Assembly: GCA_029260905.1 (NCBI GenBank)
Contig: JAJDCH010000004.1
Span: 1-44,959 of the forward strand
DNA: 44,959 nucleotides
Source: Candidatus Levyibacteriota bacterium
Lineage (GTDB): Bacteria > Patescibacteriota > Microgenomatia > Levybacterales > UBA12049
Reading direction: 5' to 3'
The notes below the pieces were generated by a model that worked only from the letters and a program-made list of their open reading frames with translations, was not told the DNA's origin and ran no database searches. Below are positions 1 through 44,959 of the stretch, piece after piece (within the stretch, counting starts at the first letter, position 1; every line of letters begins with the position of its first letter). The position numbers and the translations under genes are program-made.

Positions 1-219
1 GGAATGGGTTATGTCGCCCTATCCCGTGTCAGAACGCTAAATGGCATAAAACTGCTTGGTATTAATTCAACCGCGCTGATGGTAAATAAAGGCGTACTAC
101 ATCTAGACCAAGAGCTACAACAGCTTTCCAAAAAAGAAGAAGAGGGACTTGCCAAATTAGATCAAAAAACAAAACAAAAACGACAAAAATACTTTATCAA
201 GGACATACTATCCTTGTAG
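1..219 (+). CDS. C-terminal fragment of a PIF1/RecD-like helicase (5' end outside window)
   Basis: The reading frame is open from the first base and ends with TAG at 217-219, so only the last 72 or so residues are visible. The segment YVALSRVRTLNGIKLLG is typical of the final helicase motif of PIF1/RecD-like superfamily 1B helicases, where V-A-L-S-R-x-x lies near the C-terminus. A lysine- and glutamate-rich tail follows. The protein would be a 5'-3' DNA helicase if the missing part carries the Walker motifs. It is convergent with the trehalose-phosphate synthase gene, with only 8 bases between the two stops. The family assignment rests on this one motif. Confidence 0.6.
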   Translation, partial: GMGYVALSRVRTLNGIKLLGINSTALMVNKGVLHLDQELQQLSKKEEEGLAKLDQKTKQKRQKYFIKDILSL

Positions 220-227
220 TCCTCGCT

Positions 228-2468
228 TTATCCCAGCTCTACGAGCGATTTAAAGAACTGCGCAGACCAACGAAAAACATTATTGTCCCTAACCAAATCT
301 CTCATTCTTCTCATTCTTCTTTTCTGTTCAGAGACTTTCATAGTAATTGCCTCATAAATAGCATCAGACGTCGCTTCTGCATTGTATGGATTAATAATCA
401 GCGCATCAATCAACTCACGGGATGCACCAGTAAAGTGGCTAAGAATTAGTACTCCTTTTTCATCATTACGAGAAGCAACAAATTCCTTTGCAACCAGGTT
501 CATACCATCATGAAGCGGTGTCACAAGGCAGACATCAGCTGCTCGATAAAGAGGGTATATCACATCATGTCCGTGATGTTTGTTAAGAAAAACTACTGGT
601 TTCCATCCGTTTTTCTTAAAACTATTATTAATTCTATCTACCTCCTGTTGCACTTTCTGATTAAAATCTTGATATTCCTTGATCGAAGTCCTGCTTGGCG
701 CTGATAATTGAAGAAAAGTAAAATCGCCTATAAATTCTTTATGGTTTGTTAAAAAGATCTCAACTGCTTTTAACCTCTCAAGAATTCCTTTTGTATAATC
801 CAGTCTATCTACACCAAGTGCAAGATATTTTGAATTTATTCCCAAACTTTTTAGAACCCTTTTACTTTCTTCATCTTCTGCTACTAGTTCTTCTTTTTCA
901 ACTTTATCTTTTGAAAAAGCAATACTGATAGGGAATGGCTTGATATGAGTAGTGTGACCAGATTTTGTAACTGCGAACTCTTCAAGATCAATCAGAGACT
1001 CAAGCTCACGACCTACAGTTGTAATGAAATTATTACAATGAAGCTGAGTATGAAAACCAATTATGTCAGCACCAAGCATCCCGTCAATAAGTTCTTTTCT
1101 CCACGGACAAATACTAAATGCTTCAGGATTTGGCCAAGGAATATGCCAAAACATCCCAATTGTCACATCTTTTCTTTTCTCACGAATCAAACGGGGGAGA
1201 AGTGAAAAATGAAAATCTTGTATGAATACAATCGGATTTTTTTCTTTTTTAATCTCTTGAAGAACTGTTTTTGCGAATTTCTCATTCACGTTTTTATACT
1301 CTTCCCAATTTTCTTTTCTAAAAATAGGCCTCACGTGTGTCATATGACAAAGAGGCCAAAGGCCTTCATTGGAAAACCCAAGATAAAAACCTTTTTCCTC
1401 TTCTTCAGTCAACCAAACTCGCCTCAAAGTATATTTGGGATCATTTGGCGGAACAGCAATTCTATCATTTGAATCAACAACTTCCCTGTCTGCATCACCT
1501 GATCCAGTTGCAATCCAGGTTCCTCCTGTTGCCTGCATAATCGGCTCAACCGCTGTTGCCATCCCGCTTGCTGGTGTATGATATGTTATTTTTGTGCCGT
1601 CTTTGGTATGAACATATGGCTCTCTATTTGAAACAACAAATATTTTTCTATTTTTTACCACATCACCCATAAAGGCGGTCAGCCTTTCAGACGTCCAAGG
1701 TGAGTCAAGTTTCTCAAGCTGAACCCTTGCATGCGCGGTTACCGCCATTCTCGCCTCAATCAGATTTTTTTGCATATCTGCGACTTCCTTAAAAAGTGGC
1801 CTAAAAATAGGATTGTTAATAATTCCTTTATTTTTATAACTAACGCCCTTTTTATTTACCTTGAGAGAAGTCATAAAATTGCTAATTGGCGCAAAGATTA
1901 TCCAGCGAAGAACCAAAAATATAGCAAGGGAAACAAGCGCAGCCTGAGTTGAAAGTCTAATAAGATTATCTTTCCAGATATCAGTGAGTCTGGTGTCAAT
2001 ATAACCTGCATTTTGAACAACTATCAATGATCCCACAACACTTTTCTTATCAGCATCATGAAGCGGTGATGCAAAAACATACATCTTCATATTTTCAACA
2101 GTTACAAAACTTCCATTTGCCGCACCCTCATCCATAACATCAACAGCCACCTGTTCTGCCTCAGATATCTTTTTGGGAAGTGCAGATGAAACAGCTACGA
2201 TTGTTCCTTTGTTGTCAGTAATTGCAAGACCAGCAATTCTCTGATTATCAACAAATCTTTCAACAACATCCTGAAGATATATATCTGATTTGTTAATAAA
2301 ATTTGGCTCAACTGCCTCTTTTAAACTTCCTGCAAGAAGAGATGACCTATACTGAATGTCTGATTCCAGTCTTTTTTCTTCATTCTCAACCTGAGAATAG
2401 GTAAAAGAAACAGTAATAAGACTAACTATAAAAACTATTGCTAAAATTGCGGCAAAAATTTGTTTCAT
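228..2468 (-). CDS. Membrane sensor-HAMP-GT20 fusion: trehalose-6-phosphate synthase (OtsA-like)
   Basis: The C-terminal two thirds (about residues 275-740) is a glycosyltransferase family 20 domain, which makes trehalose-6-phosphate from a nucleotide-glucose donor and glucose-6-phosphate. Hallmarks are [10 protein letters not shown] (416-425), FWHIPWP (440-446), [10 protein letters not shown] (552-561, donor-binding Arg and Lys) and [10 protein letters not shown] (654-663). E. coli OtsA is about 474 residues. The extra N-terminus has a membrane segment (4-24), an extracytoplasmic domain of about 145 residues with Cache-like patterns ([15 protein letters not shown], 80-94), a second membrane segment (170-193) and a HAMP-like stretch (194-245). 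That is the layout of a chemoreceptor or histidine kinase. No otsB phosphatase is in the window. ATG at 2468 lies 5 bases after a TATAAT (2474-2479, minus strand). Confidence 0.9.
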
Positions 2469-2473
2469 CTGAA

Positions 2474-2479
2474 ATTATA
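2474..2479 (-). promoter_or_regulatory. -10 box of the GT20 fusion gene
   Basis: TATAAT on the minus strand ends 5 bases before the ATG at 2468. No Shine-Dalgarno sequence fits in that space, so the message is probably leaderless. Confidence 0.5.
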
Positions 2480-2574
2480 TTTTATCATACCCAATCACCA
2501 CCACCTACCAAATTGACTCCCAACTCTTTATTCTTACACAAACATTACAAAAAAAAGATTATGATAAATTTCTA

Positions 2575-3027
2575 GTGAACAAAATTTTTAGGTTCGTATC
2601 AGCCATTCTTATCTGCCAGGCAGCAGGTATATTGGGATCTTTCTTTACAATCAATTCTGTAAGCACTTGGTATGCTGATATTAATAAACCTTTTTTCAAT
2701 CCACCTTCGTTCGTATTTGGACCCGTCTGGACAATTCTCTATTTAATGATGGGAATATCTCTTTTCCTTGCATGGGAGAAAAAAATAAATCTTAAATGGT
2801 TCTTTATTCAACTCGTTCTAAATTCTCTCTGGAGCATAATATTTTTTGGCCTGCAAAACCCATTACTTGCTTTTATTGAAATAATATTTCTTTGGATTGC
2901 AATAATTTTTACCATCAAAAGCTTTTGGAAGAAAGCAAGAACATCTGCATATCTTCTTATTCCCTATTTTTTTTGGGTAACCTTTGCTTCCATTCTCAAT
3001 CTCTCAATAGTTATTCTAAATCTATAA
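2575..3027 (+). CDS. tspO: TspO/MBR family membrane protein
   Basis: This 150-residue, very hydrophobic protein has five predicted membrane helices, the usual length and topology of TspO (tryptophan-rich sensory protein, translocator protein family). The stretch from about residue 28 (STWYADINKPFFNPPSFVFG, then P-V-W-T-I-L-Y) is the family signature, and W and P residues recur. The family binds porphyrins and related ligands in the membrane; the role here is unknown. The start is GTG at 2575, placed 9 bases after a TATGAT at 2560-2565. The antiporter gene follows 22 bases downstream. Confidence 0.9.
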   Translation: MNKIFRFVSAILICQAAGILGSFFTINSVSTWYADINKPFFNPPSFVFGPVWTILYLMMGISLFLAWEKKINLKWFFIQLVLNSLWSIIFFGLQNPLLAFIEIIFLWIAIIFTIKSFWKKARTSAYLLIPYFFWVTFASILNLSIVILNL

Positions 3028-3034
3028 TAAAATC

Positions 3035-3043
3035 TGCTATAAT
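3035..3043 (+). promoter_or_regulatory. Extended -10 (TGcTATAAT) of the antiporter gene
   Basis: TG at 3035-3036, one spacer base, then TATAAT at 3038-3043. The TTG start at 3050 lies 6 bases later and ATG at 3056 lies 12 later, so transcription would begin at or just before the start codon. Confidence 0.6.
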
Positions 3044-3049
3044 CTAACA

Positions 3050-4147
3050 TTGTTTATGTTTCTAGCACTTTTTTATATAATCTCGCTTCTTTTTCTATTT
3101 TATATTCTTGCCAAAATCTGTGATGAATATTTTGTAAAGAGTCTTGACATGATCTCCAACAAATTTAAACTCCCAGAAGATGTGGCAGGTGCGACATTTA
3201 TGGCAATAGGCACAAGTGCTCCAGAATTTTTTACCTCAGTCATAGCCCTCACCAAGGTTGGTTCTGAAAACATAGGTGCTGGTACAATCGTTGGATCTGC
3301 AATTTTTAACATACTTGTAATTGTTGGAGGAGCAGCAATTGTTTCAACTGCATTTCTCTCTTGGCGTCCTGTTCTTAGGGATATGCTTTTTTATTCAATC
3401 GCAATAGTAATTCTTCTTTTTACATTTAGAGACGGTGTCATAAACATGGCTGAAGCATTTTCATATCTTGTTGCTTATGGATTTTATATTTTTATTCTTG
3501 TGAATTGGAAGAACTGGTTTCCTGAAAAAAAGAAATTTAGACAACCAGAAGAGATTGTTAAATCAATGAAAGAAGAAGATAAATATCTTTCAAAAAATAA
3601 AAATTTTTTCTCAAAAATTCTTTTAGCAATTGATGAGTTGCTTTCCATTTTCTTTCCTGATCTTAACAAAAAACCAAACCTCTACTGGGTAACATTTATA
3701 ATTTCAATTTTGTTTATAATTGCTGCAAGCTATGGACTTGTTGAAGCAGGGATTGGACTTGCAAAAATACTTGGGATCCCCGAAGTAATAATCGCACTTA
3801 CAATATTAGCTGGTGGCACATCTGTGCCAGATCTTATTTCTTCTCTCATTGTTGCAAAAAAGGGAAGGGGTGACATGGCTGTTAGCAATGCAGTTGGAAG
3901 CAATTCATTTGATATTATGATTGGTTTGGGCCTTCCATGGTTTGTATTTATTTTATTAACAGGAAAACCAATCACAGTCGCAACAGAAAACTTAACCTCA
4001 TCTATAATTCTTCTTTTCTTTACAGTAATATCAATTCTTTTTGTTTTGTCTGTTCAAAGATTCAAACTTGGTCGCAAATCCGGCTATTTTCTCATCGTGC
4101 TTTATGTTTGCTATCTGCTTTTTGCTATTTTTTCTGCATTTAAATAA
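3050..4147 (+). CDS. Calcium/sodium antiporter (CaCA family)
   Basis: This is an integral membrane protein of 365 residues with about ten helices. It carries the two inverted alpha-repeat motifs of Ca2+/cation antiporters: GTSAPEFFTSVIAL in the first half and GGTSVPDLISSLIVAKKGRG, followed by D-M-A-V-S-N-A-V-G-S-N, in the second. The acidic residues in G-T-S-x-P-(E/D) are the ion ligands in the family. A charged cytoplasmic loop (E-E-I-V-K-S-M-K-E-E-D-K) separates the halves. The likely job is extruding Ca2+ in exchange for Na+. The start could be TTG at 3050 or ATG at 3056; the -10 box favours very short or no leader with either. Confidence 0.92.
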   Translation: MFMFLALFYIISLLFLFYILAKICDEYFVKSLDMISNKFKLPEDVAGATFMAIGTSAPEFFTSVIALTKVGSENIGAGTIVGSAIFNILVIVGGAAIVSTAFLSWRPVLRDMLFYSIAIVILLFTFRDGVINMAEAFSYLVAYGFYIFILVNWKNWFPEKKKFRQPEEIVKSMKEEDKYLSKNKNFFSKILLAIDELLSIFFPDLNKKPNLYWVTFIISILFIIAASYGLVEAGIGLAKILGIPEVIIALTILAGGTSVPDLISSLIVAKKGRGDMAVSNAVGSNSFDIMIGLGLPWFVFILLTGKPITVATENLTSSIILLFFTVISILFVLSVQRFKLGRKSGYFLIVLYVCYLLFAIFSAFK

Positions 4148-4192
4148 AGCCCCAGCTAGCTTTCTGCCACGATATATGGTAAAATAGGTTTC

Positions 4193-4462
4193 TTGAGCAA
4201 GCAAGCAATAGTTAAATGTGCCCAGTGTGGATCACCGTTAATACTGGTCAAACAAGTAACGCGGGTGGTTGAAGGTGCAAGATTTCCACAAACCTCCTCA
4301 GTCTATAAATGCTCCAATAAAGAATGTCAGTCTCAACGCGAAAAGGATACAGAAAAAAGAAAAAAACTTCAGGAAGAGCGAACAAAAGCTCAAGAAGATA
4401 GAATCAAACAAAAAGCAATTGATAAAAAAGAAAAAGCTGCAAAATTTATCAACGACAAATAA
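4193..4462 (+). CDS. Small zinc-ribbon protein with charged coiled tail
   Basis: The 89-residue protein has an N-terminal zinc-ribbon pattern, C-A-Q-C-G near residue 9 and C-S-N-K-E-C near residue 40, which gives four cysteines in two pairs. A C-terminal half of almost pure K/E/Q/R follows and is predicted to be a helix or coiled coil. No function is recognised; nucleic-acid binding is possible. The start is TTG at 4193, which lies 7 bases after an extended -10 (TGgTAAAAT, 4177-4185). The last 14 bases overlap the convergent DUF192 gene. Confidence 0.75.
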   Translation: MSKQAIVKCAQCGSPLILVKQVTRVVEGARFPQTSSVYKCSNKECQSQREKDTEKRKKLQEERTKAQEDRIKQKAIDKKEKAAKFINDK

Positions 4463-4754
4463 TCACTTCTCCGATTTGTATTTTCTTTTTTAAGACTATG
4501 CCACTTGGCAACTCTAAAATCTTGTCAAAAATCGGATTCCAGAAAAACATATTATTTGGTCTAAGATCTTTTTTTAATTTAACTACTTTATTTTCATTAT
4601 CCAATACCAGAACATCGATCGGGAAAGATAATCCAAAAGTATGAATCCCAAAACGAGTGCGGAAAAAAACCGAGTAAGGCTTTTTCTTACCAATCAGACC
4701 CCAAATTTTTGCAAAACCAGATAATTTTTGCACTCTTAAGCTGAACACAAACAT
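4449..4754 (-). CDS. DUF192 family protein
   Basis: The 101-residue protein matches the DUF192 pattern: FRTRFGIHTFGLSFPIDVLV, then a short charged turn, then I-L-E-L-P-S-G-I near the C-terminus. Members are small beta-rich proteins, often exported or lipid-anchored, of unknown biochemical role. This copy has no clear signal peptide and is shorter than many homologues. It is convergent with the zinc-ribbon gene, overlapping it by 14 bases. TATA-like sequences (TATATT and TATAAT on the minus strand at 4755-4770) sit directly upstream of the ATG. Confidence 0.8.
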   Translation of the reverse strand: MFVFSLRVQKLSGFAKIWGLIGKKKPYSVFFRTRFGIHTFGLSFPIDVLVLDNENKVVKLKKDLRPNNMFFWNPIFDKILELPSGIVLKKKIQIGEVIICR

Positions 4755-4797
4755 ATTATAATATAATTACGCTGGGAATATTTTGAGGATTAACTTG

Positions 4798-4868
4798 AGC
4801 GGGTAAGGGGAATCGGACCCCTGTAACCTGATTGGCAACCAGGTGTACTACCATTGTACTATACCCGC
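4798..4868 (-). tRNA. tRNA-Gly (anticodon GCC)
   Basis: The minus strand folds into a full cloverleaf: acceptor stem GCGGGTA/TACCCGC, a D-arm with GTAC stem, anticodon loop TTGCCAA, and T-loop TCCGATT. The discriminator base is U, as in bacterial tRNA-Gly. CCA is not encoded. Confidence 0.95.
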
Positions 4869-4953
4869 AGTTATCGACTAACTACTAAATGTATTTCTGA
4901 GTATATCAAAAACCTGGCTTTTCCTCAATATTTGGAACAGGGATGAATTGTAC

Positions 4954-4959
4954 TATAAT
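4954..4959 (+). promoter_or_regulatory. -10 box of the histidine phosphatase gene
   Basis: TATAAT lies 12 bases before the ATG at 4972, with a TTGGAA at 4932-4937 as a possible -35 (16-base spacer). The predicted transcript has a leader of about six bases. Confidence 0.55.
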
Positions 4960-4971
4960 AAGTATTGATTT

Positions 4972-5583
4972 ATGACTACAACAATTTATCTAATCCGACA
5001 CGGCCATGTCTACAATCCCCAAAATATTATCTATGGCAGATTGCCAGGCTTTAAACTTTCCGAAGAAGGAATAAAAGAAATAGAGCAAACAGCAAGTTTT
5101 CTTGCTGACAAAAACATCAAGGCTATTTATTCAAGCCCTGTTTATCGAACTAGACAATCAGCAAAAATAATAAAAGAAAAATTAAAACTTAATGAAATTA
5201 AAATCTCCCAAGAGCTCTTTGAAGTAAAAACCTCACTAGATGGCCTAAGCGCTTCTGAGTTTGATGTAGTAAACACTGACTACTACTCGCAACCAATTAT
5301 TAAAAAGGGGGATGAAACAATTGAAAAAGTTGCCAAGAGAATGCAAAAATCTATCTCAAAAATACTTGGCAAACATAAAGGTCAATCCGTTGCTGCTTTC
5401 TCACACGGTGATCCTATTATGATTCTCTGGGCAGCACTTGAAAAAAGACCACTTGAATTCTTCTCAATAAGAAATCACGACCATGTTAAGTACCTCAATA
5501 CAGCCGGAGTGCTAAAAATTACAAAATCAGAAAAAGAGGAATTAAGAGTTGGAATTGCTTTTGTTCCTGTGATAAAGCATTAA
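4972..5583 (+). CDS. Histidine phosphatase (phosphoglycerate mutase-like) family protein
   Basis: The 203-residue protein starts with the catalytic motif of the branch-1 histidine phosphatases, LIRHGHV (residues 7-13), in which His is phosphorylated. The second catalytic His is in FSHGDPI near residue 143. YSSPVYRTRQSA (about 54-65) is the usual arginine-containing segment. The family includes cofactor-dependent phosphoglycerate mutases, alpha-ribazole phosphatases and broad sugar phosphatases. The substrate cannot be told from sequence alone; the NPQNIIYGRLPGFKLSEEG stretch resembles the phosphatase rather than the mutase branch. The gene converges on the LysM hydrolase gene with a 4-base overlap. 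Confidence 0.88.
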   Translation: MTTTIYLIRHGHVYNPQNIIYGRLPGFKLSEEGIKEIEQTASFLADKNIKAIYSSPVYRTRQSAKIIKEKLKLNEIKISQELFEVKTSLDGLSASEFDVVNTDYYSQPIIKKGDETIEKVAKRMQKSISKILGKHKGQSVAAFSHGDPIMILWAALEKRPLEFFSIRNHDHVKYLNTAGVLKITKSEKEELRVGIAFVPVIKH

Positions 5584-6299
5584 ATAATGCCTTGTGCTTC
5601 CATTTTTCTTGCGCAACCAGGAAATTGAGTAAAAATACTTGACCTCTGAAGAAGCCTTTGAACAGCATCAATCTGAACCTCAATAGGTGCCAAATCTGCT
5701 CTTTCATAACCTGTTCCCATACTCTTCCATGTTCCATAAGAGAACTGGAAAGCACCATAGTAACCATTACCAGTATTTTTTGCTGGATCCATACCAGCCT
5801 CACAGTTTCCAAGATAGGTAATCTGGTCCATTGTAAGAGACTGTGGTGAATTTGTATTAGCAATAGGCGCTTTAACCGGTATTTCAGCAACTACATTCTC
5901 AACAACCTGTACTGTTGGAACAGGGGCTATCTTTTCCTGTTTTACAGCAAGTATCGCATCTTTTGATGCTTGATCAAGCCTTGCTTGAAGTTCTGGTTTA
6001 AGAGCCTCGGGCTCATCTGAACCTCCCTCTTTAAGTTTAAGAAGCTGGTTTGCTTCAATCAACTCAGGATTTTCAATCCAATCATTATCATTCCACAAAG
6101 TTGTCCAGAAGTCCTCAGCTCCATATTGCAAATTTGCAATAGATGTAAGAGATTCTCCAGGTTGCACAATATGACCACTAAGCAGACTCTCTGGCATTAC
6201 CCTTGAGAACTGTACTGCTGGCGACACCGATTGATGCGTTGGATAAGCTGTTGGTAGGATTGCTGATGCAAGAACACCTGCAATTAAAAAATTAATCAT
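5580..6299 (-). CDS. Secreted LysM plus Rpf-like/transglycosylase-like wall hydrolase
   Basis: The 239-residue protein has a short N-terminal hydrophobic export segment (1-17). A LysM peptidoglycan-binding domain (42-90, HIVQPGESLTSIANLQYG) is followed by a Pro/Val-rich linker and a C-terminal transglycosylase-like domain of the resuscitation-promoting factor type (158-231). GNCEAGMDPAKNTGNGYYGA contains the likely catalytic Glu167, and the fold's W, G and C residues follow. It probably cleaves peptidoglycan glycan strands during growth or cell contact. The gene has a consensus sigma-70 promoter upstream (6353-6381) and, unlike most genes here, a leader of about 47 bases holding an inverted repeat (6312-6339). 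Confidence 0.88.
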   Translation of the reverse strand: MINFLIAGVLASAILPTAYPTHQSVSPAVQFSRVMPESLLSGHIVQPGESLTSIANLQYGAEDFWTTLWNDNDWIENPELIEANQLLKLKEGGSDEPEALKPELQARLDQASKDAILAVKQEKIAPVPTVQVVENVVAEIPVKAPIANTNSPQSLTMDQITYLGNCEAGMDPAKNTGNGYYGAFQFSYGTWKSMGTGYERADLAPIEVQIDAVQRLLQRSSIFTQFPGCARKMEAQGII

Positions 6300-6311
6300 A
6301 ATATTGTTGGG

Positions 6312-6339
6312 CGATCAAATACTATAAGATATTTAATCG
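6312..6339 (-). promoter_or_regulatory. Inverted repeat in the leader of the LysM hydrolase gene
   Basis: On the minus strand, arms CGATTAAATA and TATTTGATCG flank an 8-base loop, giving 10 pairs with one G-U. It starts about 7 bases after the predicted transcription start and ends 12 bases before the ATG. It could be an operator or an mRNA hairpin. Confidence 0.55.
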
Positions 6340-6352
6340 TTCACAAAAGGGA

Positions 6353-6381
6353 ATTATAAACTAATTTTCAACACTTGTCAA
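6353..6381 (-). promoter_or_regulatory. Consensus sigma-70 promoter of the LysM hydrolase gene
   Basis: The minus strand reads TTGACA (6376-6381), a 17-base spacer and TATAAT (6353-6358). All 12 positions match consensus and the spacing is optimal. The start of transcription would be near 6346, about 47 bases before the gene. Confidence 0.8.
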
Positions 6382-6529
6382 GTACTATAGTTTAACACAA
6401 TAAGGCTACATAAGAATAAAATAAATATCCTATAAAAATTATTGGGGCTTAAAAGGTTGAATCAGTTTCCTCCTAACCTAAATATGCTCAACAGATAAAT
6501 GCAGAAAATTTGAATCTCATTGTAAATTG

Positions 6530-6602
6530 TGCTGAGGGTCAGAGTCGAACTGACATGGCCTGTTCTTCAGACAGGTGCCTTGACCACCTTGGCTACCTCA
6601 GC
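6530..6602 (-). tRNA. tRNA-Phe (anticodon GAA)
   Basis: Minus strand cloverleaf with acceptor GCTGAGG/CCTCAGC, anticodon stem-loop CCTGT-CTGAAGA-ACAGG and T-arm GTCAG-TTCGACT-CTGAC. Length is 73, the discriminator is A and CCA is not encoded. This is the tRNA whose charging the Phe leader at 18866 would sense. Confidence 0.93.
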
Positions 6603-6609
6603 AAAAATG

Positions 6610-6682
6610 TGGACGATGCAGGATTCGAACCCGCGACATCTTCAGTGTAAATGAAGCGCTCTACCAACTGAGCTAATCGTCC
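6610..6682 (-). tRNA. tRNA-Val (anticodon TAC)
   Basis: Minus strand cloverleaf with acceptor GGACGAT/ATCGTCC, anticodon loop TTTACAC and the standard T-loop TTCGAAT. Length 73. It lies 7 bases upstream of tRNA-Phe in the same orientation and is probably processed from the same transcript. Confidence 0.95.
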
Positions 6683-6808
6683 ATAGCTAATCGTGCAGTA
6701 TGCACTATTATAATTGATATTTATACTATGATCAAGGACAAGGCAAATACATAAACCACCTTTTGTAAAAAATAATTTTCAGAAGCCAGGACAAAAAAAA
6801 CTAAATGA

Positions 6809-8284
6809 TCACAAAACAAAATTATCAACATCTTTGGGGATCCAATATTTAATTTTATTCTCTGGCAAATGCATAATCCTATTGGGGCTCAGACCTTGTA
6901 CAAATTCTTCTGTATGGCTTACAAAAAGCATCGCTCCTTTATAGGTTTTTAGTGCCTCAAGAATTGTTCTTTGAGAGAGCATGTCAAGATACGTTGTCGG
7001 CTCATCAAGAATCAATAAATTATAATTCTGAAGCATTAACATGGCTATAGAGAGTCTTGTCTTCTCGCCTCCTGAAAGGGTTCCGATTTTTTGGTAAAGC
7101 TTGGGGCGAGGGAAATTAAATGAAGCAAAAATGGGTAAAATCTGAGTCAATGGCAAGCCACACTTTTCTTCAATCATTTCCATAATCGTTTTACTCATGT
7201 CAAAAGTCTCAAATTCTTGTGAATAGTATCCTATGTGAAGGGCTGGATCTTTGACAATTTCGCCACTGTCTGGTTGCAGTCGACTCATGAGTATTTTGAT
7301 AAATGTACTCTTTCCAGCACCGTTTGGACCATACAAAGCAATTCTCTCCCCACGCCCAATGGAAAGTGAAACATCTGAAAAAATTTTACTATCCTCAAAA
7401 CTTATAGATAAATCTTTTACTTGAAGCGGAATCTCGCTTGTGTGTTTTGGTTCTGGCAAGCTAAATTTAATCCCGCGGATTTCCTTTGGCAATTCTGGCA
7501 ATTTGTCTTTAATCCTATCAATCCTATTCTGCACACTTGCGCGAGCTCTTGCGCCTTTTTCAGTTGACCCGCTCGCCATCTTCAGCAAGCTTTTTTTCAT
7601 TCGATTTATTTCTTTTTGATCATTTTCAAATTTTTTCAAAAGCATAGCGTCATTGTTACTTTTTAGCTTTATATACTTAGAGTAATTTCCTTTATATTCC
7701 TCGATCTTCTTGGTAGTCGGATTTACTGCAAGAATCTTGTCTATATGCTGATCAAGCAGATTAATATCGTGAGAAATGACAATCAAGGTATGTGGATATT
7801 CACTTAGAAATTCCATAATAAAACGTTTTCCCTCTGTATCAAGAAAGTTTGTTGGCTCATCAAGAAGCAATATGTCAGGCTCTTGAATTATTGCTCGAAG
7901 TAAAGCAAGTTTGGTTCTTTGTCCACCACTAAGTATCTTAGGCAAAGTATTTAAATCTTCGTTAACCTCAAGTGATTCAAGCATTACCATCAGCTCCCAT
8001 GCCTCTTTTTTCATTTCAGGATCAATATAGCTCTGGATATCAACTGCCGACTCAAGTAGGGGATCATGCTTAACTTCTTGTGGGACATAACCGATCTTTC
8101 CTTGAACCTGTAATTTACCTGTGGATGCTTCATCTTCCCCTAGAAGCAACTTAAATAGCGTGGATTTCCCAGCACCATTTGGTCCGACAAGCCCAATTAG
8201 TTCTCCCTTTGCAACTGAAAAGCTGGAATCTACATAAACTTCCTGACGCGAATAACCATAAGAAATATTTTTAGCAACAATCAT
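6809..8284 (-). CDS. ABC-F family ATPase (Uup/EttA/Vga-like, two ABC domains)
   Basis: There are two ATP-binding cassettes and no membrane segment. The first has Walker A GPNGAGKST, signature LSGGQRTKLALL and Walker B ILLLDEPTNFLD. The second has GPNGAGKST, LSGGEKTRLSIAML and LLILDEPTTYLD. A basic linker rich in K/R (K-K-S-L-L-K-M-A-S-G-S-T) joins them, as in ABC-F proteins that bind the ribosomal E site and act in translation control or antibiotic protection. I place the start at ATG 8284, giving I-V-A-K-N-I-S-Y-G-Y; a TTG seven codons upstream (8305) is less likely. No drug-resistance subtype can be called. Confidence 0.92.
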   Translation of the reverse strand: MIVAKNISYGYSRQEVYVDSSFSVAKGELIGLVGPNGAGKSTLFKLLLGEDEASTGKLQVQGKIGYVPQEVKHDPLLESAVDIQSYIDPEMKKEAWELMVMLESLEVNEDLNTLPKILSGGQRTKLALLRAIIQEPDILLLDEPTNFLDTEGKRFIMEFLSEYPHTLIVISHDINLLDQHIDKILAVNPTTKKIEEYKGNYSKYIKLKSNNDAMLLKKFENDQKEINRMKKSLLKMASGSTEKGARARASVQNRIDRIKDKLPELPKEIRGIKFSLPEPKHTSEIPLQVKDLSISFEDSKIFSDVSLSIGRGERIALYGPNGAGKSTFIKILMSRLQPDSGEIVKDPALHIGYYSQEFETFDMSKTIMEMIEEKCGLPLTQILPIFASFNFPRPKLYQKIGTLSGGEKTRLSIAMLMLQNYNLLILDEPTTYLDMLSQRTILEALKTYKGAMLFVSHTEEFVQGLSPNRIMHLPENKIKYWIPKDVDNFVL

Positions 8285-8467
8285 AATTTTGAGGGAAAGA
8301 ATCAATTGAATTCGCTTTTTGAAGCTAGTTTACCTAAAACAAAAACTTTTCTTTCAACACCACCAATTATAACAGATTTTATATTTTCAAAAAAATTAAG
8401 ACCATGCTCTTGACAGACTATTAAATAAGAAATTAGTAAGAAAACAGTATGTGATTAGAAAATAATA

Positions 8468-8495
8468 TTGACAAATCAACATTATTTGTTATATA
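8468..8495 (+). promoter_or_regulatory. Promoter of the Cys-repeat/Gly-rich secreted protein
   Basis: TTGACA (8468-8473), 16-base spacer, then TATATT (8490-8495) preceded by TGt, an extended -10. The ATG at 8506 follows 10 bases later, so the leader is only a few bases. Confidence 0.7.
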
Positions 8496-8505
8496 TTCTG
8501 GAAAC

Positions 8506-9321
8506 ATGAAACACTTTCTATTTATAATATCTTTTTTTGTCGCAATATTTTTCTTCGGATTAAGTGCTGAAAAAGCTGAAGCATATACCTGTGGAAGCAA
8601 TAGCAACTGCCATGGTGAAGAACTTACAAAATGCGGAAGCAATAGTAGGTGTAGTGGACCAAATCTTACCAATTGTGGCAGTAACAGCACCTGTTCAGGT
8701 CCCAAATTAGAAAAGTGCGGAAGTAGTAGTACATGCAGCGGTCAGGCTCTAAACAAATGTGGAAGCAATAGCAACTGCATGATAAAGTCTTCAAACCACA
8801 ACAACTCAAGCTACCATTCAAAAACAATACAACGCGAACAAGAAAAAGAACAAAGAAGAATTGAAAGGGAAAAACAAAAAGTGGAGAGAGAAAGAAAAAG
8901 AGCAGAGAGAAAAGCTGAAAGCGAAAAAAGGAAAAAGGAAAGACTTGCTAAAAGACGAGAAAATTGTCTAGAAAAAGGAAAGTATTGGAATGGTTCTAAA
9001 AACAGATGCGAAAGACACTCATCAAATAATAACACAAGCTACAGAGAAAGAAATGACAATAACTGCTATTGGTTCCATTGCCCGGACAATTCAAAAAACG
9101 GCTACGACCGTGATTACGATAGAAATAATAATGGAGGGTACAGCTATAATGATGGCAGAGATGGCGGTCGCGGAGGAGACGGAGGTAATGGTGGCAACGG
9201 AGGTAATGGTGGCAACGGTGGGAATGGTGGCAACGGAGGCAATGGCGGTAATGGTGGCAACGGAGGCAATGGCGGTAATGGGGGTAATGCTTACTTCGTA
9301 GACTATAGATTCCACAAATAA
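8506..9321 (+). CDS. Secreted multi-domain protein: Cys repeats, charged helix, (GGN)12 tail
   Basis: I do not recognise this 271-residue protein as a known family. A signal peptide (1-26, ending A-E-A) is followed by four and a half 14-residue repeats (29-91) of the form C-G-S-N-S-x-C-S-G-x-x-L-x-K, with two cysteines each. Residues 106-152 are almost all K/R/E/Q and should form a long charged helix. CLEKGKYWNGSKNRC (154-168) and CYWFHC (187-192) give two more cysteine pairs, fourteen cysteines in all. Residues 226-261 are exactly twelve GGN triplets, a pattern known from polyglycine-II helix bundles in some phage adhesins and antifreeze proteins. The last ten residues are aromatic and basic. 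A surface adhesin or matrix protein is an inference. Confidence 0.85.
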   Translation: MKHFLFIISFFVAIFFFGLSAEKAEAYTCGSNSNCHGEELTKCGSNSRCSGPNLTNCGSNSTCSGPKLEKCGSSSTCSGQALNKCGSNSNCMIKSSNHNNSSYHSKTIQREQEKEQRRIEREKQKVERERKRAERKAESEKRKKERLAKRRENCLEKGKYWNGSKNRCERHSSNNNTSYRERNDNNCYWFHCPDNSKNGYDRDYDRNNNGGYSYNDGRDGGRGGDGGNGGNGGNGGNGGNGGNGGNGGNGGNGGNGGNGGNAYFVDYRFHK

Positions 9322-9419
9322 AAATCTCTTAAAACTTCTCGATCTATTTTAAAATTAAGTACATTTGCTGATGTAGCGCCCCTTAACGTGGTTAAAAATG
9401 AGGTAAACGACTTAGCCGG

Positions 9420-9502
9420 TGCGGACGAGAGGAGTTGAACCTCCACACCCTTTCGGGCACTACCACCTCAAGGTAGCGTGTATACCATTTCACCACGTCC
9501 GC
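9420..9502 (-). tRNA. tRNA-Leu (anticodon GAG)
   Basis: Minus strand class II tRNA with acceptor GCGGACG/CGTCCGC, anticodon stem-loop CTACC-TTGAGGT-GGTAG and a long variable arm GTGCCCGAAAGGGTGT. Length 83, discriminator A, no encoded CCA. Confidence 0.95.
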
Positions 9503-9599
9503 AGATTAACTGAAAACTTAATACTCAAAACTCTAGCAATCATAAAGTGTTTTAAGTTATTAGTTTTTAAGTTCTTTGTTGTTTCGCTTTGCGAAACTG

Positions 9600-9682
9600 T
9601 ACCCAGGAGAGGATTTGAACCTCCACGCCCTTGCGGGCACTGACACCTGAAGCCAGCGTGTATACCGTTTCACCACCTGGGC
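9600..9682 (-). tRNA. tRNA-Leu (anticodon CAG)
   Basis: Minus strand class II tRNA with anticodon loop TTCAGGT, long variable arm GTGCCCGCAAGGGCGT and T-loop TTCAAAT. The first acceptor pair is G-U (GCCCAGG/CCTGGGT). Length 83. It lies about 100 bases upstream of tRNA-Leu(GAG) in transcription order. Confidence 0.93.
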
Positions 9683-9749
9683 TTTTTTCAGGTGTTTGAC
9701 AATTTTATCAAATGAGGGATGACTTGACAATTACCAGGTATTTTGACAA

Positions 9750-9755
9750 TATAAA
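9750..9755 (+). promoter_or_regulatory. -10 box of the lysozyme-like gene
   Basis: TATAAA lies 7 bases before ATG 9763. TTGACA at 9724-9729 gives a 20-base spacer, which is long; other -10 registers are possible. Confidence 0.4.
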
Positions 9756-9762
9756 GGGACTT

Positions 9763-10326
9763 ATGAGGAAGTTCTTATTTGCCCTGACTTTCTTATCAGT
9801 AGTACCATTTGGATTTCTACTGGTTCTTATCATCTCACTCTCCATTTACAATCAAAATCCACAAATTTCATACCAGAGAAACGTAGCCTACGCAGCACTT
9901 CCCACAGCTCAAAATGCCATATCAGCAACAATCATTGAAGATGAAGGTAAAGTAGAGAGAATAAGGCAGTTTATGGCCAAATATAAATCAGGGCTTGAGC
10001 CATACGCAGCAGATGTAGTTGCTAGTGCTGAGCAGTACGGACTTGATGAGAGACTGATTGTTGCTATTGCTATGAAAGAATCAACTCTTTGCAAAACAAT
10101 ACCAGAAGGATCGCACAACTGTTGGGGATTTGGAATATATGGGGGGAAAGTAACTACATTTTCTGACTATAGAGAGGGTATATATATAGTATCCAAGGCC
10201 CTGGGAACTCGCTACAAAGACAAACATGGACTAATTACACCTGAAGACATCATGTCTATGTACACGCCATCTAGTGACGGATCCTGGGCTCGTGATGTAA
10301 ACCATTTCATGGAACAAATGAAATAG
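9763..10326 (+). CDS. Membrane-anchored lysozyme/transglycosylase-like protein
   Basis: A strong hydrophobic N-terminal segment (residues 3-28) anchors or exports the protein, followed by a lysozyme-fold domain (about 65-187). RLIVAIAMKESTLCK (98-112) has the transglycosylase-like catalytic Glu106. NCWGFGIYGG (119-128) and DYREGIYIVSKAL fit the glucosaminidase/SLT-like fold. It probably acts on peptidoglycan. I chose ATG 9763 because the hydrophobic segment starts there and a TATAAA (9750-9755) ends 7 bases before it. An in-frame ATG at 9712 would add 17 polar residues before the signal. Confidence 0.75.
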   Translation: MRKFLFALTFLSVVPFGFLLVLIISLSIYNQNPQISYQRNVAYAALPTAQNAISATIIEDEGKVERIRQFMAKYKSGLEPYAADVVASAEQYGLDERLIVAIAMKESTLCKTIPEGSHNCWGFGIYGGKVTTFSDYREGIYIVSKALGTRYKDKHGLITPEDIMSMYTPSSDGSWARDVNHFMEQMK

Positions 10327-10341
10327 CCTATAATTTACCAC

Positions 10342-10370
10342 TTGACAAACTCATAGTAATTTGCTATAAT
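10342..10370 (+). promoter_or_regulatory. Perfect consensus promoter reading straight into a terminator
   Basis: TTGACA (10342-10347), 17-base spacer, TATAAT (10365-10370), with TGc immediately before the -10. Transcription should start near 10377, only a few bases before the hairpin at 10381. Confidence 0.8.
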
Positions 10371-10380
10371 GCTAAATAGG

Positions 10381-10422
10381 TCCTAAGGCAAGTGCCCAAA
10401 ACACTTGCGTTAGGATTTTTTT
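10381..10422 (+). terminator. Strong intrinsic terminator
   Basis: Stem TCCTAA-G-GCAAGTG pairs with CACTTGC-G-TTAGGA (13 pairs around one G-G mismatch). The loop is CCCAAAA and seven T follow (10416-10422). It could end the lysozyme-like transcript, but the promoter just before it would make an RNA of about 45 bases. Confidence 0.85.
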
Positions 10423-10507
10423 ATGGGAAAATACTTCTATTTCTTCAAAGAGAATCAAAAAACCCTTTTCATTTCAATCCAAATCTTTTATAATACAAAT
10501 CAAGCGG

Positions 10508-10557
10508 ACAAAATCTTTGTCAAAATCTGAAATCCAAACTAAAAAAAGACAAAGATT
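10508..10557 (+). other. Inverted repeat upstream of tRNA-Leu(TAG)
   Basis: AATCTTTGTC (around 10512) is inverted as GACAAAGATT (around 10548), and GACAAAATCTTTGTC is itself a small hairpin. A TATAAT at about 10490-10495 may be a promoter for the tRNA-Leu/tig transcript, which would place this structure in its leader. No gene is seen between 10423 and 10575. Confidence 0.35.
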
Positions 10558-10575
10558 GAAATCAAATCATGACAA

Positions 10576-10659
10576 GCGGACGTGGTGAAATTGGTAGACA
10601 CGCAAGTTTTAGGAACTTGTGCCCGTAAGGGCTTGGGGGTTCAAGTCCCTTCGTCCGCA
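10576..10659 (+). tRNA. tRNA-Leu (anticodon TAG)
   Basis: Plus strand class II tRNA with acceptor GCGGACG/CGTCCGC, anticodon stem-loop CAAGT-TTTAGGA-ACTTG and variable arm GTGCCCGTAAGGGCTT. Length 84. The trigger factor gene starts 17 bases after it, so both may be on one transcript. Confidence 0.96.
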
Positions 10660-10676
10660 CAAAATAAATAAATTAT

Positions 10677-11513
10677 ATGACAGACAAAACAACAATTGAA
10701 AAACAAAAAGACGGTACAATAAAAATCACGATTACACTTCCTCAATCAGATATTAAAAAATCTTGGGAGCAAGTGATAGGCGAGATGGCAAAAAACGCCA
10801 CAGTTCCAGGCTTCAGGAAAGGACAGGCTCCATCACATCTTGTAGCAGATAAGCTAAATACTGATCAAGTACGTGAAGAGGTTATCAAAAAGCTCCTACC
10901 TGCTGCATATACCAAAGCAGTAACTGAAAACAAACTAAAACCAATCATGAATCCAAAAATTCACGTCGAGAAATTAACAGAAGGTGAAGATTGGGTATTT
11001 CATGCGCTAACTACTGAGATGCCTGAGGTCAAAATAGGTGATTACAAAGATAAAGTAAAAACAATAACTGCAAAGAGCAAAATCTTACTTCCAGGAAAAG
11101 AGGAACCAAAAAAACCAAGCCTGCAGGAGATAATTGCAGCTGTTCTGAGCGTTTCTGATGCAACAATTCCATCAGTTCTTATTGAGCAAGAGGCTGATAG
11201 GCTTCTCTCCAAGTTGCTTGACGATGTCAAAAGGCTTGGCTTGTCGCTTGATCAATATCTTGCTTCAACCAAAAGAACAGCTGAAGATTTACGCGCTGAA
11301 TATGCAAAAAAGGCAGCTGAAGACATAAAACTAGAATTCGTACTTGCCAAAATCTCAGAACAGGAAAAAATAATAATCAGTGACAAAGAAATTGAAGAAG
11401 CTATACAAAAAGCCAAATCACCAGAAGAAAAACAAAACCTTGAGCAGAATAAATACACGCTCGCAGGAATTCTTAGACAACAAAAGACACTTGATTTTCT
11501 TATGGGATTATGA
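10677..11513 (+). CDS. tig: Trigger factor, short form lacking the PPIase domain
   Basis: The 278-residue protein has the ribosome-binding N-terminal domain (about 1-125) with the signature VPGFRKGQAP (residues 39-48), the loop that contacts ribosomal protein uL23. After PEVKIGDYKD it goes directly into the helical chaperone arms (about 145-278). The FKBP-type peptidyl-prolyl isomerase domain of about 90 residues present in E. coli trigger factor (432 residues) is absent. The role is co-translational folding at the exit tunnel. It lies 17 bases after tRNA-Leu(TAG), leaving no room for an independent leader. The next gene follows after 15 bases, probably in the same operon. Confidence 0.92.
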   Translation: MTDKTTIEKQKDGTIKITITLPQSDIKKSWEQVIGEMAKNATVPGFRKGQAPSHLVADKLNTDQVREEVIKKLLPAAYTKAVTENKLKPIMNPKIHVEKLTEGEDWVFHALTTEMPEVKIGDYKDKVKTITAKSKILLPGKEEPKKPSLQEIIAAVLSVSDATIPSVLIEQEADRLLSKLLDDVKRLGLSLDQYLASTKRTAEDLRAEYAKKAAEDIKLEFVLAKISEQEKIIISDKEIEEAIQKAKSPEEKQNLEQNKYTLAGILRQQKTLDFLMGL

Positions 11514-11528
11514 TAGGATAAGCCCGAT

Positions 11529-12200
11529 ATGGTAGCTAAATCCAAAAAGAAAATAAATCAAGTCAAAAACACCCATGAAACAGAAAAAAGTCTAATGGGG
11601 CAGTTTTCTGACTCTGTCAAAAAGGACCTCGGACAAGGCGCTGTGGATGACTTGTGGGAACAACTCCTTGGAACCAGCCTCAAAAAAGGAAAAGCCCAAG
11701 AAGCACAAACAGCTAATGATGTTGAACAAAACGCGGCCAAATTTGCTGACAAAGGAGACATATTTAGCAAATCAAGCACTGATAGATCTGAAATAAGAAA
11801 AGCAAGCCCTGAGATAGCAGCAGCTATTGATTACCACGGTGAAGTTGCTCGTCAAAGTGAAAACACTTCCAAAAAAGAAGTTCACCAAATGAATACTCAG
11901 ATACAAGAAGTTATGATAGAGCTAAGACAACTCATTAACTCCTCAAAAGTACTTCAGATGGAGTTTGCTGGAATTGCAGTTGAGGACAAACCTCCGGTGG
12001 TTGGAAAATACCATGTTAATTTCTTTGAATGGATGCTTATTGCTATCAGATCTGCAAGAGAAAAAGTTGAAGATTCAGGAGCATGGCTTCAGGCCATGAA
12101 AGGGAAGGGTAAGTCTAAAAACTACTGGGGAATGTTTAAAAAACACGGTACAACATTTGGCCTATCGGGTGAGCGAGCTGTAGCAACTCAGGTCGGATAA
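11529..12200 (+). CDS. Conserved hypothetical protein (possibly DUF5660)
   Basis: The 223-residue soluble protein has a basic N-terminus (K-S-K-K-K), an Ala/Gln-rich middle, a helical segment (about 117-145) and a C-terminal part with VGKYHVNFFEWMLIAIRSAR. The end has G-T-T-F-G-L-S-G-E-R-A. I believe this resembles a family of unknown function found in Patescibacteria (DUF5660), from memory and not checked. There is no signal peptide or membrane helix. It follows tig by 15 bases and is probably cotranscribed with it, which hints at a role near translation or folding, but no function can be assigned. Confidence 0.7.
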   Translation: MVAKSKKKINQVKNTHETEKSLMGQFSDSVKKDLGQGAVDDLWEQLLGTSLKKGKAQEAQTANDVEQNAAKFADKGDIFSKSSTDRSEIRKASPEIAAAIDYHGEVARQSENTSKKEVHQMNTQIQEVMIELRQLINSSKVLQMEFAGIAVEDKPPVVGKYHVNFFEWMLIAIRSAREKVEDSGAWLQAMKGKGKSKNYWGMFKKHGTTFGLSGERAVATQVG

Positions 12201-12207
12201 TAAACAC

Positions 12208-12236
12208 TTGACCAAAAAACACGAGTCTGATACGAT
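12208..12236 (+). promoter_or_regulatory. Promoter of the ilvA attenuator transcript
   Basis: TTGACC (12208-12213), 17-base spacer, TACGAT (12231-12236) preceded by TGa (extended -10). The ATG of the leader peptide at 12243 follows 6 bases later, so the leader peptide mRNA should begin with AUG. Confidence 0.7.
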
Positions 12237-12242
12237 ATTTTT

Positions 12243-12290
12243 ATGTTAATCAAGAAAGCACAAATTATTATTAACATAATTACTCCTTAA
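12243..12290 (+). CDS. Ile-rich leader peptide of the ilvA attenuator
   Basis: This 15-codon frame encodes MLIKKAQIIINIITP and ends in TAA. Six of 15 residues are Ile, five of them within codons 8-13 (ATT ATT ATT AAC ATA ATT). The gene after it makes 2-oxobutyrate, the first step towards Ile. The peptide would act as a sensor of charged tRNA-Ile: a ribosome stalled at the Ile codons leaves bases 12295-12303 free to form the antiterminator. The ATG is at the predicted transcription start, so translation would be leaderless. The peptide itself probably has no other role. Confidence 0.8.
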   Translation: MLIKKAQIIINIITP

Positions 12291-12294
12291 TTGA

Positions 12295-12341
12295 GAGGTA
12301 TCATAGCATAGTCTTGAAACCTCCCAAGCGGGAGTTTTTTT
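12295..12341 (+). promoter_or_regulatory. Transcription attenuator of ilvA (antiterminator/terminator)
   Basis: The terminator is CTCCC (12321-12325), loop AAGC, GGGAG (12330-12334), then seven T (12335-12341). The alternative pairing is GAGGT (12295-12299) with ACCTC (12319-12323), extended across one A-A mismatch by TCA (12301-12303) with TGA (12315-12317). The two share 12321-12323 and cannot coexist. A ribosome that reaches the leader stop (12288-12290) would cover 12295-12299 and leave the terminator to form. Confidence 0.82.
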
Positions 12342-12348
12342 ATTTATT

Positions 12349-13593
12349 ATGGATGTATCAGTTAAAACAATTGATAAGGCAAGCCTAAAGCTTAAAAATG
12401 TAGTCAAAAAAACTCCTCTTGAGTTTAACAAAAGACTATCTGAGCGTTATGATGCCAAAATTTATTTTAAGCGTGAAGATCTTCAATCCGTCAGATCCTA
12501 CAAGATAAGAGGCGCATACAACTTAATGTCATCCTTAACCTCACAAGAAATGAAGAAAGGGGTTGTTTGTGCAAGCGCAGGCAATCACGCGCAAGGAGTT
12601 GCTCAATCATCAAAACTTCTCAAGATAAAAGCTACCATCTTTATGCCAATCGTTACACCTCTGCAAAAAATAGGAAGAGTCAAAGATATAGGAAAGGGCT
12701 ATGTTACTGCTCAGCTTGTTGGCAAAACATATGATGAGACATGCAGAGAAGCCAAAAAATTTGCAAAAAAAACTGGCGCAATCTTTGTCCATCCTTTTGA
12801 TGACGAACGCACTATCTCTGGACAGGGAACTATAGGAAAAGAAATTCTAGAACAAGGACCAAAAGACATTGATTATATTATCTGCCCAATAGGAGGCGGT
12901 GGGTTGATATCGGGTATTGGCACTTATTTTAAAAACAAAAACAAAAATACAAAAATAATAGGTGCTGAGCCAGAAGGTGCCCCAGCCATGTATGAATCAA
13001 TAAAAAACAACAAGGTAATAACGCTTAAATCAATTGATACATTTGTTGATGGCGCAGCTGTTGCCACAGTTGGACAAAAATCTTTCACCATCACTTCAAA
13101 AGTGTCTGATCAGATTCTTCTATGTAAAAACGGCAAGATATCAACTGTTATGATTGAGCTGTATCAAAATGAAGGAATCATAGCTGAGCCCGCAGGCGCA
13201 CTTTCAATAGCCGCCCTCAGCCAACTCAGAGATAAAATAAAAGGAAAAACAGTTGTTTGTATTCTAAGCGGAGGAAATAACGACATACTCAGATATCCTG
13301 AAATTATGGAAAAGAGTCTAGTGCACCAAGGACTGAAGCATTATTTTCTAATTCAATTTGCGCAAAAACCTGGACAGCTTAAAACATTTCTTAATAAAGT
13401 CTTGGGGCCAGCTGATGATATTGTACTTTTCGAATACACAAAGAAAAACTCGCGCGAGAAAGGTCCAGCCCTAGTTGGAATTGAGCTTACAAAAAAAGAG
13501 AATCTTCAACCCCTTCTTGAAAAAATGAATAAAGAAGAAATCCGTTATACGATAATAAAAGCAGACGATCCTCTTTACAGCTTTGTACTCTAG
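12349..13593 (+). CDS. ilvA: Threonine ammonia-lyase (threonine dehydratase) with ACT-like domain
   Basis: This PLP enzyme converts threonine to 2-oxobutyrate and ammonia, the committed step to isoleucine. Lys52 in SYKIRGAYN binds PLP, and [12 protein letters not shown] and the Gly-rich loop [10 protein letters not shown] are the other cofactor contacts. At 414 residues it matches the short IlvA form: a catalytic domain of about 320 residues and one C-terminal ACT-like domain ([20 protein letters not shown]). The leader peptide and attenuator upstream indicate a biosynthetic, Ile-regulated enzyme rather than a catabolic one. ATG 12349 lies 7 bases after the terminator T-run, with no Shine-Dalgarno. 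ridA follows after 23 bases. Confidence 0.94.
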
Positions 13594-13604
13594 AAAAAAT
13601 AATC

Positions 13605-13610
13605 TATAAT
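13605..13610 (+). promoter_or_regulatory. -10 box of ridA
   Basis: TATAAT lies 6 bases before ATG 13617, within the 23-base gap after ilvA. It could give a leaderless ridA message independent of the ilvA attenuator. Confidence 0.55.
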
Positions 13611-13616
13611 AAATTT

Positions 13617-13988
13617 ATGAAATACATTAAGACAGAATATGCGCCAGCTGCTGTTGGCCCATATTCACAAGCTGTAACATCAGGAAATCTTGTATTTTGC
13701 TCAGGTCAAATAGGCATAGATCCCAAAACTAATAAATTAGTTGAAAAAGATATTAAGATACAAACTCGCCAAGTTATTCAAAATCTAAAAGCTGTTTTAA
13801 CCGAAGCAGGATCAGATCTCACAAAAGTTGTCAAAACAACCTGCTACTTAGCAAGTATTAAAGATTATGCAGAGTTCAACGAGATTTATGCTGAATTTTT
13901 TACTCATAAACCAGCTCGCGCTGCTGTATCCGTTAAAGACATTCCAAAAGACGCCTTAATTGAAATAGAGGCTATAGCAGAGCTATAA
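13617..13988 (+). CDS. ridA: RidA family enamine/imine deaminase
   Basis: The 123-residue protein matches RidA (YjgF/UK114) along its whole length: [24 protein letters not shown], and [20 protein letters not shown] with the substrate-binding Arg and terminal Glu. RidA hydrolyses the reactive enamine/imine intermediates released by PLP dehydratases such as IlvA, speeding 2-oxobutyrate formation and preventing damage to other PLP enzymes. Its position right after ilvA fits that role. The gene ends 9 bases before the 3' end of a convergent tRNA-Val. Confidence 0.95.
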
Positions 13989-13996
13989 ACTTGTGG

Positions 13997-14070
13997 TGGG
14001 CGCAAGAGGAGTCGAACCTCTGACCTTTACAATGTCAATGTAACGCTCTAACCAACTGAGCTATGCGCCC
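13997..14070 (-). tRNA. tRNA-Val (anticodon GAC)
   Basis: Minus strand cloverleaf with acceptor GGGCGCA/TGCGCCC, anticodon stem-loop TTACA-TTGACAT-TGTAA and T-loop TTCGACT. Length 74, discriminator A, no encoded CCA. Confidence 0.95.
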
Positions 14071-14138
14071 TTATAGATTTTTAATTCTAGCAAAACCCTA
14101 CCTTGAAAACAATCACATAGGGATTTATACTGTTTGAA

Positions 14139-14714
14139 ATGACAAGAAATGATGCATATCAAATTTTGACCAAATATCTGAAGAATAAAAACCTTCTCAA
14201 GCATTCGCTTGCTACTGAGGCCGCAATGAGAGGAATTTACAACTACCTCATACCAGCTGACAAGCAAAATCCAGAAGATAAAGAAAAATGGGGCATTACC
14301 GGTCTTCTACATGATGTTGATTATGAACTGACGATAAATGATGGAGATTTGAACAAACACGGACTCTTAATTTTTGAAAAAGAGGCATCAATCCCTGATA
14401 ACATTGCCCATGCAATAAAATCCCACAATCCATTAACTCAAATTGAACCTCAATCAAACTTAGACTGGGCAATCCGCACATCTGACCAGCTCACAGGGCT
14501 TATCGTTGCAGCAGCACTTGTGCTTCCTGATAAAAAGATAACCAACCTTACTCCAGATTCAATTCTTAAAAGATTTAAAGAAAAATCATTTGCAAAAGGT
14601 GTTGATCGCGAACAAATAATTCTTTGTGAGGAAAAATTAAGTATACCTCTTCCCGAATTTGTAGAAATAGTTCTTGAGGAAATGCAAAAAATTGGGGGAG
14701 AACTCGGACTTTGA
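14139..14714 (+). CDS. HD domain metal-dependent phosphohydrolase
   Basis: The 191-residue protein has the HD superfamily metal-binding set: His22 (LLKHSLATEAAMR), the His57-Asp58 pair (GLLHDVDYE), His90 and His95 (IAHAIKSHNP) and Asp115 (IRTSDQLTGL). The family removes phosphate from nucleotides or related phosphomonoesters or phosphodiesters; the substrate is unknown. The arrangement resembles stand-alone HDIG proteins of 180-200 residues. TATACT at 14126-14131 lies 7 bases before the ATG. The small membrane protein gene starts 12 bases after its stop and has its own -10. Confidence 0.88.
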   Translation: MTRNDAYQILTKYLKNKNLLKHSLATEAAMRGIYNYLIPADKQNPEDKEKWGITGLLHDVDYELTINDGDLNKHGLLIFEKEASIPDNIAHAIKSHNPLTQIEPQSNLDWAIRTSDQLTGLIVAAALVLPDKKITNLTPDSILKRFKEKSFAKGVDREQIILCEEKLSIPLPEFVEIVLEEMQKIGGELGL

Positions 14715-14726
14715 TATACTCAGTAT

Positions 14727-14948
14727 ATGAAACAACCTTTTGAAAAATCATCCAAACTTTCCAAAAAAGAAATAATCTTTCATAATTTCCTCGGTGGGAT
14801 TTTCTGGGCGCTTGGTGCTACTGTTGGTCTTGCAGTTATATTTGCTATCGTTGGATTTGTTTCAAAAAACATCGATCTCGTGCCGGTTGTCGGTGAATTT
14901 GTCGCAGATATACTTGATTTTATCGCCAGGCGCAATCCAAGCCTCTAA
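14727..14948 (+). CDS. Small membrane protein (possibly DUF5665)
   Basis: The 73-residue protein has a polar N-terminus (1-20), one long hydrophobic segment from about 24 to 47 (ending AVIFAIVGFV) and a second amphipathic or hydrophobic stretch around PVVGEFVADILDFI. This resembles a small-protein family of unknown function called DUF5665, from memory. TATACT (14715-14720) ends 6 bases before the ATG and overlaps the end of the HD gene, so it is probably a leaderless gene of its own. Confidence 0.72.
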   Translation: MKQPFEKSSKLSKKEIIFHNFLGGIFWALGATVGLAVIFAIVGFVSKNIDLVPVVGEFVADILDFIARRNPSL

Positions 14949-14952
14949 ACTA

Positions 14953-14987
14953 ACTTTATAAAACCTAAAAATTAAGTTATAATCAAA
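14953..14987 (+). repeat. 35-bp direct repeat, copy 1, carrying a promoter
   Basis: Identical over 35 bases to 15927-15961. It starts ACTTTATAAAACC and ends TTATAATCAAA; the TATAAT is at 14978-14983. In this copy the -10 is 5 bases from a GTG (14989), which opens a four-codon frame ending in TGA at 15001-15003. That frame overlaps the ATG of the next gene (15000). Confidence 0.9.
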
Positions 14988-14999
14988 AGTGAACAAAAA

Positions 15000-15905
15000 A
15001 TGAAGACAAAGTCAAAAAATATCCGAAAAAACAACCTAAAATATTGGATAATTTTTGTAACAGCCATTTCCGTAGCATCAATTATCCTTACTATTGGATA
15101 TCTATATTTTCTACCTAAAGATAACCATTTTTTCTTTTCCGACCCAAAAACAATCTACAACAATAATTTTAACTCAAAAAATTATGCTAATGCAAAAAAT
15201 GATTACGAAAACAGATACGAAAATGTAGAACATGGTTTTTCTTTTACGTATCCATGCAAATGGGGAAATCTACTAGAAAAACGTACGCCAGATGAACTCT
15301 ATGCTGAGCAAGGAAGCCAGATAAAACTTGAATTTTCAAATCTCCAAGAAAAAATGCAATCAGGTGGCTCTTCAAATGACTTTAGCGCCAGTAGGGGAAT
15401 AATATTTATTGACATTAAAGACAGTCAATGGACAGCTCTACAAATTACTTGCTCAAGACACCTTCTCTGTCTAAACGACAAAACCTCAAGTAGTAAAGTG
15501 ATTTCCAGATTGGTTTTTCCAGATAAATTACCGCTAGAACAAAATGAAAATAACCAAATTACAATACCTCAGTTTTTTAATAGCACATTTTATAAAGATG
15601 CATACTTTGACATCTATAACTCAACAATAAGCATTCTCGATTTTAAATATTATTTCCTGGAGGATGAGAAGCAATTTTTAAACGATTTTAATGAGATTTT
15701 TCCAGACTACGTAAAGGTTACAAAAATAATTAACACAAATGTATCTGATCTTGAAACAAATGATGCCCTTGCTTACAATCAGGATATTGAAAAAATGAAA
15801 GAGCTTATAGATAAAAATGAAATCTTGCTACCCTTTGATGCAGTTACCACTCAAAACCTATCTGATTTTGATTCAATGGTGTCATCCTTTAAATTCACCA
15901 ACTAA
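15000..15905 (+). CDS. Membrane-anchored exported protein of unknown function
   Basis: The 301-residue protein has a basic start (K-T-K-S-K-N-I-R-K), one membrane segment (about 16-38) and a large extracytoplasmic part rich in Asn, Asp and Tyr. HGFSFTYPCKWG near residue 79 resembles the start of PsbP-like folds seen in many bacterial lipoproteins, but the rest gave me no family. There are three cysteines outside the membrane. It lies between two identical 35-bp promoter repeats, which suggests it was inserted or duplicated into the thrS upstream region. The start is ATG 15000, overlapping the stop of a GTG minicistron. Confidence 0.72.
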   Translation: MKTKSKNIRKNNLKYWIIFVTAISVASIILTIGYLYFLPKDNHFFFSDPKTIYNNNFNSKNYANAKNDYENRYENVEHGFSFTYPCKWGNLLEKRTPDELYAEQGSQIKLEFSNLQEKMQSGGSSNDFSASRGIIFIDIKDSQWTALQITCSRHLLCLNDKTSSSKVISRLVFPDKLPLEQNENNQITIPQFFNSTFYKDAYFDIYNSTISILDFKYYFLEDEKQFLNDFNEIFPDYVKVTKIINTNVSDLETNDALAYNQDIEKMKELIDKNEILLPFDAVTTQNLSDFDSMVSSFKFTN

Positions 15906-15926
15906 CCCTCTAGCTTTTAGCTTATT

Positions 15927-15961
15927 ACTTTATAAAACCTAAAAATTAAGTTATAATCAAA
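15927..15961 (+). repeat. 35-bp direct repeat, copy 2, carrying the thrS promoter
   Basis: Exact copy of 14953-14987. Its TATAAT (15952-15957) lies 7 bases before the thrS ATG at 15965, the usual leaderless spacing of this genome, so this may be the original position. Confidence 0.9.
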
Positions 15962-15964
15962 TCC

Positions 15965-17698
15965 ATGGACAAGAAAAATCTTGAAAATCTTCGTCACTCT
16001 AGCGCGCATCTTCTTGCTGCTGCAATTCTTGAACTTTTTCCTGATACCAAACGAGCGATTGGTCCTGCCATTGAAACAGGATTTTACTATGATTTTGATT
16101 TCGCAAATCCTATCTCAGAGGAAGAATTACCAAAAATTGAGAAAAAAATGACAGAGATACTAAAGACCTGGAAAAATTTTGAAAAAGAAGAAGTGTCAAT
16201 AATAGATGCAAGAAATCAATTTAAAAATGAACCTTACAAACTCGAGCTAATTGAAGAATTTGCCAAAAACAATAAAAATTTGACTATCTACAAATCAGGT
16301 AACTATGAAGATCTCTGCAAAGGAGGCCACTCAGAAAACCCAAGCAAAGAAATTGGCGCGTTTAAACTTCTTTCAATTGCGGGTGCATACTGGAAAGGGA
16401 ACGAGAAAAATAAAATGCTTACACGCATTTACGGCACTGCTTTCCCGAATAAAAAAGAACTTGAGGAATATTTAAATCAATTAGAAGAAGCCAAAAAAAG
16501 AGATCATCGTAAGCTAGGACGTGAACTTGATCTTTTTGTAATATCAGAGCTGGTCGGGGGGGGGCTACCACTTTTTACACCAAAAGGAACACTTTTAAGA
16601 GATCTTCTCTCAGGCTTCTCAGAGTCACTTCAAAAAAGTTATGGATATGAAAAGGTTTGGTCAACTCATATAGCAAAAACTGACTTGTACAAAAAATCAG
16701 GGCATTGGGACAAATTCGGAGATGAGCTTTTCTTGGTAAAAAGTCAGGAAACAGATGATCAATTTATAATGAAGCCAATGAATTGTCCACATCATATTCA
16801 AATCTATAACTCCAAACCAAGATCGTACCGAGATCTTCCAATTAGATACATGGAGACAACAACAGTCTACAGGGATGAAAAAGCAGGAGAGCTACTTGGA
16901 ATCTCAAGGGTTAGGTCTCTTACACAAGACGATGCACATGCTTTCTGTACTATGGATCAAATAGAAAAAGAGTTTGAAAACATTATCTTAATGATTCAAG
17001 AAATGTATGACGCTCTTGACCTAAAATTCAAAGCGCGTCTTTCGTTTAGAAATGATGAAGATAAATATCTAGGTGATAAGAAAAAATGGGTTGAAGCGCA
17101 AAGAATTATTGAAAAAGTGGCAAAAAAACTAAATCTTGAATACTTCATACAAGAAGGTGAAGCTGCTTTTTATGGTCCCAAAATTGATATCATGATAACT
17201 GATTCTCTGGGACGTGAGTGGCAGTGCGCAACTGAGCAGCTTGATTTTGTCCAACCAGAACGTTTTGGCATCACATATGTTGACTCAGACGGAGCAGAAA
17301 AAACACCTGTCATGATTCACAAAGCACTTCTTGGTTCAATTGAAAGATTTCTTTCAGTCTACATAGAACATACTGGCGGGATCTTTCCTGCATGGCTTGC
17401 GCCAATTCAAATTATGCTTCTTCCAATTGCAGATAGACATATAGAATATGCTGAAAAAATTCAAAAACAATTAAAAGAAAAGGGCATAAGGGTAGAACTG
17501 GATTCACGTTCTGAAAGACTTCAAGCCAAAATAAGGGATGCTACTTTACAAAAAGTACCCTATTTAGGTATAATAGGGGATAAAGAGGTTGAGGAGACCT
17601 CTTTATCTGTAAGAAAGAGGAATGGTCAAGACCAGGGGCAAATCCCAGTTGAGACATTTCTCCAAAATTTAAGACAAGAAATTGATAAAAAGATTTAA
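15965..17698 (+). CDS. thrS: Threonyl-tRNA synthetase lacking the TGS domain
   Basis: This class II synthetase charges tRNA-Thr. The second additional (editing) domain starts at once, with the zinc-type editing residues His11, His15 (HSSAHLL), Cys118 and His122 (LCKGGH). The catalytic core has motif 2 (TTTVYRDEKAGELLGISRVR) and motif 3 (MIHKALLGSIERFL). A C-terminal anticodon-binding domain follows (PIQIMLLPIADRHIEYAEKI). E. coli ThrRS is 642 residues; this one is 577 because the N-terminal TGS domain of about 60 residues is missing. It heads the thrS-infC-rpmI-rplT order, also found in E. coli. infC overlaps its 3' end by 17 bases. Confidence 0.97.
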   Translation: MDKKNLENLRHSSAHLLAAAILELFPDTKRAIGPAIETGFYYDFDFANPISEEELPKIEKKMTEILKTWKNFEKEEVSIIDARNQFKNEPYKLELIEEFAKNNKNLTIYKSGNYEDLCKGGHSENPSKEIGAFKLLSIAGAYWKGNEKNKMLTRIYGTAFPNKKELEEYLNQLEEAKKRDHRKLGRELDLFVISELVGGGLPLFTPKGTLLRDLLSGFSESLQKSYGYEKVWSTHIAKTDLYKKSGHWDKFGDELFLVKSQETDDQFIMKPMNCPHHIQIYNSKPRSYRDLPIRYMETTTVYRDEKAGELLGISRVRSLTQDDAHAFCTMDQIEKEFENIILMIQEMYDALDLKFKARLSFRNDEDKYLGDKKKWVEAQRIIEKVAKKLNLEYFIQEGEAAFYGPKIDIMITDSLGREWQCATEQLDFVQPERFGITYVDSDGAEKTPVMIHKALLGSIERFLSVYIEHTGGIFPAWLAPIQIMLLPIADRHIEYAEKIQKQLKEKGIRVELDSRSERLQAKIRDATLQKVPYLGIIGDKEVEETSLSVRKRNGQDQGQIPVETFLQNLRQEIDKKI

Positions 17699-18278
17699 GC
17701 CCAGAAGTAAACAAATATACCGACTCAATCAGCGGATTTTTGCATCAACACTAAGAGTTATTGATGCGGAAGGCAAATTGATAGGAGTTTTGTCAAGACA
17801 AAAAGCTCAAGAACTTGCTAAAGAGCAAGAATTGGATCTGGTTGAAATAGCCCCAAAGGCTCAACCACCAGTTGCAAAGATAATTGATTTTAATAAATTT
17901 CTTTATCAAAAATCAAAAAAGGAAAAAGAGGAGAAAAAACATGCCAAGTCGACTGACACAAAAGAAATAAGACTTGGTCCATTCATGTCTGATAACGATT
18001 TATCAGTAATGATAAGAAGAGGTAGGGAATTTCTTGAAGACGGACATAAGATAAAAATTGTTTTGAAATTCAGAGGAAGACAAATAGTTCATCCAGAATT
18101 CGGACACAAAACGATTGGAAAGCTGGCAGCAGAGTTGTCAGACATTTCAAAAGTTGATAGAGAGGCAAGATTTGAAGGAAGACAGTTGGTTGCTCTCTTG
18201 TCACCTGAAAAAGGGAAAAAACAAAAAGAAGAAATAATTGACAACAAAACAGAAAATAAAGAACAAGAAAGTAAATAA
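17682..18278 (+). CDS. infC: Translation initiation factor IF-3
   Basis: Both IF-3 domains are present: the N-terminal domain (YRLNQRIFASTLRVIDAEGK to AKIIDFNKFLYQ), the lysine-rich linker (QKSKKEKEEKKHAKS) and the C-terminal ribosome-binding domain (EIRLGPFMSDNDLSVMIRRG, then F-R-G-R-Q). A K/E/N-rich tail of about 20 residues follows. The frame is open only from 17673, and the only start candidates that keep the N-terminal domain are TTG 17682 or ATA 17685, inside the end of thrS. Rare starts in infC are a known means of IF-3 self-control. rpmI begins one base after the stop. Confidence 0.95.
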   Translation: MIKRFKPRSKQIYRLNQRIFASTLRVIDAEGKLIGVLSRQKAQELAKEQELDLVEIAPKAQPPVAKIIDFNKFLYQKSKKEKEEKKHAKSTDTKEIRLGPFMSDNDLSVMIRRGREFLEDGHKIKIVLKFRGRQIVHPEFGHKTIGKLAAELSDISKVDREARFEGRQLVALLSPEKGKKQKEEIIDNKTENKEQESK

Positions 18279-18279
18279 A

Positions 18280-18477
18280 ATGAAAACAAAGAAAAAAGTT
18301 AGAGATTCAGTTGCTAAGCGCTTTAAGGTTACAAAAACCGGAAAAGTGATGTTTGAGCATCAATATGGATCACACAAAAAGATAAATAAGTCAAAAAGCA
18401 GAATTAGACGTCAAAAAGAACCTGGAGTTCTAACTGGAAAATTCGCAAAAAAAATAAAGAAAATGTTATCGAAATAA
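18280..18477 (+). CDS. rpmI: Ribosomal protein bL35
   Basis: The 65-residue basic protein begins M-K-T-K-K-K-V-R-D-S-V-A-K-R-F-K-V-T and matches bL35 throughout. The start is ATG 18280. An in-frame extension upstream would run into infC and is not family-like. It lies in the conserved infC-rpmI-rplT order. Confidence 0.96.
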   Translation: MKTKKKVRDSVAKRFKVTKTGKVMFEHQYGSHKKINKSKSRIRRQKEPGVLTGKFAKKIKKMLSK

Positions 18478-18480
18478 TAT

Positions 18481-18501
18481 TTCTTAATTCATAAATCGTA
18501 A
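18481..18501 (+). repeat. Three degenerate heptads between rpmI and rplT
   Basis: TTCTTAA, TTCATAA and ATCGTAA follow in register. They resemble the unit of the perfect TTCCTAA array at 41805. Confidence 0.4.
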
Positions 18502-18510
18502 ATCAAGACT

Positions 18511-18861
18511 ATGAGTAGAATTAAAAGAGGAACAGTATCAAGAAGAAAACACAAAAAGCTTTTGGAGTCAACCAAAGGCTATCGTGGCACAAAATCAAAA
18601 CTTGTTAAAATCGCAAAAGAAGCAAGTCTTCACGCAGCAGCTTATGCTTATCACGGACGAAAACTTAAAAAAAGAGACTTCCGAACTCTATGGATAACCA
18701 GAATTGGTGAAGCAGTTAAAAAAGAAGGTCTTTCTTATAGCGTATTTATCAACAAACTAAAGCAGGCAAAAATAGAAATTGACCGCAAAATATTATCAAG
18801 CATAATAGTTGAAGATCCTGAAGCATTTAAACATATTGTTGAAAGTGCAAAAAAAGTATAA
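18511..18861 (+). CDS. rplT: Ribosomal protein bL20
   Basis: The 116-residue basic protein begins SRIKRGTVSRRKHKKLL, continues with the bL20 pattern KGYRGTKSKLVKIAKEASLH, and has AAYAYHGRKLKKRDFRTLWI in the middle. Full length for the family. bL20 is an early assembly protein of the large subunit and in some bacteria a repressor of its own operon. Its stop codon lies 4 bases before the ATG of the Phe-rich leader peptide. No terminator separates rplT from that leader, so the attenuator can act as the end of the ribosomal-protein operon. Confidence 0.97.
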   Translation: MSRIKRGTVSRRKHKKLLESTKGYRGTKSKLVKIAKEASLHAAAYAYHGRKLKKRDFRTLWITRIGEAVKKEGLSYSVFINKLKQAKIEIDRKILSSIIVEDPEAFKHIVESAKKV

Positions 18862-18865
18862 TCAA

Positions 18866-18919
18866 ATGAAATCTACAAACAAAAAATCATTTGGGTTTTT
18901 CTTTTATTTTACTCCCTAG
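18866..18919 (+). CDS. Phe-rich leader peptide (PheM-like)
   Basis: The 17-codon frame encodes MKSTNKKSFGFFFYFTP and ends in TAG. It has five Phe and one Tyr in residues 9-15. The core F-x-F-F-F-Y-F matches the E. coli pheST leader PheM (from memory, [14 protein letters not shown]), which also sits right after rplT. It is a sensor of charged tRNA-Phe for the downstream attenuator. TATAAT at 18857-18862 is only 3 bases before the ATG, too close for normal leaderless initiation, so the leader may be transcribed mainly by read-through from infC-rpmI-rplT. Confidence 0.88.
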   Translation: MKSTNKKSFGFFFYFTP

Positions 18920-18920
18920 C

Positions 18921-18992
18921 AGGAGGCGTTGGCTTAATTTGTCAACAAAAGGACACCCTTTCCAAGCCTCCTAACATAAGGGAGGTTTTTTT
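18921..18992 (+). promoter_or_regulatory. Transcription attenuator of aroQ-tyrA/pheA-pheST
   Basis: The terminator is CCTCC (18967-18971) pairing with GGAGG (18981-18985), then seven T (18986-18992). The antiterminator is AGGAGGC (18921-18927) with GCCTCCT (18966-18972), extended after one bulged G by TTGG (18929-18932) with CCAA (18962-18965), 11 pairs in all. A third pairing, CTCC (18912-18915) with GGAG (18922-18925), would block the antiterminator. This is the 1:2, 2:3, 3:4 scheme of amino acid attenuators. A ribosome at TAG 18917-18919 covers the antiterminator arm. Confidence 0.9.
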
Positions 18993-19007
18993 ATATAAAA
19001 TAAATAT

Positions 19008-19292
19008 ATGAAAAAAGAAAATACACTCAAAAAATACAGATTTGAGATTGATAAAATTGATGAAAAAATATTATCTCTTCTGGCAAAACGCATAAATATT
19101 AGTAAAAAAATTGGTGAACACAAACTAAAAAACGGCCTCCCAATTGTTGACAAAAAGAGAAAAAGTGAAATATTTGAAAAACTTCAAAAAACTGCAAGTA
19201 AAAAAACCCTTTCAGATGAATTAGTTAAAAATATTTACAAAATAATTCATGACTCATCAGTTGATCTACAGAAAAACATAAAAAAATTATGA
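19008..19292 (+). CDS. aroQ: Chorismate mutase, AroQ type
   Basis: The 94-residue all-helical protein has the AroQ pattern: YRFEIDKIDEKILSLLAKRI, then I-S-K-K-I-G-E-H-K and D-K-K-R-K. It converts chorismate to prephenate, the branch point to Phe and Tyr. The stand-alone size is typical of monofunctional AroQ. It starts 15 bases after the attenuator T-run, and its TGA overlaps the ATG of the next gene by 4 bases, so the two are translationally coupled. The Phe leader upstream is its likely regulator. Confidence 0.92.
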   Translation: MKKENTLKKYRFEIDKIDEKILSLLAKRINISKKIGEHKLKNGLPIVDKKRKSEIFEKLQKTASKKTLSDELVKNIYKIIHDSSVDLQKNIKKL

Positions 19293-20611
19293 AAAAAATA
19301 ACAATAATTGGATTTGGGAGATTTGGAAAAACACTCTACAGCCTACTTTGTGATGACTTTGAAGTTACTGTTTATAACAGAAGCATGATAAGCAATGAAG
19401 AAACAGAGAATTTAAAAATTGCAAAAGACCTAGCTGATGCATACAAAAATGATGTTATATTTTTTGCTGTTCCAATTTCTGCTTTTGAAAAAGTAATATC
19501 AAATCATAAAAAATATTTTCGCCCCAGACATCTACTGATCGATGTTCTTGGCGTAAAATCATTCCCACAAAAAATTTTTGAAAAATACCTCACTGGCCTT
19601 AAAACTCAAGCTATTCTCACTCACCCAATATTTGGGCCAGATAGTGCCGATAAAGACTTTTCTGGACTTCCAATCGTCATGAATAGACATACATCAAGTT
19701 CAGAAAATTTTATATTTTGGAAAAATTTTTTTCAAAGAAAAGGCTTAAGGGTTGTTGAGATGGATCCAATTGAACACGACAAGATGGATGCTTATTCTCA
19801 CGGTCTTACACATTTTATCGGAAGACTGCTTAAAGAATTTGAGATGAAACCTACACCGATTGACACACTTGGCGCAAAAAGACTTCAGACAGTGATTGAA
19901 CAAACCTGTGGTGATAGCTGGGAACTTTTTTCTGATATGCAGCACTATAATAAATTTGCAGAAGAGATGCGAATCAAGCTTGTCAAATCATACGACAAGC
20001 TTTCTCAAAAACTTTTGGGCAATCAAGCAAACCCAGGCTTTGTCACAATCGGCATTCAAGGAGGCAGAGGAAGTTTTAATGAAGAAGCAATATTAGAATA
20101 TATTAAAAGAAAAAATATTAAAAAATACATAATCAAATACCTTCATACCAGTAAAGGTGTTCTCAAAGATCTTGTAACTGGAAAGGTGGATTTTGGTCAA
20201 TTCGCCACTCACAATTCAACAGGGGGAATGGTACTTGAAAGCATTGAGGCGCTTGCTAGATATAGATGTAAAATAGTTGAAGAATTTGAAATAATTATTT
20301 CTCATGCCCTTATGATAAGAACAGATGCAAAAATATCAGATATTACAAGCATAATGACTCATCCACAAGTGCTAGCGCAGTGCAAAAAAAATCTGGCTAA
20401 AAAATATCCAAGTTTTGAAAAAACATCAGGAAAAGGAAAATTGATAGATCATGCTCTTGTTGCCAAAAAATTAGGCGAAAAAAAACTTCCCAAACATATA
20501 GCAACTATGGGAAGCAAAATCCTGGCTGATATTTATGGACTAAAAATAGCTGAAGAAGATCTTCAAGATCTCAAGCAGAATTATACAAGTTTCTTAATTG
20601 TTGAAAGGTAA
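19289..20611 (+). CDS. Prephenate dehydrogenase-prephenate dehydratase fusion (TyrA-PheA)
   Basis: The N-terminal half (1-245) is a TyrA-type prephenate dehydrogenase: Rossmann motif IIGFGRFG (6-13), HPIFGPDSA (112-120) and the helical dimerisation part (DAYSHGLTHFIGRLL). The C-terminal half (253-440) is a prephenate dehydratase: IGIQGGRGSFNEEAI, ATHNSTGGMVLESIEAL, THPQVLAQC and the final N-Y-T-S-F. The usual catalytic motif is T-R-F; here it is T433-S-F435, with Ser in place of Arg. There is no ACT domain. With AroQ it could supply the precursors of both Tyr and Phe. ATG 19289 overlaps aroQ. Confidence 0.85.
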   Translation: MKKITIIGFGRFGKTLYSLLCDDFEVTVYNRSMISNEETENLKIAKDLADAYKNDVIFFAVPISAFEKVISNHKKYFRPRHLLIDVLGVKSFPQKIFEKYLTGLKTQAILTHPIFGPDSADKDFSGLPIVMNRHTSSSENFIFWKNFFQRKGLRVVEMDPIEHDKMDAYSHGLTHFIGRLLKEFEMKPTPIDTLGAKRLQTVIEQTCGDSWELFSDMQHYNKFAEEMRIKLVKSYDKLSQKLLGNQANPGFVTIGIQGGRGSFNEEAILEYIKRKNIKKYIIKYLHTSKGVLKDLVTGKVDFGQFATHNSTGGMVLESIEALARYRCKIVEEFEIIISHALMIRTDAKISDITSIMTHPQVLAQCKKNLAKKYPSFEKTSGKGKLIDHALVAKKLGEKKLPKHIATMGSKILADIYGLKIAEEDLQDLKQNYTSFLIVER

Positions 20612-20614
20612 CTA

Positions 20615-20623
20615 TGCTAAAAT
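20615..20623 (+). promoter_or_regulatory. Extended -10 (TGcTAAAAT) of pheS
   Basis: It ends 6 bases before ATG 20630, so pheST may also be transcribed as a leaderless message independent of the upstream attenuator. Confidence 0.5.
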
Positions 20624-20629
20624 AAAATT

Positions 20630-21658
20630 ATGGAACACGAATTGTTAACAATTAAAAATAATGCGCTTTCATTGATACTTGATGCTGCTGATAGAAAAGA
20701 GCTTGATGAAATTAAACTCCAATTCCTGGGTCGCTCTGGAGAGCTGACAAAAGCCTTAAAGGGATTGTCCAAGCTTAAAAAAGAAGACAGACCCAAAATA
20801 GGAGTAGTTGCCAATGACGTAAAGACGATAATTGAGGATGCAATCTCACAAAGAGAACAGGCATTGGGAAAAGTTCAAAAAAAATCAATAAATATTGATG
20901 TCACAGAACCCGGGACAAAACCTGCTCTTGGCTCCCTTCATCTTGTGACCCAGGCCATGCGTGAGATAACCAAAATTTTTGAAAGCATAGGATTTCAAAG
21001 AGTCCGTTATCCTGAAATAGAATGGGATTGGTACGCATTTGAGGCACTCAATTTTCCTGAAAATCATCCAGCCCGAGATGACTGGGAAACATTTTTTATT
21101 GATCAAAAAAAAAGTGACAAATACGGACCAGTTGTTCTAACGCCCCACACATCAAGTGGCCAGATTAGACAACTTGAAAAAGGCAAGCTACCTGTTAAGA
21201 TGCTGAATATTGCCAAGTGCTATAGACGCCAGTCTGACGTCTCGCATACTCCGATGTTTCACCAATTCGAGACTCTGGTTGTTGGTGAAAATATATCTAT
21301 TTCAGATCTCAAGGGAACGCTTGATTATTTTGTAAAATCATATTTTGGCCAAAACAGAAAATCAAGAATAAGACCATATCATTTTCAGTTCACTGAACCA
21401 TCATTTGAGACAGATGTTTCATGTGGAGTTTGTAATGGGCGTGGCTGCAAACTTTGCAAAGAAGGCTGGCTAGAAATAGGAGGAGCTGGAATGGTCCATC
21501 CAAATGTTTTGAAAAACTGTGGGTTTGATCCTGAAAAATACACAGGCTTTGCATCAGGTTGGGGGGTAGAGAGAGTTCTTATGATGAAAGATGGAATTCA
21601 AATTGATGATCTGAGAACGCTTTATGGCAATGATTTAGATTTTTTGAAACAGTTTTGA
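20630..21658 (+). CDS. pheS: Phenylalanyl-tRNA synthetase alpha subunit
   Basis: The 342-residue class II catalytic subunit has an N-terminal coiled-coil (1-90, FLGRSGELTKALKGL), motif 1 region (VTQAMREITKIFESIGF), motif 2 (CYRRQSDVSHTPMFHQFE) and motif 3 (GWGVERVLMM). A CxxC-type cluster, C-G-V-C-N-G-R-G-C-K-L-C (near 265-276), could bind zinc; it is an insertion found in some bacterial PheS. It forms an alpha2-beta2 enzyme with PheT, whose gene begins one base after the stop. Confidence 0.97.
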   Translation: MEHELLTIKNNALSLILDAADRKELDEIKLQFLGRSGELTKALKGLSKLKKEDRPKIGVVANDVKTIIEDAISQREQALGKVQKKSINIDVTEPGTKPALGSLHLVTQAMREITKIFESIGFQRVRYPEIEWDWYAFEALNFPENHPARDDWETFFIDQKKSDKYGPVVLTPHTSSGQIRQLEKGKLPVKMLNIAKCYRRQSDVSHTPMFHQFETLVVGENISISDLKGTLDYFVKSYFGQNRKSRIRPYHFQFTEPSFETDVSCGVCNGRGCKLCKEGWLEIGGAGMVHPNVLKNCGFDPEKYTGFASGWGVERVLMMKDGIQIDDLRTLYGNDLDFLKQF

Positions 21659-21659
21659 T

Positions 21660-23615
21660 ATGAATATACAAATACTAGATAGCTTCCTAAGAGAACATTT
21701 GAAGACAAAGGCAACTCCTAAGCAAATTGCCGAGCTTCTCTCGCTTTCAAGTGTTTCTGTTGAAAGACTTGAAAAATACAAAGATGATTATCTTTATGAT
21801 ATCGAGGTGACAACCAATAGACCAGATTTAATGTCTGCAGTTGGTCTTGCAAGAGAAACAGCAACAGTTCTAAAACATAACAAAATTGATGCGGAATTTA
21901 TTCCAGTCAAAATAGCTGAACCAACAAATATAAAAAAACTTGAATCAGTAAATATAAAAAATAACCCAGAACTCGTTAAGAGAATTTGTGCTGTTGTGAT
22001 GGAGGTGCAAATAAAAGATTCTCCCCAGAAAATAAAAGACAGACTTGAATCATCAGGAATAAGAAGCCTTAACAACCTAGTTGATATAACCAACTACGTT
22101 ATGCGCATAATCGGTCACCCAACACACGTTTTTGATTTTGATTTAATTCCTACCAAAACACTTGAGATTCGAGAATCAAGAAGTGGTGAAAAGATACAGA
22201 CTCTTGATGGGAAAAGCCATGAGCTAAAAGGCGGAGATATAGTCGCAGATGATGGATTGGGACACATCATAGATCTTCTTGGTGTAATGGGACTTGAAAA
22301 CAGCTCAAGTAATAACAACACAAAAAGAATTTTATTTTTCGTAAACAACAACAATCCTGAAAAAATAAGAAAAACCTCAATGACACATGGGATAAGAACT
22401 GAGGCAGCAATTCTTAATGAAAAAGGTATAAGCTCAAACTATGCAAGAGATGCGCTATTATACGGTATAAAACTTTATGAAGAACTAGCTGATGGAAAAG
22501 TAATATCAGATCTAATTGATATAAATAACAAAAAATCTGAAACAAAATCAATTACCGTAAGTCTTTTAAAAATAAATTCAGTAATTGGAATTAATATCCC
22601 TGCAAAAACTTCAATCCAGATCCTAAAAGATTTGGAATTTGAAGTAAAAGAAGATAGTGAAAAACTGACTGTAACACCACCGCATTTCAGAGAAAAAGAT
22701 ATAGAGAATGAAGAAGACATAATTGAAGAAATTGCAAGAATTTATGGATATCACAATATACCAAATAAACTCCCAAACATCCATTCAGGAGAAATACTAA
22801 GTCTTGAAGAGAGCGAATTTTATTTTGAAGACCATATACGTGATGCGCTGAGATACTGGGGACTAAATGAAGTCTATACTTACCCGATGGTCTCTGAAAA
22901 TTTATATGAAGGAGATCTATCAGATGCAGTTACTATCAAAAATCCTTTGAACGAAGAATTTGTTTATATGCGAAAAACCCTTATCCCAAGTCTTTTAAAA
23001 GTTGCAAAAGAAAATAAAACCCATGAAAATATATCTATTTTTGAAATTGCAAATATTTATGAAAAAAACGGAGACAATCTTCCTAAAGAAATATTAAAAC
23101 TTGCAGGAATCATAAAAAAGAAAAAGCTATCTTTCTACAAAGTCAAAGGGCTGGTTGAACAACTTCTTATAGATCTAGGAATTAAAAAAATTGATTTCAA
23201 AAAATCAGCTGAGGGAATGGGTGCTGATATCTATATAGACAAGGAGATGATTGGATATATAGAAATACTAGATACGGAGACTATTGATTTTGAAATAGAT
23301 TTTGAAAAAATTCTAAAATATGCAACTCTCAAAAAAACGTACAAACCAGTTAGTAAATTTCCACCAGTTATTGAGGATTTATCAATCATCGCACCAGAGG
23401 ATATCTCAACAGGCTCACTTATTGACACTATTAAAAACCAGAGCGAGTTGGTATCAAAAGTAACCCTACTTGATAAATATCAAAACACAAGAACCTTCCA
23501 CATAATTTATCAGAGCGATAAAAGAAATATGACAATAAAAGAGGTGGGGGAGTTGCGGGAAAAAATCTTAAAAGAATTAAAAAGCAAACACAACGCAAGC
23601 CTTAAAAAACAATAA
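21660..23615 (+). CDS. pheT: Phenylalanyl-tRNA synthetase beta subunit, short form
   Basis: The 651-residue subunit has the B5 and B3/4 editing regions (VDITNYVMRIIGHPTHVFDF), the core (ENEEDIIEEIARIYGYHNIP) and the C-terminal FDX-ACB anticodon-binding domain (SKFPPVIEDLSIIAPEDIST). The N-terminal EMAP/OB tRNA-binding domain of E. coli PheT (795 residues) is absent: the protein goes from M-N-I-Q-I-L-D-S-F-L-R straight into the B1 domain. It is probably cotranscribed with pheS, and the GGCT gene follows after one base. Confidence 0.96.
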   Translation: MNIQILDSFLREHLKTKATPKQIAELLSLSSVSVERLEKYKDDYLYDIEVTTNRPDLMSAVGLARETATVLKHNKIDAEFIPVKIAEPTNIKKLESVNIKNNPELVKRICAVVMEVQIKDSPQKIKDRLESSGIRSLNNLVDITNYVMRIIGHPTHVFDFDLIPTKTLEIRESRSGEKIQTLDGKSHELKGGDIVADDGLGHIIDLLGVMGLENSSSNNNTKRILFFVNNNNPEKIRKTSMTHGIRTEAAILNEKGISSNYARDALLYGIKLYEELADGKVISDLIDINNKKSETKSITVSLLKINSVIGINIPAKTSIQILKDLEFEVKEDSEKLTVTPPHFREKDIENEEDIIEEIARIYGYHNIPNKLPNIHSGEILSLEESEFYFEDHIRDALRYWGLNEVYTYPMVSENLYEGDLSDAVTIKNPLNEEFVYMRKTLIPSLLKVAKENKTHENISIFEIANIYEKNGDNLPKEILKLAGIIKKKKLSFYKVKGLVEQLLIDLGIKKIDFKKSAEGMGADIYIDKEMIGYIEILDTETIDFEIDFEKILKYATLKKTYKPVSKFPPVIEDLSIIAPEDISTGSLIDTIKNQSELVSKVTLLDKYQNTRTFHIIYQSDKRNMTIKEVGELREKILKELKSKHNASLKKQ

Positions 23616-23616
23616 A

Positions 23617-24057
23617 ATGCTTTATTTTGCCTACGGATCAAATCTAAATCATAGACAAATGAAAAATAGGTGTCCAAGCCTTAAATTTATCGGAATTGCC
23701 AAACTAGAAAGATACAAGCTTCAGTTTGACGGATTTTCTGATAACTGGGGAGGGTCTGGCGCAAGCATAGTCAAATCCAACAATGGTCATTTTGTTTGGG
23801 GCGCTCTTTATGAATTTAACGAGGAAAATGAAATAATTTTCTTGGATGAATGCGAGGGACTAAAACTAAAACACTACAAACGCGAACTCCTTGAAATAAC
23901 TGATTCAATGAATAATTCTCAATTAGCCTGGGTTTATGTAAGAACGAAAAAAGAAATGCTAGGTAAACCAAGCCAAAAATATCTAGATACTATCTTGGCA
24001 GGAATAAAAGACTGTAAAATTCCAAAGGAATATGTAAAAATAATATGCCAGATTTAA
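23617..24057 (+). CDS. Gamma-glutamylcyclotransferase-like protein
   Basis: The 146-residue protein starts LYFAYGSNLNHRQM, the GGCT/AIG2 substrate loop, and has the catalytic-type Glu in FLDECEGLKLKHYKRE. The family releases 5-oxoproline from gamma-glutamyl compounds or gamma-glutamylamines; the substrate here is unknown. It starts one base after pheT and overlaps the next gene by 13 bases, so it is in the same transcription unit. Confidence 0.9.
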   Translation: MLYFAYGSNLNHRQMKNRCPSLKFIGIAKLERYKLQFDGFSDNWGGSGASIVKSNNGHFVWGALYEFNEENEIIFLDECEGLKLKHYKRELLEITDSMNNSQLAWVYVRTKKEMLGKPSQKYLDTILAGIKDCKIPKEYVKIICQI

Positions 24058-24314
24058 AAAACTTAGAAAAAGAAATTAAAAAGATAAAAGAAAGAAACAA
24101 AAAAGTTGAAATAAATAAAGCCTGGGAGACAAGTTTTTCCAGAAGAATATTATTATTTTTACTAACCTATCTAATTGCAGGTTTTACATTTGCAAAAATC
24201 CAAAATCCAGATCCATGGAAAAACGCGCTTATTCCTTCACTTGGTTTTTATCTTTCAACTCTTACAATTCCCACAGCTAAGAAAATTTGGATGAAATATA
24301 TCTACAGCTCTTAA
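24045..24314 (+). CDS. Small two-helix membrane protein
   Basis: The 89-residue protein has a charged coiled N-terminus (1-30), W-E-T-S-F-S-R-R, one membrane helix (about 33-52) and a second hydrophobic segment (about 62-82). A similar pattern is common in small unknown proteins of Patescibacteria, from memory. It overlaps the GGCT gene by 13 bases and the convergent PBP1A gene by 4. Confidence 0.72.
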   Translation: MPDLKNLEKEIKKIKERNKKVEINKAWETSFSRRILLFLLTYLIAGFTFAKIQNPDPWKNALIPSLGFYLSTLTIPTAKKIWMKYIYSS

Positions 24315-26632
24315 GGCAATGGTGTAGGCGTTGGGGTAGGGGTAGTTGAATCACCCTCTACCTCTTTTTTGTCCTCAGGCGTTGGAGTTGGATCCTGACT
24401 CTGATTTTCTTTTTCTTCAGTCAGCTCACCTGGTGGATTCCACAATTTATCATCTTTATGATTTGCCTCAATCCAAGCATTGATTGCTTCCTGCCAACGA
24501 TTTCGCCCATCAGCTGATACAAAATCAATCTCCTTAAATACATAATAATTTTGTCCATCTTTACTTCTATAAATAGGCGACTCTGACTTTGGCTCTGTTC
24601 CTTTGACAAAATATTCTGATCTAACAGGTACATCAGCATGTGGGAGACCTCCTGCAAATCCATCTATCTGAACAGCAATAACTCCTTCTGGCTTTTCAAA
24701 TTGTTCATCCTTCTTATCATTCAAAGCCTCTTTCATAATCTTATTCCAGATCGGACTAGCACCAGTCACACCACTGGCAATAGCTGGATTCATGGGAGAA
24801 TTATCATTGTTTCCGACCCACACACCAACAACAAAAGATGGGGTATAACCAATAGTCCAGTTATCCCTTTTTTCGTCTGTAGTACCTGTCTTAACAGAGA
24901 CAGTCTTACCTGGAATATTAAGAACTGAGCTAGATCCAAACGCATCAACTCTTGCATTGTTATCAAGCAAGATGTGTGAAATTATAAATGCCACATCTTC
25001 TGACAAAACTTTTTTACCATTTGTTTTTTTGTGCTCAAAAAGAATTTTTCCCTTAGAATCAGTTACTTTTAATATAGCAACAGGATCCTGCCTGACACCC
25101 TTGTTGGCAAGAACGCCATATGCTGTTACTTCATCTAAAAGCGTGACTTCTCGCCCTCCAAGAACCAAAGACAAGCCGACATCTGCCTTATTTTCTTTTG
25201 TTGGTTCCCAATTCTCAATACCCATGTCGTAAGCTTTTTTCATAACAGAATCGATACCTGTCATTGCAAGTATCTTAACTGCTGGAATATTGAGAGAATT
25301 ACCAAGCGCAAATCTTACCTGAACAGGTCCCCTAAATTTCCCATCATAATTAACAGGCTTGTACGGAGGTTGCCCCGTATTAATAGCTCCTGTATCAAAT
25401 TCTGTGTTTACATCCATCAAAAGCGTAGATGCTGTATAGCCTTTTTCAAGAGCTGCTGCATAAACAATCGGCTTTAAAGATGATCCAGGCTGTCTCTCAC
25501 CCTGAACTGCGACATTGAAATTCCCATCACCAACGCGATCAAAATAATCTTTACTTCCAACCATTGCTAAAATCTCACCAGTCTTGGGATCCATCACAAC
25601 AGCAGAACCATTTCCCACCTTATGCTTTTCTAACGCTTCTACTTCTTTTTTTACTATTTCTTCAGCTTTTTCTTGAAGATCATAATCAAGAGAAGTTGTC
25701 ACCTGAAGCCCTCCGGTTGTTAGTGCAGACTCACCAAACTGCTCTCCCAAAAGCTCTCTCACATACATAACAAAATGAGCAGCCTTTATTGCTTCATCCC
25801 GGTCTGAAAATTTATAATTTTCAATTCTTTCTAAGGCCTTGTCTGCTTCATCTTGAGCTATATACTTGTTAACAACCATTTGCTTGAGAACCGCCTGAGT
25901 CCTCCCAATATATGCCTTACCAGCGAATGGAGCATACCGACTAGGAGATTGAGGAAGACCTGCTAAAAATGCAGATTCTGCGAGATCTAATTGTTTTGCT
26001 TTTTTACCAAAATATTGCTGGCTTGCTGCCTCTACACCAATTGCCGTGCCACCATAGGGGATATTATTTAAATACATTTCCAAAATTTCATCTTTACTAT
26101 AACGCTGATTGACTTGAACTGCCAGAATAAGCTCTTTTATTTTTCTTGGAAGTGTTCGCTCGCTTGTAAGAAGCACGTTTTTTACAAGTTGCTGACTGAT
26201 AGTCGAACCACCTGTCAGCCCTCGCCCGATTAAGACATCACGAATCACGCGGATATATGCGATTGGTGAGAAACCGCTGTTGGCATAAAAATCTTCATCC
26301 TCAACAGCAATTGTTGCCTCCTGAAGTTCGATTGGAATATCATCAAGATTTATATAGCTTCTGTTTTCATCCTGAAAAACAGAGTAAAGAAGATCACCAT
26401 CTTTGTCGTAAATGCGTGTCGCATCTTTTACCTGAGAGAGAACAAGGGTACCAGGAGTAGGAAGATCACGGGAATACCAAAGAAAAAGTCCTATGATCCC
26501 AACAATTCCTGCAATCAAACCATAAAGACCAAACCTCAACAGCTTATTCAGAGTCATATCTGAAAGCTTAAATTTAAAAGGAAGTTTTCCTGACAAACGG
26601 CTTCTTCTTCGCCGCCTTAATCCAAAATCCAT
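24311..26632 (-). CDS. Class A penicillin-binding protein (PBP1A type)
   Basis: The bifunctional peptidoglycan synthase has a cytoplasmic Arg-rich start (R-R-R-R-R-S-R), a membrane anchor (about 32-54), a GT51 transglycosylase (75-250; AVEDEDFY with Glu111, TGGSTISQQLVKN) and a transpeptidase (about 340-650). The transpeptidase motifs are S384-S-L-K387, S446-L-N448 and K581-T-G. In the first GT51 motif the usual His after F-Y is replaced by Asn118. The C-terminal tail of about 50 residues is Pro/Thr-rich (T-P-T-P repeats), as in wall-spanning proteins. An extended -10 (TGcTATAAT) lies 14 bases before the ATG. Confidence 0.96.
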   Translation of the reverse strand: MDFGLRRRRRSRLSGKLPFKFKLSDMTLNKLLRFGLYGLIAGIVGIIGLFLWYSRDLPTPGTLVLSQVKDATRIYDKDGDLLYSVFQDENRSYINLDDIPIELQEATIAVEDEDFYANSGFSPIAYIRVIRDVLIGRGLTGGSTISQQLVKNVLLTSERTLPRKIKELILAVQVNQRYSKDEILEMYLNNIPYGGTAIGVEAASQQYFGKKAKQLDLAESAFLAGLPQSPSRYAPFAGKAYIGRTQAVLKQMVVNKYIAQDEADKALERIENYKFSDRDEAIKAAHFVMYVRELLGEQFGESALTTGGLQVTTSLDYDLQEKAEEIVKKEVEALEKHKVGNGSAVVMDPKTGEILAMVGSKDYFDRVGDGNFNVAVQGERQPGSSLKPIVYAAALEKGYTASTLLMDVNTEFDTGAINTGQPPYKPVNYDGKFRGPVQVRFALGNSLNIPAVKILAMTGIDSVMKKAYDMGIENWEPTKENKADVGLSLVLGGREVTLLDEVTAYGVLANKGVRQDPVAILKVTDSKGKILFEHKKTNGKKVLSEDVAFIISHILLDNNARVDAFGSSSVLNIPGKTVSVKTGTTDEKRDNWTIGYTPSFVVGVWVGNNDNSPMNPAIASGVTGASPIWNKIMKEALNDKKDEQFEKPEGVIAVQIDGFAGGLPHADVPVRSEYFVKGTEPKSESPIYRSKDGQNYYVFKEIDFVSADGRNRWQEAINAWIEANHKDDKLWNPPGELTEEKENQSQDPTPTPEDKKEVEGDSTTPTPTPTPLP

Positions 26633-26646
26633 AGGAGTAATTAACT

Positions 26647-26652
26647 ATTATA
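26647..26652 (-). promoter_or_regulatory. Extended -10 of the PBP1A gene
   Basis: Minus strand TGcTATAAT, ending 14 bases before ATG 26632; the leader would be about 8 bases. Confidence 0.55.
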
Positions 26653-26670
26653 GCAAATTTTTAAATAAAA

Positions 26671-27180
26671 CTATACCGTAGTTAACTCTCCAGGAGTGGG
26701 TGCTGATGAGGTTTTTTCAAAAAGTTTTTTGTCCAATGCATCTAACTGATCTCTCTTTCCCACAAAATATTTCTGAATTTTTTCAATATTAGTTATTGGA
26801 TCACCCTGCTTAGAGACTTCTCTTTCCGTAGCCGATAATTCTCCAATAAGCAATCTCAAATCCCTATCTGAATACGGCAATCCACTTTCTCCCGAATCTT
26901 GTATTAGTCTCATTGCAGTCAAAACAGGATATGGCCGCTTTTTTAGTTGATTAACCAATTCTTCACCAGCAGCTTCCCTTCTTTCTTGATCCGAATTCTT
27001 AACTATATTAGATTCATCTGTGGGCACATACATTCTCACTATATCTAGATTCTCTTCAACAAGCTTTCTAATGGTTTCGCCTTCATCATTCTCAGACTCA
27101 TAACCACTTTTGTTTATATATTCTTTGATAACACTATCAAGTGAGTTTTTATATGGTTCGTTTTCTGTAGTCTCAGACAT
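26671..27180 (-). CDS. Hypothetical acidic soluble protein
   Basis: The 169-residue protein is acidic, without signal peptide or membrane helix, and predicted largely helical (LVNQLKKRPYPVLTAMRLIQ; LRLLIGELSATEREVSKQ). I recognise no family. GATAAT on the minus strand (27189-27194) is 8 bases before the ATG, the pattern of other genes here. It is divergent from tyrS, with 68 bases between the starts. Confidence 0.68.
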   Translation of the reverse strand: MSETTENEPYKNSLDSVIKEYINKSGYESENDEGETIRKLVEENLDIVRMYVPTDESNIVKNSDQERREAAGEELVNQLKKRPYPVLTAMRLIQDSGESGLPYSDRDLRLLIGELSATEREVSKQGDPITNIEKIQKYFVGKRDQLDALDKKLFEKTSSAPTPGELTTV

Positions 27181-27230
27181 ATAAATATATTATCACAGAA
27201 ACACCATCCCAGCAACAAAAACTTTGCTTA

Positions 27231-27239
27231 TGCTATACT
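27231..27239 (+). promoter_or_regulatory. Extended -10 (TGcTATACT) of tyrS
   Basis: Ends 9 bases before ATG 27249; leader of about two bases. Confidence 0.55.
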
Positions 27240-27248
27240 AATTTTATT

Positions 27249-28433
27249 ATGGACAAGGTTGAAGAAATTTTGACTCGAGGAGTTGATAAAATTTACCCGA
27301 CATCAAAAGAACTGGAAAAGACACTAAGATCTGGAAAAAAACTCAAACTCTATCAGGGATTTGACCCAACGGGAACAAGGCTTCACATCGGACACATGGT
27401 AGGCTTTCGTAAACTCAGGCAGTGGCAGGATTTGGGACATCATGTGATATTTCTAATCGGGGATGGTACGGGTCAAGCAGGCGATCCATCAGGCAAACTA
27501 ACAGCACGAGATAAATTCATGACACGGGAGGAACTGCGAGATAATGCAAAAGAATATGTCATGCAGGCAAAAAAAATTGTTCGCTTTGAAGGCAATAATC
27601 CTGTTGAAATACTCTATAACGGAGACTGGCTAAACAAACTCAACCTTCAGGATATATTGGAGATTGCTGGAAACTTTTCACTTCAGCAGTTATCAGAAAG
27701 GGATCTTTTTCAGGAAAGAATAAAAAAAGAAGAAACAGTAAACCTGCGTGAGTTTTTGTACCCACTACTTCAAGGCTATGACTCTGTTGCAATGGATGTG
27801 GATCTAGAGATAGGCGGTACAGACCAAACATTCAATATGCTCGCAGGTCGCACACTTATGAAACAAATGAAAAATAAAGACAAATTCGTTATGACCACTC
27901 CGCTTCTTACAGATAATGAAGGTAAAAAAATTGGCAAGACAGAAGGAAATGTAATAGGTCTCACCGACGAGCCAAGTGAGCTTTTTGGCGAAATAATGGC
28001 GCTGGGGGATGATGTAATAGTAAAAGGGCTTGAGTATCTCACAGATGTCCCAATGGATGAGATTAAAAATATCGAAAATGAAATTCAAAATGGCAAAAAT
28101 CCGATCGAGTACAAAAAGAAGCTTGCTTTTGAAGTCGTAAAACAATTAAATGATGAGGTGCTGGCGAACTCCGCACAAAAAAACTTTGGCAAGATATTTG
28201 GGGGAGGAGAAAATCCTGAGGATATAAAAATAGAAATAGTAACAGCAGGAACCGCCTCTCATGTTTTATTTCAAACCAATCTTGCATCAAGCAAATCTGA
28301 GGCCAAGCGCTTAATTGAACAAGGCGGCGTTAGCCTCAATGACAAAAAGATTACAAACCCCGATATGAAAATAGAAGAGGGGATACTCAAAAAAGGCAAA
28401 AGGGAATTTAGGAAAATAATAATCAAAAAATAA
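27249..28433 (+). CDS. tyrS: Tyrosyl-tRNA synthetase
   Basis: This class I synthetase of 394 residues has the HIGH motif at 46-49 (TRLHIGHMVG), the tyrosine pocket (LEIGGTDQTFNMLAGR), a KMSKS-type loop (KKIGKTEGN) and a C-terminal S4 RNA-binding domain (SKSEAKRLIEQGGVSLND). The form matches the TyrS2 (TyrZ-like) class by its HIGH and K-I-G-K-T patterns. It stands alone on the plus strand, followed by a 35-codon membrane protein gene. Confidence 0.96.
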   Translation: MDKVEEILTRGVDKIYPTSKELEKTLRSGKKLKLYQGFDPTGTRLHIGHMVGFRKLRQWQDLGHHVIFLIGDGTGQAGDPSGKLTARDKFMTREELRDNAKEYVMQAKKIVRFEGNNPVEILYNGDWLNKLNLQDILEIAGNFSLQQLSERDLFQERIKKEETVNLREFLYPLLQGYDSVAMDVDLEIGGTDQTFNMLAGRTLMKQMKNKDKFVMTTPLLTDNEGKKIGKTEGNVIGLTDEPSELFGEIMALGDDVIVKGLEYLTDVPMDEIKNIENEIQNGKNPIEYKKKLAFEVVKQLNDEVLANSAQKNFGKIFGGGENPEDIKIEIVTAGTASHVLFQTNLASSKSEAKRLIEQGGVSLNDKKITNPDMKIEEGILKKGKREFRKIIIKK

Positions 28434-28441
28434 ACCCTTGA

Positions 28442-28469
28442 TACTTAATACTTACTACTTTATACTTAA
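28442..28469 (+). repeat. Degenerate heptamer repeat (TACTTAA-like), 4 units
   Basis: TACTTAA, TACTTAC, TACTTTA, TACTTAA follow in perfect 7-base register just after tyrS. They have the same period as, and a similar motif to, the TTCCTAA array at 41805. Confidence 0.7.
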
Positions 28470-28485
28470 TATCTGATACAAATAT

Positions 28486-28593
28486 ATGAGAAATATGTTT
28501 AAAAAACACAGCATTTTCTGGAAAATAATTGTTATCCTTGTTGCGCTCTCGCTAATTGCTGTTTCATTCCTACCATACCTCACATTAATTTAA
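28486..28593 (+). CDS. 35-residue single-pass membrane protein
   Basis: This short frame encodes a basic start (M-R-N-M-F-K-K-H) and a hydrophobic helix (about 10-29, KIIVILVALSLIAVSFLPYL), then stops at TAA. The pattern of K/R start plus one helix ending F-L-P-Y is plausible for a real small membrane protein. A GATACA 5 bases before the ATG fits the leaderless pattern. No family or function is known to me. It lies between tyrS and recG. Confidence 0.5.
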   Translation: MRNMFKKHSIFWKIIVILVALSLIAVSFLPYLTLI

Positions 28594-28618
28594 TAAACAG
28601 ACATCTTCCTTGATGCGA

Positions 28619-28624
28619 TATAAT
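28619..28624 (+). promoter_or_regulatory. -10 box of recG
   Basis: TATAAT, 7 bases before ATG 28632. Confidence 0.55.
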
Positions 28625-28631
28625 AGGAATC

Positions 28632-30689
28632 ATGAATCTCAAATCTTTAGTAACAGATGGCAATCGTTCACTAAAAATGTATGCAGGACGACTCGAAAAA
28701 CTTGGCATCATAAAACTTGAAGACTTTCTTTTTCATCTCCCATTCAGATACGAGGACTATTCGCTAATTTCAAAAATTGCTGAGATTCAGCCTGGTGAGA
28801 CTGTCACAATCAAGGGTAAAATTATTGAAATCAAAAACCAGTACTTAAGAGGTGGTAGAATAAAAACTTTCCAAAATGCAATTATGGAAGATGAAACGGG
28901 ACAGATAAAATTAACATGGTTTAACCAACCATTTATAATCAAGAATCTACCTGTTGGGACACAAGTATCTATATCGGGCACGGTTGAAGGTTCTGGAAAA
29001 ATACTTAAAATAAAATCTCCCAAGTACGAAGCGCTCTACAACGAGCAAACCAAATCGCTTCACACAGGAAGACTCATCCCTATTTATCCTGAGACAAAAG
29101 GTATCAGTTCCAAATGGCTCAGACGTCAAATCCATAACATTCTCACACAATTTTCAAACGAGATCAAAGAATATATGCCAATTGAAATAATAAATAGAAA
29201 TCGGTTTCCAGATTTCAAAACAGCAATCAACTCAGTCCATTTCCCTAAAGATCTTTTAGATGCAGAAAAAGGGCGAAAAAGACTTAGTTTTGATGAGCTA
29301 TTTCTTATGCAACTTGCAGCTCAGATAAGACGCCAAAAATGGAATAAACAAAAAAAAGGAAATCTCTTGGAAGCTAAAAAATTTGAAAAAAAAATAAATA
29401 CACTTATTGATTCTCTTCCATTTGAACTCACTAATTCCCAAAACAGGGCAGTAGGTCAAATATTTCATGATCTCTCATCCTCAAAACCTATGAACAGACT
29501 TCTTCAGGGAGACGTCGGTTCAGGAAAAACAGTTGTCTCGGCAATTGCCATGTATTTAACATATCTAAACGGATACCAATCCGTGCTTATGGCGCCAACT
29601 GAGATACTGGCAGAGCAACATTTCGCAACAATTGATAAGCTTCTCAAACCTCTTGGGATCCAGGTCGGAATTGTAACAGGAAGCAAAAAAACGAAAATTA
29701 AGGATAAGGAATTAGGAATATCTAAAAACGCCTTTGATGTTCTGATTGGTACCCATGCTGTACTTCAAAAAAACATAAAATTTGACAATCTTGGCCTTGT
29801 TGTTATTGATGAACAACAAAGATTTGGGGTTGCCCAGCGCGGTCTTATACGTGAGAAAGGCAAAAACCCTCATCTTCTGACAATGACAGCAACACCCATT
29901 CCAAGAACTGTTGCTCTTACTTTATATGGAGACCTTGATCTTTCATATCTTTCTGACATGCCAATGGGTAGAAAAATTATCAAAACCTGGGTTGTGCCTC
30001 CGCAAAAAAGAGAGAACGCATATGAATGGATAAAAAAACAAATTAAAGAAACTAAGTCACAGGCATTTATAATCTGTCCGTTCATTGAAGAATCAGAAAC
30101 AATGACTACAATCAAGGCAGCAACTGTTGAATTCGAAAAACTCAGAAAAGATATTTATCCAGATCTCAAGCTCGGCCTTCTCCATGGCAAACTCAAATCA
30201 AAAGAAAAACAAGATGTGCTTGAGAAATTCAGAAAAGAAGAATTCGATATTCTTGTGGCAACACCAGTTGTTGAGGTTGGAATTGACATACCAAATGCAA
30301 CTATTATCATGATTGAAGCATCAGAAAGATTTGGACTTGCTCAACTTCATCAAATGCGAGGTCGTGTTGGCAGGGGAGATAAACAATCTTACTGCCTCTT
30401 ATTTACAGATAACTTTATAGCACAAAGTTCAAAAAGATTAAAAGGCATGGAGACGCTTTACTCTGGAGCAGAACTAGCTGAGCTTGACCTTCACCTTAGA
30501 GGTCCTGGAAATATGTACGGCACAGCTCAACATGGAGTTCCAAAAATGAAAGCAGCGAACTTCTCAGATACTGAACTTATTCAAAAAGCAAAAATTGAAG
30601 CTGATAGAATCCAGTCGAAAATCACTTATTATCCTGTCCTAAACCAGAAAATTGAGGCTATTTCTAGCGAAAATATCTCACCTGACTAA
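28632..30689 (+). CDS. recG: ATP-dependent DNA helicase RecG
   Basis: The 685-residue helicase has the N-terminal wedge/OB domain (ETVTIKGKIIEIKNQYLRGG) and the two RecA-like motor domains. Motifs are Walker A LLQGDVGSGKTVVSAIA, the RecG-specific DEQQ box VVIDEQQRFGV, TATPIPRT, and motif VI QMRGRVGRGD. The C-terminal TRG region (ELDLRGPGNMYGTAQHG-like) follows. RecG remodels stalled forks and Holliday junctions. Normal length for the family. Confidence 0.97.
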   Translation: MNLKSLVTDGNRSLKMYAGRLEKLGIIKLEDFLFHLPFRYEDYSLISKIAEIQPGETVTIKGKIIEIKNQYLRGGRIKTFQNAIMEDETGQIKLTWFNQPFIIKNLPVGTQVSISGTVEGSGKILKIKSPKYEALYNEQTKSLHTGRLIPIYPETKGISSKWLRRQIHNILTQFSNEIKEYMPIEIINRNRFPDFKTAINSVHFPKDLLDAEKGRKRLSFDELFLMQLAAQIRRQKWNKQKKGNLLEAKKFEKKINTLIDSLPFELTNSQNRAVGQIFHDLSSSKPMNRLLQGDVGSGKTVVSAIAMYLTYLNGYQSVLMAPTEILAEQHFATIDKLLKPLGIQVGIVTGSKKTKIKDKELGISKNAFDVLIGTHAVLQKNIKFDNLGLVVIDEQQRFGVAQRGLIREKGKNPHLLTMTATPIPRTVALTLYGDLDLSYLSDMPMGRKIIKTWVVPPQKRENAYEWIKKQIKETKSQAFIICPFIEESETMTTIKAATVEFEKLRKDIYPDLKLGLLHGKLKSKEKQDVLEKFRKEEFDILVATPVVEVGIDIPNATIIMIEASERFGLAQLHQMRGRVGRGDKQSYCLLFTDNFIAQSSKRLKGMETLYSGAELAELDLHLRGPGNMYGTAQHGVPKMKAANFSDTELIQKAKIEADRIQSKITYYPVLNQKIEAISSENISPD

Positions 30690-30728
30690 TACTTGACAAG
30701 GAATAAAATATTGACTAAGCTTTATGCA

Positions 30729-31394
30729 ATGCTCAAAAAAATTGCAATAATTATACTAACATTGTTTTTCGTCTTTACTCCAGTCGCATCAGCTCAGGGC
30801 AATAACTTTTCAACCTCACCAGCAACAACACAACGCACAGAACTCAAAGAAAAAATAAAAGAACAAAGAGACTTAGCAAAAGAAAAATTCAAAACCAGAC
30901 GCGAAGAATTTAAAGAAAAATTAAATGAGATATCAGATCAAAAAAAACAAGCTATTATCACAAGGGTTGATGCAAGACTTGCATCAGTCAATGAAAAAAC
31001 AACAGACAAACTAACTCAAGCACTTATCAGACTTGATGAAGTTCTTGCAAAACTATCTGATCAAACAGCAACTGCAAAAGCCAATGGAAAAGATACTACC
31101 AAAACAGATGCAGCAATTATAGATGCAGAAAAGACAATTGAAGTTGCAAAAACGGCAGTTCAAGCTCAAGCAGGCAAAGAATACATTGCAACAATTACTG
31201 ATGAAACAGGCCTAGGAGAAGCGATATCAAGTGTAACCAAACAGCTAAGAGCTGATCTAAAAGTGGTATTTGATGCAGCAAGAGAAGCAAAAAGATCAGT
31301 AAGAAATGTTGCAATTGAATTAAGATCTCTAAATAAAATAGGAGCAGATCAAGAACAAGCAACGCAATCGGCAACAATCTCACCATCAATTTGA
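30729..31394 (+). CDS. Secreted coiled-coil protein
   Basis: The protein of about 221 residues has a signal peptide (1-23, ending A-S-A) and a long charged helical region (ELKEKIKEQRDLAKEKFKTR) with coiled-coil character. An alanine-rich part with alternating K/D (DAAIIDAEKTIEVAKTAVQA) follows, and no membrane segment after the signal. I recognise no family. The start is ATG 30729, since an alternative TTG at 30693 would add 12 residues before the signal peptide. TTGACA at 30693-30698 and TAAAAT at 30704-30709 are weak promoter candidates. Confidence 0.75.
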   Translation: MLKKIAIIILTLFFVFTPVASAQGNNFSTSPATTQRTELKEKIKEQRDLAKEKFKTRREEFKEKLNEISDQKKQAIITRVDARLASVNEKTTDKLTQALIRLDEVLAKLSDQTATAKANGKDTTKTDAAIIDAEKTIEVAKTAVQAQAGKEYIATITDETGLGEAISSVTKQLRADLKVVFDAAREAKRSVRNVAIELRSLNKIGADQEQATQSATISPSI

Positions 31395-31401
31395 TAAAAT
31401 T

Positions 31402-31887
31402 ATGGACAACAACGAAGACAAAAAAACAGACCAAACACCACCCATTCCTACACCAAAGAGAGATTCTTCTGATGATTTAAAAGAAGAAATTGAAAAATCA
31501 ATTGAGCAAAAATTGGATTCACAGCCTCAAGAAACACTAGGCACAACACCTCATCCTTCATCAAGCAACAATCAACCATCTGTAAATATCGATGAACCAG
31601 ATCCTGAAGAAAAACAAACTGATTCTGTGCACAAAAGCAAAGCAACCATGATAATTGCAATAATTACTGTCATTTTAATTGCTGGAGCAATATTTTTCTT
31701 CATGATGAGTAGTAGCTCAGCAATACCCGAAGAACAACCTACTCCTCTTCCAACTGCAGCGCCAACTCAAACAATGGAAACATCTCCAACACCTTCAACA
31801 ATTGAAGAAGAAATTGATTCAATTGATGTCGAAGATCAAACTCCAACAGATTTTCAGGAAATCCAAACAGATATAGATAGCCTCTAA
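31402..31887 (+). CDS. Single-pass membrane protein with Pro/Thr-rich regions
   Basis: The 161-residue protein has an acidic cytoplasmic half (1-76, rich in D/E/P/S), one membrane segment (about 78-100, TMIIAIITVILIAGAIFFF), then a Pro/Thr/Ala-rich external stretch and an acidic end. No domain is recognised. It starts 7 bases after the secreted coiled-coil gene and is probably cotranscribed with it. Confidence 0.7.
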   Translation: MDNNEDKKTDQTPPIPTPKRDSSDDLKEEIEKSIEQKLDSQPQETLGTTPHPSSSNNQPSVNIDEPDPEEKQTDSVHKSKATMIIAIITVILIAGAIFFFMMSSSSAIPEEQPTPLPTAAPTQTMETSPTPSTIEEEIDSIDVEDQTPTDFQEIQTDIDSL

Positions 31888-31919
31888 ATCTTTACCTTGC
31901 AACCTAAAAAGAAATAAGG

Positions 31920-31925
31920 TAAAAT
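31920..31925 (+). promoter_or_regulatory. -10 box of rpmF
   Basis: TAAAAT, 6 bases before ATG 31932. Confidence 0.5.
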
Positions 31926-31931
31926 ACAGAC

Positions 31932-32102
31932 ATGCCACATGAACCAAAGAAACGCCATTCAAGAGCTCGTCAAGGAAAAAGACGACACGCTATTAAATTT
32001 GTGCCTGTTCAGTCAGTAAGTTGCGCAAACTGTGGCATATCAATAGTGCCTCACAGCATTTGCTCAAGTTGCGGACACTACAAAGGCCAAAGTTATAAAT
32101 GA
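31932..32102 (+). CDS. rpmF: Ribosomal protein bL32
   Basis: The 56-residue protein begins M-P-H-E-P-K-K-R-H-S-R-A-R-Q-G-K-R-R-H, the bL32 start, and has a zinc-ribbon with C31-A-N-C34 and C44-S-S-C47. This is the zinc-binding (C+) form. Its TGA overlaps the nusB ATG by 4 bases, so nusB is translationally coupled. Confidence 0.95.
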   Translation: MPHEPKKRHSRARQGKRRHAIKFVPVQSVSCANCGISIVPHSICSSCGHYKGQSYK

Positions 32103-32446
32103 AAACTTCTCAGGATCCAAGACACCTTCGAAGACAAACACTTATTCAGGAATTATTCAAAATAGATTTTATCGAGCAAAAAATAAGTAGTGATGCCAAA
32201 AAAATAATGGAGAATAGCAAGCTTCTGGATGAAAAAATAAATAAAGCTGCACCTGATTTCCCTATCAATAAAATAAACAAAATTGACCTTGCAATTCTAA
32301 GACTTGCTGCATATGAACTTCTCATTGACAGCAAAGCACCCCAAAATGTTGTCATAGATGAGGCAGTTGAGCTTGCAAAAGAATATGGGGGAGATAAGAG
32401 TCCATCTTTTGTAAACGGAGTATTGGGACATATCACAAATACATGA
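32099..32446 (+). CDS. nusB: Transcription antitermination factor NusB
   Basis: The 115-residue all-helical protein matches NusB: RRQTLIQELFKIDF at the start and INKIDLAILRLAAYELL, then NVVIDEAVELAKEYGGDKSP and F-V-N-G-V-L-G at the end. It binds boxA RNA with uS10 in rRNA antitermination. It is in an overlapping set rpmF-nusB-rnc (4-base overlaps at both ends). Confidence 0.95.
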   Translation: MKTSQDPRHLRRQTLIQELFKIDFIEQKISSDAKKIMENSKLLDEKINKAAPDFPINKINKIDLAILRLAAYELLIDSKAPQNVVIDEAVELAKEYGGDKSPSFVNGVLGHITNT

Positions 32447-33120
32447 TTCAATTACCCACATTCAAAAATCCAAAAATGGAAGAGCTTGCTTTTACGCATA
32501 GATCTTATCTTAATGAAAGCAAGATGAAAGAATCAAACGAAAGACTTGAGTTCTTGGGAGATAGTATTCTTTCATATGTTGTTTCAAATCACCTTTACAA
32601 AAATTATCCCTTCTACGATGAAGGAATATTAACAAACCTCAGATCACTTGTTGTTAATACAAAAAGTCTTGCAAAAATAGCAAAAGAGCTCAATTTCGGA
32701 AAAAGACTTCTCCTCTCACGTGGCGAGGAAGATTCAGGAGGTCGGGATAATAAATCTCTTCTTGCAAATACATACGAGTCATTTGTTGGCGCGCTATACA
32801 TCGATCAAGGCATTGACGCGGCATCTGATTTCATAGAAAAAACAATAATTCCAACAATCGCAGAATATGATAGTAAAAAAGTTTTTAAAGATCCAAAAAG
32901 TCTACTTCAAGAATATGTCCAGTCAAGAAAGAAAAACTCTCCCGAATACAGAGTGCTTGAAGAAGAAGGACCACCACATAATCGAATTTTTACCATTGGT
33001 GCGTTTGTTGATCAGGAAAAAGCAGGCCAAGGAACAGGAAAATCAAAACAATCAGCTGAAGAAAAAGCAGCTGCAGAAGCATTAGACTATTTTAAGAAAA
33101 AAACAAATCCTACTGGTTGA
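32443..33120 (+). CDS. rnc: Ribonuclease III
   Basis: The 225-residue protein has the RNase III signature ERLEFLGDSILSYVV (about 34-48), the metal-binding Glu and Asp in S-F-V-G-A-L-Y-I-D-Q-G, and a C-terminal double-stranded RNA-binding domain (DPKSLLQEYVQSRKKNSPEY to A-E-E-K-A-A-A-E-A). It processes rRNA precursors and cleaves structured RNAs. ATG 32443 overlaps nusB by 4 bases. Confidence 0.97.
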   Translation: MIQLPTFKNPKMEELAFTHRSYLNESKMKESNERLEFLGDSILSYVVSNHLYKNYPFYDEGILTNLRSLVVNTKSLAKIAKELNFGKRLLLSRGEEDSGGRDNKSLLANTYESFVGALYIDQGIDAASDFIEKTIIPTIAEYDSKKVFKDPKSLLQEYVQSRKKNSPEYRVLEEEGPPHNRIFTIGAFVDQEKAGQGTGKSKQSAEEKAAAEALDYFKKKTNPTG

Positions 33121-33136
33121 GTAAAACCTTGTATTT

Positions 33137-33145
33137 TGGTATAAT
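33137..33145 (+). promoter_or_regulatory. Extended -10 (TGgTATAAT) of rpsP
   Basis: Ends 7 bases before ATG 33153, which also decides that start over an upstream in-frame codon at 33117. Confidence 0.6.
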
Positions 33146-33152
33146 AAACTTT

Positions 33153-33377
33153 ATGTCACTTGTAATAAGACTAGCTAGAACTGGCAAAAAGGGCGAGCGA
33201 AAATTCCGTGTTGTTGTCAAAGAAAAAAGATCAAAAAGAGATGGGGGATATATTGATCTTCTTGGCTGGTATCAAAAAGGCAAAGAGGGAAGCAAAAAAA
33301 TAGACATGAAGAAATATAGCGAGTGGGTAGTAAAAGGAGCAAAACCCAGCGCAACTGTAGCAGAAATAATTAAATAA
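33153..33377 (+). CDS. rpsP: Ribosomal protein bS16
   Basis: The 74-residue protein matches bS16: VIRLARTGKKGERKFRVVVK, then K-R-S-K-R-D-G-G-Y-I-D-L-L-G-W-Y. I chose ATG 33153 because the sequence from there is family-like and the -10 box lies 7 bases upstream; an earlier start would overlap rnc. Its stop shares a base with the khpA ATG. Confidence 0.95.
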   Translation: MSLVIRLARTGKKGERKFRVVVKEKRSKRDGGYIDLLGWYQKGKEGSKKIDMKKYSEWVVKGAKPSATVAEIIK

Positions 33378-33619
33378 TGAAAGACACCCTACATCAAATA
33401 GTAACCTCTATCGTCGACAATCCAGATGAGGTAAAAATCGAAGAAAATGAAGTTGATGGAATTATAAATCTCGTCATTGCTGTTGCAAAAGAAGATATGG
33501 GCAAGATAATCGGTAAAGAAGGAAAAGTCATAAGAGGAATTCGCAATATCATGAAAATAAAAGCAATGAAAAAAGATGCAAGAATCAATATAACTCTTGC
33601 TGAAATTCCTCAGGAATAA
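33377..33619 (+). CDS. khpA: KH-domain RNA-binding protein KhpA
   Basis: The 80-residue protein is a single KH domain: IINLVIAVAKEDMGKIIGKE, then G-K-V-I-R-G-I-R-N-I. The G-K-I-I-G-K-E-G loop is the KH GxxG motif. KhpA binds many RNAs, with KhpB, in Firmicutes and is often next to rpsP. It overlaps both neighbours by one base (TAATG). Confidence 0.95.
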   Translation: MKDTLHQIVTSIVDNPDEVKIEENEVDGIINLVIAVAKEDMGKIIGKEGKVIRGIRNIMKIKAMKKDARINITLAEIPQE

Positions 33620-34134
33620 TGTTTATTATTGAGTACTTACTCCTAACATCTGCTCTTCTTTTAGCTCTTTTTGCATTTTGTCTTTCAATCTCATTCTTTT
33701 TTGGCGCTCCCTTTGTCGCAACTCCTTGGAAGATAGTAGATGAATTTATAAGAACTTCAAAGCTCAAAAAAACAGACACTGTTATTGATCTAGGATCTGG
33801 CGATGGCAGAATTCTTATTGAATCTGCAAAGATTTGTAAGCTTGCAATTGGATATGAAATAAATCCCTTTCTGATTCTCTGGTGCAAATTTATGGCTTCC
33901 AAACAGAACTTAAGCAAAAAAGTGAACATAAGCTGGCAAAATTATAAAAATGCAAATCTAAAAAATGGAACAGTTATATTTCTCTATAATCTACCTTTTT
34001 TTATTCCTTTTTTGGAACAGAAATTTAAGAGAGAGTTAAAGCGAGGAACAAAAATTATTTGCTACAAATTTCCGCTTAAAAAATTCAGGTTAATTAAAAA
34101 AACAAAAACAGGAATATATATCTACCAAATTTAG
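33619..34134 (+). CDS. Membrane-anchored class I SAM methyltransferase
   Basis: The 171-residue protein has an N-terminal hydrophobic segment (3-29) followed by a short Rossmann methyltransferase. DTVIDLGSGDGRILIESAK (53-71) is the SAM-binding motif I, and GYEINPF holds the acidic residue of motif II. The domain is small, about 120 residues, and the substrate is unknown. It starts one base before the khpA stop and overlaps the convergent redoxin gene by 4 bases. Confidence 0.8.
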   Translation: MFIIEYLLLTSALLLALFAFCLSISFFFGAPFVATPWKIVDEFIRTSKLKKTDTVIDLGSGDGRILIESAKICKLAIGYEINPFLILWCKFMASKQNLSKKVNISWQNYKNANLKNGTVIFLYNLPFFIPFLEQKFKRELKRGTKIICYKFPLKKFRLIKKTKTGIYIYQI

Positions 34135-34718
34135 TGAACTCCGTAGTAGAGCGGCTCATTTCCTTTTTTCCATTTTATACTACAACCCGTACTTGGTTTT
34201 TGATCTGGACCTACTTCCTGATCTAACAAAACAGCATCGATTGCTAATCTTATATCTCTTCCTGTCACAGGATTTTGATTTCCAGGACGGGAATCATCAA
34301 TCTGACCTCTATAGACTAATTTTAGTTCTTTATCAAAAAGAAATAAATCAGGTGTGCAGACAGCTGTATATAACTTTGCAACATCCTGTGTCTCATCATA
34401 TAAATATGGAAAGGCAAACCCTAATTTTGTAGCCATTTCCTTAAGACTACTTGGTGCATCTTCCGGATAATAATTTGCATCATTGGAGCTTATTCCAACG
34501 ATTCCAAGATCTGAATCTTTATAATCCTTACTTATTTTTGCAATCTCTTTTTCAAAATGCTTCACATAAGGGCAATGTCTGCAAATAAACATAACGAGAA
34601 GTGCTTTTTTATCTTTAAAATCATCAAGCGAAATTGTTTCGTTTGTCACCACATTTTCTAAAGAAAAATCAGGGGCTATGGTTCCAAGTGGCATCATGGT
34701 TGATGAAGCAAGTGACAT
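34131..34718 (-). CDS. Thioredoxin-fold redoxin (AhpC/TSA-like)
   Basis: The 195-residue protein has a thioredoxin fold: APDFSLENVV (15-24), K-A-L-L-V-M-F-I-C-R-H-C-P-Y-V with a C46-R-H-C49 redox pair, and later a T-P-D-L-F-L-F-D segment with a cis-Pro position. It is close to the AhpC/TSA-like redoxins whose active site is C-x-H-C-P-Y. It probably reduces peroxides or disulfides. There is no signal peptide. A TAGAAT on the minus strand with upstream TG lies 6 bases before the ATG, which supports that start. Confidence 0.88.
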   Translation of the reverse strand: MSLASSTMMPLGTIAPDFSLENVVTNETISLDDFKDKKALLVMFICRHCPYVKHFEKEIAKISKDYKDSDLGIVGISSNDANYYPEDAPSSLKEMATKLGFAFPYLYDETQDVAKLYTAVCTPDLFLFDKELKLVYRGQIDDSRPGNQNPVTGRDIRLAIDAVLLDQEVGPDQKPSTGCSIKWKKGNEPLYYGVH

Positions 34719-34724
34719 ATATTA

Positions 34725-34730
34725 ATTCTA
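34725..34730 (-). promoter_or_regulatory. -10 box of the redoxin gene
   Basis: Minus strand TGtTAGAAT, ending 6 bases before ATG 34718. Confidence 0.5.
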
Positions 34731-34763
34731 ACATATGAAGCAAATGATTCAAACTCATTTTTT

Positions 34764-34772
34764 TGATACAAT
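34764..34772 (+). promoter_or_regulatory. Extended -10 (TGaTACAAT) of trmD
   Basis: Ends 6 bases before ATG 34779. Confidence 0.55.
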
Positions 34773-34778
34773 ACCAAT

Positions 34779-35477
34779 ATGAAAATTACAATTTTAACTC
34801 TTTTTCCTCAGATGTTTACAGGTCCATTTGACCACTCGATTGTAAAAAAAGCAAACGAGAAAAAATTAATCAATATTGAATTTATAAATATTCGCGATTT
34901 CGGTATAGGCAATCATAAGATAGTTGATGATACAGAATATGGTGGGGGAATAGGGATGGTTATGAAAGTTGACGTCATACATGCTGCGATTAAAAAGATA
35001 AAGCTAGAAAAGCAAAATTCAAAACTGAAGCAAAAAATTATTTTATTAAGCGCAACAGGAAAAAAATATAATCAAAAAAAAGCAGTTGAATTATCAAAAC
35101 ATGATCATCTAATTCTTATCTGCGGACATTATGAAGGGATAGACGAACGAATAAAAAAATATATAGATGAGGAAATTTCAATTGGTGATTTTATCTTAAC
35201 TGGTGGAGAAATTCCAGCAATGCTAATAGCTGATAGTGTCACGCGACTAATAGAAGGCGTTCTTCCAAAGGGCGCGACAGAGGAAGAGTCATTTTCTGAA
35301 ATAGATGGAAATACACATTTGGAGTATCCTCATTATACAAAACCACAAATTTATGAGAATGAAAACGTGCCAGAAGTTCTTCTCTCAGGAAACCATAAAG
35401 AAATAAAAAAATGGAGAAAAGAAAAAGCACTAATTGCTACAAAGAAACTAAGACCTGATCTTCTAAAAGAGAAGTAG
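34779..35477 (+). CDS. trmD: tRNA (guanine-N1-)-methyltransferase TrmD
   Basis: The 232-residue SPOUT methyltransferase makes m1G37 in tRNAs, which prevents frameshifts. Signature segments are TLFPQMFTGPFDHSIVKKA, Y-G-G-G-I-G-M-V-M-K, LICGHYEGIDERIKKYIDEE and SIGDFILTGGE. In most bacteria rpsP-rimM-trmD-rplS form an operon; here rimM and rplS are not next to it, and a redoxin on the other strand sits between. It converges with the pilO-like gene, with one base between the stops. Confidence 0.97.
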   Translation: MKITILTLFPQMFTGPFDHSIVKKANEKKLINIEFINIRDFGIGNHKIVDDTEYGGGIGMVMKVDVIHAAIKKIKLEKQNSKLKQKIILLSATGKKYNQKKAVELSKHDHLILICGHYEGIDERIKKYIDEEISIGDFILTGGEIPAMLIADSVTRLIEGVLPKGATEEESFSEIDGNTHLEYPHYTKPQIYENENVPEVLLSGNHKEIKKWRKEKALIATKKLRPDLLKEK

Positions 35478-35478
35478 A

Positions 35479-36234
35479 CTATTCACTTTCCCCAAAAAGT
35501 GGAACGGCTGATACTGAGCCACTCGGGGTTATTCCCAAATCGGGAGCGCTTTGATTCCATCCAGAAAGCCTTTGGAGAAATTCTTTTTCGCCATCACTTA
35601 CAGGAGCCAGGGGCTCTGCTTCGCTGAGTGCTATCTCAGGTAAATCTTTGTAGTAAAACTGTATCTTCACAGTGAGCGAGTCTACATTTCCGTCAATACT
35701 TGTCACGCTTGATAAAGGAAGTCTTTGTGATAACTCTTCAAGAAATTTTTTTTCTTGATCAAGACTACCAGATATTGTAACAACAATATCCACTGCTTCC
35801 TGATTACTAGCCAAGATCACTTTATCTGGACTGTTTTCGTCCGTTTTTATCTCACCAACTTGAAAATTAAAATCATTAAGACCTACGCCTGATGCAATTG
35901 ATGCACTACTTAAAGCATTTATAATTGTACTGAAACTTCTATTTCCTGGAAGCGCAGATACAGCTGATCTAAACTGACTATCCAAAATGCCTTTATCGAG
36001 ATTATTAATAAAATTAATATTATTTCTAATAGTTGATATTCTTTCTCTAGTAGCAATAACTTCTGCTCTTATAGAGAACCACACGTTTAGCTGTGGAAGT
36101 ATTATCTGAAAAATAAGAATTAAACTGACTAGAATAGTAAAAATTATTACAGTTAAGGAATAAAAAGGCGAATCCTTAAAACGGAAATAAAAAAACCTAA
36201 TATCATTTTGTCCTAGAAAAACTTTTCTTCTCAT
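35479..36234 (-). CDS. pilO: Type IV pilus alignment protein PilO-like
   Basis: The 251-residue inner-membrane protein has an N-terminal membrane helix (about 25-47, preceded by R/F-rich cytoplasmic residues), a coiled segment (VIATRERISTIRNNINFINN) and two ferredoxin-like periplasmic parts. The order pilM-pilN-pilO and this topology identify it; primary sequence alone would not. Its ATG overlaps the pilN stop by 4 bases. The C-terminus is Pro/Gly-rich. Confidence 0.82.
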   Translation of the reverse strand: MRRKVFLGQNDIRFFYFRFKDSPFYSLTVIIFTILVSLILIFQIILPQLNVWFSIRAEVIATRERISTIRNNINFINNLDKGILDSQFRSAVSALPGNRSFSTIINALSSASIASGVGLNDFNFQVGEIKTDENSPDKVILASNQEAVDIVVTISGSLDQEKKFLEELSQRLPLSSVTSIDGNVDSLTVKIQFYYKDLPEIALSEAEPLAPVSDGEKEFLQRLSGWNQSAPDLGITPSGSVSAVPLFGESE

Positions 36235-36764
36235 AATGATTCAACGCTTATTGTCAGAAGATATGACTCGCTACTTGTTGTTAGATTATTAATTGAAACT
36301 TTGGAAAACTCCTTCCTGTCAGTTACAGCAGATATTATTTGATCAAGAAAAGTATTAAGAAGAGAAAGCGATCTGCTTGAAACTGTAACAGATATCAGCT
36401 CGTCACTTATATCAATCGAGGTCACCGAGACACCAACAGGCATCTTGGCTTGAAGCTTTTCAATCTCTGAATGAAAATTTGAACGCTCATCAATAATAGA
36501 TTTTGCTACTGAAAGTCTTTCCTTAATTATAAAAAGCTTTGCAATATCTGCCTTTTTCTCAACCAAGTTGTTCTTTAAATTTTCTTCTTCTTGTTTTAAT
36601 TGGGGAAGAGGAGAAAGAGCAATAAGAATAAATATAACAATAGATATTGCTGAAACAGAAAAAAGCATCAGAACTGCAATCGTCCTTAAAAATTTTTGTT
36701 TTTTAAAAACAAGAGGAACGTTTCCTTCTCTTTTGTCTGTAAGTAAATTTATATTTTTAGCCAT
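36231..36764 (-). CDS. pilN: Type IV pilus alignment protein PilN-like
   Basis: The protein of about 177 residues has the PilN N-terminus N-I-N-L-L-T (the segment that binds PilM), one membrane helix (about 32-56) and a periplasmic coiled-coil plus small beta domain. I chose ATG 36764, overlapping pilM by 8 bases, because M-A-K-N-I-N-L-L is the family start; an upstream codon at 36785 would add seven residues. Confidence 0.85.
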   Translation of the reverse strand: MAKNINLLTDKREGNVPLVFKKQKFLRTIAVLMLFSVSAISIVIFILIALSPLPQLKQEEENLKNNLVEKKADIAKLFIIKERLSVAKSIIDERSNFHSEIEKLQAKMPVGVSVTSIDISDELISVTVSSRSLSLLNTFLDQIISAVTDRKEFSKVSINNLTTSSESYLLTISVESL

Positions 36765-37791
36765 ATTCTTTAACAGATAAACCAATCGCTACACTATACG
36801 ATGGGCCATTTAATTCTATGTCTTTGGGAACGTTTTTAATTCCCAGAATTTTCCATGGATTTGCAATTTCTGTTTCTATCCCAATGTTTCTTACAAAATA
36901 AACATCAACACCAGGAAGAGCTGCGCTCCCACCAGTCAGAAGAATTTGCGAGATCGGGGACTGATCTCTATATTTTTCATTATAAAATGTGATGGCCTTT
37001 TTAACTTCATTAAGAATCGATGCAAATATCGGTTCTATTGCCTTTGAGACCTTTATATTTGTATCTCTACTGCTCAGCCCATAATTCTTTTTGTACTCCT
37101 CAGCCTGTTCTGTACTAAACCCAAAATCAGAGGAAATTGCACGTGTCAGCGCGACACCTCCAAGCGGAAATGAATAATTAAAAATAATAATTCCGGATTT
37201 TATAATACAAAGCGACGTACTCATAGCGCCAACATTTATTATAAGTGTCGGCAACGTACTCTCGTTTTTTGAAACACCCCTTATTGCAGAAAGTGTTTCA
37301 GGTTCAATTGATACAACATTTAAACGCGCAAGCTGCAATATATCCTGGTATCTCTTAACAAGTAGTTTTGGCGCTGCAACAAGAAGAACCTGCATCTTCT
37401 CAGTTGTCTTAACATCCTTTGGTGATTCAAGAATTGTAAAATCAATATTCATCGTATCAAGTGGTGCTGGTATATATTGCTCAGCTTCCCAATAAATAGC
37501 ATTTGATAATTCTTTATCAGAAAGTGGTGGCATCTCGATAACTTTTGTAAAAATATGAGAATCTGGCAATGCGATATTTACATTTCCCGTTGAAATTTTT
37601 GCATCATTAACAAGCTTATTAATGACTTGTGCTAATTCTTCATGATCAAAAGGAGATTCAGATTGTATGCCTGGACTTGGAGATGCAACAGAAGCAGATG
37701 CTTTATAGCTAAAGCTGTCACCATCGCTCTCAAGCCAAACAGCTTTTATAGAAGTGCTTCCTATGTCTAGTCCAAATGCGTTACTTTTCAT
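36757..37791 (-). CDS. pilM: Type IV pilus assembly ATPase-like protein PilM
   Basis: The 344-residue actin/FtsA-like protein has FGLDIGSTSIKAVWL (phosphate 1), NVNIALPDSHIFTKVIEMPP, EQYIPAPLDTMNIDF and ILLTGGSAALPGVD (adenosine motif). PilM is cytoplasmic and binds the PilN tail, linking the pilus machine across the membrane. It starts one base after the PilX-like gene and ends inside pilN. Confidence 0.93.
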   Translation of the reverse strand: MKSNAFGLDIGSTSIKAVWLESDGDSFSYKASASVASPSPGIQSESPFDHEELAQVINKLVNDAKISTGNVNIALPDSHIFTKVIEMPPLSDKELSNAIYWEAEQYIPAPLDTMNIDFTILESPKDVKTTEKMQVLLVAAPKLLVKRYQDILQLARLNVVSIEPETLSAIRGVSKNESTLPTLIINVGAMSTSLCIIKSGIIIFNYSFPLGGVALTRAISSDFGFSTEQAEEYKKNYGLSSRDTNIKVSKAIEPIFASILNEVKKAITFYNEKYRDQSPISQILLTGGSAALPGVDVYFVRNIGIETEIANPWKILGIKNVPKDIELNGPSYSVAIGLSVKEYG

Positions 37792-38576
37792 TATGGTAAA
37801 AATAATATAAAAGGAAAAAGTTCTGTCGGAAGCTTGGGATAACCCCTAAAACTAATAATCTTACGCTGGGTTTGATCAGATGTGCCAATTGATGTAATAA
37901 CATCTCCTTGAGATGGAAGATCTGTATCTGAACTGATGGCAAAAGAAGTTGGAGCATAAAGTGGAATAATACGCGCCAAAAGCCCTTGTGTGATATTTAT
38001 TGTTTTTTTATAAGCAAATTCCCGACCTGAAATGGTATCAGCAGATACATCGGGTATATCAAAGTTATTATTTAATCTTCTACCTGAACAGGAATCAAAA
38101 ACATGGTGAGTTAAAATAGGAGCAGATTTGGATCCAGCAATAACCACAATCTCAACAGCAGGAGAAGTATTTACAGATGCTATTGAATCACAAACATCCC
38201 CATCTGACCCCCAATAAAATGTAACATTGGCAGAAGTAGGACTAGAATAATCAGGAAAACTTGAAAGCCAAAGATCAACTGTGCTGTCTTTTAAAACAGC
38301 TGATCCGTTATTCAACAAAAACTCAGACCCCTCAAGCTTGGAAACTGTTGATTCGTAAATTGCACTATTTGACAAAGTTCCAGCTCCTTCTGCATCGTTA
38401 AGTGCTAGCTCTATTCCTGCCTCAGCAGCTGAAAACGCACGCTTGGAATCCTCGTCTTCTGTTGCAACTCTTATATTATTAATTGCCCTTGTTGCGACTG
38501 ATAAACCAACCGTTAATGAAACCACCATTACCAATACTACTATTAAAAGCGTCTGACCTTTTTCAAATTCAATCAT
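37791..38576 (-). CDS. PilX/GspK-like minor pilin
   Basis: The 261-residue protein has a prepilin-type start (E-K-G-Q-T-L-L-I-V-V-L-V-M) but no Glu at the fifth mature position, as in GspK/PilX. It has S-A-A-E-A-G-I-E near residue 50, a PilX hallmark. The rest is a Ser/Asn-rich globular domain with two cysteines. It lies after the pilW-like gene in the minor pilin order. Confidence 0.82.
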   Translation of the reverse strand: MIEFEKGQTLLIVVLVMVVSLTVGLSVATRAINNIRVATEDEDSKRAFSAAEAGIELALNDAEGAGTLSNSAIYESTVSKLEGSEFLLNNGSAVLKDSTVDLWLSSFPDYSSPTSANVTFYWGSDGDVCDSIASVNTSPAVEIVVIAGSKSAPILTHHVFDSCSGRRLNNNFDIPDVSADTISGREFAYKKTINITQGLLARIIPLYAPTSFAISSDTDLPSQGDVITSIGTSDQTQRKIISFRGYPKLPTELFPFILFLP

Positions 38577-38628
38577 GCTTATTTAATCGTATCAGGCTGC
38601 AAAGGCGGGTGTCAACAAAAATCAACTT

Positions 38629-39156
38629 TTACTCAACAACATTTCGAAGAAGAATCGTTGTTTGAAAAGTCCTCGAATTTGTATTTTCAACCAATCCGTT
38701 ATCAGCAATGTGTGTAAGCGTGAAAAAAACAGAAATTGATGGGGGATCAACCAATGATTTCTGGGTACAAATAAAGTAACACTCAGCAACCTTCACTGAG
38801 CTCTTATCAACTAACGATTCTCCATTAAGCATAATGTCTGTTGGCTCATCCATTTTGCAAAGGATGGTTGATTCAGTATTGTCTGAAAAAGAGGTAATAG
38901 TAACCTTCTCTTCGTGAGTCGGTGGATTCATCTGACACGTTTCTACATCAGGAAAGATAAGTGTTTTTGAATATCGTATATGATTGGCAATCTGAGTCAG
39001 AGCAACATCTCCGCTCCTACTAACAGTTTCAAGCGCATCAGACTTACTACTTCCGCGAAGAGTTACAAAAAGAATTGAAGACATCACACCTCCTATGACA
39101 GCAAAAAGAGCAATTGTGATAACTAATTCTATGAGAGTAAAACCTTTATTTTTCAT
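38629..39156 (-). CDS. PilW/GspJ-like minor pilin
   Basis: The 175-residue prepilin is cleaved after K-N-K-G, then F-T-L-I-E-L-V-I-T-I-A-L with Glu5. The globular domain has four cysteines. S-G-D-V-A-L-T-Q-I-A-N-H-I-R-Y is a PilW-like helix. It is the third of the GspH-I-J-K-like series. Confidence 0.85.
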   Translation of the reverse strand: MKNKGFTLIELVITIALFAVIGGVMSSILFVTLRGSSKSDALETVSRSGDVALTQIANHIRYSKTLIFPDVETCQMNPPTHEEKVTITSFSDNTESTILCKMDEPTDIMLNGESLVDKSSVKVAECYFICTQKSLVDPPSISVFFTLTHIADNGLVENTNSRTFQTTILLRNVVE

Positions 39157-39160
39157 CTTT

Positions 39161-39616
39161 TCAAAGCTGTTTAATAGGATTCACAACAGACATACACGTA
39201 ACTAATTTACTTTCATGACAAAGAGCTCCTTGGGGTCTGCATTTACCTGAAGTGTAGGCTGTTGTAACAGTTACACGGGAAACATCTACAGCACAAGCTG
39301 GCGACTGCTCAACCCCAACTGAACGCATAAATACTCCTTCTATATTTTCCCCAGAACACTCACCAGCCTGCAAACGATTGTCTTCACCAATACAAAATGC
39401 TCCTGATTTTGTTGCAAATTCCTCATAATCACTATTTCTAATTTCTCTTACAATTTCCATTCCTTCCTCAGAATAGTCCGTCGCAAGACTTTGAAGCTGA
39501 GTAAATTGATTATTACTAAGCGCAGTTGTCACAGTTGTTGCGATACCAGTTACAACAATTGCTATCACACTTAAAGCAATTACTACCTCTACCAATGACT
39601 GTCCCTGCATTTTCAT
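39161..39616 (-). CDS. PilV/GspI-like minor pilin
   Basis: The 151-residue prepilin has G-Q-S-L-V-E-V-V-I-A-L-S (cleavage after G, Glu5), then a cysteine-rich globular domain with six cysteines outside the helix. EEGMEIVREIRNSDYEEF is PilV/GspI-like. The ATG overlaps the stop of the FimT-like gene by 4 bases. Confidence 0.85.
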   Translation of the reverse strand: MKMQGQSLVEVVIALSVIAIVVTGIATTVTTALSNNQFTQLQSLATDYSEEGMEIVREIRNSDYEEFATKSGAFCIGEDNRLQAGECSGENIEGVFMRSVGVEQSPACAVDVSRVTVTTAYTSGKCRPQGALCHESKLVTCMSVVNPIKQL

Positions 39617-40107
39617 TCTATTGAAACTCCTCCATTACTACCAAGACTTATTGCTTGCATTTTATCTCCTTTGTAGCCCGAGAGCTTAATTGAACCAACA
39701 GGAACTACGCTTCCTTTTGAAACATTGAAAAAGAAAGAAAAATTATTTCCAAACCCTGAATCAACAAATTCAATATGATTAGGAAGAACGTGTCTTTCTA
39801 TCTCAAAATCAGACCCCTCACAAACCCCAAATAAAGCGTATGAGGACTCAGCAATCTTTATATCAACTCTATAGCCCTCAAGAATCTTATTTACTCCCGT
39901 CCCAGCATCTAGACATTCTGGAGGTTTTGTCTGTGTCACGGCTCTGCTTCTAGCAAGACTCAAAACTCTGACAACATCAATACTTGCACTTCTGAAAGCC
40001 TGCTCTTCATTAAAAGAATTGAAAGATGCAACTCCAAAAATTGTCAAAAAACCAACAATTGTAAAAACAGCAAGAAGCTCAATTAATGTGAATCCTTTAT
40101 TTATCAT
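39613..40107 (-). CDS. FimT/GspH-like minor pilin
   Basis: The 164-residue prepilin starts M-I-N-K-G-F-T-L-I-E-L-L-A-V. The following FRSASIDVVRVLSLARSRAV is the FimT/GspH helix with the A-R-x-x-A pattern. Two cysteines lie in the globular part. Confidence 0.86.
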   Translation of the reverse strand: MINKGFTLIELLAVFTIVGFLTIFGVASFNSFNEEQAFRSASIDVVRVLSLARSRAVTQTKPPECLDAGTGVNKILEGYRVDIKIAESSYALFGVCEGSDFEIERHVLPNHIEFVDSGFGNNFSFFFNVSKGSVVPVGSIKLSGYKGDKMQAISLGSNGGVSIE

Positions 40108-40119
40108 TTCTTAACTTGA

Positions 40120-40563
40120 TTAGGGATTTGTAACAGTATATGACCACCTGTCACCAGTACAGGTATTTACAGTATCTTTCTGAAGATCGTTTGCATTTTC
40201 AATACAAGCCCTAAGGCAATAAGCCGCTGTACATGGTGGGATTGAAGCAGGCGTTGTGTACTCATACCCTTCTGTTAAATCAGAAGGATCACAAGGCATT
40301 TTTTGTAAATAAACCGCAGAACCACCAGTAATTGGCATACCACAGCCAGGAAGACTCACAGGATATGAACCATTATCAGCTCTAAATAAATCAAGCGCTG
40401 ATTGAATCTGAGACAAATCAGATTTTCTTTTGGAATCCCTGGCCTTTTGCCTTATTTCAATATAGTTGACCATAGAAACAACAGATAAAATACCAATTAT
40501 GGCTATAACTATTAAAAGCTCAATCAGCGTAAATCCTTTTCTAATTCCCAATTCCTTATTCAT
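40120..40563 (-). CDS. Type IV pilin/pseudopilin (major-pilin-like)
   Basis: The 147-residue prepilin has leader M-N-K-E-L-G-I-R-K-G, then F-T-L-I-E-L-L-I-V-I-A-I-I-G. ARDSKRKSDLSQIQSALDLF and D-N-G-S-Y-P are typical of GspG-like pilins in Patescibacteria. Six cysteines are in the globular part, more than usual. It may be a structural subunit together with the paralogue before it. Confidence 0.9.
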   Translation of the reverse strand: MNKELGIRKGFTLIELLIVIAIIGILSVVSMVNYIEIRQKARDSKRKSDLSQIQSALDLFRADNGSYPVSLPGCGMPITGGSAVYLQKMPCDPSDLTEGYEYTTPASIPPCTAAYCLRACIENANDLQKDTVNTCTGDRWSYTVTNP

Positions 40564-40579
40564 AATTTATGATAACTCT

Positions 40580-41044
40580 TTATGGTGTTACATTTGGACT
40601 GGACACACCATAATTGCATATTTTGCCACAAGCAGTCTCGCTTAGACTATTTGCAGAAAGACTGACACACGCAGCTCCTGCATTACAAGCTCCTGAATCA
40701 ACTGACCGCTCAAGACTTGCATAAAGATAATAACTCTGTCCATCAGCTGACAAATAATAAACATAAACAGTTTCAGGATCTTTGGGATCATTTGGTACTT
40801 TTGTCATATAAGGACTAAAGCTTCCCCCAAATGAAACTGTAGGTGGATAGCTTCCGTTATCAGAATAGTATGACTCAAGCGCATTTTGAATTTGAGAAAG
40901 ATCATTTTTCCTGCTTGAATCATGCGCTTTTGCAAGCTGCTCAAGAGGATTGAGGATGAAAAGAACTGATGCCGCCAGAACCCCAATTACAGCCATCACA
41001 ATTAAAAGCTCAATCAGCGTAAATCCACGGACAGAAAACTTCAT
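40580..41044 (-). CDS. Type IV pilin/pseudopilin (major-pilin-like)
   Basis: The 154-residue prepilin has leader M-K-F-S-V-R-G, then F-T-L-I-E-L-L-I-V-M-A-V-I-G. It shares the S-R-K-N-D-L-S-Q-I-Q-N-A-L and D-N-G-S-Y-P-P segments with the next gene, a paralogue. It is the first gene of the pilus operon. GATAAT on the minus strand (41054-41059) lies 9 bases before the ATG. Confidence 0.9.
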   Translation of the reverse strand: MKFSVRGFTLIELLIVMAVIGVLAASVLFILNPLEQLAKAHDSSRKNDLSQIQNALESYYSDNGSYPPTVSFGGSFSPYMTKVPNDPKDPETVYVYYLSADGQSYYLYASLERSVDSGACNAGAACVSLSANSLSETACGKICNYGVSSPNVTP

Positions 41045-41053
41045 CTTATATTA

Positions 41054-41059
41054 ATTATC
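41054..41059 (-). promoter_or_regulatory. -10 box of the pilus operon
   Basis: Minus strand GATAAT, 9 bases before ATG 41044. The holB -10 is 42 bases away on the other strand, so this gap is a bidirectional promoter region. Confidence 0.4.
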
Positions 41060-41100
41060 AACTTTATATGGTCTTTTTTCAACCCCCTTGATGCATATTG

Positions 41101-41106
41101 TATAAT
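41101..41106 (+). promoter_or_regulatory. -10 box of the holB-like gene
   Basis: TATAAT, 7 bases before ATG 41114. Confidence 0.55.
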
Positions 41107-41113
41107 AAGGCCT

Positions 41114-41818
41114 ATGACAAGTTTTATAATCTGCTCAACGGATAAGAAAAAGCGCGTTGAATTTGCAAAGGATTTTTTTGAGAAAAAAAATATTGATAGA
41201 TTTGATATAACCCTTATTCAAAAAGAAGAAGATTCCAAAAATCTGCAAACAATTGGTGTACAAGATGTCAAAAAAATACAGGGAAAAATTTTTCTCAAAC
41301 CACTTCACTCCAAAGAAAAAGCTGTGATCATAGAAGATGCAGATCTTTTGACAATTGAAGCGCAAAACGCGCTTCTCAAGGCCCTTGAAGAGCCGCCAGC
41401 CAACACCTACATCATGCTTGGCGCAGAATCTTCAGAAAAACTTCTACCAACCCTACTTTCACGCTGTCAAATGATAAAACTTAAAACGCCAATTCCTTTT
41501 CTTAGCAAAGAAGAACTAGAAGAATTAACAGATTTTGCTTCAAATCTAAACAAAATGGCAATAGGGGACAGGCTCAAAAAAGCAGAAATCCTTGCCAAAA
41601 ATAAAGATGAAGCTATAATCTGGATTGAAAAACTAATTCTTGTTTTACGCGAACAAATGCTGGTAAATTTTTCCCACAAAAAAAATGCAGCAATGGAACA
41701 ATTAGACAATGGAACAATTAGACAACTCCAATCCCTTCATACACTTCTCAAAACAACCAATGTCAACCCCAGATTCGCCATCGAAAACACGCTGCTCTCC
41801 TTAATTCCTAATTCCTAA
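41114..41818 (+). CDS. holB: DNA polymerase III delta-prime-like clamp-loader subunit
   Basis: The 234-residue AAA+ like protein matches delta-prime in KAVIIEDADLLTIEAQNALL, then KALEEPP and LLPTLLSRCQMIKLK (the S-R-C motif). There is no Walker A lysine, as expected for delta-prime, which does not hydrolyse ATP. It is shorter than E. coli HolB (334 residues). A 16-base tandem duplication (41691-41706/41707-41722) lies in its coding region, and its last codons and stop fall inside the start of the TTCCTAA array. Confidence 0.86.
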   Translation: MTSFIICSTDKKKRVEFAKDFFEKKNIDRFDITLIQKEEDSKNLQTIGVQDVKKIQGKIFLKPLHSKEKAVIIEDADLLTIEAQNALLKALEEPPANTYIMLGAESSEKLLPTLLSRCQMIKLKTPIPFLSKEELEELTDFASNLNKMAIGDRLKKAEILAKNKDEAIIWIEKLILVLREQMLVNFSHKKNAAMEQLDNGTIRQLQSLHTLLKTTNVNPRFAIENTLLSLIPNS

Positions 41819-41905
41819 TTCCTAATTCCTAATTCCTAATTCCTAATTCCTAATTCCTAATTCCTAATTCCTAATTCCTAATTCCTAATTCCTAATTCCT
41901 AATTC
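41805..41905 (+). repeat. Tandem heptamer array (TTCCTAA)14
   Basis: Fourteen perfect head-to-tail copies of TTCCTAA (41805-41902) plus three bases. The first copies include the last codons of holB; the array fills the gap to rarA. It is absent from coding regions elsewhere in the window except as degenerate relatives (18481, 28442). Confidence 0.98.
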
Positions 41906-41910
41906 AACTA

Positions 41911-41919
41911 TGCTACAAT
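41911..41919 (+). promoter_or_regulatory. Extended -10 (TGcTACAAT) of rarA
   Basis: Starts 6 bases after the heptamer array and ends 10 bases before ATG 41930. Array length changes would move any upstream -35 contacts. Confidence 0.5.
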
Positions 41920-41929
41920 ACCCCTATCT

Positions 41930-43132
41930 ATGAACCTCGCATATCGCATGAGGCCTCAAAATTTTGACGAATTTATTGGTCAGTCAGATCTAGTGGGAAA
42001 AGACAAAATTTTGCGGAAAATGATTGAGACAGGCAGTATCTCATCGATGATTTTCTGGGGACCACCAGGATCGGGCAAAACAACTCTTGCCCATATCATC
42101 GCCCACTCGGTCAATGCCGATTTTCACCACCTCTCAGCAGTCGAAACAGGCAAAGCTGATCTGATGAAAATAGTTGATGAAGCAAAAAGAGCAAAAGGTA
42201 AAGCAAAAAGAATCATTCTTTTTGTGGATGAAATTCACCGCTGGAGCAAATCCCAACAAGACGCCCTCCTTCCATACGTTGAATCAGGTCTGATAACCTT
42301 GATTGGCGCGACAACTGAAAATCCCTCTTTTGAAGTGATCTCAGCTCTTCTATCAAGATCCCGTGTTTTTGTGCTCAAAAGTCTGGATGCAGAAGATCTT
42401 GAAAAAATAATAAACTCTGCTTTGCAGAATAAGGATAGGGGGCTAGGGTCTTTTAAAAAAACTATTTCTCAAGAAGCCAAGGATCTACTTATCCGCTTCT
42501 CAGGAGGCGATGCAAGAATTATGCTAAATGCACTAGAAATAGCAGTCACTACCTACAAAGAAAAAAATATCAAGCCAGAAACAATCAAAGAGGTATTTCA
42601 GACCCGCAGTGCTGGAATATATGATAAAAAAGCTGATGAGCACTACAACATCATCAGCGCCTTTATCAAATCCATGCGTGGATCAGATGTAGATGCTGCG
42701 CTTTATTATCTGGTACGGATGCTTGAAAATGGCGAAGATCCCAAATTTATAGCAAGAAGAATGATTATTTTCGCATCAGAGGATATAGGCATGGCAGATC
42801 GGGGAGCGTTGATACAAGCAAACGAGGCATTTGAGGCGGTACAGAAAATCGGCATGCCTGAGGCGCAGCTAATTCTGGCCCATATCGTGATTTATTTGAG
42901 TAGCGCCAAAAAAAGCAGAGCTGTCCCCAATGCGCTTATGAGTGCCAAAAAAGCAGTTTATGACTATCCCAATGAACCGGTGCCAATGCATTTAAGAAAC
43001 GCTCCGACCAAGCTCATGAAAAATCTGGGATATGCTAGAGATTATAAATGGGGAAAAGATTATGTGGGACCCAATAAAGAATTATCCTTCCTGCCCGAGA
43101 AATTAAAAGGTAAAAAGTTTTTTAATTCTTGA
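41930..43132 (+). CDS. rarA: Replication-associated recombination protein RarA (MgsA)
   Basis: The 400-residue AAA+ ATPase has [20 protein letters not shown], Walker [10 protein letters not shown], Walker [10 protein letters not shown], sensor 1 [12 protein letters not shown] and [10 protein letters not shown]. The C-terminal tetramerisation part is present ([18 protein letters not shown]). RarA acts at stalled forks. Its last 30 bases overlap the convergent patatin gene. Confidence 0.95.
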
Positions 43133-43969
43133 AAAAAATCCTTCTTTTTCAGGTTTTTCAAACCTCTCCATTACCTTTCTTATCTCAGGTATTGCATCTT
43201 CCGTGGCTTTTTCACCTGCTTTTATTATTTCCCCAGCCTTTTTCGCATCAAAAAAATAATTCCAACCAACGAGACTCTTCACAAGAGTATCAGGTGAGAT
43301 AACAAAATCAGCATTTTTGAGCGATTGAAAAGTCAGATTGTGCCTGAGAATATTTACAGAATAAGCAGGAATTCCGGTCAATGGAGGCAGGCTCTCAACA
43401 GGCTTGTAAAAATAGCTCGGCTCCACATTAACAGCTATCACAATATCTGCTCCCATTTTACGGACAACAGACACAGGTACGGGATTGGATAGGCCACCGT
43501 CTGCAAGTATTTTACTTTCATATTCAACCGGACGGAATACAGCAGGAACAGAAATACTTGCCCTGACCACTTTTGCCAAATCACCTGAGTCCAAAACAAC
43601 TTCCTCCGCGGTATTAAAGTCAGTAGCAACAGCAGAGAAGGGAATACGGAGCGCTTCAAACTTTTTCTTACCGAGGAGATCAGCAATCAATTTCTCAAAC
43701 TTATTTCCCTTGATGAGGCCTCCCCTGAGACTGGGGTCAAAAAGCGCAAAACCTTTTCTTCGGTTCATACTGAGGACGAACTCTTCAAGCTCGGAAAAAG
43801 TAGGGTGGGCAGCATAATAAGCACCAATTAATGCACCTATACTTGATCCCGCAATAAAATCTATGTTTATACCCGCTTTTTCAAGAGCTTTAAGAACACC
43901 AATGTGCGCCAAGCCCTTCGCACCACCTGAGCCCAGCGCCAGACCTATTTTAGGAAAACTCTCACTCAT
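43103..43969 (-). CDS. Patatin-like phospholipase (RssA/YjjU-type)
   Basis: The 288-residue protein has the patatin oxyanion loop GSGGAKGLAHIGVLKAL, the nucleophile G-S-S-I-G (Ser in GxSxG) and the D-G-G catalytic Asp in LADGGLSNPVPV. It is a serine lipid hydrolase of the RssA group; substrate unknown. I moved the start to ATG 43969 (M-S-E-S-F-P-K-I) because a TATAAT on the minus strand ends 6 bases before it. An ATG at 43984 would precede the transcription start. It overlaps rarA by 30 bases at the 3' end. Confidence 0.92.
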   Translation of the reverse strand: MSESFPKIGLALGSGGAKGLAHIGVLKALEKAGINIDFIAGSSIGALIGAYYAAHPTFSELEEFVLSMNRRKGFALFDPSLRGGLIKGNKFEKLIADLLGKKKFEALRIPFSAVATDFNTAEEVVLDSGDLAKVVRASISVPAVFRPVEYESKILADGGLSNPVPVSVVRKMGADIVIAVNVEPSYFYKPVESLPPLTGIPAYSVNILRHNLTFQSLKNADFVISPDTLVKSLVGWNYFFDAKKAGEIIKAGEKATEDAIPEIRKVMERFEKPEKEGFFSRIKKLFTF

Positions 43970-43975
43970 GGGGAT

Positions 43976-43981
43976 ATTATA
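43976..43981 (-). promoter_or_regulatory. -10 box of the patatin gene
   Basis: Minus strand TATAAT, 6 bases before ATG 43969. Confidence 0.55.
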
Positions 43982-43988
43982 CAAGTTT

Positions 43989-44468
43989 TTATGTTAATTT
44001 TTGACCTCTAAAAACTTCAACTGGGGGATTAGATCTTCCTTCAAACACAAACCCACACTGCAGACCCAATTCTCCAACTTTTTTACCTAAGTTGCCTTCA
44101 AATTCATTCTCAACAATACTTTTATACTCCCTTTTTAATTGATCATTATCCATATTGTGTGCATTAACTCTTCTTCTTAATCTTCTTCCTAAAGTGATTC
44201 CTTTTGCTACATCGTCTTTATTGCACGAATACATCTGAAAAATTGCATCTGCATAGGCATTGTCTTCATGGTCTTCATCTAGAAATGGTGGTTTTTCTGT
44301 TGATTTCCAGACTAATCTTGAAACATCTTTAGTCCAAACCCTAAGATGATCCATTGAGGAATTAAATTTTTCCGGATGCTTCACTCTTTCCAAAAGAAAT
44401 AAATCCACAACTAATCCCGCACTTGGATGCTCATGACCAGGATAGGAATATCTCGCTTTTTCTGCCAT
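43989..44468 (-). CDS. Hypothetical soluble protein
   Basis: The 159-residue protein is rich in His, Asp and charged residues (YPGHEHPSAGLVVDLFLLER; PFLDEDHEDNAYADAIF), with no signal or membrane segment. I recognise no family. TATAAT (44478-44483, minus strand) with upstream TGc lies 9 bases before the ATG. The gene is divergent from the next one. Confidence 0.65.
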   Translation of the reverse strand: MAEKARYSYPGHEHPSAGLVVDLFLLERVKHPEKFNSSMDHLRVWTKDVSRLVWKSTEKPPFLDEDHEDNAYADAIFQMYSCNKDDVAKGITLGRRLRRRVNAHNMDNDQLKREYKSIVENEFEGNLGKKVGELGLQCGFVFEGRSNPPVEVFRGQKLT

Positions 44469-44477
44469 GTTGATGCG

Positions 44478-44483
44478 ATTATA
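44478..44483 (-). promoter_or_regulatory. Extended -10 of the 43989-44468 gene
   Basis: Minus strand TGcTATAAT, 9 bases before ATG 44468. Confidence 0.5.
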
Positions 44484-44551
44484 GCACTAAATCCCATGGA
44501 GTCAAGGTTTTTTTACAATAAATCCTATAGCATTGATTATTTTAACTTTTG

Positions 44552-44560
44552 TGTTATAAT
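44552..44560 (+). promoter_or_regulatory. Extended -10 (TGtTATAAT) of the last gene
   Basis: Ends 9 bases before ATG 44570. Confidence 0.5.
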
Positions 44561-44569
44561 TTTTCAATT

Positions 44570-44959
44570 ATGAAAGATGTACTTCGCGGAGAAGAAGAAC
44601 TCTCGGTGAAAAAATTAACAAGGATAGCTAGTAGGCTTTTCGTTCAGGCAAGTATGGAATATCCTGCGTCAGTCCCATGCATAGCAGCCGATATTGCCAA
44701 CAAATGTCGTGGACAGTCTTATTATCCATTGAGATTGTGGGGTGCCTTAAAAGAAGATTATAAAAAGATTAAAGATCTAACCGTTATAGCCAATAGACTG
44801 CACGAGAATTCCGTTAAAAAAATAAAAGTATTTACTCCCTATCGTATGGGGGGCGTCATGGAACAAGTTTTTTCTCAAGCCCAACAAATGTCTTATGCCG
44901 GCGAAGAAGATCTTAAAAAGTTTTTATCTTCTTATCAGCCCGGAGTAGAGTCTCATTTG
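44570..44959 (+). CDS. Hypothetical protein, 3' end outside window
   Basis: A frame open from ATG 44570 to the end of the window (130 codons, no stop). The visible part is charged and helical (EELSVKKLTRIASRLFVQAS) with a possible helix-turn-helix-like region, C-I-A-A-D-I-A-N-K-C-R. No family is recognised. Its extended -10 box and the divergent partner suggest it is a real gene. Confidence 0.6.
   Translation, partial: MKDVLRGEEELSVKKLTRIASRLFVQASMEYPASVPCIAADIANKCRGQSYYPLRLWGALKEDYKKIKDLTVIANRLHENSVKKIKVFTPYRMGGVMEQVFSQAQQMSYAGEEDLKKFLSSYQPGVESHL

Follow-up and report, generated by a model that had tools for sequence, protein, structure and literature searches.

A predicted disulfide-laddered beta-roll in an orphan exported protein of a Candidatus Levyibacteriota bacterium

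YadA-type adhesins of the BpaC subtype carry beta-roll heads in which the glycine at coil position 8 is completely conserved (PMC9543794). In the beetle antifreeze protein TmAFP, each 12-residue coil is closed by an internal C2-C8 bond, giving the spacing C-x5-C (PMC8038014). Polyglycine-II (PGII) domains, among them that of phage S16 gp38 (PMC6851490), consist of short helices, each about 3-5 triplets long, with turns between them (PMC10216338, PMC6851490). Two further precedents concern surface proteins. Peribacteria encode cysteine-rich exported giants that the authors linked to attachment (PMC4736985), and a Gracilibacterium encodes a surface protein of PTD repeats with synonymous-only variation, for which the authors suggested a role in adhesion (PMC6851277).

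Here we describe an exported protein that combines elements reminiscent of these systems, encoded within a window of 44,959 nt (contig JAJDCH010000004.1, assembly GCA_029260905.1) from Candidatus Levyibacteriota bacterium. The host is a small bacterium and is probably episymbiotic. The features of the gene, ORF 8506-9321, and of its surroundings are collected in Table 1. Reading of the sequence gives the ORF an ATG start, a TAA stop and 271 residues. Its anatomy is solid and bears out the earlier note, which had described an exported protein with three repeat types (14-residue cysteine units, a charged helix and (GGN)12) and 14 cysteines; its coordinates for the ORF were right. The signal peptide, MKHFLFIISFFVAIFFFGLSAEKAEA, was judged by eye and is likely cut before YTC. 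Cysteines occur at residues 29, 35, 43, 49, 57, 63, 71, 77, 85, 91, 154, 168, 187 and 192. Those of the N-terminal domain pair by position as 29/35, 43/49, 57/63, 71/77 and 85/91 and belong to five C-G-S-N-S-x-C units that recur every 14 residues, beginning at residues 29, 43, 57, 71 and 85; these make up four complete coils of 14 residues and a half-coil that closes the domain. A Ser/Asn linker separates these repeats from the charged helix, and the C-terminal cysteines (C154, C168, C187 and C192) follow with spacings C-x13-C and C-x4-C.

Table 1. Features of ORF 8506-9321 and its surroundings, in coordinates of the window.
Feature	Position	Strand	Basis or remark
tRNA-Val(tac), left border of variable slot	6609..6682	-	comparison with relatives
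ABC-F ATPase, divergent neighbour	6809..8305	-	ribosomal protection-like; NF000355 above cut-off
Promoter: TTGACA 8468-8473, 16-nt spacer, TGT-TATATA 8490-8495	8468..8495	+	sequence; position rule
Orphan exported protein, CDS	8506..9321	+	271 aa, stop codon included; codon usage native
Signal peptide, residues 1-26, likely SPase I site AEA/YT	8506..8583	+	read by eye from sequence
Predicted cysteine-laddered beta-roll, residues 27-95	8584..8790	+	repeat analysis and AlphaFold2
Predicted charged helix, residues 103-157	8812..8976	+	AlphaFold2; composition count
C-terminal Cys motif, residues 154-192	8965..9081	+	sequence; AlphaFold2 low to medium confidence
N/D/Y/G-rich spacer, residues 193-225	9082..9180	+	pLDDT <50 nearly throughout
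(GGN)12, residues 226-261	9181..9288	+	exactly 12 triplets; units differ only synonymously
Aromatic C-terminal tail AYFVDYRFHK	9289..9318	+	sequence
tRNA-Leu(gag), right border of variable slot	9418..9502	-	comparison with relatives

The repetition is more than chance, and the changes within the repeats are almost all synonymous. Self-matches in the repeat region numbered 34 at a lag of 14 and 12 at a lag of 7, with at most 6 at any other lag from 5 to 19. A three-repeat Cys/Gly pattern matched 3 times within the window and 0 times in 100 shuffles of it. Between units, the GGN triplets gave a pS of 0.79 and a pN of 0, and the CGSNSxC cores gave a pS of about 1.07 and a pN of 0.09. Silent change close to saturation, in a protein sequence that stays fixed, points to repeats that are old and under selection at the level of the protein, and selection that keeps the repeats implies that ORF 8506-9321 is a real gene. 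An orphan gene carrying tandem repeats might also have arisen recently through DNA slippage, without selected function. We give this origin very little credence, because the units are near saturation for synonymous divergence with almost no amino-acid change, codon usage fits that of the neighbouring genes, and the promoter is well placed.

The placement of the promoter follows a rule that holds across the window. A TATAAT-like hexamer starts 10-20 nt before the start codon in 23 of 32 window genes, whereas a control interval gave such hexamers for 3 of 32, and the promoter of ORF 8506-9321 obeys this rule. Promoter-like matches as such were no commoner in the scanned 1.4-kb stretch than in its shuffles. 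The promoter previously proposed, TTGACA-16-TATATT, holds up in position but not in spacing: a 16-nt spacer leads to TATATA, whereas TATATT, an alternative -10 element at 8492-8497, needs 18 nt. The mRNA is predicted to be leaderless or near-leaderless, and mRNAs of this kind look like the norm for this genome. A Shine-Dalgarno sequence precedes only 2 of 39 window genes.

Given the regular 14-residue period, we considered how the N-terminal domain might fold. AlphaFold2, run without an alignment on residues 27-96 alone, returned a mean pLDDT of 93.2 and a pTM of 0.77, and in the full-length run the block means of the repeat region were pLDDT 86-95. The model shows a small beta-solenoid in which every 14-residue coil has two short strands, and residues 27-95 are predicted with good confidence to form a beta-roll of 14 residues per coil. 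Searching PDB sequences with the repeat region (phmmer) recovered BpaC and, weakly, a Hep_Hag head. An ungapped alignment of the 14-mer to the left-handed beta-roll repeats of BpaC scored 112, which stood out both from shuffles (z 9.1) and from column-permuted repeats that keep the periodicity (z 4.4, P 0.0005). Numbered as in PMC9543794, the coil has the form G1 S2 N3 S4 x5 C6 S7 G8 x x L11 x x C14. None of the four full coils lacks G8, in keeping with the 14-residue beta-roll repeat of YadA-type adhesins. Foldseek searches of the PDB and of viral models yielded no significant match, which is weak evidence either way for a solenoid of 70 residues. We read the domain as YadA-head-like, with a disulfide in each coil that would do the work of trimer packing, although the likeness to BpaC may reflect convergence on a low-complexity G/S/N/T pattern.

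The cysteines are spaced C-x5-C in 5 of 5 units. The genome encodes VKOR (E 7e-45) and two Thioredoxin_4/DsbA-like proteins, which makes extracellular disulfides plausible; DsbB was not found in the genome. A signal peptide, recognised by eye, and an oxidising system are what would be expected of an exported disulfide protein. A disulfide ladder with one intracoil bond per coil is likely, and we infer its pairing. The earlier note had suggested a small disulfide-stapled solenoid and had proposed structure prediction of the repeats, which yielded a confident beta-solenoid for residues 27-96. Together with the in-register match to BpaC, the C-x5-C spacing and the VKOR/DsbA-like proteins, this makes the suggestion well supported as a prediction.

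A C-x5-C motif in every coil is also what TmAFP has (PMC8038014), and GGX triplets occur in PGII proteins such as sfAFP, with its five or six PGII helices (PMC10216338). The protein could accordingly be ice-binding, joining a TmAFP-like disulfide solenoid to a snow-flea-like glycine-rich part. This seems highly improbable to us. The repeats are not 12-residue TCTxSxNCxxAx coils, the period being 14 with no TCT, and in place of a TCT rank the strands present K/N/T-C-G and N/R/T-C-S/H/M. Moreover, alignment to TmAFP scored no better than shuffles (z about 1), 1ezg was not among the phmmer hits of the repeat region (the identity of the TmAFP query was confirmed), and the GGN run lacks turns.

Searches for relatives were carried out at several taxonomic depths. 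Searches of 100 related genomes, of 82 from the order and 374 from the class, and of phages, plasmids and viral contigs yielded no homologue. Neither did a GTDB-wide scan, but this was sensitive only to close relatives, and homologues beyond the phylum may exist. A six-cysteine pattern run against 380 genomes of the phylum revealed no relative among the matches listed, with the DNA read by eye, and a cysteine-pattern scan of viral contigs gave only low-complexity and wrong-frame readings among the matches listed. The pattern (GGN)4 was present in 0 of 99 relatives. Pfam, NCBIfam and PHROGs offered no meaningful family for the product; their weak matches lay mainly on the charged helix and were rejected as compositional, as were plasmid-borne YadA-like, P-type ATPase and peptidase-G2 matches (E 0.01 to 1). 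Genome matches at E 0.006-0.007 were also discarded, one being an unrelated ORF that has neither repeats nor the Cys/Gly motif and the other an out-of-frame reading with three stops. The search for relatives that had been called for beforehand thus turned up neither a known family of other function nor a homologue. Judging from sequence, the product looks lineage-specific and one of a kind within the searched genomes.

Beyond the beta-roll, the full-length AlphaFold2 model scored mostly pLDDT 82-96 over residues 103-157, which are predicted with good confidence to form one long charged helix. Like single alpha-helix (ER/K) spacers, it is about 50 residues long, 71% E/K/R (residues 106-153) and confidently helical. 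Unlike them, it is strongly basic, with a net charge of +10, its i+4 salt-bridge pairs are not enriched over shuffles (11 observed against 10.3 expected), and it bears a partial heptad stripe, I119-V126-A133-L147. Almost everything after residue 193 fell below pLDDT 50, and the GGN run (226-261), at about 40, is predicted to be unfolded. This run shares GGX triplets with the polyglycine-II sandwiches of S16 gp38, PE_PGRS domains and snow flea AFP, but it is a single unbroken stretch of 12 triplets with no turn segments, where such sandwiches have several short, turn-joined, layered helices; it is a poor candidate for this class. A polyglycine-II bundle, as initially suggested, is unsupported as the fold of this chain, and the structure prediction proposed for the GGN part gave no folded bundle. 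The run could act between molecules.

We next considered the genomic setting. ORF 8506-9321 and an ABC-F gene, whose true start may lie further in than 8305, occupy a slot at 6683-9417 within a tRNA cluster. In a same-genus genome representing a sister species, tRNA-Val(tac) and tRNA-Leu(gag) are about 107 nt apart and the slot is empty, and other family members have different genes between tRNA-Val and tRNA-Leu or their neighbours. Of 40 related genomes, only 6 have a highly similar ABC-F protein, with other neighbours there, and in two family members it is 73-74% identical. Since the slot is empty in the same-genus genome and filled otherwise elsewhere, and the ABC-F gene is patchy, both genes look like accessory cargo; the codon usage of ORF 8506-9321 is native. 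A small, exported, cysteine-rich and basic protein in such a slot, beside an accessory ABC-F gene, might be a released effector or competition factor. We consider this improbable, as the protein has no toxin signature, the slot contains no immunity-like partner gene, the repeats look structural, and the codon usage is native.

Several other observations concern the neighbourhood. With names taken from the sequence only, the slot holds LAGLIDADG-like ORFs in two relatives and a zeta/AAA-like fragment with a CopG-like ORF in another, and at 228-2468 of the window an ORF seemingly carries a membrane/sensor-like part at its N terminus, fused to a trehalose-phosphate-synthase-like glycosyltransferase. 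The neighbours at 5580-6299 and 9763-10323 resemble peptidoglycan-acting proteins and are kept in relatives without ORF 8506-9321. The latter is a glucosaminidase-like exported protein with one copy here; the relatives examined have two tandem copies ahead of a trigger-factor-like gene. A perfect 7-bp tandem repeat, TAATTCC, spans 41802-41905 in about 15 copies and is mostly intergenic.

We tentatively favour a Sec-exported, lineage-specific structural or adhesive protein that presents a robust binding head, carried by a short rod, at or near the cell surface, a reading to which we assign somewhat less than an even chance. Once the signal peptide is cleaved off, residues 27-95 would wind into the beta-roll, with two short strands per coil, and VKOR and the DsbA-like enzymes would close C29-C35, C43-C49, C57-C63, C71-C77 and C85-C91. 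The resulting covalent ladder would hold the roll, replacing the trimer packing of YadA-type heads. The basic helix would serve as a spacer. As we saw neither a membrane anchor nor a sortase anchor, the helix may also attach to anionic polymers of the wall. The remaining cysteines (154, 168, 187 and 192) would hold together a small looped module. The GGN tail would not fold into a bundle but would be flexible, cohesive or self-associating. Held at or near the cell surface, the head would adhere to another cell or to matrix. The missing homologue and the absence of a significant Foldseek match count against this explanation as a whole, and its adhesive part is further weakened by our finding no anchor, receptor-binding domain, adhesion operon or host-contact gene. 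By analogy, the Peribacteria and Gracilibacterium precedents fit an adhesive role. The host-contact adhesin raised as speculation in the earlier note would thus far be a reasonable guess.

The same parts might instead build a secreted structural protein of the cell envelope or matrix, in which the cysteine ladder would confer protease resistance, the helix would bind wall polymers, and the GGN tail would self-associate into a coat. No binding domain was recognised, the helix is basic (+10), and the two neighbours resemble peptidoglycan-acting proteins, all of which would suit an envelope protein, even though those neighbours persist where ORF 8506-9321 is missing. However, nothing ties the product to the wall directly, and its absence from all relatives searched implies that it is not a core envelope part. 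We regard an envelope or matrix protein as unlikely, though deserving of some weight.

If the ladder is real, the favoured structural or adhesive protein would show how a beta-roll of the YadA kind could be stabilised within one chain. In a tiny bacterium equipped with VKOR and DsbA-like proteins, it would have converged on what beetle antifreeze proteins do, and it would offer a compact disulfide scaffold for protein design. It would likewise supply a testable candidate for contact at the surface, in a group for which few attachment proteins are known.

When placed in context of known systems, the protein shares with the YadA-type head of subtype BpaC (PDB 7o23) a 14-residue coil, two short strands per coil, an in-register G-S-N-S-x-[A/C]-x-G motif, and the order of a head followed by a long helix. 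It departs from that head in having cysteines at positions 6 and 14 and only five coils. Unlike YadA-type adhesins, it has no YadA anchor (no Pfam family matched the full protein at E up to 1), which rules out a trimeric autotransporter. The lineage of the host is not known to have an outer membrane. The helix has only 7 hydrophobic residues in 48 and hence shows no sign of trimerisation. With TmAFP and DhbAFP (PDB 1ezg), the protein has in common a small, exported, cysteine-rich solenoid and a C-x5-C in every coil, consistent with one intracoil disulfide; it differs in its 14 rather than 12 residues per coil, its lack of TCT ice-binding ranks, and its extra helix and GGN parts. The Peribacteria and Gracilibacterium proteins resemble it in being exported, in being cysteine-rich or made of tripeptide repeats and, in the PTD case, in synonymous-only variation. 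Compared by description only, it is much smaller than the Peribacteria giants and has a different repeat from the Gracilibacterium protein. It is possible, albeit doubtful, that these features together define an undescribed bacterial solenoid: a monomeric surface adhesin with 14-residue coils like those of left-handed beta-rolls, a disulfide in each coil in place of YadA-type trimer packing, a charged rod, and a GGN tail acting between molecules.
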